The notes below the pieces were generated by a model. That model had not been told where the DNA came from. It saw only the letters and a program-made list of their open reading frames with translations, and did not search any database. From positions 772,501 to 836,500 of the forward strand of contig NZ_AP022673.1 in the NCBI RefSeq assembly GCF_013374115.1: a stretch of 64,000 nt of DNA. The letters are read 5' to 3'. This DNA is from Sphingomonas sp. HMP9 (lineage in GTDB: Bacteria; Pseudomonadota; Alphaproteobacteria; Sphingomonadales; Sphingomonadaceae). Positions 1 through 64,000 of this stretch are shown one piece after another (position 1 is the stretch's first letter; each line of letters opens with the position of its first letter). The position numbers and the translations under genes were made by a program.

Positions 1-1644
1 ACCTGGAGCAAGGACCAGATCCTCGAGGCGTATCTCAACCTCGCCCCGTTCCGCGGCGAGGCGCAGGGGATCGGCGCAGCGGCGTTGTCGCTGTTCGGCA
101 AGACCCCGGCGGCGATGGCGCGCGACGACGCGCTACTGCTGACCGCACTGCTTCCCGACCCCCAGGCGCCCGCCCCGCGCATCGCGGCGCGAGCCTGCCG
201 ACTGGGCGGCGCTGCGGGGGATTGCGGGCGGTTGGCCAGCGAAGCGGCCTCCATGCTCGGCCCGGTGCGAACCCTGGCGCTCGACCCAGGCCTCGCGCCG
301 CATCTCGCCGATCGCTTGCTGACCAAACCCGGCCTGCGGATCACCACCACGCTCGATGCCGCGCTCCAGCGGCGGGTCGCGGCCGCGCTGCGGCGCCAGT
401 TGCTCGGTCTCGGCGGATCGCGCGCGCGAGACGGGGCCGCCGTGGTGATCGACAATGCGAGCGGCGACGTCCTGGCCTATGTCGGCGGGATCGGCGGCGC
501 GTCCACCGCCCCCGCGGTCGACGCCGCCAACGCCTATCGCCAGGCCGGATCGACGCTCAAACCGTTCCTTTACGCGCAGGCGATCGAGCGCGGATACCTG
601 ACGCCGGCGTCGGTGCTCGACGATTCGCCCGTGCAGCTCGATACCGCGTCGGGACTCTACGTGCCGCAGAATTACGATCGCGGGTTCAAGGGCCGCGTGT
701 CGGTGCGCAGTGCGTTGGCGGGGTCGCTCAACGTCCCTGCGGTGCGAACGCTGTTACTGGTCGGGGTCGAGCCGTTTCGCGACCGTCTCTGGGATACGGG
801 GTATCGGGGCCTCGTCGAGGACGGCGATTATTACGGCTTCAGCCTCGCACTCGGATCGGCCGAGGTGACGCTGCTCGAACAAGCGAACGCGTACCGGTCG
901 CTCGCGAACGGGGGGCGCTGGTCCCCGCTGCGTATCACTGCCGATGCCCCTCGCATTGCCGCCCGCCCGGTCACGACGCACGCCGCCGCCTGGATCGTCG
1001 CCGACATGATGGCCGACCCCAATGCCCGTGCCGCGACCTTCGGTCTGGATTCGGCGCTGCGCCTGCCATTCTGGACCGCGGTGAAGACCGGCACGTCGAA
1101 GGGCATGCGCGACAATTGGTGCGTCGGTTTCTCGGATCGCTACACCGTCGCCGTCTGGGTCGGTAACGTCGAGGGCGATCCCATGCGCGCGGTCTCGGGT
1201 ACCAGCGGTGCGGCTCCGGTCTGGCGCGACGTGATGCTGGCGCTCGGACGCGACGACGAGCGTGGCCCGCCAATGCCCCCCGGCGTCGAACGCCGCCGCA
1301 TCGCCTTTGCCGACGCGATCGAGCAGCCCCGCACCGAATATTTTCTGCGCGGCACCGGGCAGTCGTTGATCGCCGCAGCCCCCGCCACCGCACGCCGCGC
1401 CCGCATCATCAACCCCGCCTCGGGCAGCGTCTACGCGATCGACCCCGACATCCCCGCCGACCGCCAGCGCCTCGCGATCGAGACCACCGGCGACGTCCGC
1501 GCCCATCATGTCTTCCTCGACAACCGGGACCTCGGCCCCGCCGCACAGCAACTGCTGTTCTTCGCCCCGCCTGGCCGCCACCGCCTTCGCCTCGTCGACC
1601 AAGCCAGTCGCATCACGGATCAGGTGATCGTCACGATCCGCTGA
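1..1644 (+). CDS. pbpC: Penicillin-binding protein 1C, 5'-truncated by the window edge
   Basis: Bifunctional peptidoglycan synthase (glycosyltransferase plus transpeptidase) acting on the periplasmic side of the inner membrane. The window opens inside the GT51 domain: the first codons read WSKDQILEAYLN, a late glycosyltransferase motif, so roughly the first 200 residues lie upstream. The transpeptidase shows all three hallmarks: STLK with the catalytic serine codon at 550, SLN at 724-732 and KTG at 1084-1092. The C-terminal part, after about codon 430, matches the PBP1C-type C-terminal beta domain. The reading frame is open from base 1 to the TGA at 1642-1644. Family assignment is from motif order and the short C-terminal domain. 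It could be named mrcB-like, but PBP1C fits better. Confidence 0.9.
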   Translation, partial: TWSKDQILEAYLNLAPFRGEAQGIGAAALSLFGKTPAAMARDDALLLTALLPDPQAPAPRIAARACRLGGAAGDCGRLASEAASMLGPVRTLALDPGLAPHLADRLLTKPGLRITTTLDAALQRRVAAALRRQLLGLGGSRARDGAAVVIDNASGDVLAYVGGIGGASTAPAVDAANAYRQAGSTLKPFLYAQAIERGYLTPASVLDDSPVQLDTASGLYVPQNYDRGFKGRVSVRSALAGSLNVPAVRTLLLVGVEPFRDRLWDTGYRGLVEDGDYYGFSLALGSAEVTLLEQANAYRSLANGGRWSPLRITADAPRIAARPVTTHAAAWIVADMMADPNARAATFGLDSALRLPFWTAVKTGTSKGMRDNWCVGFSDRYTVAVWVGNVEGDPMRAVSGTSGAAPVWRDVMLALGRDDERGPPMPPGVERRRIAFADAIEQPRTEYFLRGTGQSLIAAAPATARRARIINPASGSVYAIDPDIPADRQRLAIETTGDVRAHHVFLDNRDLGPAAQQLLFFAPPGRHRLRLVDQASRITDQVIVTIR

Positions 1645-1888
1645 TCGTGCGTAGCGGGTGAGCGGCAGGACGAGCGCCGACGCAACCGCAAGCTCGATGT
1701 TCAGCGCCTTGGAGAATGCACCCCGTCGACCGGGTGCCGATCCACGTGATTTGGCGCAGCCCACACGACCTGTCGTGCCCGCCACGGACGAACCGGTTAA
1801 AACGAACCGTCTCGACGCCCGCGCGTGGGCGTACTCGACCTATTTGACCGGCGAAACGGTGCCCCGTACAGCCGGATCCAACGACATA

Positions 1889-1898
1889 CATACGTATG
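1889..1898. promoter_or_regulatory. Short palindrome just upstream of pckA
   Basis: CATACGTATG is a perfect 10-base palindrome about 25 bases before the pckA start and close to its Shine-Dalgarno (GAGGAG at 1908-1913). A looser repeat (ACGCCC, 6-base gap, GGGCGT) lies at 1815-1832. The rest of the 278-base gap from 1645 holds nothing else I recognise. The location fits a regulator or structured leader for a gluconeogenic gene, but a 10-base palindrome may be chance. Confidence 0.25.
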
Positions 1899-1922
1899 CG
1901 ATAGTCTGAGGAGAGAGATGCC

Positions 1923-3533
1923 ATGTCGAACGAGCGAATTCCGGCCGTCGGCCTATCCGCGCAGGGGATCGAAACCCGCGCCAGTCTGCATTGGAACCTG
2001 GTTACCGCACAGCTCGTCGAGGCGGCGCTGGAGCGTGGCGAGGGAACGTTGTCTGCCGATGGTCCGCTGGTCGTCGAGACGGGCGCGCATACCGGCCGAT
2101 CAGCGCAGGACAAGTTCATCGTCCGGGACGCGGAGACTGAGGCGACGGTCTGGTGGGGCAAGAGCAACAAGGGGATGGAGCCTGCGCATTTCGCCGCGCT
2201 GAAGGAGGATTTCTTTGCGGTGCTGGCGCAGAAGGATGAACTGTTCGTACAGGATCTGTACGGCGGATCGCAGGCCGATCACCGCGTCGATGTCCGCGTC
2301 GTCACCGAACTCGCGTGGCACAATCTGTTCATCCGGACGATGCTTGTGCGGCCCGAACAGGCGGCGCTGAAGAACTTCGTCGCGGACTATACGATCGTCG
2401 ACTTGCCAAGCTTCCGCGCTGATCCCGCGCGCCACGGTTGCCGCAGCGAGACGGTGATCGCGGTCAACTTCACCGACAAGCTCATCCTGATCGGCGGCAC
2501 GAAATATGCCGGCGAGATGAAGAAATCGGTGTTCGGCCTGCTCAACTATCTGCTGCCGCCGACCGGCGTGATGCCAATGCACTGCTCGGCCAACATGGGC
2601 GCGAACGGCGATACAGCGGTGTTCTTCGGGCTGTCGGGGACGGGCAAGACGACGCTGTCGGCCGATGCGAGCCGAACGCTGATCGGCGACGACGAGCATG
2701 GCTGGTCGGACACTGCGGTCTTCAATTTCGAGGGCGGCTGCTATGCCAAGATGATCCGCCTGTCCGCCGATGCCGAGCCGGAGATCTTCGCGACGACCAA
2801 GCGGTTCGGGACAGTGCTCGAGAACGTCGTCATGGACCCGGCAACTCGGCTGCTCGATCTCGACGACCATACGCTGGCCGAGAACAGTCGCGGCGCGTAT
2901 CCGATCGACTTCATCCCCAATGGCTCGGCCGAGAATATGGGGCCGGTACCGCGCAACATCGTCATGCTGACCGCGGATGCGTATGGCGTGCTGCCGCCGA
3001 TCGCCAAGCTGACGCCCGATCAGGCGATGTATCACTTTCTGTCGGGCTACACCGCGCGCGTTGCGGGGACCGAGATCGGTGTGACCGAGCCAGACGCGAC
3101 CTTCTCGACCTGTTTCGGCGCGCCGTTCATGCCGCGCCACCCGTCGGTCTATGGCAATCTGCTGAAGGAACGGATCGCCAAGGGCGGGGTGGATTGCTGG
3201 CTGGTCAACACCGGCTGGACCGGCGGCAAATACGGCGTCGGCAACCGTATGCCGATCAAGGCGACGCGGGCTTTGCTGAACGCTGCGCTCGACGGCAGCC
3301 TGAACGATGCCGAGTTCCGGACCGATCCGAATTTCGGGTTCCAGGTGCCGATCAGCGTGCCGGGTGTCGACAGCGCAATCCTCGACCCGCGGACGACTTG
3401 GGCGGATACGGACGCGTATGACACGACGGCTGCCAAGCTCGTCGACCTGTTCGTAGAGAATTTCGCGCAGTTCGCCGAGCACGTCGATGAAGGCGTCCGG
3501 CAGGCTGCGCCGAAGGTACGCGAGCCGGCGTAG
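1923..3533 (+). CDS. pckA: Phosphoenolpyruvate carboxykinase (ATP)
   Basis: Cytosolic gluconeogenic enzyme converting oxaloacetate and ATP to phosphoenolpyruvate, CO2 and ADP. It is 536 residues, the normal length for the ATP-dependent class. The P-loop [13 protein letters not shown] lies near residues 235-247 and is followed by the second nucleotide/metal motif (DDEHGWSD). The N-terminal substrate region contains [14 protein letters not shown]. Start: ATG preceded by GAGGAGAGAG at suitable distance. It stands alone, between pbpC and the SPFH pair, and is followed by a long palindromic repeat. In many alphaproteobacteria pckA sits beside chvI/chvG regulators; those are not present here. Confidence 0.97.
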
Positions 3534-3594
3534 GCCGTGGGGGGGCCCTCTTGAGCTCGGGTTGCATTGCCACGACGCCAGCCTCCCACCTTCC

Positions 3595-3676
3595 GTCATC
3601 CTGGGCTCGACCCAGGATCCAGAGTTACAAGGGACACTGTTCCGTTGCTCTGGATCCTGACTTTAGTCAGGATGAC
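3595..3676. repeat. Long imperfect palindrome, GTCATCC family (copy A)
   Basis: The outer arms are GTCATCCTG (3595-3603) and CAGGATGAC (3668-3676). The inner arms are GGATCCAGAG (3615-3624) and CTCTGGATCC (3648-3657). Each end also folds on itself (CTGGGCTCGACCCAG). It lies between the convergent pckA and nfeD genes. The GTCAT...ATGAC ends are shared with the elements at 6752 and 6920, so this is a dispersed REP/MITE-like extragenic element that could also act as a bidirectional terminator. Confidence 0.75.
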
Positions 3677-4128
3677 GGGGGTAGGGGCTCGACCACGACC
3701 GCACCGTCGACCACGGCGGTGATTCGAACGCGAGCCCCGACCGACGCATCGTCGCCGCGCGCCGGCCAACTCCCGTCGCCGACCAGCACGCGGCCGTGTC
3801 CGCCGATTAGGGCCGTTTCTACCACCACCACTTGCCCTACCAGCCGCGCCGAGCGATCGTTCAACATCGGATCGCCCCCCTCGACCGGGTAGTCGCGATA
3901 CCAGCGCTTGCCGATGAGCACGGTCACCGCGCTCCACACGGCGAACGCCGCCAGTTGCGCGGCCACGGGCAGGTCCGGCAGTACGAACACCGCTACCCCG
4001 GTCACCGCGGCGGCGATCGCGAGGAACACCAGGAAGACTCCCGGGACTGCCAGCTCCGCGATCCCCAGCACCAGCGCGGCGATCAACCACGCGCCAGCCG
4101 CTCCGCCGACTCCGCCGAGTGCGTCCAT
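3667..4128 (-). CDS. NfeD family membrane protein
   Basis: Partner protein of SPFH/stomatin proteins in membrane microdomains. It has 153 residues, with three closely spaced hydrophobic segments within about residues 10-75 (the first rich in Ala/Leu/Val) followed by a soluble beta-rich OB-fold-like tail from about residue 88. This is the short NfeD1b form without the N-terminal ClpP-like protease domain. The start overlaps the stop of the SPFH gene by one base (TGATG), so the two are co-translated, as is usual for this pair. Its 3' end runs into repeat copy A by ten bases. Confidence 0.88.
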   Translation of the reverse strand: MDALGGVGGAAGAWLIAALVLGIAELAVPGVFLVFLAIAAAVTGVAVFVLPDLPVAAQLAAFAVWSAVTVLIGKRWYRDYPVEGGDPMLNDRSARLVGQVVVVETALIGGHGRVLVGDGSWPARGDDASVGARVRITAVVDGAVVVEPLPPSS

Positions 4129-5117
4129 CAGCTTTTCGGAACCTCGGTCGACTTGGACAGCTCGAACGGCCCACGGGATGCAGGCTTAGGCGCCGGCGGC
4201 GATGCGACCGCATCGCGCAACGCATCCTTCGCCAGCTCGCCGATGCCGCCTAGCGTCCCCATCAGCTGAGTCGCCTCGACCGGAAACAGGATCGTCTTCG
4301 CGTTGGGCGAGGTCGCGAACTTGCCGATCGCCTCGACATATTTCTGCGCGATGAAGTAATTGATCGCCTGCGCGCCACCCTCCTCGATCGCCTGCGACAC
4401 CGCGCGCGTCGCCGACGCTTCGGCAACGGCAGCCCGCTCGCGCGCCTCGGCGTCACGGAACGCCGATTCCTTGCGCCCCTCCGACTCGAGAATGCGCGCC
4501 TGCTTCTGCCCCTCGGCGCGCAGGATCTCCGACGCGCGCGAGCCCTCGGCATCAAGGATGTTCGCGCGCTTCTCGCGCTCCGCCTTCATCTGCCGGCCCA
4601 TCGCGTTGACGATATCGGCGGGCGGACGGATGTCCTTGATCTCGACTCGCGTGATCTTCACCCCCCACGGCGTCGTCGCATGATCGACCACGTTGAGCAG
4701 CCGCGCATTGATCTCGTCGCGCTTCGACAGCGTCTCATCGAGGTCCATCGATCCCATCACCGTGCGTAAATTGGTCGTCGTGAGCTGCAGCAGCGCCTGG
4801 TACAGGTCCGACACCTCGTACGCCGCTTTGGCCGAGTCGAGCACCTGGAAGAACACGACCCCGTCGGTCGAGATCATCGCATTGTCCTTGGTGATGATCT
4901 CCTGGCCGGGGATGTCGATCACTTGCTCCATCATGTTCACCTTCCGCCCCACGCGGTAGAAGAACGCCGGGTAGAAGTTGAAGCCGGGACGGGCGACCGT
5001 CGTGAAGCGGCCGAAATGCTCGATCGTGTATTGATAGCCCTGGTGGACGATCTTGATGCTCGTGAAGAGGTACAGCAGCACCAGCGCCAGCAAGAGCGCG
5101 GCAGCGATTAAGCCCAT
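4128..5117 (-). CDS. SPFH/Band 7 (stomatin-like, QmcA type) membrane protein
   Basis: Scaffold protein of inner-membrane microdomains. One N-terminal transmembrane segment (about residues 2-20) is followed by an SPFH domain (about 20-190), an Ala/Glu-rich coiled coil (about 190-240, repeated AEGxxxA units) and a short proline-rich tail. The length of 329 residues is typical. An earlier in-frame ATG at 5132 exists. I chose 5117 because GGGGGA lies eight bases before it, and because the resulting protein begins directly with the membrane anchor. It is translationally coupled to nfeD downstream. The gap to guaB is divergent and presumably holds both promoters. Confidence 0.9.
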   Translation of the reverse strand: MGLIAAALLLALVLLYLFTSIKIVHQGYQYTIEHFGRFTTVARPGFNFYPAFFYRVGRKVNMMEQVIDIPGQEIITKDNAMISTDGVVFFQVLDSAKAAYEVSDLYQALLQLTTTNLRTVMGSMDLDETLSKRDEINARLLNVVDHATTPWGVKITRVEIKDIRPPADIVNAMGRQMKAEREKRANILDAEGSRASEILRAEGQKQARILESEGRKESAFRDAEARERAAVAEASATRAVSQAIEEGGAQAINYFIAQKYVEAIGKFATSPNAKTILFPVEATQLMGTLGGIGELAKDALRDAVASPPAPKPASRGPFELSKSTEVPKS

Positions 5118-5177
5118 CGAACAATCCCCCATCCGTGTATCGTAACGCTATAACACGTCGGCGCAGGAGAGGCCTAG

Positions 5178-6695
<1,518 letters not shown>

Positions 6696-6751
6696 GGGGG
6701 GGCGGTCGGTGATGGCCGAGCGGATTGCGTATCGGCCACCCAACCACTGCC

Positions 6752-6845
6752 GTCATTCCCGCGAAGGCGGGAATCCATACTGGCTGGGCTCGCGATAGAG
6801 CTGCAAACCCCAGAGGGTATGGATCCCCGCCTGCGCGGGGATGAC
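6752..6845. repeat. Long imperfect palindrome, GTCATCC family (copy B)
   Basis: It begins GTCATTCCCGCGAAGGCGGG and ends CCCCGCCTGCGCGGGGATGAC, with inner arms ATCCATAC and GTATGGAT. The ends match those of copies A (3595) and C (6920). It sits downstream of guaB in a 460-base gap (6696-7155) that otherwise holds copy C and a mini-ORF before rsmB. Confidence 0.8.
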
Positions 6846-6919
6846 GATGGAAGGTGTGAGGTTCCGAGATTTTCAGGCTCTAAACCTCTTAGGACCAGCG
6901 AGTCCCCGCTAGCCCTTCC

Positions 6920-7023
6920 GTCATCCCGGCGAACGCCGGGACCCATGGACACGGCGTACCCGGCGATAGCGTGCAATCATAACCCGGACCGCAACCATGG
7001 GTCCCGGCATCCGCCGGGATGAC
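6920..7023. repeat. Long near-perfect palindrome, GTCATCC family (copy C)
   Basis: It begins GTCATCCCGGCGAACGCCGG and ends CCGGCATCCGCCGGGATGAC. The inner arms ACCCATGG and CCATGGGT extend the pairing to almost 30 base pairs on each side of a loop of about 45 bases. It lies about 75 bases after copy B. Two copies side by side in one gap resemble a paired REP/BIME arrangement. Confidence 0.8.
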
Positions 7024-7096
7024 GAGTAGGGTGAGGGACGGCATTCCCCCGAAATTATTCCCCGCCCGCCGCCTATAGACGCTAGGGGAGGGGATG

Positions 7097-7159
7097 ATGA
7101 CGAACACCCCGTACCAAGCCTCCTCCGACCAGTCCCCAACCGCGGGAGGCCGCAAGTGA
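7097..7159 (+). CDS. Possible 20-codon leader ORF coupled to rsmB
   Basis: Two adjacent ATGs (7094, 7097) follow an unusually strong purine run, GGGGAGGGG. The frame encodes MTNTPYQASSDQSPTAGGRK and stops at TGA 7157-7159, overlapping the rsmB GTG by four bases (GTGA). The arrangement suggests a leader peptide that couples ribosomes into rsmB. rsmB also has its own GGGAGG, so coupling may be unnecessary. There is no homology evidence; this is a hypothesis from start context only. Confidence 0.25.
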   Translation: MTNTPYQASSDQSPTAGGRK

Positions 7160-8343
7160 CGCCTCCCGCACGCACCCAGGCCGCGATCGAACTCCTCGAC
7201 CAGATCATCGCCGCCGCGCGCGAGTCCGGCGCCGCCGCCGACACGCTGATCGCGCGCTATTTCCAGACCCGCCGCTACGCCGGCTCGAAGGATCGCCGCG
7301 CGGTCCGCGAGCTCGTCTATGCCGCGATCCGCAAGGCCGGCGACCGCCCCGAAACCGGGCGCGCCGCGATGCTGCTCGTCGCCGACGCCGACCCCGACCT
7401 TTCCGCCACCTTCGACGGATCGACGCACGCCCCCGCAGCGATCGGCAAGGACGAACCCCGCGCCCGCGCCGGTGTCGCGCCGCAGTGGCTCAGCAAGGCG
7501 CTGCGCGCGTCAGGCCTGGACGGCGCCGCGCTGACCGATCTCGCCGGCCGCGCCACGCTCGACCTGCGCGTCAACACGCTGACCTCGGACCGCGAAACCA
7601 TACTCGCCGCACTGCCCGAGGCCGAAGCCACGCCGCATGCCCCCGACGGCATCCGCCTGCCCACCGGCACCAATGTCGAGGCACTGCCGCTCTTCAACGA
7701 AGGCGCGCTCGAGGTGCAGGACGAGGGCAGCCAGATCGTCGGCCTCGCGATGCAGGCCAAGCCCGGCGAGCGGATCGTCGATCTGTGCGCGGGCGCCGGC
7801 GGCAAGACGCTCGCACTCGCCGCGACGATGGCGAATCAGGGCGTGATCCTCGCCTGCGACACCGATCGCAACCGTCTCTCGCGCCTCGCTCCCCGCGCGA
7901 CCCGCGCAGGCGCGACGATCGTCGAGAGCCGCCTGCTCAACCCGACGCGCGAGATCGAGGCACTGAGCGAATGGGCCGGCCGCGCCGACGGCGTGCTGGT
8001 CGATGCACCCTGTTCGGGCACCGGCACATGGCGCCGCAATCCCGAAGCACGCTGGCGGCTCACGCCCGACCGCGTCTCGCGGCTGCAATCGACTCAGCAA
8101 CAGGTGCTCTCGGTCGCCGCTACACTCGTCAAGCCCGGTGGCGCCTTGGTCTACATCGTCTGCTCGCTGCTCGACGCGGAGGGCACCGACCAGGTGACGT
8201 GGTTCCTGAACGCCCATCCCGGCTGGACCACCGAGCCCGTTTCGCTCCCCGCCGGCGCTAAGCACGGTCACGGCGTCCGTCTCGAACCCGGCCGCGACGG
8301 CACCGACGGCTTTTTTGTCGCGCGCCTTCGGGCTGCGTGCTAG
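7156..8343 (+). CDS. rsmB: 16S rRNA (cytosine-C5)-methyltransferase, RsmB family
   Basis: S-adenosylmethionine-dependent methylation of cytosine in 16S rRNA. It has 395 residues: an N-terminal NusB-like helical RNA-binding region (about 1-130) and a C-terminal Rossmann methyltransferase. The SAM motif is DLCAGAGGKT, the PC-type cysteine is in DAPCSGTGTW (Cys286) and the second catalytic cysteine is in IVCSLLDAEG (Cys336). Both cysteines expected of the RsmB/Nop2 family are present. The GTG start has GGGAGG six bases upstream and overlaps a possible leader ORF. Exact target C967 is by family analogy; it could be another RCMT member. Confidence 0.9.
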   Translation: MTPPARTQAAIELLDQIIAAARESGAAADTLIARYFQTRRYAGSKDRRAVRELVYAAIRKAGDRPETGRAAMLLVADADPDLSATFDGSTHAPAAIGKDEPRARAGVAPQWLSKALRASGLDGAALTDLAGRATLDLRVNTLTSDRETILAALPEAEATPHAPDGIRLPTGTNVEALPLFNEGALEVQDEGSQIVGLAMQAKPGERIVDLCAGAGGKTLALAATMANQGVILACDTDRNRLSRLAPRATRAGATIVESRLLNPTREIEALSEWAGRADGVLVDAPCSGTGTWRRNPEARWRLTPDRVSRLQSTQQQVLSVAATLVKPGGALVYIVCSLLDAEGTDQVTWFLNAHPGWTTEPVSLPAGAKHGHGVRLEPGRDGTDGFFVARLRAAC

Positions 8344-8375
8344 CCAGCCGATCAATGACCCGCCTGGAGACGATC

Positions 8376-8876
8376 ATGCGTTTTTCGTCCGTTGCCCTTG
8401 CCGCCACGCTGACCATCGTGTGCGTGTCGACCTCGCTCAGCGGGCAGCGTCCCGACGCGCAGATCGACGCGCGCTCGATGCAGCTTCTGGCACAGGGCCG
8501 TTCGCTCGTGTCGGCGGGCAATTTCGACGGCGCCACCGACGTGCTGGAGACCTCGGTCGCAGTCGATCCGCGCAACCGCGCCGCGTTCCTGCTGCTCGCG
8601 CGCGTCGCCGAGACGCGCGACCTGCCGGGCAAGGCGATCCGTCTGTACCGCGAAGCGCTGCTGCTCGAACCGAACGACGTCGCAGCTTTGAAGGGGCAGG
8701 GCGAGGCGCTCGTCGCCAAGGGCGCCGTGGTCCGCGCGAAGGACAATCTCGTGAAGATCCGGACGCTCTGCAAGGGTGCCTGTCCGGAGGCGACTCAGCT
8801 TGCTGCGGTCATCGCCAAGGGGCCGCCGATCGCGACCGCGCAGGTCGAGAAGACGCCGACCGCCGCCAAGGACTGA
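8376..8876 (+). CDS. Exported tetratricopeptide-repeat protein
   Basis: It has 166 residues. The N-terminus is a clear signal peptide (MRFSSVALAATLTIVCVSTS) followed by about two and a half TPR-like helical repeats (about residues 35-120; motifs such as AGNFDGATDVLETSVAVDP and KAIRLYREALLLEPNDVAAL). A CKGAC pair in the C-terminal part may form a disulfide. In-frame starts exist upstream (GTG 8337, overlapping rsmB; ATG 8355). The ATG at 8376 has GGAG at the right spacing and places the signal peptide at the very start. It probably serves as a periplasmic scaffold; partners unknown. It is likely co-transcribed with rsmB. Confidence 0.8.
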   Translation: MRFSSVALAATLTIVCVSTSLSGQRPDAQIDARSMQLLAQGRSLVSAGNFDGATDVLETSVAVDPRNRAAFLLLARVAETRDLPGKAIRLYREALLLEPNDVAALKGQGEALVAKGAVVRAKDNLVKIRTLCKGACPEATQLAAVIAKGPPIATAQVEKTPTAAKD

Positions 8877-8899
8877 GGGGCCGGGAGCCCACCCCCATT

Positions 8900-9008
8900 C
8901 AACCACCCCGGCGGAGGCCGGGGTCCAAATGGGGGAACGGAGCTAATCGTGGTCGGCGCCAGATTACTGCGACCTTGCCGATTGGCCCCCGGCCTCCGCC
9001 GGAGTTGA
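8900..9008. repeat. Long imperfect palindrome, CCGGCGGAGGCCGGGG family (copy 1)
   Basis: The left arm CACCCCGGCGGAGGCCGGGG pairs with the right arm CCCCGGCCTCCGCCGGAG, with TCCAA / TTGG extending the stem. The element fills the gap between the convergent TPR gene and rsmA. The same design recurs at 18057-18158. The ends differ from the GTCATCC family, although both share the GGCG-A-AGGC core style. Confidence 0.75.
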
Positions 9009-9038
9009 ACGCTATAGCACCGTAAACTAGAGCTCTGG

Positions 9039-9869
9039 TCAGGAGGTGGTTGGCGAACCAACCGCCTTGGCCAACGCGATAAAATCCGCGACCGACAGCG
9101 TCTCCGCCCGCCGCGTGGCGTCAACCCCGATCCGCTCGAGCGCATCCAGCGCTCCCGGCACGCCCTTCAGGCTCTGCCGCAGCATCTTGCGGCGCTGGCC
9201 AAATGCCGCGCCCGTCAGCCGTTCCAGCACCGCAAAGTTCACCGCCTCGGGCGCCTCGATCGGCGTCAGGTGCACCACCGCCGACATCACCTTAGGCGGC
9301 GGCGTAAACGCAGACCTATGCACCGGCATCGCGATCCGCGCAGTCGAGCGCCACTGCGCCAGCACCGCCAACCGCCCGTAATGATCGTCGTTGGTCTTTG
9401 CGACGATCCGTTCGGCGACTTCCTTCTGGAACATCAGCGTGCACGACTGCCACCATGGCAGCCAGGACGTCGACAACCATCCGACCAGAAGCGCGGTGCC
9501 GATATTGTACGGCAGGTTCGAAACGATGTGCGGCTTACCCTCGAACAGCGCCGGCGCATCGACCTGCATCGCGTCGTCCTCGATCACGCGCAGCTTGCCC
9601 GGATACGCCTCGCCAAGCTCGGCCAGCGCCGGGATACACCGCCGGTCACGCTCGATCGCCGTCACCCGCGCACCCGCCGCCAACAGCGCACGTGTCAGGC
9701 CACCAGGACCAGGCCCTACTTCGAGCACTTCGGCATCCTGGAGATCGCCGGGCACCGCCGCGATCCGTTTAAGCAACTGCCCGTCGAACAGGAAGTTCTG
9801 CCCGAGAGCCTTGCTCGCGTTCAGTCCATAGCGCGCGATCACCTCGCGCAGCGGCGGGAGTTCGGTCAC
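9039..9869 (-). CDS. rsmA: 16S rRNA dimethyladenosine transferase (KsgA/RsmA)
   Basis: Dimethylates two adjacent adenosines near the 3' end of 16S rRNA during 30S maturation. It has 276 residues. SAM-binding motif [15 protein letters not shown], catalytic NLPYNIG motif and the C-terminal helical domain ([14 protein letters not shown]) are all visible. The frame is open far upstream, but the GTG at 9869 gives the family N-terminus ([23 protein letters not shown]) and overlaps the pdxA stop by four bases (GTGA). It is the last gene of the lptD-surA-pdxA-rsmA operon, an order conserved in proteobacteria. The 3' end faces a palindromic repeat. Confidence 0.95.
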
Positions 9870-10873
9870 GATTGGGCAGCGGTCTGAGCGCGCCGGTCCG
9901 CCGCTTCGCCCGCCATCGCGATCGCCGCGATCATCGCGCCCGGCTCTGCGAGATTCTTGCCAGCGATCGCGAACGCGGTGCCATGATCGGGCGACGTGCG
10001 CACGATCGGCAGGCCCAGCGTCATGTTCACGCCCTCGTCGAAATGGATCGTTTTCAAAGGTACCAATGCCTGATCGTGATAACAGCACATCACGACATCA
10101 TACGTGGCGCGCGCCCGCGGATGGAACATCGTATCGGCAGCAAACGGCCCGGACGCATCGATGCTTTCCTCGCGAAGAATGGCGATTGCCGGCGCGATGA
10201 TCTCGATCTCCTCACGCCCAAGCGCACCCTGTTCGCCGGCATGCGGATTGAACCCGGCAAAAGCGAGCCGCGGGTTCTGGATCCCGAAATTCTTCAACAA
10301 CCCGCGCGCCGTCGCGCGCGCCTTGGCGACGATCAGGTCGACCGTCAGCAGCGCGGAAACGTCCTTCAACGGCACGTGCGTCGTGATCGGCACGACCTTC
10401 AGCGACGGTCCGGCGAGCATCATCACCGCATTGTCGCCCGCCACGCCGTAGCGTTCGGCAACGAACTCGGTCTGCCCCGGATGGCTGAACCCGATCGCAT
10501 AGAGCTGTGACTTGGACACCGGCCCCGTCACGAGCGCGCGCGCGGCGCCAGTGCGAACGAGACCGACGGCAAGCTCGAGCGAATGCAGCGCACAGCGGGC
10601 ACCGTCCGCATCGGGCTCACCCGGTACGATCGCGCCGGCGTCACCAACGGTCAGCACCGGCAACGCATCGCCAAACACTGCCGCCGCCGCGCCTAGATCG
10701 GCGATCCGCGCGATCGGCCCGCTCCACACCCGCTCGATCGCCCGCGCATCGCCCACCGCGACGAATGGCGGCAGGCGATGCGCCTCGCGCGCATCCCATG
10801 CCTTCGCAATGATCTCGGGCCCGATCCCGGCAGGATCGCCCATCGACACCGCGAGCGGCGGGATGCGCGTCAT
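9866..10873 (-). CDS. pdxA: 4-hydroxythreonine-4-phosphate dehydrogenase
   Basis: NAD-dependent oxidation of 4-phosphohydroxy-L-threonine in DXP-dependent pyridoxal phosphate synthesis. It has 335 residues, normal for PdxA. The N-terminus reads [16 protein letters not shown], and metal/substrate motifs include the histidine in ITTHVPL, the GFNPHAGE segment and the C-terminal [12 protein letters not shown]. The ATG at 10873 lies seven bases after the surA stop; the longer open frame into surA is not used. Its stop overlaps the GTG of rsmA, so the two are translationally coupled. Confidence 0.95.
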
Positions 10874-10880
10874 GCTGCGA

Positions 10881-12353
10881 TCACCGATATTCGACCACGG
10901 CATCGCGCCGCAGATCGCGCAGCTTCTGCTGGGCGCGCAGATTGACGCGCTGCTGCTCGAGCTGCCCCTGGATCTGCTCGGAGTTGGGCACCGAACCGCC
11001 AGCCGCCTCGTCGCGTCCGCACAGCACCAGCGCGCGCACACCCTGTTCCGCGGACCCGAATGGCGGGCTCGACTCGCCGACCTGCAGCTTCAGCATCACT
11101 TCCTGGAGCTGCGGCGGGAGGTCGCGGATCCGGACCGTATCGTTATCGACCACGTCCGCGCCAATCCCTGCCGCGACCTTCTCGACCGTACCGCAGCCAC
11201 GCAACTCCTGCGTGGCCTTGGCGAATGCCTGCGCGCGCGCGCTGGCCTGCGCCTGATTGGTATTCGGCGGGAAACGCAACGTCAGCTGCTTCAGGCTGAG
11301 TTTCGCATCGCGCGGATCGGCGGTCAGCACCTGGCGCTTGTCGGTCAGATACAGGATCGAATAGCCACCCGATACTTCGATCGGTCCGGCAACCTGGCCC
11401 ACCTGCATCGTGGTCGCTGCCTCGGACAATGGCCCCGGCAGCGTCGCCGCACGGATCCAGCCAAGGTCGCCGCCGACCGCACGGGTCGAGGCCTCGGAGA
11501 ACTGGCGCGCATAATATTCGAACGGCTGCGCGCCCTTCTGGATTTCCTGCAGGATCTGCTTGGCGTTCGCATAGACCTGCTGGCTGTTCGCCGGGGTCGC
11601 CGCGAGATAGATTTCCTTGAGGTTGAACTCGTCGGTGCCCTTGGCGGCCTGGAGACGGTCGATGATCGACTTCACTTCCTCGTCGCCGACGTTGACGAAC
11701 GGCTCGACGCGGCGACGCAGATAGCGCTGCCAGGCGAGCTCGCCTTCGATCTGACGCTTGAGCGACCGCTCCGACGACCCGGAGTCGCGCAGGAATGCAC
11801 GCATCGCGACCGGCGTCCGGTTGAAGCGCTTCGACACCGCGTCATAGCTCTGATTCAACTCCGCCGGCGTGATCGTGATGTCCGCCGCCTTGGCTTCCTG
11901 GATCTGGAGTGTCTCGTCGATCAGCTGGCGCAGTACCTGGAGCTTGAGCCGCTCACGGTCCTCAGCCGACAGCTTCGCCTCGTTCGCCATCGCCACGAGC
12001 GAGACGCGCTGATCGACGTCCGTGCCGGTGATGACCGTATCGTTGACGATCGCGGTCGGCTTGCGGACGTTGGGATCGACCTTGCCGAAGATCTGCAGAT
12101 TGGTCGGGATGTCGAGGCCGGTATTGTCCGGCACGCTGCGGTCCTGAACCGTCTGGCCCGGCGCCGATGGTGCGGGGGCGGGCGCGGACTGCACCGGCGC
12201 AGGTCGCGGTGCGGGTCTGCGTTGGGCACCCTTGGGTGGCACGGCCTGCGCGATCGCGCTTGCCGCCAGCGCGGCCAGAACAACCGAACCGATCACACGG
12301 CCGCCACGCGCCGCCAGTCGAACATCATGCTTCAAGTGTCGGTATCCCATCAT
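10881..12353 (-). CDS. surA: Periplasmic chaperone / peptidyl-prolyl isomerase SurA
   Basis: Escorts unfolded outer-membrane proteins, including LptD, across the periplasm. It has 490 residues. A signal peptide (about 1-37, ending ASAIAQA) is followed by a long Pro/Ala-rich linker (about 38-75) that is not standard in E. coli SurA. Next come the N-terminal SurA chaperone domain, a PpiC-type rotamase domain (about 240-345, with FNLKEIYL and GGDLGWI) and a second, degenerate parvulin-like segment. It follows lptD in the operon with a 79-base gap. A second ATG one codon in is an equally possible start. Confidence 0.93.
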   Translation of the reverse strand: MMGYRHLKHDVRLAARGGRVIGSVVLAALAASAIAQAVPPKGAQRRPAPRPAPVQSAPAPAPSAPGQTVQDRSVPDNTGLDIPTNLQIFGKVDPNVRKPTAIVNDTVITGTDVDQRVSLVAMANEAKLSAEDRERLKLQVLRQLIDETLQIQEAKAADITITPAELNQSYDAVSKRFNRTPVAMRAFLRDSGSSERSLKRQIEGELAWQRYLRRRVEPFVNVGDEEVKSIIDRLQAAKGTDEFNLKEIYLAATPANSQQVYANAKQILQEIQKGAQPFEYYARQFSEASTRAVGGDLGWIRAATLPGPLSEAATTMQVGQVAGPIEVSGGYSILYLTDKRQVLTADPRDAKLSLKQLTLRFPPNTNQAQASARAQAFAKATQELRGCGTVEKVAAGIGADVVDNDTVRIRDLPPQLQEVMLKLQVGESSPPFGSAEQGVRALVLCGRDEAAGGSVPNSEQIQGQLEQQRVNLRAQQKLRDLRRDAVVEYR

Positions 12354-12432
12354 CGCATGTCGTAATCCGCACCGTCATTGCCATGACGACGCATATCCGG
12401 CGCGGTTTGCCTCAAAGTAGCTGAACGCGGGC

Positions 12433-14745
12433 TTAGCGGCCGAGGTTGGTGAAGGCCAGCGTCAACAGGAAGCTGTTGCCCTTCCGCGCGTCGCCCGTGT
12501 CGTTGTACGTCCGCCGCCAGGTCCCGCCGAGCCGTAGACAATCGTCCTCATACTGGACGCCCAGCCGGTGGCGGATCGGCGTGAAGCCGTCGCTGCGCGA
12601 CAGCGGATCTTCCGATGCGTTGGTCAGATCGACCACGCCCGAGCCAAACGCCGACCAGAACCGCGCGAACTGCACGCGGCCGGCGACGCGGACCTCCTCG
12701 CGGTCGCGCAGATCCTCGATCGAGGCATCGATGTTGCGGTTCAGCTTCAGATACCCGACCAGCACATAGGTCGCGCGCGAGCCGATCGTCGCGTCGACCT
12801 CGTTCCGCCGGATCGCGAAGCCATCCTTGTCGAGACGGTAGCGGTGGACGATCGAGACGAAGTCGCGGAACCGAAGCTCGCTGCGCCCGACGATATCAGA
12901 GAACCGGTCGCTGAGGCCCGTGCCGTCGGGCAGGATCGTCGGCCGCAGATCGAGACGGTAGCTCTGGCCAACATTGGTCGTGAAGGTGATGCCCGGCAGG
13001 TCGAGCGCCCATTCGCCACCATAGGTGACGCGCGACGAATCCTCGAACCGGTCATAGCCCGCGAACCGGTTCAGCGAGAACAGGTTGGTGTCATCGAGAT
13101 CGACGGCGCGCGAGTCCTCGTTCGGCAGTGAGAGGTTGGCGACCTTGGGTGCGGCGACGAACTGCACCTGCGGCGTAAAGCGTTGCGTACCCCCCAGGAA
13201 CGTGCCGATGAACGGCCATTTCACGTCCACCGCCGCCGCACCGATGGCGCGCTGGCGGAAGCCGCCGAACCCGCGATAGGTGGGGTTGATCGTCGAATCG
13301 ATTTCGTTGCTATTGTACAGGTCGCCCCGCGCGAAGGCGGTGAACGTCACCTCCTGGCCCCAGTTGGTCAGGCGACGCAGGTCCCATTGGAGGCTTGCGA
13401 ACGCCCGCTGCGTGTCCTGGCCGTCGGTACGGGTCAGCGCGAGCGTGTTCAGCTGCAACTGGAACCGACCGCCGACAAGGCCGTCGTCGAACCGCTTGCG
13501 GTAATCGATCTCGGGCAGCGCGATCGGCTGCTCCCCCTGCCGGTCGTTGACGCGCAAGGTCTGGGCATACCAGCCGCTCAGCGAGAAATAGCTGCTGTCG
13601 TCGATCCGCTCCAGGCTCGCCGTCGTGCGCAACCGGTCGTCGCGCGAGATATCGTAGCGACGCAGGAACGTCCGGTCGGTCGTCAGGCGCAGCGAACCGC
13701 TCGCGGTCCAGTTCGGGGTCAACTGGTATCGCGCCATGCCGTCGATATAGCCGCGAAACGCCATGCTGGTATCGGTCGGGGTGGCGGTCGTGAGATCGTC
13801 GCTGCGTCGGCTCTCGGTCGCATAGGCGCGAATCTTGAACGCACCCTTGGAATTGAGCGCGGAATAATCGACCTGCGCCATCGGCAGCACGCTGCTGTAG
13901 ATATGCGGCGTGATGACCAGCCCCTGGTTCGGGGCAAGTTTCCAGTAATAGGGAACGCTGACTTCGACGCCGTTCACGCGACTATAGCCACCGTTCGGCG
14001 AGAGCAGGCCGCTGTCGCTGCCGCCACCGACCGGGTTCGAGAATTCGGGGAGCGGCAGGCTCGGCAGGCCGAACAGGTGAAGCCGGGCGCCCTTGTAGAA
14101 GATGCGCTTTCGCTCGGGGCGATAGGTGACGCGGACCGCAGTGATCTTCCACGTCGGTTCCTTCGGGCAACCGGCGGTGTTGGTGACGCTGCATGGCGTG
14201 TAGGCGGCGGTCTTGAGGTTGACCGTGCCATCGGCATCGCGCGTGCCCTGCTGCGCGGCAAGGCGGCCGCCCTGTTCGAGCACGACGAGCATGTTGTCGA
14301 CCACGCCGTCCTTCAGCGAATCGGTCAGGTTGATCTCGTCGCCGTACGCGATGTCGCCTTCGGGGTTGGTGACCGCGATGTTGCCGGTCGCGACGACCTT
14401 GCCGGTCTTGCGGTCCCACACGACCTTGTCGGCGCGCAGGCGGCTGCCTTGGCGGAACATGCGGACTTCACCGGTCGCTGTGACGATGTCGGTGTTGGTG
14501 TTATATTCGAGCGTCGTCGAGCTGAACTGCACCTGGTCGTCGGCGGGCGTCGTTGTCGACGCATTGGCGACCGGTGGGTCCTGCACCGGCGGCGCGACCG
14601 GGCGGTTCTGGAAATCCTGGGCATGCACGGGTGAGGTCGCCAGTCCGCACGCCAGCGCGAGCGAAACGGCACAACCCGTCAAAAGGTCGATACGCAACAC
14701 GATCCGAACCAACCCCTTTGGCACTGGGCAGCCGTTTGCCGCCAT
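12433..14745 (-). CDS. lptD: LPS-assembly outer-membrane protein LptD
   Basis: Beta-barrel that inserts lipopolysaccharide (or the sphingomonad glycosphingolipid equivalent) into the outer leaflet of the outer membrane. It has 770 residues. A signal peptide (about 1-43, ending SPVHAQ) is followed by an OstA/LptA-like jellyroll (about 70-200, with VQFSSTTLEYNTNTDIV and repeated TGxxxxT/N strands) and a large C-terminal beta-barrel rich in alternating aromatic strands. Cysteines occur in TPCSVTNTAGC and DDCLRLGG, consistent with disulfide locking. It is first gene of the operon with surA. Sphingomonads replace classical LPS with glycosphingolipids, so the in vivo substrate may differ; that is inference. 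Confidence 0.94.
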   Translation of the reverse strand: MAANGCPVPKGLVRIVLRIDLLTGCAVSLALACGLATSPVHAQDFQNRPVAPPVQDPPVANASTTTPADDQVQFSSTTLEYNTNTDIVTATGEVRMFRQGSRLRADKVVWDRKTGKVVATGNIAVTNPEGDIAYGDEINLTDSLKDGVVDNMLVVLEQGGRLAAQQGTRDADGTVNLKTAAYTPCSVTNTAGCPKEPTWKITAVRVTYRPERKRIFYKGARLHLFGLPSLPLPEFSNPVGGGSDSGLLSPNGGYSRVNGVEVSVPYYWKLAPNQGLVITPHIYSSVLPMAQVDYSALNSKGAFKIRAYATESRRSDDLTTATPTDTSMAFRGYIDGMARYQLTPNWTASGSLRLTTDRTFLRRYDISRDDRLRTTASLERIDDSSYFSLSGWYAQTLRVNDRQGEQPIALPEIDYRKRFDDGLVGGRFQLQLNTLALTRTDGQDTQRAFASLQWDLRRLTNWGQEVTFTAFARGDLYNSNEIDSTINPTYRGFGGFRQRAIGAAAVDVKWPFIGTFLGGTQRFTPQVQFVAAPKVANLSLPNEDSRAVDLDDTNLFSLNRFAGYDRFEDSSRVTYGGEWALDLPGITFTTNVGQSYRLDLRPTILPDGTGLSDRFSDIVGRSELRFRDFVSIVHRYRLDKDGFAIRRNEVDATIGSRATYVLVGYLKLNRNIDASIEDLRDREEVRVAGRVQFARFWSAFGSGVVDLTNASEDPLSRSDGFTPIRHRLGVQYEDDCLRLGGTWRRTYNDTGDARKGNSFLLTLAFTNLGR

Positions 14746-14778
14746 ATCGCCCGCCTATCGCATCACCGGGGCTTCGCT

Positions 14779-14803
14779 GCAATCGCATCCCGCAATCGCA
14801 TCC
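14779..14803. repeat. Tandem direct repeat in the lptD/pepA divergent gap
   Basis: GCAATCGCATCC occurs twice, at 14779-14790 and 14792-14803. A partial third copy, GCTGCAATC, lies at 14813-14821, matching the bases around the first unit. The repeats sit between the lptD start and the pepA start and could be a regulator-binding array for either promoter. Confidence 0.4.
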
Positions 14804-14916
14804 CAGCGTGTCGCTGCAATCATCGGGCGTTGACGGGCCGCACCTTGCTTTGCCGGACGCGCGTCATCAACTTATGGCGTACGCACATCCGTTCAAAAGC
14901 TTCCCGAGGTTTCTCC

Positions 14917-16392
14917 ATGCAGATCGTCTTCGCCCCGACCGTTCCCGCCAACGCGTCCATCCTCGCCGTCCCCGTCGCGAAGGACGGCGTGGCGAAGATC
15001 AAGTGGAGCGCGATCGGCGGCGATGTCGAAGCGGTGGCGACGAGCGCAGCGACTGCCGCGCGCTTCGCGGGCGAGGCGGGATCGGTCGTCGAGCTGTTCG
15101 TGCCGGTCGACGGCGCGGTTCGCCAGGTTCTGCTCGTCGGGGTCGGCGCTGGTGAGACCGGCGACTGGGAGAAGGCCGGCGGTGCGATCACCGCACGCCT
15201 GCTGACCTCGGGCGCGACGTCGGTCGCCGCCGATCTCTCGGCCGGCGCCACGCCGACCGCGAAGACCGCTGCGCACTTCGCCGCCGCCGCAGTCCAGCGC
15301 GCATGGCGCTACGACACATACCGCACCAAGCTCGCCGAGACGTCGAAGCCGACGCTGACGGAGATCACCATCGCCGGCGCGCCGGACGGCACCGATGCGG
15401 CCTGGCACGAGGTGGCCGCGGTCACCGGCGGTCTCGACCTGACGCGCTGGCTGGTTACGTCGCCGCCGAACGTCGTCTACCCCGAGAGCTTCGTCGAGAA
15501 GGTGACGAAGGAGGTCGAAGGGCTCGGGCTCGAGATCACCGTGCTCGACGAGGCGCAGATGACCGAACTCGGCATGGGCTCGCTGCTCGGCGTCAGCCAG
15601 GGTTCGCGGCGTGAGGCGCGCATTCTCGCGCTCAAGTGGAACGGGGCAGGGGACGATGCGCCGACGCTCGCATTCGTCGGCAAGGGCGTGACGTTCGATT
15701 CGGGCGGCATCTCGATCAAGCCCGGCGCGGGCATGGAAGACATGAAGTGGGACATGGGCGGTGCCGGCGCGGTCGCGGGCGCGATGAAGGCGATCGCCTC
15801 GCGGAAGGCCAAGGCCAACGTCGTCGGCGTGATGGGTCTGGTCGAGAACATGCCCGACGGTGCCGCGTTGCGTCCGAGCGACGTCATCACGTCGATGTCC
15901 GGCCAGACGATCGAGGTGCTCAACACCGACGCCGAGGGGCGGCTCGTGCTGTGCGATTGCGTCACCTGGGTGCAGCAGGCGTACAAGCCGACGACGATCG
16001 TCGATCTCGCCACCCTGACCGGCGCGATGATCGTCGCGCTCGGCACCGAGAATGGCGGCATTTTCGCCAATGACGATGCGCTGGCCGACCAGCTGATCGC
16101 GGCGGGCAAGGCCACCGGCGACACGCTCTGGCGTTTCCCGCTGTCGCCCGCCTACGACAAGCTGATCGACTCGCCGATCGCCGACATGAAGAACGTCGGC
16201 CCACGCGGCGCCGGTTCGATCACCGCGGCGCAGTTCATCAAGCGCTTCGTCGACGAGGGCGTGAAGTGGGCGCATCTCGACATCGCCGGCATGGTCTGGT
16301 CCGAAAAGCCGGGGACGAACCACGACAAGGGCGCGACCGGCTACGGTGTGCGCCTGCTCGACCAGTTCGTCGCTGACAATTTCGAGGGCTGA
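14917..16392 (+). CDS. pepA: Leucyl aminopeptidase, M17 family
   Basis: Cytosolic, hexameric, two-metal aminopeptidase removing N-terminal residues from peptides. It has 491 residues. The signature NTDAEGRL is at residues 336-343. Other metal and substrate ligands appear in GKGVTFDSGGISIK and MKWDMGGAGAV. The start ATG at 14917 follows CGAGGT at eight bases and begins MQIVFAPTV; an upstream in-frame ATG (14830) adds only non-conserved residues. PepA homologues can double as DNA-binding proteins (XerA role), but nothing here shows that. It is followed by a palindromic repeat, then holC. Confidence 0.95.
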   Translation: MQIVFAPTVPANASILAVPVAKDGVAKIKWSAIGGDVEAVATSAATAARFAGEAGSVVELFVPVDGAVRQVLLVGVGAGETGDWEKAGGAITARLLTSGATSVAADLSAGATPTAKTAAHFAAAAVQRAWRYDTYRTKLAETSKPTLTEITIAGAPDGTDAAWHEVAAVTGGLDLTRWLVTSPPNVVYPESFVEKVTKEVEGLGLEITVLDEAQMTELGMGSLLGVSQGSRREARILALKWNGAGDDAPTLAFVGKGVTFDSGGISIKPGAGMEDMKWDMGGAGAVAGAMKAIASRKAKANVVGVMGLVENMPDGAALRPSDVITSMSGQTIEVLNTDAEGRLVLCDCVTWVQQAYKPTTIVDLATLTGAMIVALGTENGGIFANDDALADQLIAAGKATGDTLWRFPLSPAYDKLIDSPIADMKNVGPRGAGSITAAQFIKRFVDEGVKWAHLDIAGMVWSEKPGTNHDKGATGYGVRLLDQFVADNFEG

Positions 16393-16405
16393 GCCTGCAA
16401 ATAAT

Positions 16406-16527
16406 CCTCCCCCGCCAGGGGGAGGTGGCGCGGCTCAGCCGTGACGGAGGGGGAGGATACGAAACGTCTGGTTCGTGTCCTCCCCCTCCGTCAGCCTTTG
16501 GCTGCCACCTCCCCCTGGCGGGGGAGG
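16406..16527. repeat. Long palindrome, CCTCCCCCGCCAGGGGGAGG family (copy 1)
   Basis: The left arm CCTCCCCCGCCAGGGGGAGG and the right arm CCTCCCCCTGGCGGGGGAGG are each self-complementary and also pair with each other. The middle contains CTCAGCC / GGCTG and GGAGGGGGAGGATAC / GTCCTCCCCCTCC segments. A second copy is at 26499-26615. It lies between pepA and holC on the same strand, so it would be transcribed in the message if they are co-transcribed. Confidence 0.8.
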
Positions 16528-16544
16528 AATGATAGGGGGCATCC

Positions 16545-16991
16545 ATGCAGGTCGATTTCTACCACCTCACCAGCCCTCTCGACCGCGTCCTCCCGCGGAT
16601 CGCCGAGCGCATCGTGGCAACCGGCGGTCGCCTGCTGATCGTGGCCGAACCGCAGGAGCAGCGCGTCGCCCTCGATCGTCTGCTCTGGTCCTACGCGCCC
16701 GAGAGCTTCCTCCCCCACGCCCAGGCGGGCAGCGCCGACGACGCGGCCCAACCCGTTCTCATTGCAGACGACATAACCGAAGCCGCGCCCGCCAATGCGG
16801 CCCGTAACGTCGCAGTGGTTGACGGGCGTTGGCGCGATCATGTCCTGACCTTCGACCGCGCCTTCCATATCTTCGACGATGAAGCGATCCGCGAAGCGCG
16901 GCTGGCGTGGAAGGCGCTCGCCGATCGCGACGGGGTAGAACGCCGCTACTGGAAGCAGAACGACTCAGGCCGTTGGGAACAGGCAGCGTAG
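16545..16991 (+). CDS. holC: DNA polymerase III chi subunit
   Basis: Clamp-loader accessory subunit that bridges the Pol III holoenzyme to single-strand-binding protein. It has 148 residues. The N-terminus MQVDFYHLTSPLDRVLPRI and the core segment RLLWSYAPESFLPH with HVLTFDRAF match the HolC fold. Alphaproteobacterial HolC proteins are divergent but share these blocks. The C-terminal segment ERRYWKQNDSGRWEQ is typical of the alphaproteobacterial form. It lies between pepA and ndk on the same strand, a neighbourhood seen in related genomes. It was assigned from sequence motifs without alignment. Confidence 0.88.
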   Translation: MQVDFYHLTSPLDRVLPRIAERIVATGGRLLIVAEPQEQRVALDRLLWSYAPESFLPHAQAGSADDAAQPVLIADDITEAAPANAARNVAVVDGRWRDHVLTFDRAFHIFDDEAIREARLAWKALADRDGVERRYWKQNDSGRWEQAA

Positions 16992-17081
16992 GCGGAACGT
17001 CCCGCGCAGGTTGCTTTAGGACCGATCCGCGCCTAAGCGCCGCGCATCCTATTACCGTCAACACAGGAGCCCGTGACCATC

Positions 17082-17504
17082 ATGGCCGCGAACCGTACCT
17101 TTTCGATCATCAAGCCCGACGCAACCCGCCGCAACCTGACCGGTGCGGTCACCAAGATGCTCGAGGAAGCCGGCTTGCGCGTCGTCGCTTCGAAGCGCAT
17201 CCAGATGACCCGCGAGCAGGCCGAAGGCTTCTACGCGGTCCACAAGGAGCGTCCGTTCTTCGGCGAACTCGTGTCGTTCATGATCTCGGGCCCGGTCGTG
17301 GTCCAGGTTCTTGAAGGCGAGAACGCGATGCAGCGTAACCGCGACATCATGGGCGCCACCAACCCCGCCAACGCAGACGCCGGCACGATCCGCAAGGAAC
17401 TCGCCGAGTCGATCGAAGCGAATTCGGTACATGGGTCGGATTCGGACGAGAATGCCGAGATCGAGATCGCGTACTTCTTCAAGCCCGAAGAGATCGTCGG
17501 CTAA
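17082..17504 (+). CDS. ndk: Nucleoside-diphosphate kinase
   Basis: Transfers the gamma-phosphate of ATP to nucleoside diphosphates through a phosphohistidine. It has 140 residues. The active-site histidine is His117 in VHGSDS, and the N-terminus [16 protein letters not shown] is invariant-like. Two starts are possible: GTG at 17073, which lies very close to AGGAG, and ATG at 17082, which gives the conserved family length; I chose the latter. The stop overlaps the start of the acetyltransferase gene by one base (TAATG). Confidence 0.95.
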
Positions 17505-18022
17505 TGACCTGGCGGATGCGGCGGGCTGGGCCGGGCGATGCGCCCGCGCTGTCACTCGTCGCATTCGCCACGTTTCTCGAGACCTACGCGACCGTGCTGA
17601 CCGGGGCCGACATCGTCGCCCACTGCACGACGAAGAACAGCATCGCCACGTTCGACGCGTGGCTCGATGATCCCGCGACGATCGTCACGATCGCGGAGTA
17701 TGAGCCCGGCCATGCGCCGATCGGCTACACGGTGCTCACCGCGCCGGACTTTCCGATTCCGATCGGCCCAGGCGATATCGAACTCCGTCGCATCTATCTG
17801 ATGAATGAGGCGCAGGGCACCGGCCTTGGCGCCGCGCTGATGACGCAAGCACTTGAGGATGCCGCTGACGCTGGCCGCAATCGCGTCCTGCTGGGCGTGT
17901 GGGAGGGTAACATGCGCGCGCGGGCCTTCTACGACCGCCACGGGTACGCAGTAATCGGCGCGCGGCAGTTCACGGTCGGGACGACGCTCCACGAAGACCC
18001 GGTCTACGCGCGGTCCGTTTGA
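17504..18022 (+). CDS. GNAT-family N-acetyltransferase
   Basis: Acetyl-CoA-dependent N-acetyltransferase of unknown substrate. It has 172 residues. The acetyl-CoA pyrophosphate-binding loop is QGTGLGAALM (about residues 105-114), preceded by the beta4 strand ELRRIYLMNEA and followed by NRVLLGVWEGNMRARAFYDRHGY, the usual C-terminal GNAT strand-helix. It is translationally coupled to ndk (TAATG), so it is made with it. The coupling does not identify the substrate. Related proteins are often annotated as protease synthase/sporulation regulator PaiA-like. Confidence 0.88.
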   Translation: MTWRMRRAGPGDAPALSLVAFATFLETYATVLTGADIVAHCTTKNSIATFDAWLDDPATIVTIAEYEPGHAPIGYTVLTAPDFPIPIGPGDIELRRIYLMNEAQGTGLGAALMTQALEDAADAGRNRVLLGVWEGNMRARAFYDRHGYAVIGARQFTVGTTLHEDPVYARSV

Positions 18023-18056
18023 GCGGGTCAGACAAGCAGTGAATTGAAACTGCTAC

Positions 18057-18158
18057 CACCCCGGCGAAGGCCGGGGCCCAGTTGGCAAGGCTGTCGTAAC
18101 AGCGCGACGTACTCCGTTAGCGGCGTTTCCCAACTGGGCCCCGGCCTCCGCCGGGGTG
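18057..18158. repeat. Long imperfect palindrome, CCGGCGAAGGCCGGGG family (copy 2)
   Basis: The left arm CACCCCGGCGAAGGCCGGGG, extended by CCCAGTTGG, pairs with CCAACTGGG followed by CCCCGGCCTCCGCCGGGGTG. The stem is nearly perfect over 29 bases on each side of a loop of about 45 bases. It sits between the convergent GNAT gene and the hypothetical at 18183, and is related to the element at 8900. Confidence 0.8.
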
Positions 18159-18182
18159 ATGCAACTGGGAGAATACGACGGC

Positions 18183-18788
18183 TCAAACCGCCGGCTTCTC
18201 CCGCGCCCAGATCGCATCGAGCTTCGCCTGGTCGCCACCACGCTGGCGAACGCGCAAACCCTCCAGCTTCAGCGCACGGCCGCGCAGCATCCGGCCCTCG
18301 GTCTTCCAGATCACGTCGTAGATCCCGCTCGCCGACCGAGTCGTGTCACCATCGAAATACCGCACGCTGACCAGCACCGGCAACCGCCCCGCACGGTCAT
18401 CCGAACCGCCATCCGTCAGCTTCAGCAACGGTGCCGAAAACCACGACCCCTCGATGACCGGCTCCGCCGGCGGCCGCTGTGCCGAGACGCCGAGCGCGCG
18501 GGGGAAGGTGATCGTCACATCCTGAAGATCGTGCCGCGCATCCTTGAGCAACAGCGTGTCGCCGCCATCCTGCACGATCGCCGACAGGTCGATCCGAGAG
18601 CGTTCGCGCACAGCGCTCGACTGCGCCGCGATCTTGTCGGCCTCGTCGGCTCGGTGTTCGGACCAGTTCGTCCACAGCGTCAGCGCGGCGATCAGCACGC
18701 CCGCGACCGCGACGACCTCGGCCAGCGTCACCCAGCGGCGGCGGGTAGCAGCGGCTTCGCGGCGTTCGTTCGGACTCTCGGTGCTCAT
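18183..18788 (-). CDS. Membrane-anchored hypothetical protein
   Basis: I do not recognise a family with a known function. It has 201 residues. A charged N-terminal stretch (STESPNERREAAATRR) precedes one transmembrane helix (about residues 20-42, WVTLAEVVAVAGVLIAALTLW). A soluble domain of about 155 residues follows, beta-rich by eye (LPVLVSVRYFDGDTTRSASGIYDVIW). A predicted N-in orientation would place this domain in the periplasm. The start ATG at 18788 overlaps the stop of the MmcQ/YjbR gene by four bases (ATGA), making it the last gene of the purM-purN unit. The longer upstream open frame is non-coding. Confidence 0.75.
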   Translation of the reverse strand: MSTESPNERREAAATRRRWVTLAEVVAVAGVLIAALTLWTNWSEHRADEADKIAAQSSAVRERSRIDLSAIVQDGGDTLLLKDARHDLQDVTITFPRALGVSAQRPPAEPVIEGSWFSAPLLKLTDGGSDDRAGRLPVLVSVRYFDGDTTRSASGIYDVIWKTEGRMLRGRALKLEGLRVRQRGGDQAKLDAIWAREKPAV

Positions 18789-19150
18789 CGTCCGCCGGCT
18801 TCCAGCAGGCGGGCAGGGGCGGCGAGTTCCCAACTGCGGGCGATCCGGTCCTCGACCAGCGCCCAGTCGGGATCGCCGGCGAGCGTCATGCCGACCCACC
18901 CGCTCGAGGCGAGATAGGCGGGGCTCGAATAGACGGCGGGGTTCGCCTCGATCAGCATCGCCTGTTCGTCGCTGCCACCGGTCTTCACGCACACCAACGT
19001 CAACCCATCGCCGTGATAATCGGCGCGAAACTGCGCGAACTGCTTGCCCGCAACGAAGAAGGTCGGCTGGCCGTGCGACACGGTCTCCTCGGTCTCGGGC
19101 AGGGCGAGCGCGGCTGCACGCACGCGGTCGAGGGGGGACATATCGGTCAT
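18785..19150 (-). CDS. MmcQ/YjbR-like small protein
   Basis: It has 121 residues and the MmcQ/YjbR (CyaY-like double-wing) pattern: PETEETVSHGQPTFFVAGKQFAQF near the N-terminus, VCVKTGGSDEQAMLI in the middle and the SSGWVGMTL...DWALVEDRIARSW segment at the C-terminus. The fold is often described as DNA-binding, but biological function is unestablished. Its start overlaps the purN stop (ATGA) and its stop overlaps the start of the next hypothetical (ATGA), so it is embedded in the purine operon by tight coupling. Confidence 0.85.
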   Translation of the reverse strand: MTDMSPLDRVRAAALALPETEETVSHGQPTFFVAGKQFAQFRADYHGDGLTLVCVKTGGSDEQAMLIEANPAVYSSPAYLASSGWVGMTLAGDPDWALVEDRIARSWELAAPARLLEAGGR

Positions 19151-19719
19151 CGCGTCACGAACTCCGCCAAAGTCTTCGGGTACAAGGCATGTTCGGCTGC
19201 CAGCACGCGCTCTGCAAGCACGTCAGCGTCGTCGCCGGCAAGGATCGGGACCTCGGTCTGCCCGAGCACGACGCCACCATCCAGTTCCTCGGTCACGACG
19301 TGTACCGAACATCCCCCGACGGCATCGCCCGCCGCGATAGCCCGGCCATGCGTATCGAGCCCCTTATACTCGGGCAGCAGCGACGGATGGATATTGACGA
19401 TCCGGTCCCGCCACGCCGCAACGAAGCCGTCGGACAACAACCGCATATAGCCCGCCAGCGCGATCACCTCCACGCCCCCTTCTCGCAGCGCCGCATCGAT
19501 CGCCGCCTCATAGGCAGGCTTGCCCAGACCCTTGGGCGAGAGCGCGAACGTCGCCAGCCCCTGCGACCGCGCCCATCCGAGCCCGGCCGCATCCGGCTTA
19601 TCCGAGGCGACTAGCGCGATCGCGTAGGGACAGTCGGCCGCGCGCGACGCTTCGACCAGCGCCATCATGTTCGATCCGCGCCCCGAGATGAGCACGCCAA
19701 CGCGCGTTTTCTCAGCCAT
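19147..19719 (-). CDS. purN: Phosphoribosylglycinamide formyltransferase
   Basis: Transfers a formyl group from 10-formyl-tetrahydrofolate to GAR in de novo purine synthesis. It has 190 residues. The phosphate-binding loop GRGSNMMAL, catalytic Asn-His in [12 protein letters not shown] and catalytic Asp in EELDGG are all present. The start at 19719 ([13 protein letters not shown]) overlaps the last eight bases of purM, giving strong coupling. The open frame extends upstream inside purM but has no family similarity there. Confidence 0.96.
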
Positions 19720-20827
19720 GCGTCGCAGTCCAGTCGGCGCGCGCGCTCCACGTGCCGGCCGAGCCACGCACGGTGCAGCCGTGTGCGCCGGTCTCGATCT
19801 GCCCAATCGTGAACACCGTCTCGTCGGCGGCTTCGAGCGCGGCGGTCACCGCCTCGGCCTCGTCGGCGCTGACGATCACGACCATGCCGATCCCGCAGTT
19901 GAACGTGCGCGCCATTTCCTCCGGCTCGATCGCGCCCTGCGCCTGCAGGAACGCCATCAGTCGTGACTGCTCCCACGCATCCGCATCGACCACCGCATGC
20001 ACGCCCTCGGGCAGCACGCGCGGGATGTTCTCGAGCAGGCCGCCACCGGTGATGTGCGCGAGGCCCCTGATTCGCCGATCGCGCAGCAATGGCAGCAGGC
20101 TGGCGACATAAATGCGAGTCGGCGCCATCAGGTGATCGATCAACAACCGGTCCTGGTCGAACAACGCCGGGCGATCGAGCTTCCATTTCCGGTCGGTCGC
20201 CAGCCGGCGAACCAGCGAGAAGCCGTTCGAATGCACCCCCGACGAGGCGAGCCCGAGCATGACGTCGCCCGCCGCGATCTCGCGCCCGGTCAGGACGTTG
20301 GTCCGCTCGACCGCGCCGACGCAGAAGCCCGCCAGATCATAGTCGCCGTCCGCATACATGCCCGGCATCTCGGCGGTCTCGCCACCGATCAGCGCGCAAC
20401 CGGCGGTCTTGCAGCCCTCGGCGATCGAGGCGACGACGCGCTCGGCGACCGCCGCATCGAGCTTGCCGCTCGCATAATAATCGAGGAAAAACAGGGGCTC
20501 GGCACCCTGCACGATGAGATCGTTGACGCACATCGCGACCAGGTCGACGCCGACGCCCTCATGCCGGTCCCATTCGATCGCGAGCTTCAGCTTGGTGCCG
20601 ACACCGTCGTTCGCCGCGACCAGCAACGGATCGACGAACCCCGCCGCCTTCAGGTCGAACATGCCGCCGAACCCGCCGAGATCGGCGTCCGCGCCCGGCC
20701 GCCGCGTCGCACGCGCGAGCGGCGCGATCGCGCGCACCAGTGCGTTGCCCGCGGCGATCGAAACGCCCGCTTGAGCGTAGGTGTAGGAGCCTGCATTCGG
20801 GGCGGCGGAGTCTGGCGTATCGGTCAT
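19712..20827 (-). CDS. purM: Phosphoribosylformylglycinamidine cyclo-ligase (AIR synthetase)
   Basis: ATP-dependent ring closure of FGAM to AIR, the fifth purine step. It has 371 residues. The N-terminus [17 protein letters not shown], the GVGTKLKLA segment, [11 protein letters not shown] and the [16 protein letters not shown] motif are diagnostic. The start ATG at 20827 lies head-to-head with the DUF2066-like gene. A longer open frame begins at 20914 but would overlap the divergent gene and lacks conservation. It overlaps purN by eight bases. Confidence 0.96.
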
Positions 20828-20888
20828 GATCGGTGCTGCTAGCCACATCGCGCTTGGATTTCCACGTCTGCTTCGCCAAAAGGCCCGC

Positions 20889-22136
20889 GTGACGCGTATC
20901 AATGCCCTTACCACCGCCCTTGCCGGCGCCGCCCTGCTGCTTGGCGGTGGAGCCGTGCTCGCACAGATCGAGGGCGGCAGCCGAGGCGCAGCCCCGGTCG
21001 ACAGCGGCAGCGCCTACGAAGTGAGCGGCGTCACCGTCGATGTAGCCGGCAAGACCGCCGACGCCGCGCGCTATGCCGGATGGCGGCTCGCCCAGCGAAA
21101 AGCGTGGGTGCAATTGTCGAACCGCTTGGGCGGCGGCGGTGGCCTCGTCTCCGATGGCACGCTCGATTCGCTCGTGTCCGGGATCGTCGTCGAGAACGAG
21201 CAGATCGGCCCACAGCGCTATATCGCGAAACTCGGCGTGTTGTTCGATCGCACCCGCGCCGGATCGATCCTCGGCATCTCGACCTACGCCGATCGTTCGC
21301 AACCGATGCTGGTCATCCCGATCCAGTGGTCGGGCGGCGTCGGCCAGGCGTTCGAGCAAAGCACGCAGTGGCAGCAGGCCTGGGCGCGCTATCGCACGGG
21401 CAACAGCAGCATCGATTATGTCCGGCCGTCGGGCTCCGGTCCCGACGCGCTCCTGCTCAACGTCGGCCAGACGCAGCGCCCCGGGCGCGGCTGGTGGCGG
21501 ACGATCCTCGACCAATATGGCGCGAGCGACGTGCTGATGCCCGTCGTGAAGCTCTATCGCCAATGGCCGGGCGGTCCCGTGATCGGCGTGTTCGAAGCGC
21601 GTCACGGCCCCGACAACGAACTGATCGGCCGCTTCACGCTGCGCGTCGGGACGCCAGACGGCATCGCGCAACTGCTCGACACCGGCGTCAAGCGGATCGA
21701 CGACCTGTATCAGCAGGCGCGGCGCAACGGGTCGCTGCGCGTCGACTACAGCCTGTCGCCACCGCCGGCCCCCGAAGCAGCGGCGATAGACGACCTGCCG
21801 ACGGACGAGACCGCGGACGCCAATACCGCGGTGCTGACCGGCGGTGAGGGGATTTCGGTCATCGTCCAGTTCGACACGCCGGCCGCGACCGCGGTATCCT
21901 CGACCGAGGCCGCGCTGCGCGCGATACCCGGAGTCCGCTCGGCGGCGACGACCAGCCTCGCGCTCGGCGGCGTCTCGCTGATGCGCGTCGCCTATGACGG
22001 CGATCCGGCCGCGCTGAAATCCGCGCTCGAGGCGCGCGGCTATCAGGTCTTCGGCTCCGGCCAGACGATCCGGATTCGCCGGGTTTCCCAACTTCTTCCG
22101 CCGGATCTTCCCGCGGATACCGTGACGACAGGGTGA
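20889..22136 (+). CDS. Exported DUF2066-like protein
   Basis: Function unknown. The N-terminus is a signal peptide ([25 protein letters not shown]) when translation starts at the GTG at 20889, which follows AAAAGG. An ATG at 20826 is in frame but would overlap the start of purM. The mature protein (about 390 residues) shows the DUF2066 pattern: a repeated A-x-x-R-x-A-x-W-LQRK beginning (about 60-85), then [25 protein letters not shown]-terminal domain ([29 protein letters not shown]) resembles an RRM/ACT-like fold. The gene overlaps hdaA by four bases. Probably periplasmic. Confidence 0.78.
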
Positions 22137-22792
22137 GCGCGACCAAGATGACTCAAATCGCGCTGCCACTCGGTTGGCCGGCGGACCCTCGCGACGACGC
22201 CTTCCTGGTTACCCCCTCCAATTCGCGGGCCGTCCACACGCTGGAGCATACCGCGACGTGGCCTGTCATGACCGCCATCCTCACCGGCCCGCGCAAATCG
22301 GGCCGCAGCCTGCTCGCACGCATCTTCGCGGCGAAGAGCGGCGGCACGATCATCGACGATGCCGAGCGCGTACCCGAGACGCAGTTGTTCCACGCCTGGA
22401 ACCGCGCGCAGGAGGAGCATCGGCCGCTCCTGATCGTCGCCGATGCGGCGCCGCCCGAATGGAAGGTGAAGCTCCCGGACCTCCGCTCGCGTCTTGCCGC
22501 CAGCCCGATCGCGGCGATCGGTGCGCCCGACGACGAACTCATGCGGCTGCTGCTCGCGCATCTGTTCGAACGGCGGAGCCTCGATGCGCGACCCGATCTG
22601 ATCGACTGGCTCGCCACCCGAATTGAGCGTAGTCATATTACCGTAACGCGAACCGTCGATGCGCTCGATCAGGAGGCGATGGAACGCCGCAAGCGCTTGT
22701 CCATTCCTCTTGCACGAACGACCCTCACCGAGGCCGGGCTGATCCTGCGGCCACAGCTTGCCCTGGATCTGCCGCTCTTTACGTCACCATAA
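22133..22792 (+). CDS. hdaA: DnaA-inactivator homologue HdaA
   Basis: AAA+ protein that, with the beta clamp, stimulates ATP hydrolysis by DnaA and prevents re-initiation. It has 219 residues. The N-terminus carries a clamp-binding hexapeptide, QIALPL (residues 8-13). The Walker A position reads GPRKSGRS (52-59), with Arg58 where Lys is expected. The Walker B-like strand is TIIDDAER (72-79). The C-terminal lid with RTVDALDQEAMERRKRLSIPLAR matches the DnaA/Hda lid. The GTG start overlaps the upstream stop (GTGA); an ATG at 22148 is the alternative. It is followed by ppk1, a conserved alphaproteobacterial neighbour. Confidence 0.88.
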   Translation: MSATKMTQIALPLGWPADPRDDAFLVTPSNSRAVHTLEHTATWPVMTAILTGPRKSGRSLLARIFAAKSGGTIIDDAERVPETQLFHAWNRAQEEHRPLLIVADAAPPEWKVKLPDLRSRLAASPIAAIGAPDDELMRLLLAHLFERRSLDARPDLIDWLATRIERSHITVTRTVDALDQEAMERRKRLSIPLARTTLTEAGLILRPQLALDLPLFTSP

Positions 22793-22808
22793 GACCCCAA
22801 GAGGACCG

Positions 22809-24974
22809 ATGAACCGTCCAGCGCATATCGTCCGCCAAGCGGAAGACGACGACGATCCCATCGGCGCAGAGCCGAACGACCGGTTCTTCAACCGCGAGCT
22901 CTCCTGGCTGGCGTTCAACCGTCGCGTGCTGGAGGAAGCGTGCAACCCAGCGCACCCGCTGCTCGAGCGGCTTCGCTTCCTGTCGATCTCAGGCTCGAAC
23001 CTCGACGAGTTCTTCATGGTCCGCGTTGCCGGGCTGAAGGGCCAGCAGACGCAGGACGTCGATCGCCGCTCTGCGGACGGGCTCACCGCAGGCCAGCAGC
23101 TGACCGCGATCGTCCGGGAGGCCGATGCGCTGATGGCGAGCCAGCAGGCGGTATGGGGCGACCTGCGCGTGCTGCTCGACGAGGCCGGGCTGTTCGTGCT
23201 GCGCCGCGAGGCGATCGAAGGCGAGGCCGACGAGTGGCTCGAAACGCACTTCCGCGATCAGATCTTCCCGATCCTGACGCCGCAGGCACTCGACCCGGCA
23301 CATCCGTTCCCGTTCATCCCGAACCGCGGCCTGTCGGTCATCTTCGATCTCGTCCGAATTTCGGATAACGAGCCGGTGCGCGAGCTGGTGATGCTGCCGC
23401 ACACGATGACGCGGTTCGTCCGCCTGCCTGGCGAGCCGGCGCGCTACATCGCGATCGAGACGCTGCTCAAGCGCTTCGCCCCAGTCCTGTTCCCGGGCTA
23501 CGAGGTGCTCGCTGCGGCGAGCTTCCGCGTCCTGCGCGACAGCGACATGGAGATCGAGGAGGAGGCGGAAGACCTCGTCCGCTACTTCGCCAATGCGATC
23601 AAGCGCAGGCGCCGCGGCCGCGTGATCCGTCTGGAACTCGAGACCGGAATCCCCGACGTGCTCGCGGCCGTTCTCAAGGACGAACTCGGCGGCGCTGATG
23701 CGATCATCACCGAAAGCGGCAACCTGCTCGGCATCGTCGATCTCGACGGTCTGGTCGACGAGGATCGTCCCGACCTCAAGTTTCCGCCCTTCACGCCGCG
23801 CTTTCCCGAGCGGATCCGCGAATTCGGCGGCGATTGCTTTGCCGCGATCAAGGCCAAGGACATCGTCGTCCACCATCCGTACGAGACGTTCGAGGTGGTG
23901 CTCGCCTTCCTGAAACAGGCGGCGAACGACCCCGATGTCGTCGCGATCAAGCAGACGCTCTACCGCGCCGGCAAGCAGCCTGCGGTCATCAACGCGCTGA
24001 TCACCGCGGCCGAAGCCGGCAAGTCGGTGACTGCGGTCGTCGAGCTGAAGGCACGGTTCGACGAGGAGCAGAACATGGTCTGGGCCTCAGCGCTGGAACG
24101 CGCGGGCGTGCAGGTGGTGTACGGTTTCATCGACTGGAAGACGCACGCCAAGGTGTCGCTGGTCGTCCGCCGCGAAGGGTCTGCGTTCCGCACCTACTGC
24201 CATTTCGGCACGGGCAATTATCACCCGGTCACCGCCAAGATCTATACCGACCTCAGCTTCTTCACCGCCGACGCGGCGGTGGGGCGTGATGCGGCGCAGA
24301 TGTTCAACTACATCACCGGTTATGTCGAACCGACCGACATGGCGCGAGTCAGCCTCTCGCCGCGCGACCTGCGCCAGAATCTCATGAACCTGATCGACGT
24401 CGAGATCGCCAATGCGCGCGCAGGGAAGCCGGCCGGCGTGTGGGCGAAGATGAACTCGCTGGTCGACCCCGCGGTGATCGAGAAGCTGTACGAGGCGAGC
24501 GGGGCTGGGGTCGAGATCGACCTGATCATCCGCGGCATCTGCTGCCTCCGCCCAGGCGTACCGGGCTTGTCCGAGACGATCCGCGTCAAGTCGGTGATCG
24601 GACGCTTCCTCGAGCACAGCCGGATCTGGGCGTTCGGCAATGGCAAGGCGCTGCCCAATGACGGCGCCAAGCTGTTCATCTCGTCGGCCGACTGGATGCC
24701 GCGCAACTTCGATCGTCGCGTCGAATACATGTTGCCGATCCTCAACCCGACCGTCCACGACCAGATCCTCGATCAGGTGATGGTCGCGAACCTGATCGAC
24801 AACGAGCAGAGCTGGGAACTGCAACCCGATGGCGAGTATAATCGCGTCGATCCCGGCGACCGCCCCTTCAACCTGCATCGGTATTTCATGACCAATCCGT
24901 CGCTTTCCGGCCGTGGTGCCTCGCTCGCGACCAGCAATGCCGTGCCGACCTTGTCGCTCCGTCGAAAACGATGA
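22809..24974 (+). CDS. ppk1: Polyphosphate kinase 1
   Basis: Reversible synthesis of inorganic polyphosphate from ATP, usually at the inner membrane. It has 721 residues. The N-terminal domain begins FFNRELSWLAFNRRVLEEA. The autophosphorylated histidine is His446 in DWKTHAKVSLV, and the second conserved histidine is His603 in LEHSRIWAFG. The C-terminal phospholipase-D-like half includes ISSADWMPRNFDRRVE. The start ATG follows AAGAGGACCG. Its stop overlaps ppx by four bases, so kinase and phosphatase are made together. Polyphosphate turnover could be tuned by relative translation of the two. Confidence 0.97.
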   Translation: MNRPAHIVRQAEDDDDPIGAEPNDRFFNRELSWLAFNRRVLEEACNPAHPLLERLRFLSISGSNLDEFFMVRVAGLKGQQTQDVDRRSADGLTAGQQLTAIVREADALMASQQAVWGDLRVLLDEAGLFVLRREAIEGEADEWLETHFRDQIFPILTPQALDPAHPFPFIPNRGLSVIFDLVRISDNEPVRELVMLPHTMTRFVRLPGEPARYIAIETLLKRFAPVLFPGYEVLAAASFRVLRDSDMEIEEEAEDLVRYFANAIKRRRRGRVIRLELETGIPDVLAAVLKDELGGADAIITESGNLLGIVDLDGLVDEDRPDLKFPPFTPRFPERIREFGGDCFAAIKAKDIVVHHPYETFEVVLAFLKQAANDPDVVAIKQTLYRAGKQPAVINALITAAEAGKSVTAVVELKARFDEEQNMVWASALERAGVQVVYGFIDWKTHAKVSLVVRREGSAFRTYCHFGTGNYHPVTAKIYTDLSFFTADAAVGRDAAQMFNYITGYVEPTDMARVSLSPRDLRQNLMNLIDVEIANARAGKPAGVWAKMNSLVDPAVIEKLYEASGAGVEIDLIIRGICCLRPGVPGLSETIRVKSVIGRFLEHSRIWAFGNGKALPNDGAKLFISSADWMPRNFDRRVEYMLPILNPTVHDQILDQVMVANLIDNEQSWELQPDGEYNRVDPGDRPFNLHRYFMTNPSLSGRGASLATSNAVPTLSLRRKR

Positions 24975-26482
24975 GCGTCGCACACCGCCTGTTCGGCAAC
25001 GCGCCGCCCAAGGCCGAGACCGATGATCACCCGCGCACGGGGATCATCGACATCGGCTCGAACTCGATCCGCCTGGTTGTGTATCAGGGGCCGCCGCGAC
25101 TGCCCGCGATCCGGTTCAATGAGAAGGTTCTGGCCGGGTTAGGGCGCGGGCTTGCCGCTACCGGCTCGATCGAGAAATCCGCGTTGAAGACGGCACGGGT
25201 CGCCTTGGCGCGGTTCGCTGCCGTCGCCCGCGAGATGGAATGCTCGACACTCCGCACGGTCGCGACGGCGGCGGTACGCGATGCGAAGAACGGCGGCGAA
25301 CTTATTGCGACCGCAGAACAACTCGGTCTCAAGGTCGAGACGTTGTCTGGCGAGCAGGAGGCCAGCGCGGCGGGGTACGGCGTGCTCTCGGCGATCCCCG
25401 ATGCGGACGGCATCGTCGGCGATCTCGGCGGCGGCAGTTTAGAACTCGTTCGCGTTCGCCACGGCAAGATCGAGGATCGCGTCTCGTTTCCGCTCGGCGT
25501 GCTGCGCATCGGTCCGATCCGCGCTAAACGTGGCAAGGTCCTTGAACGGCTCGTCGCCCGCCTGATCCGCCAAGCGGGCTGGACGGCGCGCGGGCAGGGG
25601 CTTCCGTTGTATCTCGTCGGCGGATCGTGGCGGGCGCTGGCGCGTCTCGACATGGAACTGTCGGACTATCCGCTGCCGATCATCCATCAATATACGATGA
25701 CCGCCGCGACGATCACGCGTCTCAGCCGCACGATCCCGCAGCTTTCAAAGCCGCGGCTGAAGGCCACTCCCGGACTGTCATCAGGCCGTTCGGCAACGCT
25801 TGCCGACGCCGCGGCCCTGCTGGGCGTGCTCATGCGGCAACTCGGCAGCCGGACGACGATCGTCTCCGCCTACGGCCTGCGTGAGGGGCTGCTCTACGAA
25901 GACCTGAAGCGCGCGGACCGCACGCTCGATCCGCTGATCGTCGCCGCGCGCGAGGAAGGTCGGCTGCTCGGGCGTTTTCCCGAGCATGGTGATCTCCTCG
26001 ATCGCTGGATCGCACCGCTGTTCGTCGGCGAACCCGCCGCGATGGCGCGGATACGGCACACCGCCTGCCTGCTCGCCGATGTCGGCTGGCGCGCCAATCC
26101 GGAGTTCCGCGCCGAACGCGGGGTCGAGGTCGCGCTGCACGGCAACTGGGTCGCGATCGACGCGCCCGGCCGGGGCATGCTCGCACAGGCGCTCTATGCA
26201 AGCCTTGGCGGCGATCTCGCGGCGGCCGACCCAGTCGGCCGGCTGGCGTCACCCGCGGCGATAAAAAGCGCTACGGTGTGGGGACTTGCGATGCGACTCG
26301 GTCAGCGGATGAGCGGTGGGCTCGCCGGCCCGCTCCAACGGTCGCGGCTGACCGATGACGGCCTCACGCTGACGCTGACCCTGCTTCCCGAGGACAAGGG
26401 GTTGTACGGCGAGGCGGTCGAACGTCGCCATAACGCGCTAGCCACCGCGCTCGGCCGCAAGGCGCTGCTGACGATCGCGTAA
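24971..26482 (+). CDS. ppx: Exopolyphosphatase, Ppx/GppA family
   Basis: Hydrolyses terminal phosphates of polyphosphate, and in some members pppGpp. It has 503 residues. The actin-like ATPase fold motifs are GIIDIGSNSIRLVVY at about residues 24-38 and VGDLGGGSLELV near 148-160. The C-terminal half includes an HD-like region (RIRHTACLLADVGW). It overlaps ppk1 by ATGA. The pairing with ppk1 favours exopolyphosphatase activity; pppGpp activity cannot be excluded from sequence. A long palindromic repeat follows. Confidence 0.93.
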   Translation: MSVAHRLFGNAPPKAETDDHPRTGIIDIGSNSIRLVVYQGPPRLPAIRFNEKVLAGLGRGLAATGSIEKSALKTARVALARFAAVAREMECSTLRTVATAAVRDAKNGGELIATAEQLGLKVETLSGEQEASAAGYGVLSAIPDADGIVGDLGGGSLELVRVRHGKIEDRVSFPLGVLRIGPIRAKRGKVLERLVARLIRQAGWTARGQGLPLYLVGGSWRALARLDMELSDYPLPIIHQYTMTAATITRLSRTIPQLSKPRLKATPGLSSGRSATLADAAALLGVLMRQLGSRTTIVSAYGLREGLLYEDLKRADRTLDPLIVAAREEGRLLGRFPEHGDLLDRWIAPLFVGEPAAMARIRHTACLLADVGWRANPEFRAERGVEVALHGNWVAIDAPGRGMLAQALYASLGGDLAAADPVGRLASPAAIKSATVWGLAMRLGQRMSGGLAGPLQRSRLTDDGLTLTLTLLPEDKGLYGEAVERRHNALATALGRKALLTIA

Positions 26483-26498
26483 CCGTCGCTCCCTCGAA

Positions 26499-26615
26499 TC
26501 CTCCCCCGCCAGGGGGAGGTGGCAGGCTTCAGCCTGACGGAGGGGGCGGAAAGGGAAACGCCCGTTCCGTGTCCCCTTCGTCGCCTTCGGCGCCACCCCC
26601 CCTGGCGGAGGAGGG
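26499..26615. repeat. Long palindrome, CCTCCCCCGCCAGGGGGAGG family (copy 2)
   Basis: The left arm CCTCCCCCGCCAGGGGGAGG, followed by TGGCAGGCTTCAGCCTGACGG, is almost the same as the left part of the element at 16406. The right arm is decayed (CCCCCCTGGCGGAGGAGGG). The central part has GGAAACGCCCGTTCC. It lies between the convergent ppx and I78-inhibitor genes, a usual place for such elements. Confidence 0.78.
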
Positions 26616-26630
26616 TCTAAAGGCTCGGCC

Positions 26631-26939
26631 TCAGGCGCAGGTGAAGCGTTCGATCCGCCCCTTCGCATCGACATAGACGTTCAGCCGATCGACGCGGAAA
26701 TCCTTCGTCGTCGCGGTGTTCGGCGCAATCCAGCGCAGCGTCCGTGCACCCGACCGCGTCTGCATCACGTCCGCCCGCGCATCGCTCGCGCGCTTGCCGA
26801 CCAGATCGCCCAGCGAATCCGCATTGCACGCGGATTCGGTCGGGGCTGCGACGGGGGCCGCAGCGGGAGTCTCGCCACGCATCTCGACCGGCGTGCACGC
26901 CGCGGACGCCAGCAGGGCGGCAACCAGAACGATCTTCAT
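26631..26939 (-). CDS. Peptidase-inhibitor I78-like exported protein
   Basis: It has 102 residues. A signal sequence (MKIVLVAALLASAACTPVE) ends in a cysteine that could be lipidated, although the preceding residues (SAA) are not an ideal lipobox. The mature domain matches the I78/elastase-inhibitor-like pattern: a first Cys in CNADSLGDLVGKRAS, then RSGARTLRWIAPN, then DFRVDRLNVYVDAKGRIERFTC with the closing Cys. The family is named for a fungal serine-protease inhibitor; bacterial members are mostly uncharacterised. The start overlaps the rnd stop (ATGA), so it is the second gene of that operon. Confidence 0.8.
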   Translation of the reverse strand: MKIVLVAALLASAACTPVEMRGETPAAAPVAAPTESACNADSLGDLVGKRASDARADVMQTRSGARTLRWIAPNTATTKDFRVDRLNVYVDAKGRIERFTCA

Positions 26940-28111
26940 GCGGCATCCTCCGTACGCGTCATCTTGAGCTTTCCGCCGATCACCGCAAACGCCAGTCGAC
27001 CTTCCACCAGATCGAGCGCGTCGCGGCCAAACTGATCGAACCGCCAACCCTCGAGCATCGGCAACCCAGTCCGCACGCCAGCGGCAAGCGCCTCGAGCTC
27101 GTCGGTCCGCGCGAGCAATTTCGACGCGACATCAATATCTCGCGAGCGGATCTTCAGCAGCAGCTTGAGGAGATCCGCGACCAGCGAGCCCTCCTTGCCG
27201 AGCCCAGGCTTGCGATCGTCGCGCGGCGGGAGTTCGTCCTCGCCGAGCGGTTGCGCGCCCTCGATCGCCGCCATCAGCCGGCCGCCGATGTCGTTCCCGG
27301 CCCAGCTCGCCGACAGACCGCGCACTCGCGCCAAATCCGCCTGCTTCTTGGGCGGATGGCCCGCCATGTCGCCGAGCGTCTCGTCCTTGACGATCCGGCC
27401 GCGCGGCAGGTCCTTCGCCTGCGCCTCGAGTTCGCGCCACCGCGCGAGAGCCTTGAGTCGTCCGAGCACCTCGGGCTTGCGCCCTGAAATCCGGACTCGC
27501 TTCCACGCCAGATCGGGATCGTTTGCGTAATTGGCGGTATCGCCAAGCCGCTCCATCTCTTGATCGAGCCATACGCCGCGCCCCGTCTTGCGCAGTCGCT
27601 CGAGCATCTTGGGGAAGATCTTCGACAGATGCGTCACGTCGCCGATCGCGTACTCGATCTGCCGCGCATCGAGCGGCCGGCGCGCCCAGTCGGTGAAGCG
27701 CGCGCCCTTGTCGACGGCGATGCCGAGCCAACTGTCGACCAGGTTCGAATAGCCGATCTGTTCGCCCTGGCCGAGCGCCATCGCCGCGACCTGCGTGTCG
27801 AACAGCGGGAAGGGCGTCTTGCCCGTGAGGTTGTAGACGATCTCGATATCCTGACCGCCGGCATGGACGACCTTCAGCACGTCGTGATTCTCGACGAGCA
27901 GGTCGAGCAGCGGCTTCAGGTCGATGCCCGGCGCCATCGGGTCGATCGCCGCAGCTTCCTTGTCGTCGGCGATCTGGATCAGGCAGAGCTCCGGGTAATA
28001 GGTGCTCTCGCGCATGAATTCGGTGTCGACGCACACATAGTCGGCGTCGGCCATGCGCGCGCACAGATTGGCGAGCGTGGCACTGTCGGAGATAAGCGGG
28101 TGGATATGCAT
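26936..28111 (-). CDS. rnd: Ribonuclease D
   Basis: 3'-5' exoribonuclease that trims tRNA precursors and other stable RNAs. It has 391 residues. DEDDy exonuclease motifs: the first acidic pair is in VCVDTEFMRESTYY (near residue 30), the second is in VHAGGQDIEIVYN, and the last is in YAIGDVTHLSKIF. HRDC-type helical domains follow in the C-terminal half. The start at 28111 is divergent from aspS with a gap of about 90 bases. It is coupled to the I78-like inhibitor downstream. Confidence 0.95.
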   Translation of the reverse strand: MHIHPLISDSATLANLCARMADADYVCVDTEFMRESTYYPELCLIQIADDKEAAAIDPMAPGIDLKPLLDLLVENHDVLKVVHAGGQDIEIVYNLTGKTPFPLFDTQVAAMALGQGEQIGYSNLVDSWLGIAVDKGARFTDWARRPLDARQIEYAIGDVTHLSKIFPKMLERLRKTGRGVWLDQEMERLGDTANYANDPDLAWKRVRISGRKPEVLGRLKALARWRELEAQAKDLPRGRIVKDETLGDMAGHPPKKQADLARVRGLSASWAGNDIGGRLMAAIEGAQPLGEDELPPRDDRKPGLGKEGSLVADLLKLLLKIRSRDIDVASKLLARTDELEALAAGVRTGLPMLEGWRFDQFGRDALDLVEGRLAFAVIGGKLKMTRTEDAA

Positions 28112-28202
28112 GACGTTTCCATAGCGAGGGTAGTCCGGGTTGACAAAGGCGGGTGAGGAAGGGAAGCGCCAGACACCTGTTTATCGTCCGAGAAGACCCA
28201 TC

Positions 28203-30026
28203 ATGCACGCCTATCGCACCCATAACTGCGCCGCCCTCCGTCCCGAACAGGTCGGCGAGGAGGTCCGCGTATCGGGCTGGGTCCACAAGAAGCGCGATCA
28301 CGGCGACCTGGTCTTCATCGATCTGCGCGATCATTACGGCATCACGCAGATCGTCACCGACGTGTCGGGCCCCGTCTTCAAGGTCATCGAGGGCCTGAAG
28401 AGCGAGAGCGTCGTCACGATAACCGGCAAGGTGACCGCACGCGCACCCGAGGCGGTGAACCCGAACCTGCCGACCGGCGGCATCGAGGTCCGCGCGACCG
28501 CCGCGACCGTCCAGTCGATGGCGGGCGAACTGCCGATGCCCGTCGCGGGCGAGGCCGAGTACCCCGAGGATATCCGCCTGCGCTATCGCTATCTCGACCT
28601 GCGTCGCGAGCGGCTCCACGCCAACATCATGCTCCGCAGCCAGGTCATTACCTCGCTGCGCAACCGCATGAACGGGCAGGGATTCACCGAATTCCAGACG
28701 CCGATCCTGACCGCGTCGAGCCCCGAGGGCGCGCGCGATTATCTCGTCCCCAGCCGGGTCCATCCGGGCAAGTTCTACGCGCTCCCGCAGGCGCCGCAGA
28801 TGTTCAAGCAGCTGCTGATGGTGGCCGGCTTCGACCGCTATTTCCAGATCGCACCCTGCTTCCGCGACGAGGACGCACGCGCCGACCGTTCGCCGGGCGA
28901 GTTCTACCAGCTCGATTTCGAGATGAGCTTCGTCACGCAGGACGACGTGTTCAACGCGATCGAGCCCGTCCTGCACGGCGTGTTCGAGGAGTTCGCCGAC
29001 TGGCAGGGCAAGGGTAGGCAGGTCTCCGCGCTACCGTTCAAGCGCATCCCCTACCGCGAATCGATGCTGAAATATGGCAGCGACAAGCCCGATCTGCGCA
29101 ACCCGATCCTGATCCACGACGTCGGCCATCACTTCGTCGATTCGGGCTTCGGCCTGTTCGCCGGGATCGTCGCCGGCGGTGACGTGGTCCGCGCGATCCC
29201 CGCGCCGAACACCGCCGAGAAGAGCCGCAAGTTCTTCACCGACATGAACGACTGGGCGCGCGCCGAAGGTCATGCCGGGCTCGGCTACATCACGCAGAAG
29301 AATGGCGAGTTGGGTGGTCCGATCGCCAAGAACCACGGCGAGGAAGCGACCCGGAAACTGATCGCCGAGATGGGTCTTGGCCCCAACGACGGCATCTTCT
29401 TCGCCGCCGGCAAGGAACTCGCCGCCGCCAAGCTCGCCGGTGCCGCCCGCGCGCGGATCGGTGCCGACCTCGGCATGATCGACGAGAACCGCTTCGAATT
29501 CTGCTGGATCGTCGACTTCCCGATGTTTGAATATGACGAGGACGCCAAGAAGGTCGACTTCAGCCACAACCCGTTCTCGATGCCGCAGGGCGAGATGGAC
29601 GCGCTGGAAAACAAGGATCCGCTCGATATCCTCGCCTATCAGTACGACATCGTCTGCAACGGCGTCGAACTGTCGTCGGGCGCGATCCGGAACCACCGTC
29701 CCGAGATCATGTACAAGGCGTTCGAGATCGCGGGCTACACGCAGGCCGATGTCGACACGAACTTTGCTGGCATGATCAACGCGTTCAAGGTCGGCGCGCC
29801 GCCGCACGGCGGGTCGGCGCCGGGGATCGACCGGATGGTCATGCTGCTCGCGGGCGAGCCGAACATCCGCGAGGTCGTGCTATTCCCGATGAACCAGAAG
29901 GCCGAGGACCTGATGATGGGCGCGCCGAGCCCGGTCAGCGCCAAGCAGTTGAAGGAACTCAACATCCGCCTGACCGTCGATGGCCCGAAGGATCCGGCCA
30001 AGGTGGTCGCACCCAACGCCGGGTAA
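28203..30026 (+). CDS. aspS: Aspartyl-tRNA synthetase
   Basis: Class II synthetase charging tRNA with aspartate; it may be non-discriminating (also tRNA-Asn), which this window cannot resolve. It has 607 residues. An N-terminal OB-fold anticodon-binding domain (about 1-115, [23 protein letters not shown]) is followed by the class II core with motif 2 ([24 protein letters not shown]), a bacterial GAD insertion (about 300-420) and motif 3 ([13 protein letters not shown]). The start ATG at 28203 begins [10 protein letters not shown]; the upstream open frame is not conserved. Confidence 0.96.
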
Positions 30027-30030
30027 TGGC

Positions 30031-30175
30031 CTAAACCCTCTCCCCGGCGGGGAGAGGGAAAGCGCGCAAAGCGAGCGAGGGTGAGGGCACGTTCAGTCAT
30101 GGACCGCGTGCCCTCATTCTCCCACCTGCAAGCGCGGCCGAGCCCCTCCCTCTCCCCCGAGGAGAGAGGGTTTAG
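30031..30175. repeat. Long imperfect palindrome ending CTAAACCCTCTCC / GAGAGGGTTTAG
   Basis: CTAAACCCTCTC (30031-30042) pairs with GAGAGGGTTTAG (30164-30175). Just inside the left end, CCTCTCCCCGGCGGGGAGAGG is itself a hairpin. The middle contains a GTGAGGGCACG / CGTGCCCTCA pair. It occupies half of the 310-base gap between aspS and ppk2. No second copy was found in the window, but its design resembles the other extragenic elements here. Confidence 0.7.
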
Positions 30176-30232
30176 AGTTGGGTACCGCACCGCTTTCGAC
30201 TGGGTCTCGATCGGCGCGGTCCCGGCCTCATC

Positions 30233-30340
30233 ATGACCGTAGCGGAAATCCTGCTCTCGATCGGCTATTATTGGTTCGTCTTGCGTCGTCGCGGCCCTTG
30301 GAACGTTCATACCCCACGAGCGACGGAGAGAAATGCATGA
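30233..30340 (+). CDS. Possible 35-residue ORF coupled to ppk2
   Basis: An ATG at 30233 opens a 35-codon frame (MTVAEILLSIGYYWFVLRRR...) ending with TGA at 30338-30340, which overlaps the ppk2 ATG by four bases (ATGA). The N-terminal half is hydrophobic and followed by three arginines, so it could be a tiny membrane peptide. No convincing Shine-Dalgarno precedes the ATG. The stop/start overlap is the only evidence; treat as hypothetical. Confidence 0.3.
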   Translation: MTVAEILLSIGYYWFVLRRRGPWNVHTPRATERNA

Positions 30341-31113
30341 CGATCCATCTGGCCGATTACGAAAGCGGCGACGCCTACGACGGCAAGTACAAGCGCGACC
30401 TTGCAAAACTGCAGGAGCGCCTGGAGCACATCCAGGTCGCGCACATCGTCGGGGGCACGCGCGCGATCGTCATGTTCGAGGGCTGGGACGCTGCGGGCAA
30501 GGGCGGCATCATCCAGCGCCTGTCCGCTGAGTGGGATCCCCGCAACTACAAGGTTTGGCCGATCGCCGCGCCGACCGCGGACGAGAAGGCGCACCATTTC
30601 CTCTGGCGCTTCTGGAACCGCCTGCCGGCCAACGGCAATATCGCGGTATTCGATCGCAGCTGGTACGGCCGGGTCCTGGTCGAGCGCGTCGAAGGGTTCG
30701 CCAGCGAAACCCAATGGCGCCACGCCTATGAAGAGATCAACGCGTTCGAGGCGCAGCAGGTCGAGAGCGGCACGACGCTGATCAAGCTGTTCGTCCATAC
30801 CACGCAGAAGGAGCAGGACCGTCGCCTCGAGGCGCGGCTCGACGATCCGTGGAAGCACTGGAAGACCGGGCTCGACGATTACCACAATCGGTCGAAGCGC
30901 GGCGACTATCTGGAGGCGATGGTGGAGATGTTCGCGCGCACCGATACCGCGACCGCACCGTGGACCGTGATCGACGGCAACGACAAAAAGGCGGCCCGGA
31001 TCGCAGCGCTGACGCTGATCGCGGACCGCCTCGAAGCGAGCGTATCGATGGTCCCGCCAGCGCTAGACCCTAAGGTCAAGCGTGTGGCGGAAAAGGCGTT
31101 GGGCCTTCGCTGA
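30337..31113 (+). CDS. ppk2: Polyphosphate kinase 2 family protein
   Basis: Cytosolic P-loop enzyme that uses polyphosphate to phosphorylate nucleotides (or the reverse). It has 258 residues, a single-domain PPK2. Walker A is GWDAAGKGG at residues 49-57, and the Walker B/lid region DRSWYGRVLVERVEGF starts at Asp106. The nucleotide class preference (ADP, AMP or GDP) cannot be read with certainty. The start ATG at 30337 follows CGGAGAG. A longer in-frame start upstream lies within the intergenic repeat region. With ppk1 and ppx 5 kb away, this gives the cell both polyphosphate kinase types. Confidence 0.92.
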   Translation: MTIHLADYESGDAYDGKYKRDLAKLQERLEHIQVAHIVGGTRAIVMFEGWDAAGKGGIIQRLSAEWDPRNYKVWPIAAPTADEKAHHFLWRFWNRLPANGNIAVFDRSWYGRVLVERVEGFASETQWRHAYEEINAFEAQQVESGTTLIKLFVHTTQKEQDRRLEARLDDPWKHWKTGLDDYHNRSKRGDYLEAMVEMFARTDTATAPWTVIDGNDKKAARIAALTLIADRLEASVSMVPPALDPKVKRVAEKALGLR

Positions 31114-31117
31114 CCCG

Positions 31118-31780
31118 TTAGGCTTTTGCGGCGTTGGCCTCTGTTGCCTCAGCCTGGATGAACTCGTCATCCGAGTTGAGCAGCAGCATCTGGCCCTTGT
31201 CGATGCCGAAATACGCACCGCGAAGCGCCAGCGTGCCGGCGGACTCGGCCCGTCTGACGAACGGGAAGGTGCGCAGGTTGGCGATCGAGGTGCGGACGGA
31301 CTCGAGTTCCATCTCGCGACCGGCCTCGTCGCTGTCACCATATTTGGCGATGACCTTCTCGCGCGCGCCGTCGAGCAGGCTGACCCAGTCGGACACGAAG
31401 CCGCCGGCACCATGGTCCGCGTCGGCAAATGCCTGGGTCAGCGCGGCCTTGCAGCCACCGCACTTCTCGTGGCCCATCACGACGATCTCTTCGACCTTCA
31501 GCTGGGTTACGGCGAACTCGATCGCCGCCGACACGCCGTGATGGCCGCCACCGGTCTCGTAGGGCGGCACCAGATTGGCGACGTTGCGGACGACGAACAC
31601 TTCGCCGGGCAGCGTGTCGAAGATCTGCGCGGGTTCGACGCGGCTGTCCGAACAGGCGATGATCATCACCTTCGGGCTCTGACCTTCCTGCAGCTCCTTC
31701 CAGCGCTCGCGCTGCTGCTCCCAGGGGCCATCCTTGAAGCGGTGATAGCCTTCGATCATTTCCGGAAAGTGAGTGGGCAC
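31118..31780 (-). CDS. can: Beta-class carbonic anhydrase
   Basis: Zinc enzyme interconverting CO2 and bicarbonate. It has 220 residues. Zinc ligands are in ACSDSRVEP (Cys and Asp) and in [10 protein letters not shown] (His and Cys), the usual beta-class arrangement. The frame is open upstream, but the GTG at 31780 is preceded by GAAAGG at six bases and yields the family start [17 protein letters not shown]. It is divergent from lipA. The gap between them holds a strong palindrome (31801-31831) that could serve as an operator for either gene. It converges on ppk2 with only four bases between stops. Confidence 0.94.
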
Positions 31781-31800
31781 GGTTAGCCTTTCATGGACGG

Positions 31801-31831
31801 TTGCATTGCAACATGACAAACTTGTCATGTT
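31801..31831. promoter_or_regulatory. Abutting palindromes in the can/lipA divergent gap
   Basis: TTGCATTGCAA (31801-31811) is a perfect palindrome around one central base. It touches a second palindrome, AACATGACAA (31810-31819), two bases, TTGTCATGTT (31822-31831), which is perfect over ten base pairs per arm. The pair lies 21 bases before the can GTG and about 110 bases before the lipA start. The symmetry and placement suggest a dimeric regulator site controlling can. The regulator is unknown; the sequence is not a match I recognise to Fur, FNR or LexA boxes. Confidence 0.55.
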
Positions 31832-31938
31832 CCAACTGGTTCCCGGGGAAGTTTTTATCCTCGGCGAACGGTGATTCCAAGCCGACGACGCGATCGGCTG
31901 CCATTGTCTCAAGAGCAGGGCGGGGCTATCTGGCGTCC

Positions 31939-32865
31939 ATGAACGACATGACCCCGATGGCTGCGCCGGTTCGTGCGCGCAAGCCCGACTGGATCCGCGT
32001 CAAGGCGCCGACCTCCGCTGGCTTCGCAAAAACCCGCGAGCTGATGCGATCGAAAAGCCTCACCACGGTATGCGAAGAGGCGGCATGCCCGAACATCGGC
32101 GAATGCTGGTCGAAGAAGCATGCCACGGTGATGATCCTCGGCGATACCTGCACACGGGCGTGCGCGTTCTGCAACGTCAAGACGGGCATGCCGCGCGCGG
32201 TCGACCGGATGGAGCCGCAGAACGTCGCCGATGCGGCTGCGCAGATGGGGCTCAATCACATCGTCATTACGTCAGTCGATCGTGACGACCTTCCCGATGG
32301 CGGTGCGTCGCAGTTCGTGAAGGTCATCCAGGCGATCCGCGCGTCGAACCCGACCACGACGATCGAGATTCTGACGCCCGACTTCCGCAACAAGGCGCAG
32401 GCCGCGATCGAGTCGATCGTCGAGGCGCGTCCGGACGTCTACAACCACAACCTAGAGACGGTGCCGCGGCTCTATCCGACGATCCGCCCGGGCGCGCGCT
32501 ATTACGCGTCGCTGCGGCTGCTGGAGAGTGTGAAGCGCCACGACCCGTCGATCTTCACCAAGTCGGGTGTGATGCTCGGGCTGGGCGAGGAGCGTCTGGA
32601 GATCCATCAGGTGATGGACGACATGCGCTGTGCCGACATCGATTTCCTGACGATGGGTCAGTATCTCCAGCCGACGCCGCGTCATGCGAAGGTCGCCGAG
32701 TTCGTGCCGCCCAAGGCGTTCGACGCCTATGCCTCGATCGCGCGCGCCAAGGGCTTCCTGCTGGTCGCGTCGTCGCCGTTGACGCGGTCGAGCTATCACG
32801 CCGGCGACGATTTCGAGCAGTTGCGTGCCAATCGTGATGCCAAGCTGGGCGTCGTGCGCATCTGA
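31939..32865 (+). CDS. lipA: Lipoyl synthase
   Basis: Radical-SAM enzyme inserting two sulfurs into protein-bound octanoyl groups. It has 308 residues. The auxiliary-cluster cysteines are in [12 protein letters not shown] and the SAM-cluster cysteines are in CTRACAFC (CxxxCxxC). The C-terminal serine of the RSSYHAG motif ligates the auxiliary cluster. I start it at 31939 ([24 protein letters not shown]). The frame is open to 31801, but that region carries the palindromes. The Shine-Dalgarno is weak, and ATGs at codons 4 and 7 are alternatives. The stop overlaps the next gene by one base (TGATG). Confidence 0.95.
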
Positions 32866-33338
32866 TGCCCAAGCATTCGGAAACGCGTCACTTGCCGTAC
32901 ACGCCTGAGCAGATGTTCGACCTGGTGGCCGATGTCGGTCGCTACGCCGAATTCCTGCCTTGGGTCAGCGCGATGCGGGTGCGATCGAACAGCGAGACCG
33001 AGACGCTCGCGGACATGATCGTCGGCTTCAAGGGCCTGCGCGAGACGTTCACCTCGCGCGTCGAGAAGGTCCGGCCGAGCGAACTCACCGTCGATTATGT
33101 CGACGGTCCGCTCAAATATCTGCGCAACGAATGGCATTTCCGGCCCGAGCCGCAGGGCTGCGCGGTCGATTTCACCGTCGACTTTGCGTTCAAAAACCGG
33201 ATGTTCGAGATGATCGCCGGGCAGGTCTTCGGTGCCGCACTGCGCAAGATGATCGGCGCGTTCGAGACGCGGGCGGCCGAGCTCTACGGCGCCGACGCGT
33301 CCGGCAGCAAAAGTTCGAGCGCCCACAACGCGGCCTGA
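32865..33338 (+). CDS. COQ10/RatA-type START-domain protein
   Basis: SRPBCC-fold protein related to yeast Coq10 (ubiquinone binding) and E. coli RatA. It has 157 residues. The pattern TRHLPYTPEQMFDLVADVGRYAEFLPWVSAMRV, the middle FTSRVEKVRPSELTVDYVDGPLKYL and the C-terminal FEMIAGQVFGAALRKMIGAFETRA cover the whole domain. It is coupled to lipA by TGATG; lipA-coq10 adjacency is common in alphaproteobacteria. Its last 55 bases overlap the 3' end of the convergent pncC gene. Role in respiratory quinone handling is by homology. Confidence 0.9.
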   Translation: MPKHSETRHLPYTPEQMFDLVADVGRYAEFLPWVSAMRVRSNSETETLADMIVGFKGLRETFTSRVEKVRPSELTVDYVDGPLKYLRNEWHFRPEPQGCAVDFTVDFAFKNRMFEMIAGQVFGAALRKMIGAFETRAAELYGADASGSKSSSAHNAA

Positions 33339-33799
33339 AGTCGGATCCCGCCGCGCCCCAGATCGCCGAAGTCTTTCCGGTCGGCATGGACGTCGGACGG
33401 GTCGCTGCCCTTTTCCGCACGGCCGAACACGACCGTACCGACCGGCTTCTTCAGCGAGCCGCCACCCGGACCGGCGACGCCAGTGATCGCGACCGCAATG
33501 TCCGCGCCCGATTGCTTGAGTGCGGCTTGGGCCATGCTCCAGGCGACTGCGATCGACACCGCGCCGAACGTTTCCAGCACGTCCGAACTGATCTTGAGCA
33601 CGCCGAGCTTGGCCGCGTTCGAATAGGTGACGAAGCCGACCTCGAACACGTCCGACGACCCGGGGATCTCGGTCAGCGCCGCAGCGACGAGGCCACCGGT
33701 GCAGCTCTCGGCGACCGCGACGCGGCGTCCGATGGCGCGATTTTCCTCGATCACCCGACGCGCCGCGTCGACGAGTTCGGCGGGAAGGATCGTATCCAT
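33284..33799 (-). CDS. pncC: Nicotinamide-nucleotide amidase (CinA C-terminal domain, PncC)
   Basis: Deamidates NMN to nicotinic acid mononucleotide in NAD recycling. It has 171 residues containing only the CinA C-terminal domain. Motifs: RVAVAESCTGGLVAAALTEIPGSS near the N-terminus and AVAITGVAGPGGGSLKKPVGTVVFG in the centre. The start ATG at 33799 overlaps the stop of the hypothetical upstream (TGATG). The stop lies 55 bases inside the oppositely oriented START-domain gene, an unusually long convergent overlap in which the last 18 codons of both genes are read from the same bases. Confidence 0.9.
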   Translation of the reverse strand: MDTILPAELVDAARRVIEENRAIGRRVAVAESCTGGLVAAALTEIPGSSDVFEVGFVTYSNAAKLGVLKISSDVLETFGAVSIAVAWSMAQAALKQSGADIAVAITGVAGPGGGSLKKPVGTVVFGRAEKGSDPSDVHADRKDFGDLGRGGIRLQAALWALELLLPDASAP

Positions 33800-34323
33800 C
33801 AGCGAGTCTCCACCGAGCACAGGGGCAACGACGCGACCGAGATAGCACCCCCACGCGTCTTTTGCGATTTGAGGTAGCGCAGCGTCTCGACGACGATCCC
33901 CGCGGTGTTGCGGGGCGGCAACGGTTCGAGCAGCGCGACGAGCCGGTCGATCGTCGCGCAATCGCGCAGCGCGATCCGCCCGACGATCTGCGGCACGAGC
34001 AACGTCGTCAGCAACGGGCGCGCGAAATCGGAGTCGAGCAGTGCATCGACCGCAGGATCGCTGAGCTTGACGATCGCCGCGCGGGCCGCCGGCCATGCCC
34101 GCTCGGCTTCTGTCTCGTACCGCCCGATGAGCGCGCTCGACTGCCGCCGAATCAGGCTGGCCGCCGGGAGCTGCGCCGCACAGACCCGCCCGGTCTCGCG
34201 GAGAATGTCGGGCATCGCGACCAAGGTCAGCGATTCGGCCTCCGCACCGGTGAGGCAACGCGGTTGCGCCACCGCCGGGCTTGCGAGCAAGGCGATCGTC
34301 GCAAGCGCGGCAACGATCTTCAA
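33799..34323 (-). CDS. Exported hypothetical protein between ispDF and pncC
   Basis: Family not recognised. It has 174 residues. A clear signal peptide (KIVAALATIALLASPAVAQ, cleavage after about residue 19) is followed by a mostly helical domain with four cysteines (RCLTG, VCAAQ, DCATI, LCSVE) that could form two disulfides. The reading frame has no ATG or GTG before the signal peptide. TTG at 34323 is the only sensible start and overlaps the ispDF stop as TTGA. GGGA lies about ten bases upstream. It ends in a one-base overlap with pncC. This is a conserved-looking operon position, but function is unknown. Confidence 0.75.
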   Translation of the reverse strand: MKIVAALATIALLASPAVAQPRCLTGAEAESLTLVAMPDILRETGRVCAAQLPAASLIRRQSSALIGRYETEAERAWPAARAAIVKLSDPAVDALLDSDFARPLLTTLLVPQIVGRIALRDCATIDRLVALLEPLPPRNTAGIVVETLRYLKSQKTRGGAISVASLPLCSVETR

Positions 34324-35471
34324 AACGGTGATCCCGGGACGCGGACGGTTGCGACGGCCTGTGCCGCGATGCCTTCACCGCGGCCCGTGAAGCCGAGACG
34401 TTCGGTCGTCGTCGCCTTGACGCTCACCCGATCGATCGAGAGCCCGAGCAGGTCCGCGATCCGCGCGGTCATCGCAGCGCGGTGCGGGCCGATCTTCGGC
34501 GCCTCGCACATTAATGTCAGGTCGACGAAATCGATCCGGCCATGTTTGTCGGCGATGAGCTTCGCGGCGTGCTGGAGGAACTGCGCGGAGTCGGCGCCCT
34601 TCCACTGCGGGTCGCTCGGCGGGAAATGCGTGCCGATATCCCCCGCCGCGATCGTACCCAGCAGCGCGTCGGTCAGCGCATGAAGCGCGACGTCCGCATC
34701 GCTATGCCCAGAAAGGCCCTTGTCGTGCGGGATCAGCACGCCGCCGAGCCACAACTCCTCCCCAGCTTCGAGCCGGTGAACGTCGAAGCCCATCGCGGTG
34801 CGGGTCTCGTATGCGACACGCGCTTCCGCGGCGGCGAAATCTTCGGGGTGGGTGACTTTCTCGAGCATCGCCGAGCCCTGCACCAACGCGACGCCGACGC
34901 CAAGCCGTCGCACCATCTGCGCGTCGTCGGTCGCCTCTTCGTCCGCCGGCCAGATGGCATGCGCAGCCCGCAGCGCCTCCACGGCGAACGCCTGCGGAGT
35001 CTGCACCCGGTTGAGGTCGCCACGCGGCACGATATTGCCGAGCAGGACACTGCCGCGGGCGAGCGTATCGGTCACTGGCAGCACAGGAATGGCCGCGTCC
35101 CTGGTCTTCAAGGCGTCGACAAGCGAATCGATGACCACGGCGGAAAGAAAGGGACGCGCCGCATCGTGGATCAGCACATGTGTTGCCGCGCCGACCGCTG
35201 CGAGCCCGTTCGCAACCGACTCGCGCCGCGTCGCACCGCCGACGACGATCGTCGCATCGCCCCCAAGCGCAACGACCGCAATGTCCTGCTGCCCGTCGGC
35301 CACCACGACGATCGTCTCGGCAATCGCCGGATGCGCGGCGAACGCGTCATACGAATAGGCGATCATCGGTCGCCCGCCGATGCGCGCATATTGCTTGGGA
35401 ACCGCGCCCCCGGCGCGCACGCCGGTTCCGGCGGCGACGATGATCGCGACGATACGCTGTCCATGGGCCAT
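34320..35471 (-). CDS. ispDF: Bifunctional IspD/IspF isoprenoid enzyme
   Basis: Two steps of the MEP pathway in one chain. The N-terminal half is 4-diphosphocytidyl-2-C-methyl-D-erythritol synthase and the C-terminal half is 2-C-methyl-D-erythritol-2,4-cyclodiphosphate synthase. It has 383 residues. IspD (about 1-223) has the nucleotide loop AAGTGVRAGGAVPKQY and HDAARPF. IspF (about 226-383) begins MGFDVHRLEAGEELWLGG, with metal ligands Asp and His in DVH and the histidine of HSDADVALHAL. The fusion is characteristic of alphaproteobacteria. The gene is divergent from dusB. Confidence 0.96.
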   Translation of the reverse strand: MAHGQRIVAIIVAAGTGVRAGGAVPKQYARIGGRPMIAYSYDAFAAHPAIAETIVVVADGQQDIAVVALGGDATIVVGGATRRESVANGLAAVGAATHVLIHDAARPFLSAVVIDSLVDALKTRDAAIPVLPVTDTLARGSVLLGNIVPRGDLNRVQTPQAFAVEALRAAHAIWPADEEATDDAQMVRRLGVGVALVQGSAMLEKVTHPEDFAAAEARVAYETRTAMGFDVHRLEAGEELWLGGVLIPHDKGLSGHSDADVALHALTDALLGTIAAGDIGTHFPPSDPQWKGADSAQFLQHAAKLIADKHGRIDFVDLTLMCEAPKIGPHRAAMTARIADLLGLSIDRVSVKATTTERLGFTGRGEGIAAQAVATVRVPGSPF

Positions 35472-35562
35472 CCCCGCGCCCTAGCGGTTCGTCCCGACGC
35501 TCGCCAGTCTTGCGGCACACCGCAGGACAGGGTAGGGGGATGCCTCTTTTTCAGGCACATCC

Positions 35563-36561
35563 ATGCGTAACTTGACCCCCATCCAGATCGGTCCCGTCCG
35601 GATCGAAAGCCCCGTCGTGCTCGCGCCGATGACCGGCGTCACCGATATGCCGTTCCGCACTTTGGTGCGACGCTATGGCTCCGGCCTCAACGTCACCGAG
35701 ATGGTGGCGAGCCAGGCCGCGATCCGCGAGACGCGCCAGTCGCTGCAGAAGGCGGCGTGGGACCGGCTCGAGGAACCGGTGTCGATGCAGCTGATCGGCT
35801 GCACGCCGTACGAGATGGGCGAGGCGGCCAAGCTCAGCCAGGATCGCGGCGCGGCGATCATCGACATCAACATGGGCTGCCCGGTGCGCAAGGTCGTCAA
35901 CGGCGATGCGGGCTCGGCGCTGATGCGCGACACAAAGCTCGCCAGTGCGATCATCGAAGCGACGGTCAAGGCCGTCGACGTCCCCGTGACGCTGAAGATG
36001 CGGATGGGCTGGTGCCACGACAGTCTCAACGCGCCCGATCTCGCGCGGATCGCCGAGGACCTCGGCATCAAGCTGATCACCGTCCACGGCCGCACGCGCA
36101 ACCAGATGTACAAGGGCAGCGCGGACTGGGGCTTCGTCCGCAAGGTCAAGGACGCGGTGAGCGTGCCGGTGATCGTCAACGGCGACATCTGCACGATCGA
36201 GGATGCCGAAGCGGCCATGGACCAGTCCGGCGCCGACGGCCTGATGATCGGTCGCGGCAGCTATGGCCGTCCCTGGGTGCTCGGCCAGGTGATGGAATGG
36301 TTCGCCACCGGCCGCCGCATCGAAGACCCGTCGATCACCGAACAATATGACGCGATAGCAGGCCATTACGAGGCGATGCTCGAGCATTACGGGATCGAGA
36401 CCGGCGTCAACATGGCGCGCAAGCATATCGGCTGGTACACCAAGGGACTGCCGGGTTCGGCCGAGTTCCGCAACAAGGTGAACCAGGTTCCCGACCCCAA
36501 GCAGGTCAAGGCGATGCTGGCCGAGTTCTACGCTCCCTGGCGCGAACTTGCAGCGGCGTGA
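35563..36561 (+). CDS. dusB: tRNA-dihydrouridine synthase B
   Basis: FMN-dependent reduction of uridine in the tRNA D-loop. It has 332 residues. An FMN-binding TIM barrel (about 10-240) carries the catalytic cysteine in [21 protein letters not shown]. Phosphate-binding motifs [14 protein letters not shown] and [10 protein letters not shown] are followed by a C-terminal helical RNA-binding domain. It is first gene of the dusB-ntrB-ntrC unit; the ntrB frame starts within its last 14 bases. The dusB-ntrB link parallels the E. coli dusB-fis arrangement only loosely. Confidence 0.95.
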
Positions 36562-37612
36562 CACCAGCTTACGCGGACGGCCGGGCTTCGCCGACCTGTT
36601 CGCGGCCTTGCCGGTCGCGGTCGTCGTCGTCGATCCCGATCACCGCGTCGCGCATGCCAACGCGCTCGCCGAACAATTGCTGAACCTGTCCGAGCGGCTG
36701 ATGATCGGTCAACCGCTCGACGCGATCATCCCGCCGCCCGACGATCCGCGCAACCGCGATGGCCACGGCCTGGCTGTCTACGACACCGAGATAGCGACCG
36801 CGCGTGGCGTGAAGATTCGCGTCGATTTCGCCGAGACGCAGATCGCCGACTATCCCGGCTGGCGCGCGATCACGCTGCATTCCGCCGCGACTTCACGGCG
36901 GCTCGGCCATTCCGCAGACCGCGCTGCCGGCGCTAGGGCTGCGGTCGGCGCCGCGGCGATGCTCGCCCATGAGATCAAGAACCCGCTGTCGGGCATCCGC
37001 GGTGCGGCCCAACTGCTCGGTGCAGGCGAACTCACCACGCTGATCGTGACCGAGGTCGACCGCATCGCCGCGCTGATCGACCGGATGCAGGATTTCAGCG
37101 ACACGCGGCCCTTGCCGCTCGCCAGCGAGAACATCTACCCGCTGCTGGGTCATGCCCGTCGGCTCGCGCTGGCCGGGTTCGCACGCGGCATCGTGATCGA
37201 GGAACGCTTCGATCCGTCGCTCCCGCCCGCACAGATCAACCGCGACGCACTGCTTCAGATCGTCATAAACCTCCTCAAGAACGCCCGCGAAGCGGTTAGA
37301 GACGAACGCGAACCACGCATCGTGATGACGACCGCCTACCGCCACGGCATCACCGTCAGTTCGGCGCCGGGCAAACCGCGCCTGCCACTGCCGATCGAGA
37401 TTTGCGTGTTCGACAACGGCCCGGGCGCGCCCGCCGATATCGCCGACCATCTGTTCGATCCGTTCGTGTCCGGCCGTCGCGAAGGGCAGGGGCTCGGCCT
37501 CGCGCTCGTCGACAAGCTGACGCGCGACATGGGCGGCATTGTCCAATACGCCCGCGAAGGGAATCCCGAGATGACCGTCCTCCGCTTGCTGCTTCCCAGA
37601 GCGGCATCATGA
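36548..37612 (+). CDS. ntrB: Nitrogen regulation sensor kinase NtrB
   Basis: Cytosolic histidine kinase that phosphorylates NtrC under nitrogen limitation, controlled by PII. It has 354 residues. A PAS domain (about 12-110, beginning [21 protein letters not shown]) is followed by the H-box [19 protein letters not shown] with the phosphorylated histidine (residue 139 counted from this start). The N-box [10 protein letters not shown] and G-box DNGPGAP follow. There is no transmembrane segment. The start is uncertain: TTG at 36548 overlaps dusB, and no ATG or GTG precedes the PAS domain in this frame. It overlaps ntrC by ATGA. Confidence 0.93.
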
Positions 37613-39048
37613 GCACTGTCCTGGTCGTTGACGACGACGCCGCAATCCGGACCGTCGTCGGACAGGCGCTCCGCCGGGCGGGACATGACGTCACGGTCGC
37701 CGACAGTTTGGCGCAACTCGAACGCGCGCTGACCGCGTCGCTGCCCGACGTCCTCATCACCGATGTCATCCTCCCCGACGGCGACGGCATCGACCACGTC
37801 CGCAGCGTCGCCGCGCGCTTTCCGTTGCTCCCGATCATCGTCCTCTCGGCCCAGAACACGCTGACCACCGCGGTCCGCGCCGCAGAAGTCGGCGCCTATG
37901 AATACCTCCCCAAGCCGTTCGACCTCGATGTGCTGACTCGCGCCGTCGCGGGCGCGCTGGCCCGCGGCGGGATGGCCAGCGAGGACGCGCTGCACGACGC
38001 GGATCGCGCACTCCCGCTGATCGGTCGGTCTGCCGCGATGCAGGACGTCTATCGGATCATCGCCCGCGTCGTGTCGAACGACCTGACAATACTGATCTCG
38101 GGCGAATCAGGCACCGGCAAGGAACTCGTCGCGCGCGCGATCCACGATCTCGGGCCCCGCAATGCGGCGCCGTTCGTGGCGATCAACATGGCGGCTATCC
38201 CGCGCGAACTAATCGAAGCCGAACTCTTCGGGCACGAGCGTGGCGCGTTCACTGGCGCGGCGACGCGCAATGCCGGTCGGTTCGAACAGGCGTCGGGCGG
38301 GACGCTGTTTCTGGACGAGATCGGCGACATGCCGATGGAGGCACAGACCCGCCTGCTCCGCGTGCTACAATCAGGCGAGTTCACCAGCATCGGCGGTGCG
38401 CGGACGATCCGCGTCGACGTCCGCATCGTTGCCGCCACCAACCGCGATCTCAACGCGCAGGTTGCCGCGGGGCACTTTCGCGAAGATCTTTTCTACCGCC
38501 TGAACGTCGTGCCCATCCTGCTGCCGGCGTTGCGCGAGCGACGACAGGATATCGCCTTGCTCGCGCGTCACTTCCTGGACCACGCCGCGGCACAGGGTCT
38601 TCCAAGGCGCCAACTCGCAAGCGATGCACTGACTGCCCTCGGCGCGCACGACTGGCCCGGCAATGTCCGCGAGCTCGAGAACCTCATGCGCCGGCTGGCG
38701 GTGCTCTCGCGCGACGAGGTGATCGCGGCCGACGCGATCCGCGCGATGATCGGAACATCAGCGACCGCCGATCAAGCCGCCGATGTCGACATCGCCCATG
38801 CAGTGCGTGCGCTGATCGAGCGGATCGCCCGTGACGATCCCGCGGCACTCGATGACGGAAGCTTGTACGACCGCGTGATCGGCGAGGTGGAACGTCCGCT
38901 GATCGAGGCGATGCTGGCGCGGCATGGTCAAAATCAGCTGCGGGCCGCGCGGGCGATGGGGATAAATCGCAACACACTGCGCAAGCGGCTCGATACGCTC
39001 GGCATCACGGTTGCCGACATGCGTACGAATGATCCGGATCAGCGATGA
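37609..39048 (+). CDS. ntrC: Nitrogen regulation response regulator NtrC
   Basis: Sigma-54-dependent activator of nitrogen-assimilation genes. It has 479 residues. The receiver domain (1-120) has phospho-acceptor Asp52. The AAA+ domain has Walker A GESGTGKELVARAIH, an intact GAFTGA loop (ERGAFTGAA) and Walker B GGTLFLDEIG. A Fis-type helix-turn-helix lies at the C-terminus (about 430-475, HGQNQLRAARAMGINRNTLRKRL). The start ATG at 37609 overlaps the ntrB stop; the longer open frame upstream lies inside ntrB. Followed after 53 bases by ntrY. Confidence 0.97.
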   Translation: MSTVLVVDDDAAIRTVVGQALRRAGHDVTVADSLAQLERALTASLPDVLITDVILPDGDGIDHVRSVAARFPLLPIIVLSAQNTLTTAVRAAEVGAYEYLPKPFDLDVLTRAVAGALARGGMASEDALHDADRALPLIGRSAAMQDVYRIIARVVSNDLTILISGESGTGKELVARAIHDLGPRNAAPFVAINMAAIPRELIEAELFGHERGAFTGAATRNAGRFEQASGGTLFLDEIGDMPMEAQTRLLRVLQSGEFTSIGGARTIRVDVRIVAATNRDLNAQVAAGHFREDLFYRLNVVPILLPALRERRQDIALLARHFLDHAAAQGLPRRQLASDALTALGAHDWPGNVRELENLMRRLAVLSRDEVIAADAIRAMIGTSATADQAADVDIAHAVRALIERIARDDPAALDDGSLYDRVIGEVERPLIEAMLARHGQNQLRAARAMGINRNTLRKRLDTLGITVADMRTNDPDQR

Positions 39049-39101
39049 AATCGCGCATTATGTGGTTTCAAGGCAACGATTGACGTTGTACCGAAGCAAC
39101 G

Positions 39102-41345
39102 ATGATCGCTTCCGCGACGCTACCGATGGATGAAGACGGGCCTCTGCACCGGTTTGCGGTGACGCCTGCGATCGAGGCGCTGGTCCTCGCGGTGGCGATT
39201 GCGATCGGCGTCGCGAGCTACTTCATCATCACGGGCACTGACGCACCGCAGCGCCTGATCCCGCCGCCGCTGGTGGCGCTGCTGCTCATCGCCAATCTCG
39301 TGCCCGGGATCGCGTTGCTGATGCTGCTCGGCCGCCGCGTGGCGATGCGCCGGGCCGCACGGTCACCCGTAGGCGGCGGTGGACGCCTCCACGTCCGCCT
39401 TGTCGCGCTGTTCTCGATCGTCGCGGCGCTGCCGATGCTGCTGGTGACGATTTTCGCCTCGCTGCTGTTTCAGTACGGCGTTCAGTTCTGGTATTCCGAT
39501 CAGGCACGCGGGATGCTCGAGAACGCAACCGGGCTCGCCCAGTCGTCCTATGGGCGCCAGCTCAACCGATGGCAGGAAGCCACGGTCACGATGGCAAGCG
39601 ACATGTCGGCGTATCTGCGCGAACGCTCGCTGCAGAGCCCCGACTTCTCCGGTTGGTTCCTCCAACAGGTCTATTATCGCAGTCTTTCGGAAGCGGCGTT
39701 GTTCAAGGTGTCTCCACAGCAAGGCATCCAGACGCTGGCGATCGTCAACCCCTACGAGATCGACTTTACGCGTCGCGTCACGCCCGCGGCGATCGCTGAG
39801 CTTCGATCGGGCAAGAGCGCGGTTCTCGCAGTAACCGGCGATCGTATCCAGACGATCACGCTGCTGCCGGGATCGGACGAGCTGTTCCTCTACGCTGGCC
39901 GCGTCGAGGATACGAAATCTTTGTCCGAGCAGACGACGCGCGCAAACGAAGTGCTGAAGAGTTATCGGTCGCTGCTTGCCCGTTCGCGCAGCCTGCAATT
40001 GCGGTTCAACGCGGCGCTGTTGCTGATATCGCTGCTGATCGTCGGGGTCGCCGTGTGGATAGCTCTGGCGGTAGCGGATCGCCTCGTGCGGCCGGTCGGC
40101 GAGCTGGTCGACGCCGCCCGCCGGGTCGCCGCGGGCGATCTGACCGCGCGCGTGCCCGACCCGCGCAGTCGTGACGAGGTCGGTACGCTGGCCAATGCCT
40201 TCAACCAGATGACGGTGCGCCTCGAAGAACAGAACACCGAACTCGTCACCGCCAACGGCCAGCTCGAAAGCCGCCGCGCGCTGATCGAGGCGGTGATGGC
40301 GGGTGTGTCGGCCGGCGTCATCGCTACCGGTCGTGATCGTACGATCACGATCACCAATGCATCCGCGACGGGGTTGCTGGGAACGGGGGCCGGCAGCGTC
40401 AATCTCGTCGGGCGCAAGCTCGGCGATGTCGCGCCGGAACTCGACGCGATGCTCGACAGCGGCGACAGGGAGGCGATCGTCGAGGTCGGGCAGGGGGGCG
40501 AGATGCGCACGCTCGCCGTCCGGATCGCGCGACCCGCGACCGGACCGATCCTGACCTTCGACGACATTACGCAACAATTGCTCGATCAGCGCCGCGCCGC
40601 GTGGTCCGATGTCGCCCGCCGCATCGCGCACGAGATCAAGAACCCGTTGACGCCGATCCAGCTGGCAGCCGAACGGCTGCAGCGTCGGTATGGTGGCAAG
40701 ATCGAGGCGCAGGACGGCACGTTCTCGCGGTTGACCGACACGATCATTCGCCAGGTTGGCGATCTTCGCCGCATGGTCGATGAATTCTCGTCGTTCGCGC
40801 GCATGCCCAAGCCAGTGTTCCGCGAGGAATCTCTGGTCGATGCCGCACGCCAGGCATTGTTCCTGCACGAGGTCGCGCATCCGGCGATTAGCTTCCAACT
40901 GGTGCAGGACGATCCCGGCCTCGCGCTGGTTTGCGATCGGCGGCAGATCGGCCAGGCGCTGACGAACATTGTCAAGAACGCGGTCGAAGCGATTGAAACA
41001 CGGGGCGAACCCGGCGGTTCTGTGACGATGACGTTGACCAGCGATGCGAACACGGTCGGCATCGCGGTCGCCGACACCGGCATTGGCCTGCCGGCGGAAC
41101 GCGACCGAATTGTCGAGCCCTATGTGACGACCCGTGCACGTGGCACGGGGCTCGGCCTTGCCATCGTCAAGAAGATCATCGAGGAACATTGCGGCACGAT
41201 CGGCTTTTCCGATCGGCCGGGGGGCGGTACACTCGTCACCATGATCTTCGACGCCAAGGCGCTGGCCGCGCTCGACCAAGGGGCTCCCGCATCCGAGTTG
41301 GCTGGGGAGGGCCGACTCGACACTATGACCCGCAACCGGACATGA
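39102..41345 (+). CDS. ntrY: Nitrogen/redox sensor kinase NtrY
   Basis: Membrane histidine kinase partner of NtrX, linked in alphaproteobacteria to nitrogen metabolism, redox and envelope responses. It has 747 residues. About three N-terminal transmembrane segments (to about residue 130) are followed by a periplasmic sensor region and another transmembrane helix (about 300-325). A HAMP domain (RPVGELVDAARRVAAGDLTARV), a PAS domain and the H-box [20 protein letters not shown] with a C-terminal ATPase (VADTGIGLP, GTGLGLAIVKK) complete the chain. An ATG eight codons in (MDEDG) is an alternative start. Four bases separate it from ntrX. Confidence 0.95.
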   Translation: MIASATLPMDEDGPLHRFAVTPAIEALVLAVAIAIGVASYFIITGTDAPQRLIPPPLVALLLIANLVPGIALLMLLGRRVAMRRAARSPVGGGGRLHVRLVALFSIVAALPMLLVTIFASLLFQYGVQFWYSDQARGMLENATGLAQSSYGRQLNRWQEATVTMASDMSAYLRERSLQSPDFSGWFLQQVYYRSLSEAALFKVSPQQGIQTLAIVNPYEIDFTRRVTPAAIAELRSGKSAVLAVTGDRIQTITLLPGSDELFLYAGRVEDTKSLSEQTTRANEVLKSYRSLLARSRSLQLRFNAALLLISLLIVGVAVWIALAVADRLVRPVGELVDAARRVAAGDLTARVPDPRSRDEVGTLANAFNQMTVRLEEQNTELVTANGQLESRRALIEAVMAGVSAGVIATGRDRTITITNASATGLLGTGAGSVNLVGRKLGDVAPELDAMLDSGDREAIVEVGQGGEMRTLAVRIARPATGPILTFDDITQQLLDQRRAAWSDVARRIAHEIKNPLTPIQLAAERLQRRYGGKIEAQDGTFSRLTDTIIRQVGDLRRMVDEFSSFARMPKPVFREESLVDAARQALFLHEVAHPAISFQLVQDDPGLALVCDRRQIGQALTNIVKNAVEAIETRGEPGGSVTMTLTSDANTVGIAVADTGIGLPAERDRIVEPYVTTRARGTGLGLAIVKKIIEEHCGTIGFSDRPGGGTLVTMIFDAKALAALDQGAPASELAGEGRLDTMTRNRT

Positions 41346-41349
41346 TTTA

Positions 41350-42726
41350 ATGGCGCTCGATATTCTCGTCGTGGACGACGAACGTGACATTCGCGAACTC
41401 GTGGCCGGCGTCCTGGAGGACGAAGGCTATGAGACCCGCGACGCTGGCGACAGTGATTCTGCCTTGGAAGCGATTGCCGCACGGCGTCCCTCGCTGGTGC
41501 TGCTCGACGTCTGGCTGCAAGGCTCGCGTCTCGACGGGCTGGAACTGCTCGACGAGATCAAGCGTCGCGATCCGTCGATCCCTGTGCTGGTGATTTCGGG
41601 CCACGGTAATCTGGATACGGCCGTCGCGGCGATCCGCCGCGGCGCGTCCGACTTCATCGAAAAGCCGTTCGAGGCCGAGCGGTTGTTGCTGATGGTCGCA
41701 CGCGCGACCGAGACCGAACGCCTCCGTCGCGAAGTGGCCACGCTGCGCGCGAGTGTCGGTCGTGAAACCGACCTGACCGGCAGCTCCGGCTCGATCAACG
41801 GCGTTCGCGCGACGCTGAAGCGGGTAGCGGCAACCGGCAGCCGCGTGCTGATCATGGGCGGGGCAGGAGTCGGCAAGGAAGTCGCCGCGCGCCTGCTGCA
41901 CGGTTGGAGCCTGCGGACCGACGCGCCGTTTATCGTCGTTAGCGCTGCGCGGATGACGCCCGAGCGGATGGACGAGGAACTGTTTGGCGTCGAGGAAGCG
42001 GGCGATCTCGTCCGTCCGGGCCTGTTCGAGCAGGCGCATGGTGGCACGCTGTTTCTCGACGAGATCGCCGACATGCCGATCGCGACGCAAGCGCGGATTC
42101 TCCGTGCCCTGACCGACCAGAGCTTTACGCGCGTTGGCGGTACGCGTGTCGTCAAGGTCGACGTCCGTGTCGTCTCGGCAACCGCCCGCGATCTGGTCAT
42201 TGAAATAGCGGAAGGCCGTTTCCGCGAAGACCTGTATTACCGGCTCAACGTCGTACCGGTAATGATCCCGCCGCTGTCCGATCGTCGCGAGGACATCCCC
42301 GCACTAGTCCAGCATTTCATTGCGCATTACGCATCCGAACGCCGCGTGCCGACGCCGGAAATCGCGCCGGATGCGATGGTTGCGCTGCAGTCCTACGACT
42401 GGCCCGGAAATGTCCGCCAACTTCGCAATGTCGTCGAGCGTACGATCATCCTTGCACCGGGAGACCGGATCGGTCGCATCGATCTCGATCTGTTGCCCGC
42501 CGAGGTCCTGGGTGATCAAGGCGATATCGGATCGGCCGGATCGACCGCGATCATGGGGTCGCCTCTTCGTGAAGCGCGCGAGACGTTCGAGCGCGAATAT
42601 CTGCGGGTTCAGATCCGGCGCTTTTCCGGCAACATCTCGCGCACCGCAAGCTTCATCGGCATGGAGCGTTCGGCGCTGCATCGGAAGTTGAAGCTGCTTG
42701 GCATCACCGAAACGCGCGAGGAATAG
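41350..42726 (+). CDS. ntrX: Nitrogen response regulator NtrX (no GAFTGA loop)
   Basis: Response regulator paired with NtrY. It has 458 residues. The receiver domain has phospho-acceptor Asp53. The AAA+ domain has Walker A GGAGVGKEVAARLLHG and Walker B GGTLFLDEIA. A C-terminal Fis-like helix-turn-helix is in ISRTASFIGMERSALHRKLKLLG. Where sigma-54 activators have GAFTGA, this protein reads LFGVEEAGDLVRPGLFEQ, so the loop is missing. A role independent of sigma-54 is therefore likely, as reported for other alphaproteobacterial NtrX proteins. Its gene is the last of the ntr block before a hairpin and hfq. Confidence 0.94.
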   Translation: MALDILVVDDERDIRELVAGVLEDEGYETRDAGDSDSALEAIAARRPSLVLLDVWLQGSRLDGLELLDEIKRRDPSIPVLVISGHGNLDTAVAAIRRGASDFIEKPFEAERLLLMVARATETERLRREVATLRASVGRETDLTGSSGSINGVRATLKRVAATGSRVLIMGGAGVGKEVAARLLHGWSLRTDAPFIVVSAARMTPERMDEELFGVEEAGDLVRPGLFEQAHGGTLFLDEIADMPIATQARILRALTDQSFTRVGGTRVVKVDVRVVSATARDLVIEIAEGRFREDLYYRLNVVPVMIPPLSDRREDIPALVQHFIAHYASERRVPTPEIAPDAMVALQSYDWPGNVRQLRNVVERTIILAPGDRIGRIDLDLLPAEVLGDQGDIGSAGSTAIMGSPLREARETFEREYLRVQIRRFSGNISRTASFIGMERSALHRKLKLLGITETREE

Positions 42727-42738
42727 ACGCCGCATTTT

Positions 42739-42767
42739 CGCCGCCCTCTGGATATAATAGGGCGGCG
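42739..42767 (+). terminator. Hairpin after ntrX, possible terminator
   Basis: CGCCGCCCT (42739-42747) pairs perfectly with AGGGCGGCG (42759-42767) around an 11-base loop. There is no T-run downstream, so if it ends transcription it is not a classical intrinsic terminator. The loop contains TATAAT (42753-42758), but no good -35 box lies at the right distance, so I read it as a hairpin rather than a promoter. Confidence 0.45.
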
Positions 42768-42867
42768 ATCATAGATCAGTATCCGTGCCCGGGATCCGGG
42801 TGCATCTCCGACGCCGGGAAACGGCGCCTCGCGGGCAAAGTCCCGCCAAAAACAAAGGGTTATCCCA
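42768..42867 (+). promoter_or_regulatory. Structured 5' leader of hfq
   Basis: About 100 bases between the post-ntrX hairpin and the hfq TTG contain several short stems: CCCGGGATCCGGG, GCCGGGAAACGGC and GCGGGCAAAGTCCCGC. These are followed by an A-rich stretch (AAAAACAAAG) running into the Shine-Dalgarno AAGGG. An A-rich element beside the ribosome site is the sort of sequence Hfq's distal face binds, so autoregulation of hfq is plausible. This is inference from sequence composition. Confidence 0.35.
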
Positions 42868-43380
42868 TTGGCCGATAAACCAGGCTCGCTTCAGGATCTG
42901 TTCCTGAACGCACTCCGGCGCTCCAAGACGCCGGTCACCATGTTTCTTGTCAAAGGCGTTAAGCTGCAAGGTATCGTTACGTGGTTTGATAATTTTTCGG
43001 TTCTTCTCCGTCGTGATGGGCAGTCGCAACTGATCTACAAGCATGCCATCTCGACGATCATGCCTGCTGGACCCATGGACGTGTCGGCGATCGTCGATGC
43101 CGTTGGAGAGAACCAGAAGAAGCATCCGTTGTTGCAGGAGATATTCCTCAACGCCGTGCGCAAATCCGAAGACAGCGTGACGATGTTCCTGATAAACGGC
43201 GTGATGCTGCAAGGCCAGATCGCAGGCTTCGACCTGTTCTGTATGCTGCTTCAGCGTGAGGGTATGGCGCAGCTCGTCTACAAGCACGCTGTATCGACGA
43301 TTCAGCCTGCGCGCCCGCTGAACCTGGCGGAAGAGCCAACTGATACGGATGACGCCGATGATTCGGACGGTGACGATTGA
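42868..43380 (+). CDS. hfq: Double-domain (tandem Sm) RNA chaperone Hfq
   Basis: Post-transcriptional regulator pairing small RNAs with mRNAs. At 170 residues it is about twice the Hfq core, because the chain carries two complete Hfq Sm domains: Sm1 residues 8-69 and Sm2 88-150. Both have the Sm2 motif YKHA (57-60, 138-141) and begin LQD/LQE-x-FLNA. The linker (70-87) is short and the tail (154-170) is strongly acidic. The domains differ at RNA-contact sites: the proximal position equal to E. coli Gln41 is Asn42 versus Leu123, distal Lys31 is Lys32 versus Met113, and the rim is RRSK versus RKSE. A trimer of such chains would mimic the usual hexamer (inference). TTG is the only start before LQDLF and follows AAGGG. 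Confidence 0.95.
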
Positions 43381-44669
43381 GTAGCGGGTTCGAACGCGAT
43401 CGGGACGAGTTCGCCCGGGGCACACGCGCGATCGTCGTTCTCCCCGATCAGGGGGACGCGACGCGTGATGTCGATGCTCGACTGGAAGAAACTGCGGGGC
43501 TCGCTGCTGCGATTGGTGTGAAGGTCGTCGAGCGGATTGCGTATCGTGTTCGTCAAGCCAAGCCGGCGACGTTGATCGGGAGCGGGCAGGTTGAACTGCT
43601 CGCGACCCAGGTACGGATGGAAGAGGCGGGGCTCGTCGTCTTCGATGCGAGCCTGACGCCGATCCAGCAGCGCAATCTTGAAAAAGCACTTGAAGTGAAG
43701 GTCATCGATCGCACCGGACTGATCCTCGAGATCTTCGGCGAGCGTGCAGCGACGGCCGAGGGCCGTTTGCAAGTCGAACTCGCGCACCTCGATTACCAGG
43801 GTGGCCGACTCGTCCGGAGCTGGACCCATCTCGAACGCCAGCGCGGCGGCTTCGGCTTTCTCGGTGGTCCGGGTGAAACGCAGATCGAGGCGGATCGTCG
43901 GCTAATCCGCGATCGGATGGCGCGCTTGAAGCGTGAACTCGAGCAGGTTAGCCGAACGCGTGGGCTCCACCGTGAACGACGTCAGCGCGCACCCTGGCCC
44001 GTGATCGCGTTGGTCGGCTATACCAATGCCGGAAAGTCGACGCTGTTCAATCGGCTGACTGGTGCCGACGTCATGGCGGAAGATCTCCTCTTCGCGACGC
44101 TTGATCCGACGTTGCGGCAGATGCAGCTACCGGGCGTCGACAAGGCGATCCTCTCGGATACGGTCGGCTTCGTTTCGGATCTTCCAACCCAGCTGGTTGC
44201 GGCGTTCAAGGCCACGCTGGAAGAAGTCGTATCTGCCGACCTGCTCGTTCACATCCGCGATATCGCGCACCCCGATACCGAGGCGCAGCGCGCGGATGTA
44301 GAAACTGTGCTAGCCGAGATCGGTGTCGACGAGAATACTCCGAGGTTCGAGGTATGGAACAAGCTCGACTTGCTCGATGCAGATACGCACGACGAGATTG
44401 CCGGGCAGGCGGCGCATCGCGACGATGTCGTTGCGATCTCGGCGCTTAGCGGGGAAGGGGTGCAGCATCTCGTCGAGCAGGTGGCGGCGAAGCTGACCAA
44501 CGCGCATCGGCGGTACAGCATCGCCATCGAGGCCAGCGACGGTGCGGGCGCTGCGTGGCTTCATGCGCACGGCGAGGTGCTCGGTAGCGTCAACGATGAA
44601 CTCGAGACCACGTACGACGTTCGGCTATCCGAGACCGATTATGACCGGTTCATCCGCCGCGACGCTTGA
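43377..44669 (+). CDS. hflX: Ribosome-associated GTPase HflX
   Basis: GTPase that rescues stalled or hibernating ribosomes. It has 430 residues. The N-terminal HflX domain (about 15-190) has the glycine-rich [19 protein letters not shown] linker. The G domain has G1 [10 protein letters not shown]3 DTVGF and G4 NKLD. It starts at TTG overlapping the hfq stop (TTGA), preserving the widespread hfq-hflX order and coupling the two. Its last 20 bases overlap the convergent mazG. Confidence 0.95.
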
Positions 44670-45384
44670 TGGTGGCCCATAATTCTTCCTTCTGATCGAG
44701 CGTCGAGCCAGCGAACGCCGCGCCGCCTTCGACCTCGATCGCTCGGAAGCGCGCCTCGAACTTTGCATTGCCTGCCCTGAGTGCGGCCTCAGGGTCAACG
44801 CCGAGATGCCGTGCCCAGTTCGTCACGGCAAACAATAGGTCGCCGACTTCCTCCGCTACTGTATCCGAACCAGCCTTGCGAACCTCCTCGATTTCCTCAA
44901 AAACCTTCGCTAGTGGACCCGTCGCATCAGGCCAGTCGAACCCTACGCGCGCCGCGCGCTTCTGCAGCTTCTCTGCACGAGCTAGCGCCGGCAGGCCACT
45001 TGCCACGCCAGCCAGCGCACTGCCATCGGCGCGGTCTGAACGCTCTGAGGCCTTGATCGTTTCCCAACCCGGCGACGTCCTGGCATCGCCGAATATATGG
45101 GGGTGCCGGCGTTCCATCTTGTCACTGATCGCGGTGACGACATCGGCCAGATCGAATGCGCCGGACTCCTCGGCGATCCGACTGTGGAACACTACCTGAA
45201 GCAGCAGGTCGCCAAGTTCGTCCTTGATGTCCGCATGGTGGTCACGCGCTATTGCGTCGGCAACCTCATACGCTTCCTCGATCGTATAAGGAGCGATCGA
45301 GGACCACGTCTGTGCTCGATCCCATTCGCAACCCTCCACCGGATCCCGCAATCGCGCCATGATGGAAGTCAGTCGTTCAATCAT
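44650..45384 (-). CDS. mazG: Nucleoside triphosphate pyrophosphohydrolase MazG
   Basis: Hydrolyses (d)NTPs to monophosphates, clearing abnormal nucleotides. It has 244 residues and two MazG halves. The first has the metal motif EEAYEVADAI with DELGDLLLQVVFH. The second has EEIEEVRKA with EEVGDLLFAVTNW. The N-terminus RLRDPVEGCEWDRAQTWSSI is characteristic. The start is either ATG 45384 or the ATG eight codons later. In the order dusB-ntr-hfq-hflX-mazG it closes the conserved block, but on the opposite strand here and overlapping hflX by 20 bases. Confidence 0.94.
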   Translation of the reverse strand: MIERLTSIMARLRDPVEGCEWDRAQTWSSIAPYTIEEAYEVADAIARDHHADIKDELGDLLLQVVFHSRIAEESGAFDLADVVTAISDKMERRHPHIFGDARTSPGWETIKASERSDRADGSALAGVASGLPALARAEKLQKRAARVGFDWPDATGPLAKVFEEIEEVRKAGSDTVAEEVGDLLFAVTNWARHLGVDPEAALRAGNAKFEARFRAIEVEGGAAFAGSTLDQKEELWATIKRRGG

Positions 45385-45452
45385 GAGAGATATCCGAAGT
45401 TAGCTAAATTTTGATTACTGAAATGAGATCGATAACATACATTATGTAAAAT

Positions 45453-46028
45453 CTAAGCATGGATTGGGGTAAGTATGGGGGTGTTTTTCTCAACCCGCCA
45501 CGACCCGAGTTTAGACAGAAAGTTCATGCCGATCACATCGGTATCGTCGAATGAAGGCGACGTGACGATACCCAGATCGGTCGTGGTGATCGTTCCGATC
45601 GTGACGCGCCTAACCGTCCCAGTGCGTGCCGAGACGTGGCCGTTGGCGGTCGCTATGATCACCGGGAACGGACTTTCTTCGCTGTCCAGCCCGGCCGCCT
45701 TCGCAGTGGCCGCCGACAGCGCGGTCGTGGTCGCTCCGCTATCGATCAGCATTCGCCGTCGTACGCCGTTCATATCGACATCGGCCCAGAAATGCCCGTC
45801 CTCGGCCATGCGGATCCGCGTTGCAGTCCCACTGATCTGCTGGTCGGCAAACAGCGTTTCCAGGCCCGACAACCGGTCCCGTTGGCTCGCGAACAGTAAC
45901 CCCACCGCGAAAATCGCTACCCAAGCCAGCGCTTTCGTCAGCGGCAACCGACGCGCGACAAGTGCCGATAGCGGCAGGATCAGCATGATCGCGTACAGCG
46001 CGAATTGGGCGGCGAGGTCGAGTGTCAC
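45453..46028 (-). CDS. Membrane-anchored retropepsin-like aspartic protease
   Basis: It has 191 residues. Two N-terminal hydrophobic segments (about 8-25 and 32-47) anchor it, followed by a clan AA aspartic protease-like domain. The catalytic motif is LIDSGATTTALS (near residue 95), with hydrophobic-hydrophobic-Gly at VIGMNFLS as the family expects. Bacterial single-domain members work as homodimers, with the active site in the periplasm if topology is as predicted. The GTG start overlaps the stop of the metallo-hydrolase (GTGA), so it ends the metG-tatD-MBL operon. Substrate unknown. Confidence 0.87.
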   Translation of the reverse strand: MTLDLAAQFALYAIMLILPLSALVARRLPLTKALAWVAIFAVGLLFASQRDRLSGLETLFADQQISGTATRIRMAEDGHFWADVDMNGVRRRMLIDSGATTTALSAATAKAAGLDSEESPFPVIIATANGHVSARTGTVRRVTIGTITTTDLGIVTSPSFDDTDVIGMNFLSKLGSWRVEKNTPILTPIHA

Positions 46029-46789
46029 GCCGTCAGCACCATCCCGTCATAGCCCGGCTCGACACCTGCGGGCAGTTCGTGGCGCAATGTGGCGTAGTCC
46101 ATTGTAGTGTCCATATGGATCAGTGCGGTTTGCGTGGGTTTCAGGCGTTCGACCCACTCCAGCACGGCGGGCAAGGCCATGTGCGTGGGATGCGGGCGGC
46201 GGCGCAATGCGTCGACGACCCAGATGTCGAGATCCTCATACAGGATGGCCATATCGTCGGTCATCACGTTGAAGTCCGTCGCATATCCGATCGAGACACC
46301 GTCCGCCTCGAACCGCAGGCCGGCGGCGTGGATGCTGCCGTGCGGCTGGTCCGTGACGCGGATGTCGATCCCGCCGATCGTCAGTCGATCGGGCAAGACC
46401 TCGGCGGCGATCGTCGGTGGATAGCCGGGGCGACCGTGAAAGGCATAGGTGAAGCGCGCGTCGAGTGCCGCCAATGTGAACGGCCGTGCATAGCCGCGGA
46501 CCGGCGTGCCGGTCGCGTGAAAGAGTTGCCGCAGGTCGTCGATGCCGTGGCAGTGATCGGCATGGTCGTGCGTCCAGATCACCGCATCGACCTGGTCGAT
46601 ATCGGCGGCCAGCAGCTGCTCGCGCATGTCCGGACTCGTGTCGACCAGAATCCGCGTGCCGTCATGCTCGACCAGCGCGGAGGCACGCGTACGGCGGTTG
46701 CGGGGCTCGGCCGGGTCGCACTCGCCCCAGTCGTTGCCGATCCTCGGCACGCCGGAGGACGTGCCGGAGCCGAGGATCGTGATCTTCAT
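46025..46789 (-). CDS. Metallo-beta-lactamase-fold hydrolase (PhnP-like)
   Basis: It has 254 residues. The metal-binding motif HDHADH lies at about residues 73-78 (IWTHDHADHCHGIDDL), and downstream metal ligands include His in QPHGSIHAAGL and Asp in YATDFNVM. N-terminal ITILGSGTSSGVPRIGNDWGECDP with cysteine resembles the PhnP phosphodiesterase group. No C-P lyase genes are nearby, so a cyclic phosphodiester or other substrate is unsure. It overlaps tatD upstream and the aspartic protease downstream by four bases each. Confidence 0.88.
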   Translation of the reverse strand: MKITILGSGTSSGVPRIGNDWGECDPAEPRNRRTRASALVEHDGTRILVDTSPDMREQLLAADIDQVDAVIWTHDHADHCHGIDDLRQLFHATGTPVRGYARPFTLAALDARFTYAFHGRPGYPPTIAAEVLPDRLTIGGIDIRVTDQPHGSIHAAGLRFEADGVSIGYATDFNVMTDDMAILYEDLDIWVVDALRRRPHPTHMALPAVLEWVERLKPTQTALIHMDTTMDYATLRHELPAGVEPGYDGMVLTA

Positions 46790-47577
46790 GCGTCCGCCCC
46801 GTGCACCCGTGTCTTACCGAACAGCGTGTGGAAGTTCTCGGCGGTACGACGCGATAATTCCTCGACTTTTTCGCCGCGCAGGTCGGCCAGGAACTGCGCG
46901 GTGTCGGCGACGAAGCCAGGCTCGCCGGTCTTGCCCCGATGCGGTACCGGCGCGAGAAACGGCGCGTCGGTCTCGATCAGCAGCCGCTCGATCGGCAACC
47001 GCGCGGCGGTCTCCTGCAGGTCACGCGCGTTCTTGAACGTGACGATCCCCGATATCGAAATGTAGAGGCCCATGTCCAAGGCCTTGTCGGCGAAAGCACC
47101 GCTCGCGGTGAAGCAGTGGATGACGCCGGGATACGCCCCCTTCCCCATCTCGTCCGCCATGATCGCTGCGGTATCGTCCTCGGCATCGCGCGTATGAACG
47201 ACGATGGGCAGCCCGGTCTCGCGCGACGCCGCGATGTGCGCGCGAAAGCTGGCCTGCTGGCGGGCGCGATCCGAGGTGTCGCGAAAATAGTCGAGGCCGC
47301 TCTCGCCCAGGCCAACCACGCGCGGATGCCGCGCGCGCTCGATGAGCTTGGCGGCATCGACGTCGGGATACACGTCCGCCTCGTTCGGGTGGATGCCGAT
47401 CGTCGCCCAGACGTCAGGCTCGCGCTCGGCGGTCGCGACGATATCGTCCCATTCGCTCTCGCGCGTGGAGATATTGAGCATCGCGGTCACGCCGCGCGCC
47501 CGCGCGCGGGCAAGCACCGCCTGCTGGTCCTCGACAAGACCCTTGTAGTTCAGATGGCAATGGCTGTCGGCGAGCAT
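46786..47577 (-). CDS. tatD: TatD-family metal-dependent hydrolase
   Basis: TIM-barrel metal nuclease (DNA/RNA 3'-5' exonuclease in characterised TatD proteins). It has 263 residues. The paired metal histidines are in DSHCHLNYKG at the N-terminus; the carboxylate/His set includes GESGLDYFR, VVHTRDA and CFTASG. It overlaps metG by one base (TGATG) and the metallo-hydrolase by four (ATGA). metG-tatD-MBL-fold is a common alphaproteobacterial run. Confidence 0.94.
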   Translation of the reverse strand: MLADSHCHLNYKGLVEDQQAVLARARARGVTAMLNISTRESEWDDIVATAEREPDVWATIGIHPNEADVYPDVDAAKLIERARHPRVVGLGESGLDYFRDTSDRARQQASFRAHIAASRETGLPIVVHTRDAEDDTAAIMADEMGKGAYPGVIHCFTASGAFADKALDMGLYISISGIVTFKNARDLQETAARLPIERLLIETDAPFLAPVPHRGKTGEPGFVADTAQFLADLRGEKVEELSRRTAENFHTLFGKTRVHGADA

Positions 47578-49124
47578 CAGGCCCCCGCAGGCAGTTCGAG
47601 ACGTGGGAACACCGGCGCGGGCGGTGCGATCAGGACGCCGGAAGCAGCGATGCGGTCGTACCAGCCATCGTCGTCGATCGCGGCATGATCACGCTCGGTC
47701 GCGCCGATCTGGTCGAGCACCTTCCCCGCGGACTCGGGCACGACCGGCAGGATGGTGATGGCGAGCATCCGGATCGCGCGGACCAGCGTGCGCAACACGG
47801 CGTTCATCCGCTCGGGATCGGTCTTGCGCAAGGCCCAGGGAGCCTGCGCGTCGATATACTGGTTGCACGCGAACACACCGCGCATCCACGCCTCGATCCC
47901 TTGCGACAGCGCGAGATCGGTGAAGCCTGACTTAAAGCCGGCACAGGCGATGATGACCTCCTCGATCAGCATGCCATCGGCATCCTGGACCGTACCAACC
48001 GTGGGAAACTCACCGCCCAAGTTCTTGGCGATGAAAGACAAAGTCCGCTGTGCAAGGTTGCCGAAGCTGTTGGCCAGCTCGGCATTGACGCGCGTCACGA
48101 TCGCCTCGGGCGAGTAGCTTCCGTCCTGACCGAAACTCACGTCGCGCAGGAAGAAATAGCGTAGCGCATCGACGCCGAATGCATCCGCCAGCGCCATTGG
48201 ATCGACGACGTTGCCGACCGACTTCGACATCTTCTCGCCGCGGGTGAGCAGGAAGCCGTGGCCAAACACGCTCTTCGGCAAAGGAATACCCGCCGAGAGC
48301 AGGAATGCCGGCCAATAGACCGCGTGGAACCGGACGATGTCCTTGCCGATTAGATGGATATCGGCCGGCCAGTATTTGGCCTTGTCGCCGCTCATGTTGG
48401 GATAGCCGATCCCGGTCAGGTAGTTGGTAAGCGCATCGACCCACACATACATGACGTGCCCAGGGCTGCCGGGTACGGGCACGCCCCAGTCGAAGCTGGT
48501 CCGCGAAACCGACAGATCCTTCAAGCCACCCTCGACGAAGCGCATCACCTCGTTGCGCCGGCTCTCGGGCCGGATGAAATCGGGATTGGCGGCGAAGAGA
48601 TCGAGCAAAGGCTGCTGATATTTCGAGAGGCGGAAGAACCAGGTCTCCTCGGCGGTCCATTCGACCGGCGTGCCCTGCGGCGAGCGGCGATCGTCGCCCT
48701 CCCCGGTCAGTTCGGATTCGTCGTAAAACGCCTCGTCGCGGACCGAATACCAGCCCTCGTAGCGATCGAGATACAGGTCGCCCGCGTCCGCCATCGCCTG
48801 CCAGATCGCCGCGCTCGCTGCGTAGTGATCCTCATCGACGGTACGAATGAACCGGTCATACGAGATGCCCAGACGGTCTGCCATCTCGTGGAAATACGAC
48901 GACATTTCGTTGGCAAGGTCACGCACTGGGATATCGCGTTCGCGCGCGGCCTGGACCATCTTGAGACCATGCTCGTCGGTGCCCGTCTGGAACAGCACGT
49001 CGCGCCCGGCCTGACGCTGGAAGCGCGCGATCGCGTCGGCGGCAATCATCTCATAGGCGTGGCCGATATGCGGACGCCCGTTGGGATAGTGGATTGCGGT
49101 GGTGATATAGAAAGGATCGGCCAT
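47577..49124 (-). CDS. metG: Methionyl-tRNA synthetase
   Basis: Class I synthetase charging initiator and elongator tRNA-Met. It has 515 residues. The HIGH-type motif is in YPNGRPHIGHAYE and KMSKS in GEKMSKSVGNVVDP. No zinc-knuckle cysteine cluster is visible in the connective-peptide region (around residues 120-160), so this is the shorter MetG2-type enzyme; the C-terminal EMAP-like domain is also absent. Upstream of it on the same strand is holB after 50 bases. Downstream it couples to tatD. Confidence 0.95.
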   Translation of the reverse strand: MADPFYITTAIHYPNGRPHIGHAYEMIAADAIARFQRQAGRDVLFQTGTDEHGLKMVQAARERDIPVRDLANEMSSYFHEMADRLGISYDRFIRTVDEDHYAASAAIWQAMADAGDLYLDRYEGWYSVRDEAFYDESELTGEGDDRRSPQGTPVEWTAEETWFFRLSKYQQPLLDLFAANPDFIRPESRRNEVMRFVEGGLKDLSVSRTSFDWGVPVPGSPGHVMYVWVDALTNYLTGIGYPNMSGDKAKYWPADIHLIGKDIVRFHAVYWPAFLLSAGIPLPKSVFGHGFLLTRGEKMSKSVGNVVDPMALADAFGVDALRYFFLRDVSFGQDGSYSPEAIVTRVNAELANSFGNLAQRTLSFIAKNLGGEFPTVGTVQDADGMLIEEVIIACAGFKSGFTDLALSQGIEAWMRGVFACNQYIDAQAPWALRKTDPERMNAVLRTLVRAIRMLAITILPVVPESAGKVLDQIGATERDHAAIDDDGWYDRIAASGVLIAPPAPVFPRLELPAGA

Positions 49125-49174
49125 GCCGCGCTCCTAGAGCATCGTCCCTAACAGGTGAAGCCTGTGCAGCCCGA

Positions 49175-50152
49175 TCAATGGCGTAATGTCGCGACGATCC
49201 CCGCCATCTCGAACACCGTCGCCTGTGCGTCGAGCGACAGGCCGATGGCCGCCGCCGCAAGCTCGCGTGCCGCGGCATGTGCGTCGAGTGCGGCACGGAG
49301 CGCCGGCCCGGACCGGGTTCGTGCGGCATCGGCAACGAAGGCAGGCGCACGGTCGAGGAACGCCTCGTACCGCGGTTGTGCCGCCTTGAGCCCCAGCGCC
49401 TTGGCCAGTTTCAACCGGCGCCCGTTATCCCGGTCGCCATCCTGCGCGATCGCGGCGATGGCGTCGTCGATCGCGGCGATGTCGAGCCCGGCATAGCGAA
49501 GCGCGCGGCCGGGCGCGCCATCGCTCGCCCGAACCAGCGCGGCAACCTCGCCTTCGTCGGCATCGGGTTGCAAGGTCCGGATCGCGGTCGCGACCTCGCC
49601 GTCGGTGAGCGCCTCGAACCGCAGCAACCGACAGCGCGAGCGGATCGTCGGCAGCAATCGGCCCGGCGCATGGCTGACGAGCAGGAAGATCGTTCCCGCC
49701 GGCGGTTCCTCGAGGTTCTTGAGCAGCGCATTCGCCCCGCCCCGCTCCAGATCGTCGATCGCATCGATCACGACCACGCGCCTCGGGCTCATCGACGGCG
49801 TGGTCGCGAATAGCGGTTGCAGCGTCCGCACCTGCGCGATCGTAATGCTGCGCGCGAGATCCTGGTCGGGCTTGTCGAGGTCCTTCGGCAACCGCGCGAG
49901 CACGCGGAAGTCGGGGTGCGACCCGGCCTCCATCAGCGACCGCGTCCTGTTTCCCGGCGGAACCTCGAACCCGGCCGATCCGCCGTCGGGCTCGGCCGCA
50001 TCCGCCAGCATCCGCATGGCCGCGGCCCGCGCGAAGCTGGCCTTGCCAACGCCCTGCGGCCCGGCGATCAGCCACGCGTGGTGCAACGATCCCCCGCGCA
50101 TCGCCGCCATGAAGGCAGCCTGCGCGGCGGTGTTGCCGATGATCGGCGTCAT
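49175..50152 (-). CDS. holB: DNA polymerase III delta-prime subunit
   Basis: AAA+ clamp-loader subunit. It has 325 residues. The Walker A-like loop GPQGVGKASFARAAA and the sensor SRC-type segment IRSRCRLLRFEALTD are present. The NALLKNLEEPPAGTIFLLVSHAPGRLLPTIRSR stretch is diagnostic of delta-prime/gamma family. The four cysteines of the E. coli delta-prime zinc module are absent in the corresponding region (about residues 55-85). It lies immediately before metG. In many alphaproteobacteria tmk and a dacC gene precede it; here dacC does, without tmk. Confidence 0.92.
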   Translation of the reverse strand: MTPIIGNTAAQAAFMAAMRGGSLHHAWLIAGPQGVGKASFARAAAMRMLADAAEPDGGSAGFEVPPGNRTRSLMEAGSHPDFRVLARLPKDLDKPDQDLARSITIAQVRTLQPLFATTPSMSPRRVVVIDAIDDLERGGANALLKNLEEPPAGTIFLLVSHAPGRLLPTIRSRCRLLRFEALTDGEVATAIRTLQPDADEGEVAALVRASDGAPGRALRYAGLDIAAIDDAIAAIAQDGDRDNGRRLKLAKALGLKAAQPRYEAFLDRAPAFVADAARTRSGPALRAALDAHAAARELAAAAIGLSLDAQATVFEMAGIVATLRH

Positions 50153-50180
50153 GCGCGAAACGTCGTCGGCGCCGGGGTCA

Positions 50181-51344
50181 TCAGCCGAAGAAGCCGGTCA
50201 GTCCTGCCCATGCACGACCGAAGAAGCCAGCGACCGCGACGTCCTTCTCGGCGACCAGCGGCATAGTCTGCTGGAGACCGTCGGACGTGGTGACGACGAG
50301 ATCGGCGATATGCTGGCCAGCCTTGATCGGTGCCTTGATCGGACCGTCATAGACCACCTTGGCGGTCATGGTCGGCGAGGTCCCCGCGGGCAGCGTCACG
50401 GTCAATGCCTTGGGCGCGACGAGCCCGACCGACGAAGCATCGCCCATCTGGACCGCGGCGGTTTCGATCTTCTTGCCCTTCGCGACGATCGGCTTCGACT
50501 GCCATGCGCGGAAGCCCCATTCCATGAAGCGCACGGATTCTTCCGCGCGCTGGCCCGAACTGGTCAGGCCGGCGACGACCATCACCAGGCGACGGCCATT
50601 CTGGACCGCGGACCCGGTGAAGCCATAGCCGGCTTCCTCGGTATGCCCGGTCTTTAGGCCATCCGCACCAGCGACGCGCCCGAGGATAGGATCGCGGTTC
50701 GCCTGGGTGATGGCGCTGCCGCCCATCGTCTTGCCCCAGGTGAAGTCGCGCTTCGAATAGAACTGCTTGTACAGATCGGGATAGTTCGTGATCGTCGCGG
50801 CGGCGAGCTTGGCGAGGTCATGTGCCGTGACATAGGTCACGCCGTTGTCGGGCCAGCCGTTGGCGGTGCCGAAATGGCTGTCCTTGAGGCCGAGTTCGGC
50901 CGCCTTGCGGTTCATCCGCTCGGTGAACGCCTGCTCTGACCCCGAAATCCCCTCGGCGAGCACGATGCACGCGTCGTTGCCCGACAGCGTGACGATGCCG
51001 TACAGCAGGTTGGCGACGCTGACGTTCTCACCCGACGACAGGAACATCGTCGAACCCGCGGACGGACCATGCCATTTTGCCCAGGTCTCGGGGCGGACGG
51101 GCATCATCTGGTCGAGCTTCAGCTCGCCCTTCCTGACCATGTCGAACGCGACATAGACGGTCATCATCTTGGCGAGCGAGGCCGGCGGCATGCGACGATC
51201 CGCATCGCGCGCGAACAGGACCGCACCCGATGACAGATCCTCCATATAGGCGATCGGCGCAGCGGTCTGGAATTGGGGCGCTGCGGCAATGGACGGATGC
51301 GCCAACGCGAGGGCGACGAGCGGTGCGACGATCAGCTTCTTCAT
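50181..51344 (-). CDS. dacC: D-alanyl-D-alanine carboxypeptidase (PBP5/6 family)
   Basis: Trims the terminal D-Ala from peptidoglycan stem peptides in the periplasm. It has 387 residues. A signal peptide (KKLIVAPLVALALAHPSIAAA) is followed by the S11 peptidase triad motifs: SLAK (catalytic serine near residue 57), SGN and KTG (GLKTGHTEEAG). The C-terminal PBP5-like beta domain is followed by an amphipathic end (AVAGFFGRAWAGLTGFFG) that would attach it to the membrane. The start ATG at 51344 gives the signal peptide at residue 1. It follows rlpA on the same strand. Confidence 0.94.
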   Translation of the reverse strand: MKKLIVAPLVALALAHPSIAAAPQFQTAAPIAYMEDLSSGAVLFARDADRRMPPASLAKMMTVYVAFDMVRKGELKLDQMMPVRPETWAKWHGPSAGSTMFLSSGENVSVANLLYGIVTLSGNDACIVLAEGISGSEQAFTERMNRKAAELGLKDSHFGTANGWPDNGVTYVTAHDLAKLAAATITNYPDLYKQFYSKRDFTWGKTMGGSAITQANRDPILGRVAGADGLKTGHTEEAGYGFTGSAVQNGRRLVMVVAGLTSSGQRAEESVRFMEWGFRAWQSKPIVAKGKKIETAAVQMGDASSVGLVAPKALTVTLPAGTSPTMTAKVVYDGPIKAPIKAGQHIADLVVTTSDGLQQTMPLVAEKDVAVAGFFGRAWAGLTGFFG

Positions 51345-51370
51345 GGGGTATTCCGTGAGCAAAAGGGAAC

Positions 51371-52105
51371 TCAATCCGTAGGCAGGACTTGTGCATCGCC
51401 ATAGCCGCGCTCGGCGACCGCGTCACGCGCGCGTTGCAGGCTGGCGGCATCTTTGAACGGGCCGATGCGAACCCGGTACAGGCCCCCGCCTTCGACCACA
51501 TCGGCATCGAGGCGTCGCGCCAATGCGGTCGCGCGGCCCGCGTTCGAGAAGGTTGCGACCTGCAAGACATATCGTCGTCCAGCTACCAACACGGGAAGTG
51601 GCTTGCGGGCGGGAAGCATGTCCAGGCTCGCCGCCTGAGTGAAAATTGGATTGCGCTCGCTGGCGGCTTTGCCGGCGCGTAGCAACGATGCGTCGTGTGC
51701 CGTCGGGACGATCGCGCGGATACGGACGGCTGCGACCTGGCGCCGGTCCGTCCCGAGCACATGCGCCGCGGCGCGCGAGAGGTCGATCATACGGTCGCGA
51801 CGCCCTGGCCCGCGGTCGTTGATCCGGACCAGGATCGAACGGCCGGTCGCCACCGACGTCACCTCGACGAACGAGCCAAGTGGCAAGGTGCGATGCGCGG
51901 CGGTCATGGCGTCAGGATCGAACGCCTCACCCGATGCGGTGCGGTTTCCCGACAATTCCTCGCCATACCAGCTGGCTAGCCCGGTATCCTTATAACTGCC
52001 ATAAAGGCCGCCGCCCGCCGGGAGTGGTGCGCCCACGCTTTCGCGCGCATTGCTGCATCCCGCCAGCGCGAGCGCCAGGCACAGCGTCCTAGCGCTCGAC
52101 CGCAT
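51371..52105 (-). CDS. rlpA: Septal ring lytic transglycosylase RlpA
   Basis: Outer-membrane lipoprotein that cleaves naked glycan strands at the septum. It has 244 residues. Lipoprotein signal with lipobox LAGC (Cys18 counted from 52105), a double-psi beta-barrel (about 45-125) with GLASWYGEELSGNRTASGE and the catalytic NDRGP, and a C-terminal SPOR domain (about 170-240, YVLQVATFSNAGRATALARRL) that targets denuded septal peptidoglycan. The start ATG at 52105 overlaps the last 17 bases of mltB. The pairing of two lytic transglycosylases is functionally sensible. Confidence 0.93.
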   Translation of the reverse strand: MRSSARTLCLALALAGCSNARESVGAPLPAGGGLYGSYKDTGLASWYGEELSGNRTASGEAFDPDAMTAAHRTLPLGSFVEVTSVATGRSILVRINDRGPGRRDRMIDLSRAAAHVLGTDRRQVAAVRIRAIVPTAHDASLLRAGKAASERNPIFTQAASLDMLPARKPLPVLVAGRRYVLQVATFSNAGRATALARRLDADVVEGGGLYRVRIGPFKDAASLQRARDAVAERGYGDAQVLPTD

Positions 52106-53132
52106 CGGCCAGCAAACCAACCGAGAGCGCGTAGAAGTTCGAGCAGTTATAATCGAGAATGACGCGGTAATTGCTGGTCAGCAGATAAGCGGTAGCCCCC
52201 TGCCCGTCCGGCTCGAGCAACGTTGCCATCACGCTGTCGGCGGGCAGGCTTCGGCCTTGCGGCGTCACGCCAAGCGCGCGCCATTCGGCGATCGTCCGCC
52301 AGCCGCTGTGGCGCTCGAACACGCGGGGACAACGCGGCGACACCAGCCGGTTGCGGACCTGCGACCGATCGAGCCCGGCGGGCACGTTGACCGCGACGCC
52401 CCAGGGCTGGCCCGGGCGCCAGCCGGCGTCGGTGAAGTAATTGCCGATCGATGCGAGCGTGTCGGCCGGACTGTTCCAGATGTCGGCACGGCCGTCGCCG
52501 TCGCCGTCGCGCGCCAGGCGCAGATAGATAGACGGCAGGAATTGCGGATTGCCCGTCGCTCCTGCCCAGCTGCCCTTCAACTGCTCGCGCGTCACGCCGC
52601 GGTCGAGCATCTTCAGTCCGGCGATGAACTCGCCTGCGAACAGCGACCTGCGCCGCCCCTCATAAGCGAGGCTGGCGAGCGAGCGGAGGAGATCGAAATT
52701 GCCGGTATAGCTGCCGTAATTCGTCTCATGCCCCCAGATCGCGACCATGACTGATTCGGGAACGCCGGTCTGCTGCTCGATGCGCTGCAGACGGGAGCGC
52801 TGCGCAAGATACGTCTGACGCCCGCGCGCGATCCGCGCCGCATCAACGTGCTGGGCCTTGTAGGGCGCGAACGCGGGGATGGCGCTCGGGTTGGTCGAAC
52901 CGGGTTGAGCACGGTCCAACTCGATCACCCGCGTGTTGAGCGTGAGCGTGGGGAACACCGCGTCCGCCGTGCGCGCACTGACGCCGTCCGCAAGCGCCTG
53001 CTGACGCAGTACGCTCATGTACGATTGAAACCCTGCGTCGTCCTGCGCCGCCGCTGGTGCGCTACCGCACAGCAGGGCGATCATGCCGAATACGCCGTTG
53101 CGCAGCCAAGCTGCTCGTGATGCCCCACCCAT
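52089..53132 (-). CDS. mltB: Lytic murein transglycosylase, MltB family
   Basis: Cleaves peptidoglycan with 1,6-anhydro-muramyl product formation. It has 347 residues from the ATG at 53132. The N-terminus (GGASRAAWLRNGVFGMIALLCGSAPAAAQ) is a signal peptide. The catalytic Glu lies in WGHETNYG, and the typical segments FLPSIYLRLARDGDGDGRADIW and SLASIAYE-like repeats follow (as SLASLAYEG). No lipobox cysteine precedes the mature domain, so it is soluble or differently anchored. A longer in-frame start at 53192 exists. It overlaps rlpA by 17 bases. Confidence 0.92.
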   Translation of the reverse strand: MGGASRAAWLRNGVFGMIALLCGSAPAAAQDDAGFQSYMSVLRQQALADGVSARTADAVFPTLTLNTRVIELDRAQPGSTNPSAIPAFAPYKAQHVDAARIARGRQTYLAQRSRLQRIEQQTGVPESVMVAIWGHETNYGSYTGNFDLLRSLASLAYEGRRRSLFAGEFIAGLKMLDRGVTREQLKGSWAGATGNPQFLPSIYLRLARDGDGDGRADIWNSPADTLASIGNYFTDAGWRPGQPWGVAVNVPAGLDRSQVRNRLVSPRCPRVFERHSGWRTIAEWRALGVTPQGRSLPADSVMATLLEPDGQGATAYLLTSNYRVILDYNCSNFYALSVGLLADAVER

Positions 53133-53341
53133 GACGAGGATGTGCCACAGACGCCCGCCAACCGGAACCTCGCATCGTCGCATCAAGGGCACGCACAGCC
53201 GCGCGAACTGCGTTTACGATGGCGTATTCGCCGCCGCCGTTGAAGCTGGCGAACTCCGTGGTCGCCTAGGGCGACGATTTCGGCAAAGGGAGGCGATCAA
53301 TCCTATCGCGTAAGGCGGTACAGCAGGGACCCGGTAGCCAT

Positions 53342-53680
53342 ATGGCGCGAAAGCATTCGAAACACGGTTTCACCGACGACCTACGCCACGAAGACGAGAC
53401 CCCGGCAGAGACGCTGGCGTGCTGGCTCTGCGGTCGGCCGACCGGCAAGATCGTCGTCTGGCATCACCCCGTTCCAAAAAGCCGTGGCGGGCGGGACGTC
53501 GTACCGATGCACCCGATCTGCTAGCAGACGCTGACGGCCAACTTCACCAACTCCGAATTGCAGCGTCATGGCATGGATGCGGAGGGTCTGCTCGCGCACC
53601 CCGCCGTGCGCAAATTCGTCGACTGGGTCGCGAACAAGGAGCCGGATTTCACCGCCACCACGACCAAGAAACAGCGGTGA
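53342..53680 (+). pseudogene. HNH endonuclease-like gene interrupted by a TAG codon
   Basis: The frame from ATG 53342 reads ARKHSKHGFTDDLRHEDETP, a CWLCG zinc pair, WHHPVPKSRGG and VPMHPIC, then stops at TAG 53522-53524. The same frame continues without interruption for 51 more codons to TGA 53678-53680 (QTLTANFTNSELQRHGMD, then DWVANKEPDF). The continuation looks like the normal C-terminal part of small sphingomonad HNH proteins, and the stop falls where a histidine after HPIC is expected. So the gene is broken by one codon, or the stop is read through, or the base is a sequencing error. Function: nuclease, target unknown. Confidence 0.75.
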
Positions 53681-53767
53681 CGCGCACATGGCCGGCACCG
53701 ACCCTGGTCGCGTGGACGCACGCCGCGGCGAATGTCGTCGAACCGACATGCCGCGGCGTGCACAGGC

Positions 53768-56443
53768 TTATCTGACCGCGAGCGCCGCCGCGATTTCCGC
53801 GGACTTGGCCTGCCGCAGAACGCCGCAGTGCCGTATGACCTCCAGCGTGCGTTCGTATCCCAGCACGCCGACATCGGCCTTGCGGATCAGCGCGCCGACC
53901 TTCGCATCGATCCGGTCGGCCCGATCGGCCCCGCACTGCGTGGCCAGCGCCTGCGGGAGGCGGCTCGTCAGGAAGATGCCGTTACCGCCAGCAAGAAGCT
54001 TGTCGTAATTGGCCAGGATCCAGTCGGTACCGAGGTCGCGGGTGTCGGGATTGCCGACGACGCCGAAGATCAGGCCGATCCTGTCGTAGCTGCGCATCCG
54101 CGAATCATCGAGTCCGAGCAGATATGCGGCCGCATCGGCATGGCCGCTGGACGCCGCCGCGCCGATCGCCGTCTGGCGGAAGGTCGGGTCCTCGCTCGCC
54201 AGCGCCTTGTCGATCAGCGACTTTACTGCCGGCAAGCCGCCCTCCTGCGCCACCACGGTCAGCGCGCTGCCGAGGAAGCCGGTATCCAGCGCACCCGTGT
54301 TGCCAGCGAGGTATTTCTCGCCGGCGGTCTTGAGCGTGGTGCGCACGGCGGCGTCGCCGGCCTCGTCCGAGACCAGTTCGACGAGGTCGTGGCGCAGGCT
54401 CTGCCGGTCGGGATCGTCCTTCGCATAGGCACCGGCGGCGGGATCGAACCCCAGCGCGGCGAGCCGCGGCGTGTAGATCGACGCCAGCACCGCACGATAT
54501 CCGGGCAGCGACGCCGCAGAGATGAGACCGCGTGCGCGCAACCCCGTGATCCGCCGCCCGCCGTCCATGCTGGCGGTCGCGTCCGGGTTCGCCGCAACCG
54601 CACGCGCTTGCGTGAACAGCCAAGCCGCCGGCGCCTTGCCCGCACGGAACGCCGCCCACAGGCTGTCGGTGGTGGCGAGCGCCTCACCCGGCGACAACGT
54701 CCCCGACGCCGCGATCAGCGACTGCCAGTCGGCGGGCGCGAGATTGAAGCGATAATAGCCCGCGCCGCCGACATTGGGCATGATCACGCCCGAACCCGGC
54801 GCGGCAAGCGAGGTCGCCGGCTTATCGAGCAGAGCGCACTGCTTCGCCGCACCGACTCGCACGCAGAACGGGATGGTCCAGCTGAGCGGCGGCGGGGTCG
54901 AGCCCAGAAAGGCGTAGCGTGACTGGGTCGCGACGACACCGCCGCCCTGTCGGCGAACGTCAACGACCGGGACTCCCTGCTGATCGACGAACGACTTGAG
55001 CGCGTCGAGGACGCGCGGGTCCTTTGCCGCATCGGAGATCGATTCGAAGAATTGCTCCGACGTCGCATTGCCGTACGCATGACGCTTAAGATGAAGCCGG
55101 ACGCCTGCCTTGAACTTCTCGTCGCCGAGATAGGCGGCGATCATCGCCACGACCTGTCCGCCCTTGCCGTAGGTGATGTTGTCGAACGCGGAATCGATCT
55201 GGCCGTTTTCAGTGATCGGCTGGTGGATCGGGCGCCCGACCTCCAGCGCATCGGTATTCATCGTGCCGAAGCCCTCGGCTAGCGCGCCGACACCGATCTT
55301 GAGTTCCGGGCGCCATTCGTTGCCGATGCGATAGCCCATCCAGTTGGCGAAGCTTTCGTTGAGCCAGATGTCGTCCCACCAGGCCGGGGTGACCAGATCA
55401 CCGAACCATTGGTGCGACAGCTCGTGCGCGACGATCATCCCGAACGACTGCTTGTCGCGGGTCGTTGCGCCCGGCGCCAGGAAGATGATGCCGTCGCCGT
55501 ACGTGTCGGCGCCGGCATTCTCCATCGCGCCGGCCATGATCGGCGTGCCGATCTGGTCCAGCTTGGGGAATGGAAACGGCTCTCCGAAATAGTTCTCGAG
55601 CAACGAGACGATGCGGGGCGTCTCCGCCATCACATAGCCCATCTTGTCCTTCTGCGCCGCGGTCGCGGCCGCGCCATAGGGCATCGGCGCGGGCCGTTCG
55701 GGCGTCGGGCGGATCAGTCCGGTCTGGTGGACGAACGGTCCGGTGTCGAGCGCGACGAGGTAGGTCGGCAGTGGCTTGGTGGGCGCGAACTGGTGCTTCT
55801 CCATCCCGCCGGCGACCTTGGTGACCGAGACCTGCGGCGCGTTGCTGATCGCGACCAGACCCGGATGCGTCGTCACGGACACGGTGAAGGGCGTCTTGAA
55901 GCCGGGTTCGTCGAAGCTCGGGAAGGCGGCCCGGGCGTCGATGCTCTCGAACTGCGTCCAGCTATACCACGCTTCGCCGACCTTGACGTGGAACAGCCCC
56001 GACGCGCTATCGCCGAGGCTGCCGGTATAATCGAACGTCAGCGTCGCTGCGCCAGCGGGCAACGCCTGCGCGAAGTCCAGTCGCGCGGTACCGGTCTGAT
56101 CGACCTGCGTGAACACCGCCGGCGTCGCCTTCCCCCCGACCAGCGCGACAGCCTTGGTGATCTTGAGGTCGCGACCGTGGAAGTAGAGCGATTTCGTCGA
56201 TGCCTTCAGCATCACGTCGATCTCATTATGCCCCGCAAAGCTGTCCTTCTCGGGCAGGATCGTGAAATCGAGACGATACGCCTTGGGTATCGCCGCATCG
56301 GAAAGCCTGCCCTTCGGCGCGTTCGCGTCGGCAGTCACCGCCGCCTTGGTCGGCGCCTCGGGTGCGGGTGCGGGTGCAGTGCCCGCCTGCGCGGTCGTCG
56401 ACAGCAACAGGGCGGTAAAACCGACGAAATATGAGGCGCGCAT
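53768..56443 (-). CDS. Exported M1-family zinc aminopeptidase
   Basis: Removes N-terminal amino acids from peptides. It has 891 residues. A signal peptide (RASYFVGFTALLLSTTAQA) is followed by a Pro/Ala linker and the N-terminal M1 beta domain. The GAMENAGADTY substrate motif and the zinc motif HELSHQWFGD followed 18 residues on by the third ligand in NESFA come next. The C-terminal half is an ERAP1-type helical domain with a relaxed cysteine content. It is predicted periplasmic because of the signal. It converges on the HNH pseudogene and is divergent from astB, with a 255-base gap. Confidence 0.93.
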   Translation of the reverse strand: MRASYFVGFTALLLSTTAQAGTAPAPAPEAPTKAAVTADANAPKGRLSDAAIPKAYRLDFTILPEKDSFAGHNEIDVMLKASTKSLYFHGRDLKITKAVALVGGKATPAVFTQVDQTGTARLDFAQALPAGAATLTFDYTGSLGDSASGLFHVKVGEAWYSWTQFESIDARAAFPSFDEPGFKTPFTVSVTTHPGLVAISNAPQVSVTKVAGGMEKHQFAPTKPLPTYLVALDTGPFVHQTGLIRPTPERPAPMPYGAAATAAQKDKMGYVMAETPRIVSLLENYFGEPFPFPKLDQIGTPIMAGAMENAGADTYGDGIIFLAPGATTRDKQSFGMIVAHELSHQWFGDLVTPAWWDDIWLNESFANWMGYRIGNEWRPELKIGVGALAEGFGTMNTDALEVGRPIHQPITENGQIDSAFDNITYGKGGQVVAMIAAYLGDEKFKAGVRLHLKRHAYGNATSEQFFESISDAAKDPRVLDALKSFVDQQGVPVVDVRRQGGGVVATQSRYAFLGSTPPPLSWTIPFCVRVGAAKQCALLDKPATSLAAPGSGVIMPNVGGAGYYRFNLAPADWQSLIAASGTLSPGEALATTDSLWAAFRAGKAPAAWLFTQARAVAANPDATASMDGGRRITGLRARGLISAASLPGYRAVLASIYTPRLAALGFDPAAGAYAKDDPDRQSLRHDLVELVSDEAGDAAVRTTLKTAGEKYLAGNTGALDTGFLGSALTVVAQEGGLPAVKSLIDKALASEDPTFRQTAIGAAASSGHADAAAYLLGLDDSRMRSYDRIGLIFGVVGNPDTRDLGTDWILANYDKLLAGGNGIFLTSRLPQALATQCGADRADRIDAKVGALIRKADVGVLGYERTLEVIRHCGVLRQAKSAEIAAALAVR

Positions 56444-56698
56444 CTAAATTCCTGCAATGGTGTAGTAGTAGCGTAACTCAGCTGTGAGAGGCGAGCAAGC
56501 CCCCGTACCACCCGATCAAAACTATCGTTGCAAGCCCGTCGACGCGCGCGAGCCGGCGGACAAACCGATCTACATATCCGGCCATACTCACAAGGCGGTT
56601 TCGGGCCTTTTACGCCCTCGCCTATTCCGGCTATCCGTTCCGCATCAGGCAGTTCCATCGTAATGGATCGCCGAGTGATGGGACGAAGGAGTGACGTC

Positions 56699-57988
56699 GT
56701 GATCGAGATAAATTTCGATGGGATCGTCGGTCCTACCCATAATTACGCCGGGCTCTCGGTCGGCAATCGCGCATCCGCCGCCAACGCCGGCGCGGTATCG
56801 GCGCCTCGCGTCGCCGCGCTTCAGGGCATTGCGAAGATGCGGCGGATGATGGCGTTGGGGCTCAGGCAAGGCGTGTTCCTTCCGCATGACCGCCCGAATA
56901 CAGGCTGGCTGCGCGCGCTGGGCTTCGTCGGCAGCGAGCAGGAAGCGCTCGCCTCGGCATGGATGGCCGACCCTGCGCTGGTGGCCAACGCGATGTCGGC
57001 TTCGGCGATGTGGACCGCGAATGCAGGCACCGTTTCGCCCGCATCGGATACGTCCGACGGACTGTGCCATATCTCGGTGGCGAACCTGTCGACGATGCCG
57101 CACCGCGCCAGCGAGGCGGCGCAGACCGAGCGCCAGCTTCGTCTTGCCTTCGCCGACCCGCGGTACTTCCGCGTCCATGGTCCGCTGCCCTCCGCGTTCG
57201 GTGATGAGGGGGCGGCGAACTTCATGCGGGTCGTGCCTGCCAATGGCGGTGCCGCCGTCGAGATCTTCGTCCACGGCGACGGCCATGCGGGCGGTTTTCC
57301 CTCGCGCCAGCATCGCACCGCAAGCGAAGCCGTTGCCAGGCGGCATGGAACCGATCCGTCGCGGACGCTGATGGTGCGGCAAAGCGACGCGGCGATCGCG
57401 GCGGGCGCGTTTCACAACGATGTGGTGGCCGTGGCGAACGGCCATGTGCTGTTCGCGCACGCACAGGCGTTCGCTGATCCTGCCGCGCTGTACGATGCCG
57501 TCACGGCACGTGTTCCCGGTGCGGCGATCGTCGAAGTCCCCGCGGATCGCATCAGCCTGGACACCGCGATCCGGACCTATCTGTTCAATTCGCAACTCGT
57601 CACAATGCCGGACGGCGGAATGACTCTCGTCCTGCCTGCAGAAGCGGGCGAGAATGCGGACGTGTGGGCGTGGTTGTCGGATCTGATGGCGACCAACGGT
57701 CCGATCACACGTCTGGAGGTCGTCGACGTTCGCGAGTCGATGCGCAATGGCGGCGGTCCCGCATGCCTCAGGTTTCGCGTTCAGGTCGATGCCGATGCCT
57801 GTGCGGCAATCGATCCTCGGTTCCTGCTCGATGACGCGGCTTGCGACCGGATCGAGGCCGTCATTGCACGCGAATGGCCCGAAGCGATTGCGCCCGGCGA
57901 TCTCGGAAATCCGGATCTCTGGGCGCAATGCAAGCATGCACGGACGTCGCTGACGGCCGCGCTGGGATTCGGACCCGACGAGATTTAA
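56699..57988 (+). CDS. astB: N-succinylarginine dihydrolase
   Basis: Second step of the arginine succinyltransferase (AST) catabolic pathway: succinylarginine to succinylornithine, CO2 and ammonia. It has 429 residues. The N-terminus EINFDGIVGPTHNYAGLSVGN, GAANFMR-type centre (DEGAANFMRVV), FVHGDGHAGGFPSRQH and C-terminal ESMRNGGGPACLRFRV with the catalytic cysteine are characteristic. The GTG at 56699 follows AGGAG at eight bases; the ATGs at 56663 and 56678 lie before the Shine-Dalgarno and are less likely. No astA, astC, astD or astE lies in the window. Confidence 0.93.
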   Translation: MIEINFDGIVGPTHNYAGLSVGNRASAANAGAVSAPRVAALQGIAKMRRMMALGLRQGVFLPHDRPNTGWLRALGFVGSEQEALASAWMADPALVANAMSASAMWTANAGTVSPASDTSDGLCHISVANLSTMPHRASEAAQTERQLRLAFADPRYFRVHGPLPSAFGDEGAANFMRVVPANGGAAVEIFVHGDGHAGGFPSRQHRTASEAVARRHGTDPSRTLMVRQSDAAIAAGAFHNDVVAVANGHVLFAHAQAFADPAALYDAVTARVPGAAIVEVPADRISLDTAIRTYLFNSQLVTMPDGGMTLVLPAEAGENADVWAWLSDLMATNGPITRLEVVDVRESMRNGGGPACLRFRVQVDADACAAIDPRFLLDDAACDRIEAVIAREWPEAIAPGDLGNPDLWAQCKHARTSLTAALGFGPDEI

Positions 57989-58018
57989 CGGGTCGGGGGC
58001 GTCCGATCCGTTCCCCGA

Positions 58019-59026
58019 TCAACGGCGGACATCGAGCCCGCCGTCCAGATAGGCATCGATATCGGCCTGGCGGAACAGGCTGGCATCGCCCGGCAGCGAA
58101 TGTTTCAGGGCGGCGAGCGCAAGGCCGATACGGGCGGTCGTCGCGATATCCTGGCCGGAGCGAAGTCCATGCAAAACGCCCGCTGCGAACGCATCGCCGC
58201 CGCCGATCCGATCGACGATCCCAGCCAGCACGACCTCGGCGGTCTGGACGTGTTCCTGCCGCGTGTCGATCCTTGCGGACAGGCGGTGGAGATCGACATG
58301 CTCGACGTGCCGCGCGGTCGAGGCGATCGTCTGCAGGCGAGGGAATGCCGCGAACGCCGCCTCGGCCGCTTCGCGCCGGCGGTCCTCCGCGTCGCCGGAG
58401 AATGCGCGGTCGAGCAGCAAGGCGATGTCGCGGTGATTGCCGAACATCAGGTCTGCGTGCTCGACGAGTTCGGTCAGAATGGTCCGCGGATCGGAATCCC
58501 ACCGCTCCCACAGCTTGCCGCGCCAATTGCCGTCGAACGAGACCGGGATCCCTCGCTCCGTCGCGGCGCGGACGGCGGTGAGCGCCGCCTTCGCCGGAAC
58601 CGGACCCAATGCCGGCGTGATGCCCGACAAATGAAAACGATCGACGCCCGCAAGCAACGCGGTCCAGTCCCAGTTCTCCGCGGGCGCCTGCGCAAACGAC
58701 GACCAGGCGCGATCGTAGATCACTTCGGTTGCACGCAGTCCGGCGCCGGACGTCACGAAATACAGGCCCATCCGCTCGCCGTCGCGTATGATGGTCGACG
58801 TGTCGACACCATGTCCGCGCAACGTCGTTATCGCCGCACGTCCCAGATCATTGTCCGGGACCATGGTTGCCATCCCGACGTCATGGCCAAGCCGGGCAAG
58901 CTGCGTGACGACATTGGCCTCTGCGCCTGCGACCCAGACGTCGAACCTCGGCGTCTGCATCAGCAACTCACGGCCGGGCGGGGAAAGTCGCAGCATGATC
59001 TCGCCGAACGCCAGGAACTTTGTCAT
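58019..59026 (-). CDS. kdgK: 2-dehydro-3-deoxygluconokinase
   Basis: PfkB-family sugar kinase phosphorylating KDG to KDPG for the Entner-Doudoroff route. It has 335 residues. The substrate-binding N-terminus FLAFGEIMLRLSPPG, VAGAEANVVTQLARLG and the PfkB signature with the catalytic aspartate in GGGDAFAAGVLHG are present. KDG specificity is suggested by the N-terminal pattern of KdgK homologues. Other ribokinase-family sugars remain possible. It converges on astB (30 bases between stops) and is divergent from the antiporter with an operator-like palindrome in the gap. Confidence 0.85.
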   Translation of the reverse strand: MTKFLAFGEIMLRLSPPGRELLMQTPRFDVWVAGAEANVVTQLARLGHDVGMATMVPDNDLGRAAITTLRGHGVDTSTIIRDGERMGLYFVTSGAGLRATEVIYDRAWSSFAQAPAENWDWTALLAGVDRFHLSGITPALGPVPAKAALTAVRAATERGIPVSFDGNWRGKLWERWDSDPRTILTELVEHADLMFGNHRDIALLLDRAFSGDAEDRRREAAEAAFAAFPRLQTIASTARHVEHVDLHRLSARIDTRQEHVQTAEVVLAGIVDRIGGGDAFAAGVLHGLRSGQDIATTARIGLALAALKHSLPGDASLFRQADIDAYLDGGLDVRR

Positions 59027-59093
59027 GCGATAGCTTTCTTACATCCGCGGCGGACATGGCGACGGGACCAGGCTGGCGACGCGTAGTTTCGCG

Positions 59094-59108
59094 TGCGTAC
59101 CGTACGCA
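59094..59108. promoter_or_regulatory. Palindrome in the kdgK/antiporter divergent gap
   Basis: TGCGTAC, one base, GTACGCA is a perfect 15-base palindrome lying 68 bases upstream of the kdgK start. A sugar-kinase gene with such a site invites a LacI- or GntR-type repressor controlled by a sugar acid. No regulator gene for it lies in the window. The remaining 278-base gap (59027-59304) shows nothing else I recognise. Confidence 0.45.
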
Positions 59109-59304
59109 GGCAGCCTCTTCCAACCCCTGCGCTGATTTTCGAGCGATCTTGCCAAGCGCCCGGGTAATGCGATGCGGCGCGCCTCTGGAACACCAGTGCG
59201 CGCTTCCGACATTTAGGGTTCTCTGCTATCGCTCCGACATCTCTTGCGGTCCTGAAGATCGCATTGCGTGCTTGCCGCGCCTTTAACACCTCGAGGAGTC
59301 CGGT

Positions 59305-60957
59305 TTGCAGATTGTGACCTTGTGCCTGTTCCTGTTGCTCGCCGTCGTGGTGAGCGGCATCGCCTCGCGCATGCTGCCTTCGGCGCTGCCCCGGCCGCTC
59401 GTACAGATCGCGCTCGGTGCGCTGATCGGCATGGTCGCCCACGTCAGGGTCGAGCTCGATCCCGAACTCTTCTTCCTGCTGCTCGTCCCGCCCCTGCTGT
59501 TCCTCGATGGCTGGCGCATTCCGAAGGACGAACTTTTCCGCGATCGCGGTGCGGTTCTCGGCTTGGCGCTCGGCCTGGTCTTCCTCACGGTCCTCGGCAT
59601 GGGCCTGTTCGTCCATTGGCTGATCCCGGCGATGCCGCTCGGCGTCGCGTTCGCCCTGGCAGCGGTCGTATCGCCGACCGATCCGATCGCCGTCTCCGCA
59701 GTCGCGCAGAACGCGCCGATCCCGAAGCGCATGATGCATATCCTGGAAGGCGAGGCGCTGCTGAACGACGCTTCCGGGCTGGTCTGCGTCCGGTTCGCGA
59801 TCGCCGCGGTGCTGACCGGCACCTTTTCGTTTGCCGATGCCGCGGCGACGTTTGCGTGGATGGCGATCGCGGGTGTTGCGATCGGCGTCGGCGTCGCGCT
59901 GGGTATCGTCGCCACGAAGAGCGCGTTCGCACGACGGTTCGGCGACGAGGCCGGCTCGAACATCCTCGTCAGCCTGTTGATCCCGTTCGCGGCCTATCTG
60001 CTGGCCGAACATATCCACGCATCGGGCGTTCTCGCCGCCGCCGCCGCGGGCATCGCGATGACCTTCACCGATGCGACCACGGCCGTGGCCGCGGGAACGC
60101 GCATCCGCAGGCGCGCGGTGTGGGACATGCTGCAATTCACGCTGAACGGCGTGATCTTCGTGCTGCTCGGCGAACAATTGCCCGAAGTGTTCGTCCGCGC
60201 GCGCGATACCGTGACGTCGACCGGGCATGTCAGTCCGTGGTGGCTCGCGGTGTATGTCGTCGCCGTTGTCGCCGGGCTCGCGATCCTTCGCTACGGCTGG
60301 GTCTGGGTTTCGCTGCAGTTCACGCTGCTGCGCGCGCGGCGGCGCAACGATATGACCGGCGGCGAGAGCCCGCCACGGCGGATCATCGCGGCGATGTCGT
60401 GCGCAGGCGCCCGCGGCGCGATCACGCTGGCCGGCGCGCTGACGCTCCCGTTGAGTCTCGCCGACGGCACGCCGTTCCCAGCACGCGATCTCGTCATCTT
60501 CCTGGCGTCGGGCGTGATCCTGTCGTCGCTGGTGATCGCCGCGGTTGCGCTGCCGCTGCTGCTGCGCGGTCTCAGCCTGCCGCCTGAAACCGGGATCGGC
60601 GCCGCACGCGATCAGGCGCGGCTGGTCGCGGCGAATGCGGCGATCGCCGAACTCGACCGCGTCCAGCACCGGATGGCCGAAGGGCGCGACGATCCCGATC
60701 GCTTCACCGACGTCGCGGCGCGCTTGATGGACCAGTACCGCGAACGCATCGACAGCCTCTCGTCGCTGCCGGAGGACCGCGCGCGGCAGGGCGATGTGAA
60801 GATCGAACGCGACATGCGCCTCGCCGCCGTCCGCGCCGAACGCAACGCGATCTTCGACTTGGCGCGGCGGCGGGAGATTGGTGTCGAACTGGCGGAGCAA
60901 CTGGGGCGCGAACTCGACCTGATCGATGCGCGATTGTCGCGGCAGGGCCTAGCCTGA
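59305..60957 (+). CDS. Na+/H+ antiporter, CPA1 family
   Basis: Inner-membrane monovalent cation/proton antiporter for pH and salt homeostasis. It has 550 residues. About a dozen hydrophobic segments run from residue 1 to about 425, with the PTDP helix break (SPTDPIAVSAVAQN) and the CPA1 transport motif with adjacent Asn-Asp (EGEALLNDASGLV). A soluble cytosolic tail (about 430-550), rich in charged helices, follows. Start is TTG, preceded by GAGGAG at six bases. Ion preference (Na, K, Li) is not readable. It is followed by a 321-base gap with hairpins. Confidence 0.92.
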   Translation: MQIVTLCLFLLLAVVVSGIASRMLPSALPRPLVQIALGALIGMVAHVRVELDPELFFLLLVPPLLFLDGWRIPKDELFRDRGAVLGLALGLVFLTVLGMGLFVHWLIPAMPLGVAFALAAVVSPTDPIAVSAVAQNAPIPKRMMHILEGEALLNDASGLVCVRFAIAAVLTGTFSFADAAATFAWMAIAGVAIGVGVALGIVATKSAFARRFGDEAGSNILVSLLIPFAAYLLAEHIHASGVLAAAAAGIAMTFTDATTAVAAGTRIRRRAVWDMLQFTLNGVIFVLLGEQLPEVFVRARDTVTSTGHVSPWWLAVYVVAVVAGLAILRYGWVWVSLQFTLLRARRRNDMTGGESPPRRIIAAMSCAGARGAITLAGALTLPLSLADGTPFPARDLVIFLASGVILSSLVIAAVALPLLLRGLSLPPETGIGAARDQARLVAANAAIAELDRVQHRMAEGRDDPDRFTDVAARLMDQYRERIDSLSSLPEDRARQGDVKIERDMRLAAVRAERNAIFDLARRREIGVELAEQLGRELDLIDARLSRQGLA

Positions 60958-60984
60958 GACACTTCGAGATGATCGAAGCGAAAT

Positions 60985-61025
60985 AGCGCCCCGCCCGCCC
61001 GTGTGACTGAAACCGGCGGGGCGCT
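60985..61025. repeat. Perfect hairpin 1 downstream of the antiporter
   Basis: AGCGCCCCGCC pairs over 11 bases with GGCGGGGCGCT around a 19-base loop that contains CCCGTGTGAC. It lies 28 bases after the antiporter stop, so it may terminate transcription, but no T-run follows. A diverged copy of the whole unit is at 61099-61143. The gap 60958-61278 holds these two, a third hairpin and no gene that I can support. Confidence 0.6.
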
Positions 61026-61098
61026 GAAGGTACGCGGTACTTGGGCGAAGCCTCTGCCTCGCGCTATGCCGTCTGAAAGTGAATTTGCCATGAACGAA

Positions 61099-61143
61099 GT
61101 GCCCCGCCCGTCCGTGCGACACTCTCGTATCCGGGCAGGGCAC
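61099..61143. repeat. Hairpin 2, diverged tandem copy of hairpin 1
   Basis: GTGCCCCGCCCG pairs with CGGGCAGGGCAC with one mismatch. Its loop has TCCGTGCGAC where hairpin 1 has CCCGTGTGAC. The bases flanking the left arm (CGAAG) and right arm (GAGGAT, GAAGGT) are also similar. Conservation of the loop as well as the stem is why I treat the two as copies of one element. Confidence 0.55.
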
Positions 61144-61147
61144 CGAG

Positions 61148-61173
61148 GATGCAGCGCCATTTGGCAGCGCATC
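61148..61173. repeat. Hairpin 3 adjoining hairpin 2
   Basis: GATGC-AGC-GCC-ATTT-GGC-AGC-GCATC: two paired blocks (GATGC/GCATC and GCC/GGC) separated by identical AGC bulges. It starts five bases after hairpin 2. It could be part of a folded RNA made from either strand. No partner copy exists after hairpin 1. Confidence 0.45.
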
Positions 61174-61278
61174 GCTGTCACGCAAGCTAGCAGGAGACGG
61201 AGCGTTTAGAAGCGCAGTCCGTCACGTCAAAACCTCGCTTTGTCCGATATCTGGGTCGATGAAGGCACGGGAATAAGG

Positions 61279-61632
61279 CTAGGCGCCGGACTCAGGATTC
61301 GGGGGCGTCGGTAACTTGATCTTCCGCAATGCCGCGATCATCTTTCGGGAGCCGGGTGGCGCCACGCGCAGGAACAGATCGAACAGGTCATCGTCGTCAA
61401 ACGCGTCGACATCCATGCCGATCGGGAGCGCGATCGCCTGGCGGCTTCGCGCGCCAGGCTGAGCTTCCAGGACGATCGTCCGCCACGCCATGCCGACCGG
61501 TGGCTGGCCGCCCACGTCGCTGAATTCGCCCACGACCATGTTGCGGATCCGCAGTCGTCGATCGGGGTGGTTGACGAACCAGGACGCATCCCCCGCCGTG
61601 GCGATCTCGACTGCCAATATCTTGCCGCTCAT
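61279..61632 (-). CDS. Small acidic hypothetical protein
   Basis: Unknown family. It has 117 residues, no signal peptide and no membrane segment. The N-terminal part looks beta-rich (SGKILAVEIATAGDASWFVNHPDRRLRIRNMVVGEFSD), and an acidic turn (FDDDDLFDLFLRVA) is followed by a basic end (RKMIAALRKIKLP). The start ATG at 61632 has GGAA/CAGCGAG upstream but no strong Shine-Dalgarno. It lies alone, convergent with the antiporter and divergent from the TonB receptor (147 bases). The coding call rests on codon pattern and context only. Confidence 0.65.
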   Translation of the reverse strand: MSGKILAVEIATAGDASWFVNHPDRRLRIRNMVVGEFSDVGGQPPVGMAWRTIVLEAQPGARSRQAIALPIGMDVDAFDDDDLFDLFLRVAPPGSRKMIAALRKIKLPTPPNPESGA

Positions 61633-61725
61633 CTCGCTGTTCCATTCCGCTCATACTGTTCGGCATCGGGTGTTGCAGGATTGCCGCAGACGCAAGCGCT
61701 ATATGGCGTGCGGTTGAACAGCTAT

Positions 61726-61740
61726 TGATAATAGTTATCA
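61726..61740 (+). promoter_or_regulatory. Fur-box-like element before the TonB receptor
   Basis: TGATAA, three bases, TTATCA forms an inverted repeat inside ATTGATAATAGTTATCAG, 39 bases upstream of the receptor ATG. It resembles the Fur consensus of repeated GATAAT hexamers. Position and AT-richness, unlike the surrounding DNA, support iron-responsive repression of the siderophore receptor. Alphaproteobacteria may instead use RirA or Irr, so the regulator is inferred. Confidence 0.6.
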
Positions 61741-61778
61741 GAAACATTAGCGGGGCGCGGTAACGTAAAGGGAATCAT

Positions 61779-63923
61779 ATGACACGTCGCCTTGGCATCG
61801 CCATCCTGCTGGGCTCCGCCGCATTCGCTACCGTGCCGGGCCATGCACAGACGGTGCGCGAAGACGCCTCCGACGTGATCGTCGTGACTGGACAGCATCC
61901 GCGTGATCAAGCGTCATCCGGCACGAAGACCGACACGCCGCTCGCCGAGACGCCGCAGTCAATCACCGTCATCACCGCCGACGACCTTGCAGGACGCAGT
62001 TTGCAGAACCTGAACCAGGCGCTCCGGTTCGTCGCGGGCGTGACCCCCGAGACGCGGGGATCGAGCGGCGAGGTCTATGACCAGTTCAAGCTGCGCGGCT
62101 TCGATGCGCCGGTCTATCTGGACGGCCTGAAGCAGTTCGGCAGCCCGACCGGCTATGCCGTCCCGCAGGTCGACGTCTCGCGTCTCGACCGGATCGAGGT
62201 CATCAAGGGACCAGCATCGGTATTGTACGGCCAGTCGAGCCCAGGCGGCCTCGTTGCGGAATCGAGCAAGCTTCCGCTCGACCAGGCGCTCTACGGCGCG
62301 ATCAGTGGTACCTATGGCAATTACGATCTCTACCGCGTCGATGCCGACATCGGTGGCCGGGCGGGCGAAGGCGTCCTCTGGCGGATCAACGGGAGCGCGA
62401 ATGGCGCCGACACACAGCAGAAGTTCGGCAAGCGCGAGCGCCAGACGATATCGGCCGCGGTGACTGCCGGCGCGGGCAGTTCCACCAGCTTCACGCTGCT
62501 CGGCGCCTACTCGCATGATCCGTACAACGGTGACTACGGCGTGTTCCCGGCCAGCGGCACGCTGCTCAGCAACCCGAACGGCAAGTTGCCGACCAGCTTC
62601 GACGGTGGCGAGGCGGGTAACCGCTTCAGCCGTGAACAGGCCGCGCTGACCTACATCTTCCGGCATGATTTCGGCGGCGGCTGGGCGTTCCGCTCGTCGG
62701 GCCGCTATCAGTATGTGAAGTCGGCGCTCGGGCTGATCTATACCGCAGGCGGCCTCGACACGGCCGACCCGACGCAGCAGACTTTCAGCCGCGCGTCCTA
62801 CGCAACCCGCGAGCAGCTCAACAACTGGACGTTCGACAACCAACTGACCGGCACCGTGCAGACCGGCCCGATCAAGCACACGCTGCTGTTCGGCGTGGAT
62901 CGCCAGGTCGCCCATTCGAGGGAGCTTGCCGCGTTCGGGGTCGCACCGTCGCTCAACGGCTTTGCCCTGGTCTACGGCACGGTGACGGTTCCGACGACGC
63001 CGGAGCAGATCGGTGGCCAGTTTCAGACCAATGTGCAGCAGCGTCAGCAGGGCGTCTACGCGCAGGACCAGATGGCGCTCGGCGACTTACGCGTGGTCCT
63101 GAGCGGGCGGCAGGATTGGGCGCGTGCGCATCAGGACGGGCGTAGCGCCAAACACGACGAGAAATTCACCTATCGTGCGGCCGCACTCTACACGCTTCCG
63201 TTCGGTCTTGCGCCGTATGTGAGCTATTCGACGTCGTTCGAACAGCAAGCCAGTCCGATCACGCAGAGCGACGGCCGACCTGGGCTTGCCGACCCTTCGC
63301 TCGGCAAGCAGATCGAGGCCGGTGCGAAATTCTCGATTCCTGGAACGCAAATCCTGCTGTCCGGCGCGTGGTTCCGTATCGACCAGACCAACGTCTTGAC
63401 GTCCACGCCCAATTTCAGCGTGTCCCGGCAGACCGGCGGCGTTCGTTCGCAAGGCGTCGAGTTCGAAGGGAGCGCCCCCCTGCCCTACGGCTTCAACGCC
63501 CGTGTCGCGTTCAGCCGGCAGCGCGTCGAGGTTACCAGCGATGCCGATGCTCCGGCCCGGGTCGGTCGCGGACTTGAGACCGTTGGTCGTGGCGGCACGT
63601 CGGCCTATCTCGACTGGGCGCCTCGCGGCGGTGGTCTCGAAGGTCTGACCATTGGCGGCGCAGTGCGACATGTCGATCAGGTCTATGCAGGCGTCACGCC
63701 AGACGAGACCGTTGGCCGCAGCAGCCCGTCATACACCGTCTATGATGCGCTGATCCGCTATGACCTGGAGAAGTTCGCGCCTTCGCTGCGGGGTCTGAGC
63801 CTGGCGGTCAACGGTGCCAACATCTTCGACAAGAAGTATTTGACGTCGTGCTTCGCCAACTACAATTGGTGCTGGTACGGCAACCGCCGCACCGTCCAGG
63901 CGACGATCGGCTATCGTTTCTGA
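61779..63923 (+). CDS. TonB-dependent siderophore receptor
   Basis: Outer-membrane beta-barrel importing ferric siderophores with TonB energy. It has 714 residues. The signal peptide (TRRLGIAILLGSAAFATVPGHAQ) ends near residue 24, and a TonB-box-like DVIVVTG follows at about 33-39. The plug domain (about 55-160) includes ETPQSITVITADDL, RGFDAPVYLDGLKQFG and VIKGPASVLYGQSSPGG. The remainder is a 22-strand barrel ending with the C-terminal aromatic YRF. The FhuA/FpvA-type (hydroxamate) family is likely. A SCFANYNWCWYG cysteine pair lies in the last extracellular loop. The Fur-like box lies just upstream. Confidence 0.93.
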   Translation: MTRRLGIAILLGSAAFATVPGHAQTVREDASDVIVVTGQHPRDQASSGTKTDTPLAETPQSITVITADDLAGRSLQNLNQALRFVAGVTPETRGSSGEVYDQFKLRGFDAPVYLDGLKQFGSPTGYAVPQVDVSRLDRIEVIKGPASVLYGQSSPGGLVAESSKLPLDQALYGAISGTYGNYDLYRVDADIGGRAGEGVLWRINGSANGADTQQKFGKRERQTISAAVTAGAGSSTSFTLLGAYSHDPYNGDYGVFPASGTLLSNPNGKLPTSFDGGEAGNRFSREQAALTYIFRHDFGGGWAFRSSGRYQYVKSALGLIYTAGGLDTADPTQQTFSRASYATREQLNNWTFDNQLTGTVQTGPIKHTLLFGVDRQVAHSRELAAFGVAPSLNGFALVYGTVTVPTTPEQIGGQFQTNVQQRQQGVYAQDQMALGDLRVVLSGRQDWARAHQDGRSAKHDEKFTYRAAALYTLPFGLAPYVSYSTSFEQQASPITQSDGRPGLADPSLGKQIEAGAKFSIPGTQILLSGAWFRIDQTNVLTSTPNFSVSRQTGGVRSQGVEFEGSAPLPYGFNARVAFSRQRVEVTSDADAPARVGRGLETVGRGGTSAYLDWAPRGGGLEGLTIGGAVRHVDQVYAGVTPDETVGRSSPSYTVYDALIRYDLEKFAPSLRGLSLAVNGANIFDKKYLTSCFANYNWCWYGNRRTVQATIGYRF

Positions 63924-64000
63924 GCCGATGCGCTCGTCCGCGATCGAACCCTTGCTTGGATATCGATCGCGGCAGCGCGGACTGCCGCCAAGGATCGGGC
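63924..64000. other. Window end after the TonB receptor
   Basis: The last 77 bases after the receptor stop show no gene start or hairpin that I can support. The next gene, which in siderophore loci is often a PepSY protein or esterase, lies outside the window. Confidence 0.5.

Follow-up and report, generated by a model that had tools for sequence, protein, structure and literature searches.

In a ring of six identical Hfq subunits, a mutation in the one gene cannot alter a chosen three of the six sites. The hfq gene analyzed here, located in a stretch of 64,000 nucleotides from Sphingomonas sp. HMP9 (the window), encodes two Hfq domains in a single chain and raises the question of whether the two have become different and, if so, how they would be arranged. 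The double architecture as such has been described before and is the rule in the family. What the present analysis adds is a half-specific signature that is conserved family-wide, and the two Hfq halves behave like two subunit types fixed in equal number.

Two Sm-like domains were described in the Hfq of Zymomonas mobilis, an arrangement common to six other species of the Sphingomonadales (Yang et al., 2010; PMC2877685), which agrees with the long Hfq proteins that a preliminary description of this DNA had mentioned for some sphingomonads. The accessible part of that study poses the three-chain ring as a question to be tested, reports that the Z. mobilis hfq mutant has a lower tolerance of several inhibitors and does not take up a specialization of the halves. 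The protein of Z. mobilis ATCC 29191 is 161 amino acids long according to the part of PMC4004385 at hand; the family alignment used below was built without the Zymomonas protein. The accessible parts of the Zymomonas papers PMC4004385, PMC9797736, PMC5770649, PMC7546472 and PMC7064620 contain no structural or half-specific analysis of Hfq, PMC8102297 holds nothing on the double form, and PMC10725011 has Hfq only within its reference list. Searches of an open-licence library, outside which most subscription journals lie, listed no paper on specialized Hfq halves; this is consistent with the earlier remark that the subject appears little explored.

The two-domain gene and its surroundings

The hfq gene is a single open frame (Table 1). 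Its product matches Pfam PF17209 (Hfq) in two stretches that give the entire protein a score of 192.6 bits (cut-off 27), and residues 2-161 are covered with 286.2 bits (cut-off 270) by NCBIfam NF010691 (PRK14091, RNA chaperone Hfq), which is a model of the entire two-domain protein. The motif YKHA is present in each half. These matches bear out the initial reading of two complete Hfq domains in one 170-residue chain and set the protein apart from canonical Hfq, which has one Sm domain per chain. The genome of the window contains one hfq match. Frames on the minus strand overlap the gene; the family match is that of the plus frame.

Table 1. Positions of hfq, its parts and its neighbors in the window
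Feature	Position	Strand	Description
ntrX response regulator, upstream neighbor	41350..42726	+	NF051870, 741.6 bits, cut-off 600
hfq, two-domain RNA chaperone Hfq	42868..43380	+	170 aa, TTG start, TGA stop
Sm/Hfq domain 1, residues 8-70	42889..43077	+	Pfam stretch 8-70; rim RRSK, Lys29/Lys32 distal, Asn42 proximal
Codon for Lys29 (E. coli position 28)	42952..42954	+	Lys in 155/155 N-halves
Linker, residues 71-87	43078..43128	+	predicted helix 73-79; linkers across the family near-neutral on average
Sm/Hfq domain 2, about residues 88-150	43129..43317	+	Asn110/Met113 distal, Leu123 proximal, rim RKSE
Codon for Met113 (E. coli position 31)	43204..43206	+	Met in 148/155 C-halves
Acidic C-terminal tail, residues 151-170	43318..43377	+	low-confidence part of the structure model
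hflX GTPase	43377..44669	+	TIGR03156, 462.9 bits, cut-off 216.75

The gene sits between ntrX and hflX. The start codon of hflX and the stop of hfq share 4 bases (43377-43380), an overlap that suggests translational coupling of the two genes. An hflX gene was found in the flank of 74 of the 75 relatives checked, the exception being locus L086. Directly upstream of hfq, positions 39102-42726 hold ntrX together with a gene for a sensor kinase, which would be ntrY judging from its location; the kinase gene had no equivalog match. Neither an Rfam match at gathering score in 38500-47500 nor a sigma-70 promoter-like or terminator-like site in 42600-43500 was found. A plasmid search returned a single match of 132 bases, within ntrX.

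An AlphaFold2 model built from 70 aligned sequences predicts a pair of Sm folds, a connecting linker that contains a short helix, and a low-confidence tail (mean pLDDT 91.3, pTM 0.85). The best structural match of this model is the Hfq of Caulobacter. Among the 50 matches listed by VIA-align, all lie on the first domain bar one (residues 85-151, 8bvj_V), and none of the 35 matched sequences of the PDB copy is a two-domain Hfq chain, the longest having 114 amino acids.

Distribution and origin of the double form

All 163 genomes of the family to which the window belongs were read at the hfq locus, which yielded 155 double, 8 single and no triple forms. A scan of the order matched 240 of 246 genomes. 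Its other seven families contributed 77 of these matches; 30 of the 77 were read at the locus, and all 30 were single, one of them a partial match; a weak score alone cannot exclude a divergent double in the 47 unread genomes of these families. One genome from another family of the order (G001) has a second, partial hfq match, to query residues 2-44. In a sample of the class, 157 of 190 genomes matched, and the 27 loci read outside the order were all single. In a sample of the phylum, 247 of 349 genomes matched and 14 scored above the two-domain cut-off, all 14 of the same family as the window, a count out of 349 in which divergent doubles might fall under that cut-off. Among the groups sampled, two-domain Hfq is thus confined to Sphingomonadales.

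Named protein matches point to Sphingomonadaceae as the family of the window and to Sphingomonas as its genus. Some of the loci read could likewise be linked to named species. One single-domain product (L032) has exactly the sequence found in Sandaracinobacteroides saxicola, and further named matches of single-domain length come from Polymorphobacter, Sandarakinorhabdus and Sphingosinicella microcystinivorans. Nine loci (L031, L040-L047) encode doubles of a Sphingomicrobium type, about 140 amino acids long and with halves as low as 29% identical; the product of one of the most divergent, L045, is identical to that of Sphingomicrobium flavum. Their tails are short and divergence has affected both halves, which makes them a natural test case.

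Two further candidate forms were considered. Five matches of 241-248 amino acids (P0002-P0006) contain three Hfq domains each and scored higher than their double relatives. They sit on contigs of 791-1621 bases, and in five of five the middle domain switches half-type within the domain. Triples were absent from the 163 family genomes and, with P0002 as a double-like query, from the best 80 named loci of a scan, all of which were double; assembly chimeras or rare unequal crossover are the most likely source of the five. Matches of 131-142 amino acids might have formed a second family of short doubles, but those that were opened proved to be ordinary doubles with a truncation or a shifted start or, in the case of P0235, one domain extended upstream.

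The history of the locus was read from its flanks and from the domains themselves. In a tree of ntrX and hflX, for which 75 of the 155 doubles were used, the doubles form one clade (0.987). Its sister group (0.992) comprises seven of the eight family singles, and the remaining single has a deeper position, beyond a long-branched locus of another family. The domain trees rest on about 60 columns. In the first of them (FastTree, 324 distinct rows), the 137 distinct C-halves form one clade (0.846), the N-halves are intermixed with single-domain proteins and form no clade, and the C-halves fall outside all alphaproteobacterial singles, a placement such as either long-branch attraction or a foreign C-half would give. 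In a mixture-model tree of 64 rows and 61 columns, with most forks unresolved, N-halves form one clade (88) and so do C-halves (90, 19 of 19). Here N- and C-halves as a single clade had a log-likelihood 4.0 higher and were not rejected (p-AU 0.6).

A one-residue insertion relative to E. coli, common to the other alphaproteobacterial domains, is present in 155 of 155 C-halves. Mean identity is 0.83 among N-halves, 0.70 among C-halves and 0.58 between the two halves of one protein; N-halves are 0.76 identical to the singles and C-halves 0.59. Taken by group, C-half identity is 0.61 to the singles of the order, 0.58 to the rest of the class and 0.48 to E. coli. A foreign C-half appears unlikely: it carries the alphaproteobacterial insertion throughout, its identity is highest to the singles of the order and its union with the N-halves was not rejected. 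Given the trees, the insertion and the mean identities, the best supported origin is a tandem duplication inside the lineage in which the N-half stayed the more conserved copy, and a single such event explains the pattern of 155 doubles and 8 singles.

Homologues with only one conserved half had been named in the preliminary description as counter-evidence. Eight singles were indeed found among the 163 family genomes, but they look pre-duplication, not like losses, because their branches lie outside that of the doubles and they have Asn28/Lys31; secondary loss is, on the same grounds, unlikely. In all eight, too, ntrX was found upstream of hfq.

Half-specific residues, rim and tail

For the comparison of the halves, residues were numbered as in E. 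coli Hfq, and the 155 doubles were set beside 65 single-domain proteins (8 from the family and 57 from outside it). The most consistent change, absent from the preliminary description, concerns position 28: Lys occupies it in all 155 N-halves, and Asn in 154 of 155 C-halves and 65 of 65 singles. In the window protein, this position corresponds to Lys29 in the first half and Asn110 in the second. That Lys fills this position in every one of the 155 N-halves but in 0 of 65 single-domain proteins is more than chance. At position 31, N-halves have Lys (146) or Arg (9), C-halves have Met (148/155) and singles have Lys (65/65). Once the nine Sphingomicrobium-type loci are left out, the pattern at 28 and 31 holds in both halves of 146 of 146 proteins. 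Position 63 is Met in 142 of 155 N-halves versus Gln in 149 of 155 C-halves, and Met in all 65 singles. Position 41 is Asn in 137 of 155 N-halves and in 62 of 65 singles (Ser in the other 3), and Leu in 128 of 155 C-halves, followed by Gln (12) and less frequent residues.

The residues that the preliminary description had assigned in the window protein were correct (Asn42 and Leu123 for position 41, Lys32 and Met113 for position 31, rims RRSK and RKSE), and its claim that the halves have diverged at RNA-binding positions now extends to a divergence conserved across the 155 doubles. For position 41 the claim stands in part: Leu of the C-half is derived, but Asn of the N-half is the usual residue of single-domain relatives and represents no divergence. 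Neither half shows any variation at Gln8, Lys56, Gln52 or Leu32, and His57 is found in 151 of 155 N-halves and 155 of 155 C-halves; both halves of the window protein possess Gln8, Lys56 and His57 of the proximal uridine site.

What such positions do is described, in the accessible parts of the respective reports, for single-domain Hfq. In Pseudomonas aeruginosa, the distal purine site is formed by two adjacent subunits and the backbone amide of Lys31 contacts a phosphate (PMC6422490). Asn28 makes a water-mediated base contact, and residue 41 contributes to the proximal site through an amine contact (PMC10628458). In E. coli, nearly all sRNA-mRNA chimeras were lost in R16A and they fell almost fourfold in K31A, with a smaller effect on regulation (PMC12262471, preprint).

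The rim and the tail differ between the halves as well. Mean net charge of residues 16-19 is +2.82 in N-halves, +0.13 in C-halves, +3.0 in family singles and +2.82 in singles from outside; the N-half exceeds the C-half in 149 of 155 proteins, equals it in 4 and is lower in 2. The window protein has a basic rim (E. coli 16, 17 and 19) that is complete as RRSK in the N-half and weakened in the C-half, where the loss is partial and mild because RKSE is still present. Across the 155 doubles, mean charge is 0.0 for linkers and -5.8 for C-terminal tails, compared with -3.9 for the tails of 38 single-domain proteins, and the tail of 147 of 155 doubles has a charge at or below -2.

Both halves are under purifying selection, with dN/dS of about 0.11 (N-half) and 0.20 (C-half), values that derive from 902 non-independent pairs of 146 proteins with synonymous sites near saturation. 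The faster evolution of the C-half may reflect relaxed constraint, which could yield part of the divergence as well. A rival reading is a neutral fusion. The ring would form, but both halves would serve one function; with half of the sites being enough, the C-half would tolerate change, and its differences would be drift. The greater variability of C-halves (identity 0.70 against 0.83), their higher dN/dS and the wide variation at their rim positions are what such a fusion would produce, yet we consider it unlikely. Some derived states are near-fixed (Lys28 in 155/155 N-halves, Met31 in 148/155 and Gln63 in 149/155 C-halves), and drift in the fast half cannot account for the fixation of a new residue in the slow one.

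Arrangement of the halves and known systems

A three-chain ring, which Yang et al. (2010) had brought up earlier, is plausible for such a protein. The reading that we favor, and regard as fairly probable, is that one in-frame duplication led to a three-chain, six-domain ring whose N- and C-halves alternate in rim, tail and distal face. The tandem duplication would have taken place once, on the stem of the double-form lineage. Three chains would close into one ring with the halves in alternation, all six proximal pockets would retain the uridine-binding core of Gln8, Phe/Tyr42, Lys56 and His57, and the basic rim would be carried mainly by the N-halves. The basic rim of E. coli Hfq serves annealing. 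A free acidic tail would be found on the C-halves only, the former tail of the N-half having become the near-neutral linker. In Caulobacter Hfq, the acidic tip lies against the neighbor's basic rim, which fits autoinhibition of annealing (PMC6561178, accessible part), and by analogy each C-half tail, neighbored by N-halves, could dock on N-half rims. With tails on C-halves and rims mainly on N-halves, every tail would thus face a rim; three tails would match three rims, and the rim without its covering tail would be the one that lost much of its charge. The distal face would alternate a Lys28/Lys31 site with an Asn28/Met31 site, which may alter the repeat that is read.

A more tentative step is an enforced division of labor between three and three, in which annealing would fall to three rims, the subunits between them would bear three autoinhibitory tails, and the two types of distal site would read a doubled RNA repeat, not six equal A-R-N units. 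We view this extension as possible, with somewhat more doubt than confidence. In Z. mobilis, according to the accessible part of PMC7064620, the sRNAs Zms4 and Zms6 were not bound by Hfq in vitro or in pull-downs, their levels were independent of hfq, and hfq is needed for fitness, a general chaperone role not yet having been shown there, according to the authors. These results weaken annealing claims for the double Hfq. Against this objection counts the sRNA SuhB of Sphingopyxis granuli, for which the part of PMC6563040 at hand reports an Hfq-dependent repression of thnR.

The domains might also be stacked, with a hexamer of N-halves and a second layer of stacked or dangling C-halves, so that six chains would contribute twelve domains. 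With 15-24 residues from one domain boundary to the next, the linker would allow more than one topology; the pTM of the model suggests a defined domain-domain placement, although it is weak evidence for the ring itself, and we rate the stacked arrangement as quite improbable. Two polypeptides arising through internal initiation or linker cleavage are highly improbable, for a Met is available in 54 of 155 linkers (counted with a few flanking residues; Met70 in the window protein) but lacking in 101.

If the alternating ring is taken as the guide, the numbers of rims, tails and distal sites needed per ring become testable by point mutation, because the two site types are separately encoded. The double Hfq is a clear case of an Sm protein turning asymmetric, with a single origin that can be traced.

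Known systems share individual features with the window protein. Hfq of Z. mobilis (ZMO0347) likewise has two Sm domains in one chain, as far as the accessible part of PMC2877685 describes it. Hfq of Caulobacter crescentus (PDB 6gwk), the closest solved relative, shares the Sm fold and a short acidic tail; it differs in being a single-domain protein with rim and tail on every subunit (PMC6561178, accessible part). From the model NF010691, whose scan left out the divergent Sphingomicrobium-type doubles, the window protein shows no difference and matches it in full length above the cut-off. Eukaryotic Sm/LSm rings consist of non-identical Sm domains supplied by seven separate proteins. Compared with these rings, which are named in the accessible part of PMC2877685, the window Hfq has two domain types per chain and six domains expected per ring. 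If true, a ring of three and three would form a natural step from homomeric Hfq to the heteromeric rings of Sm proteins.
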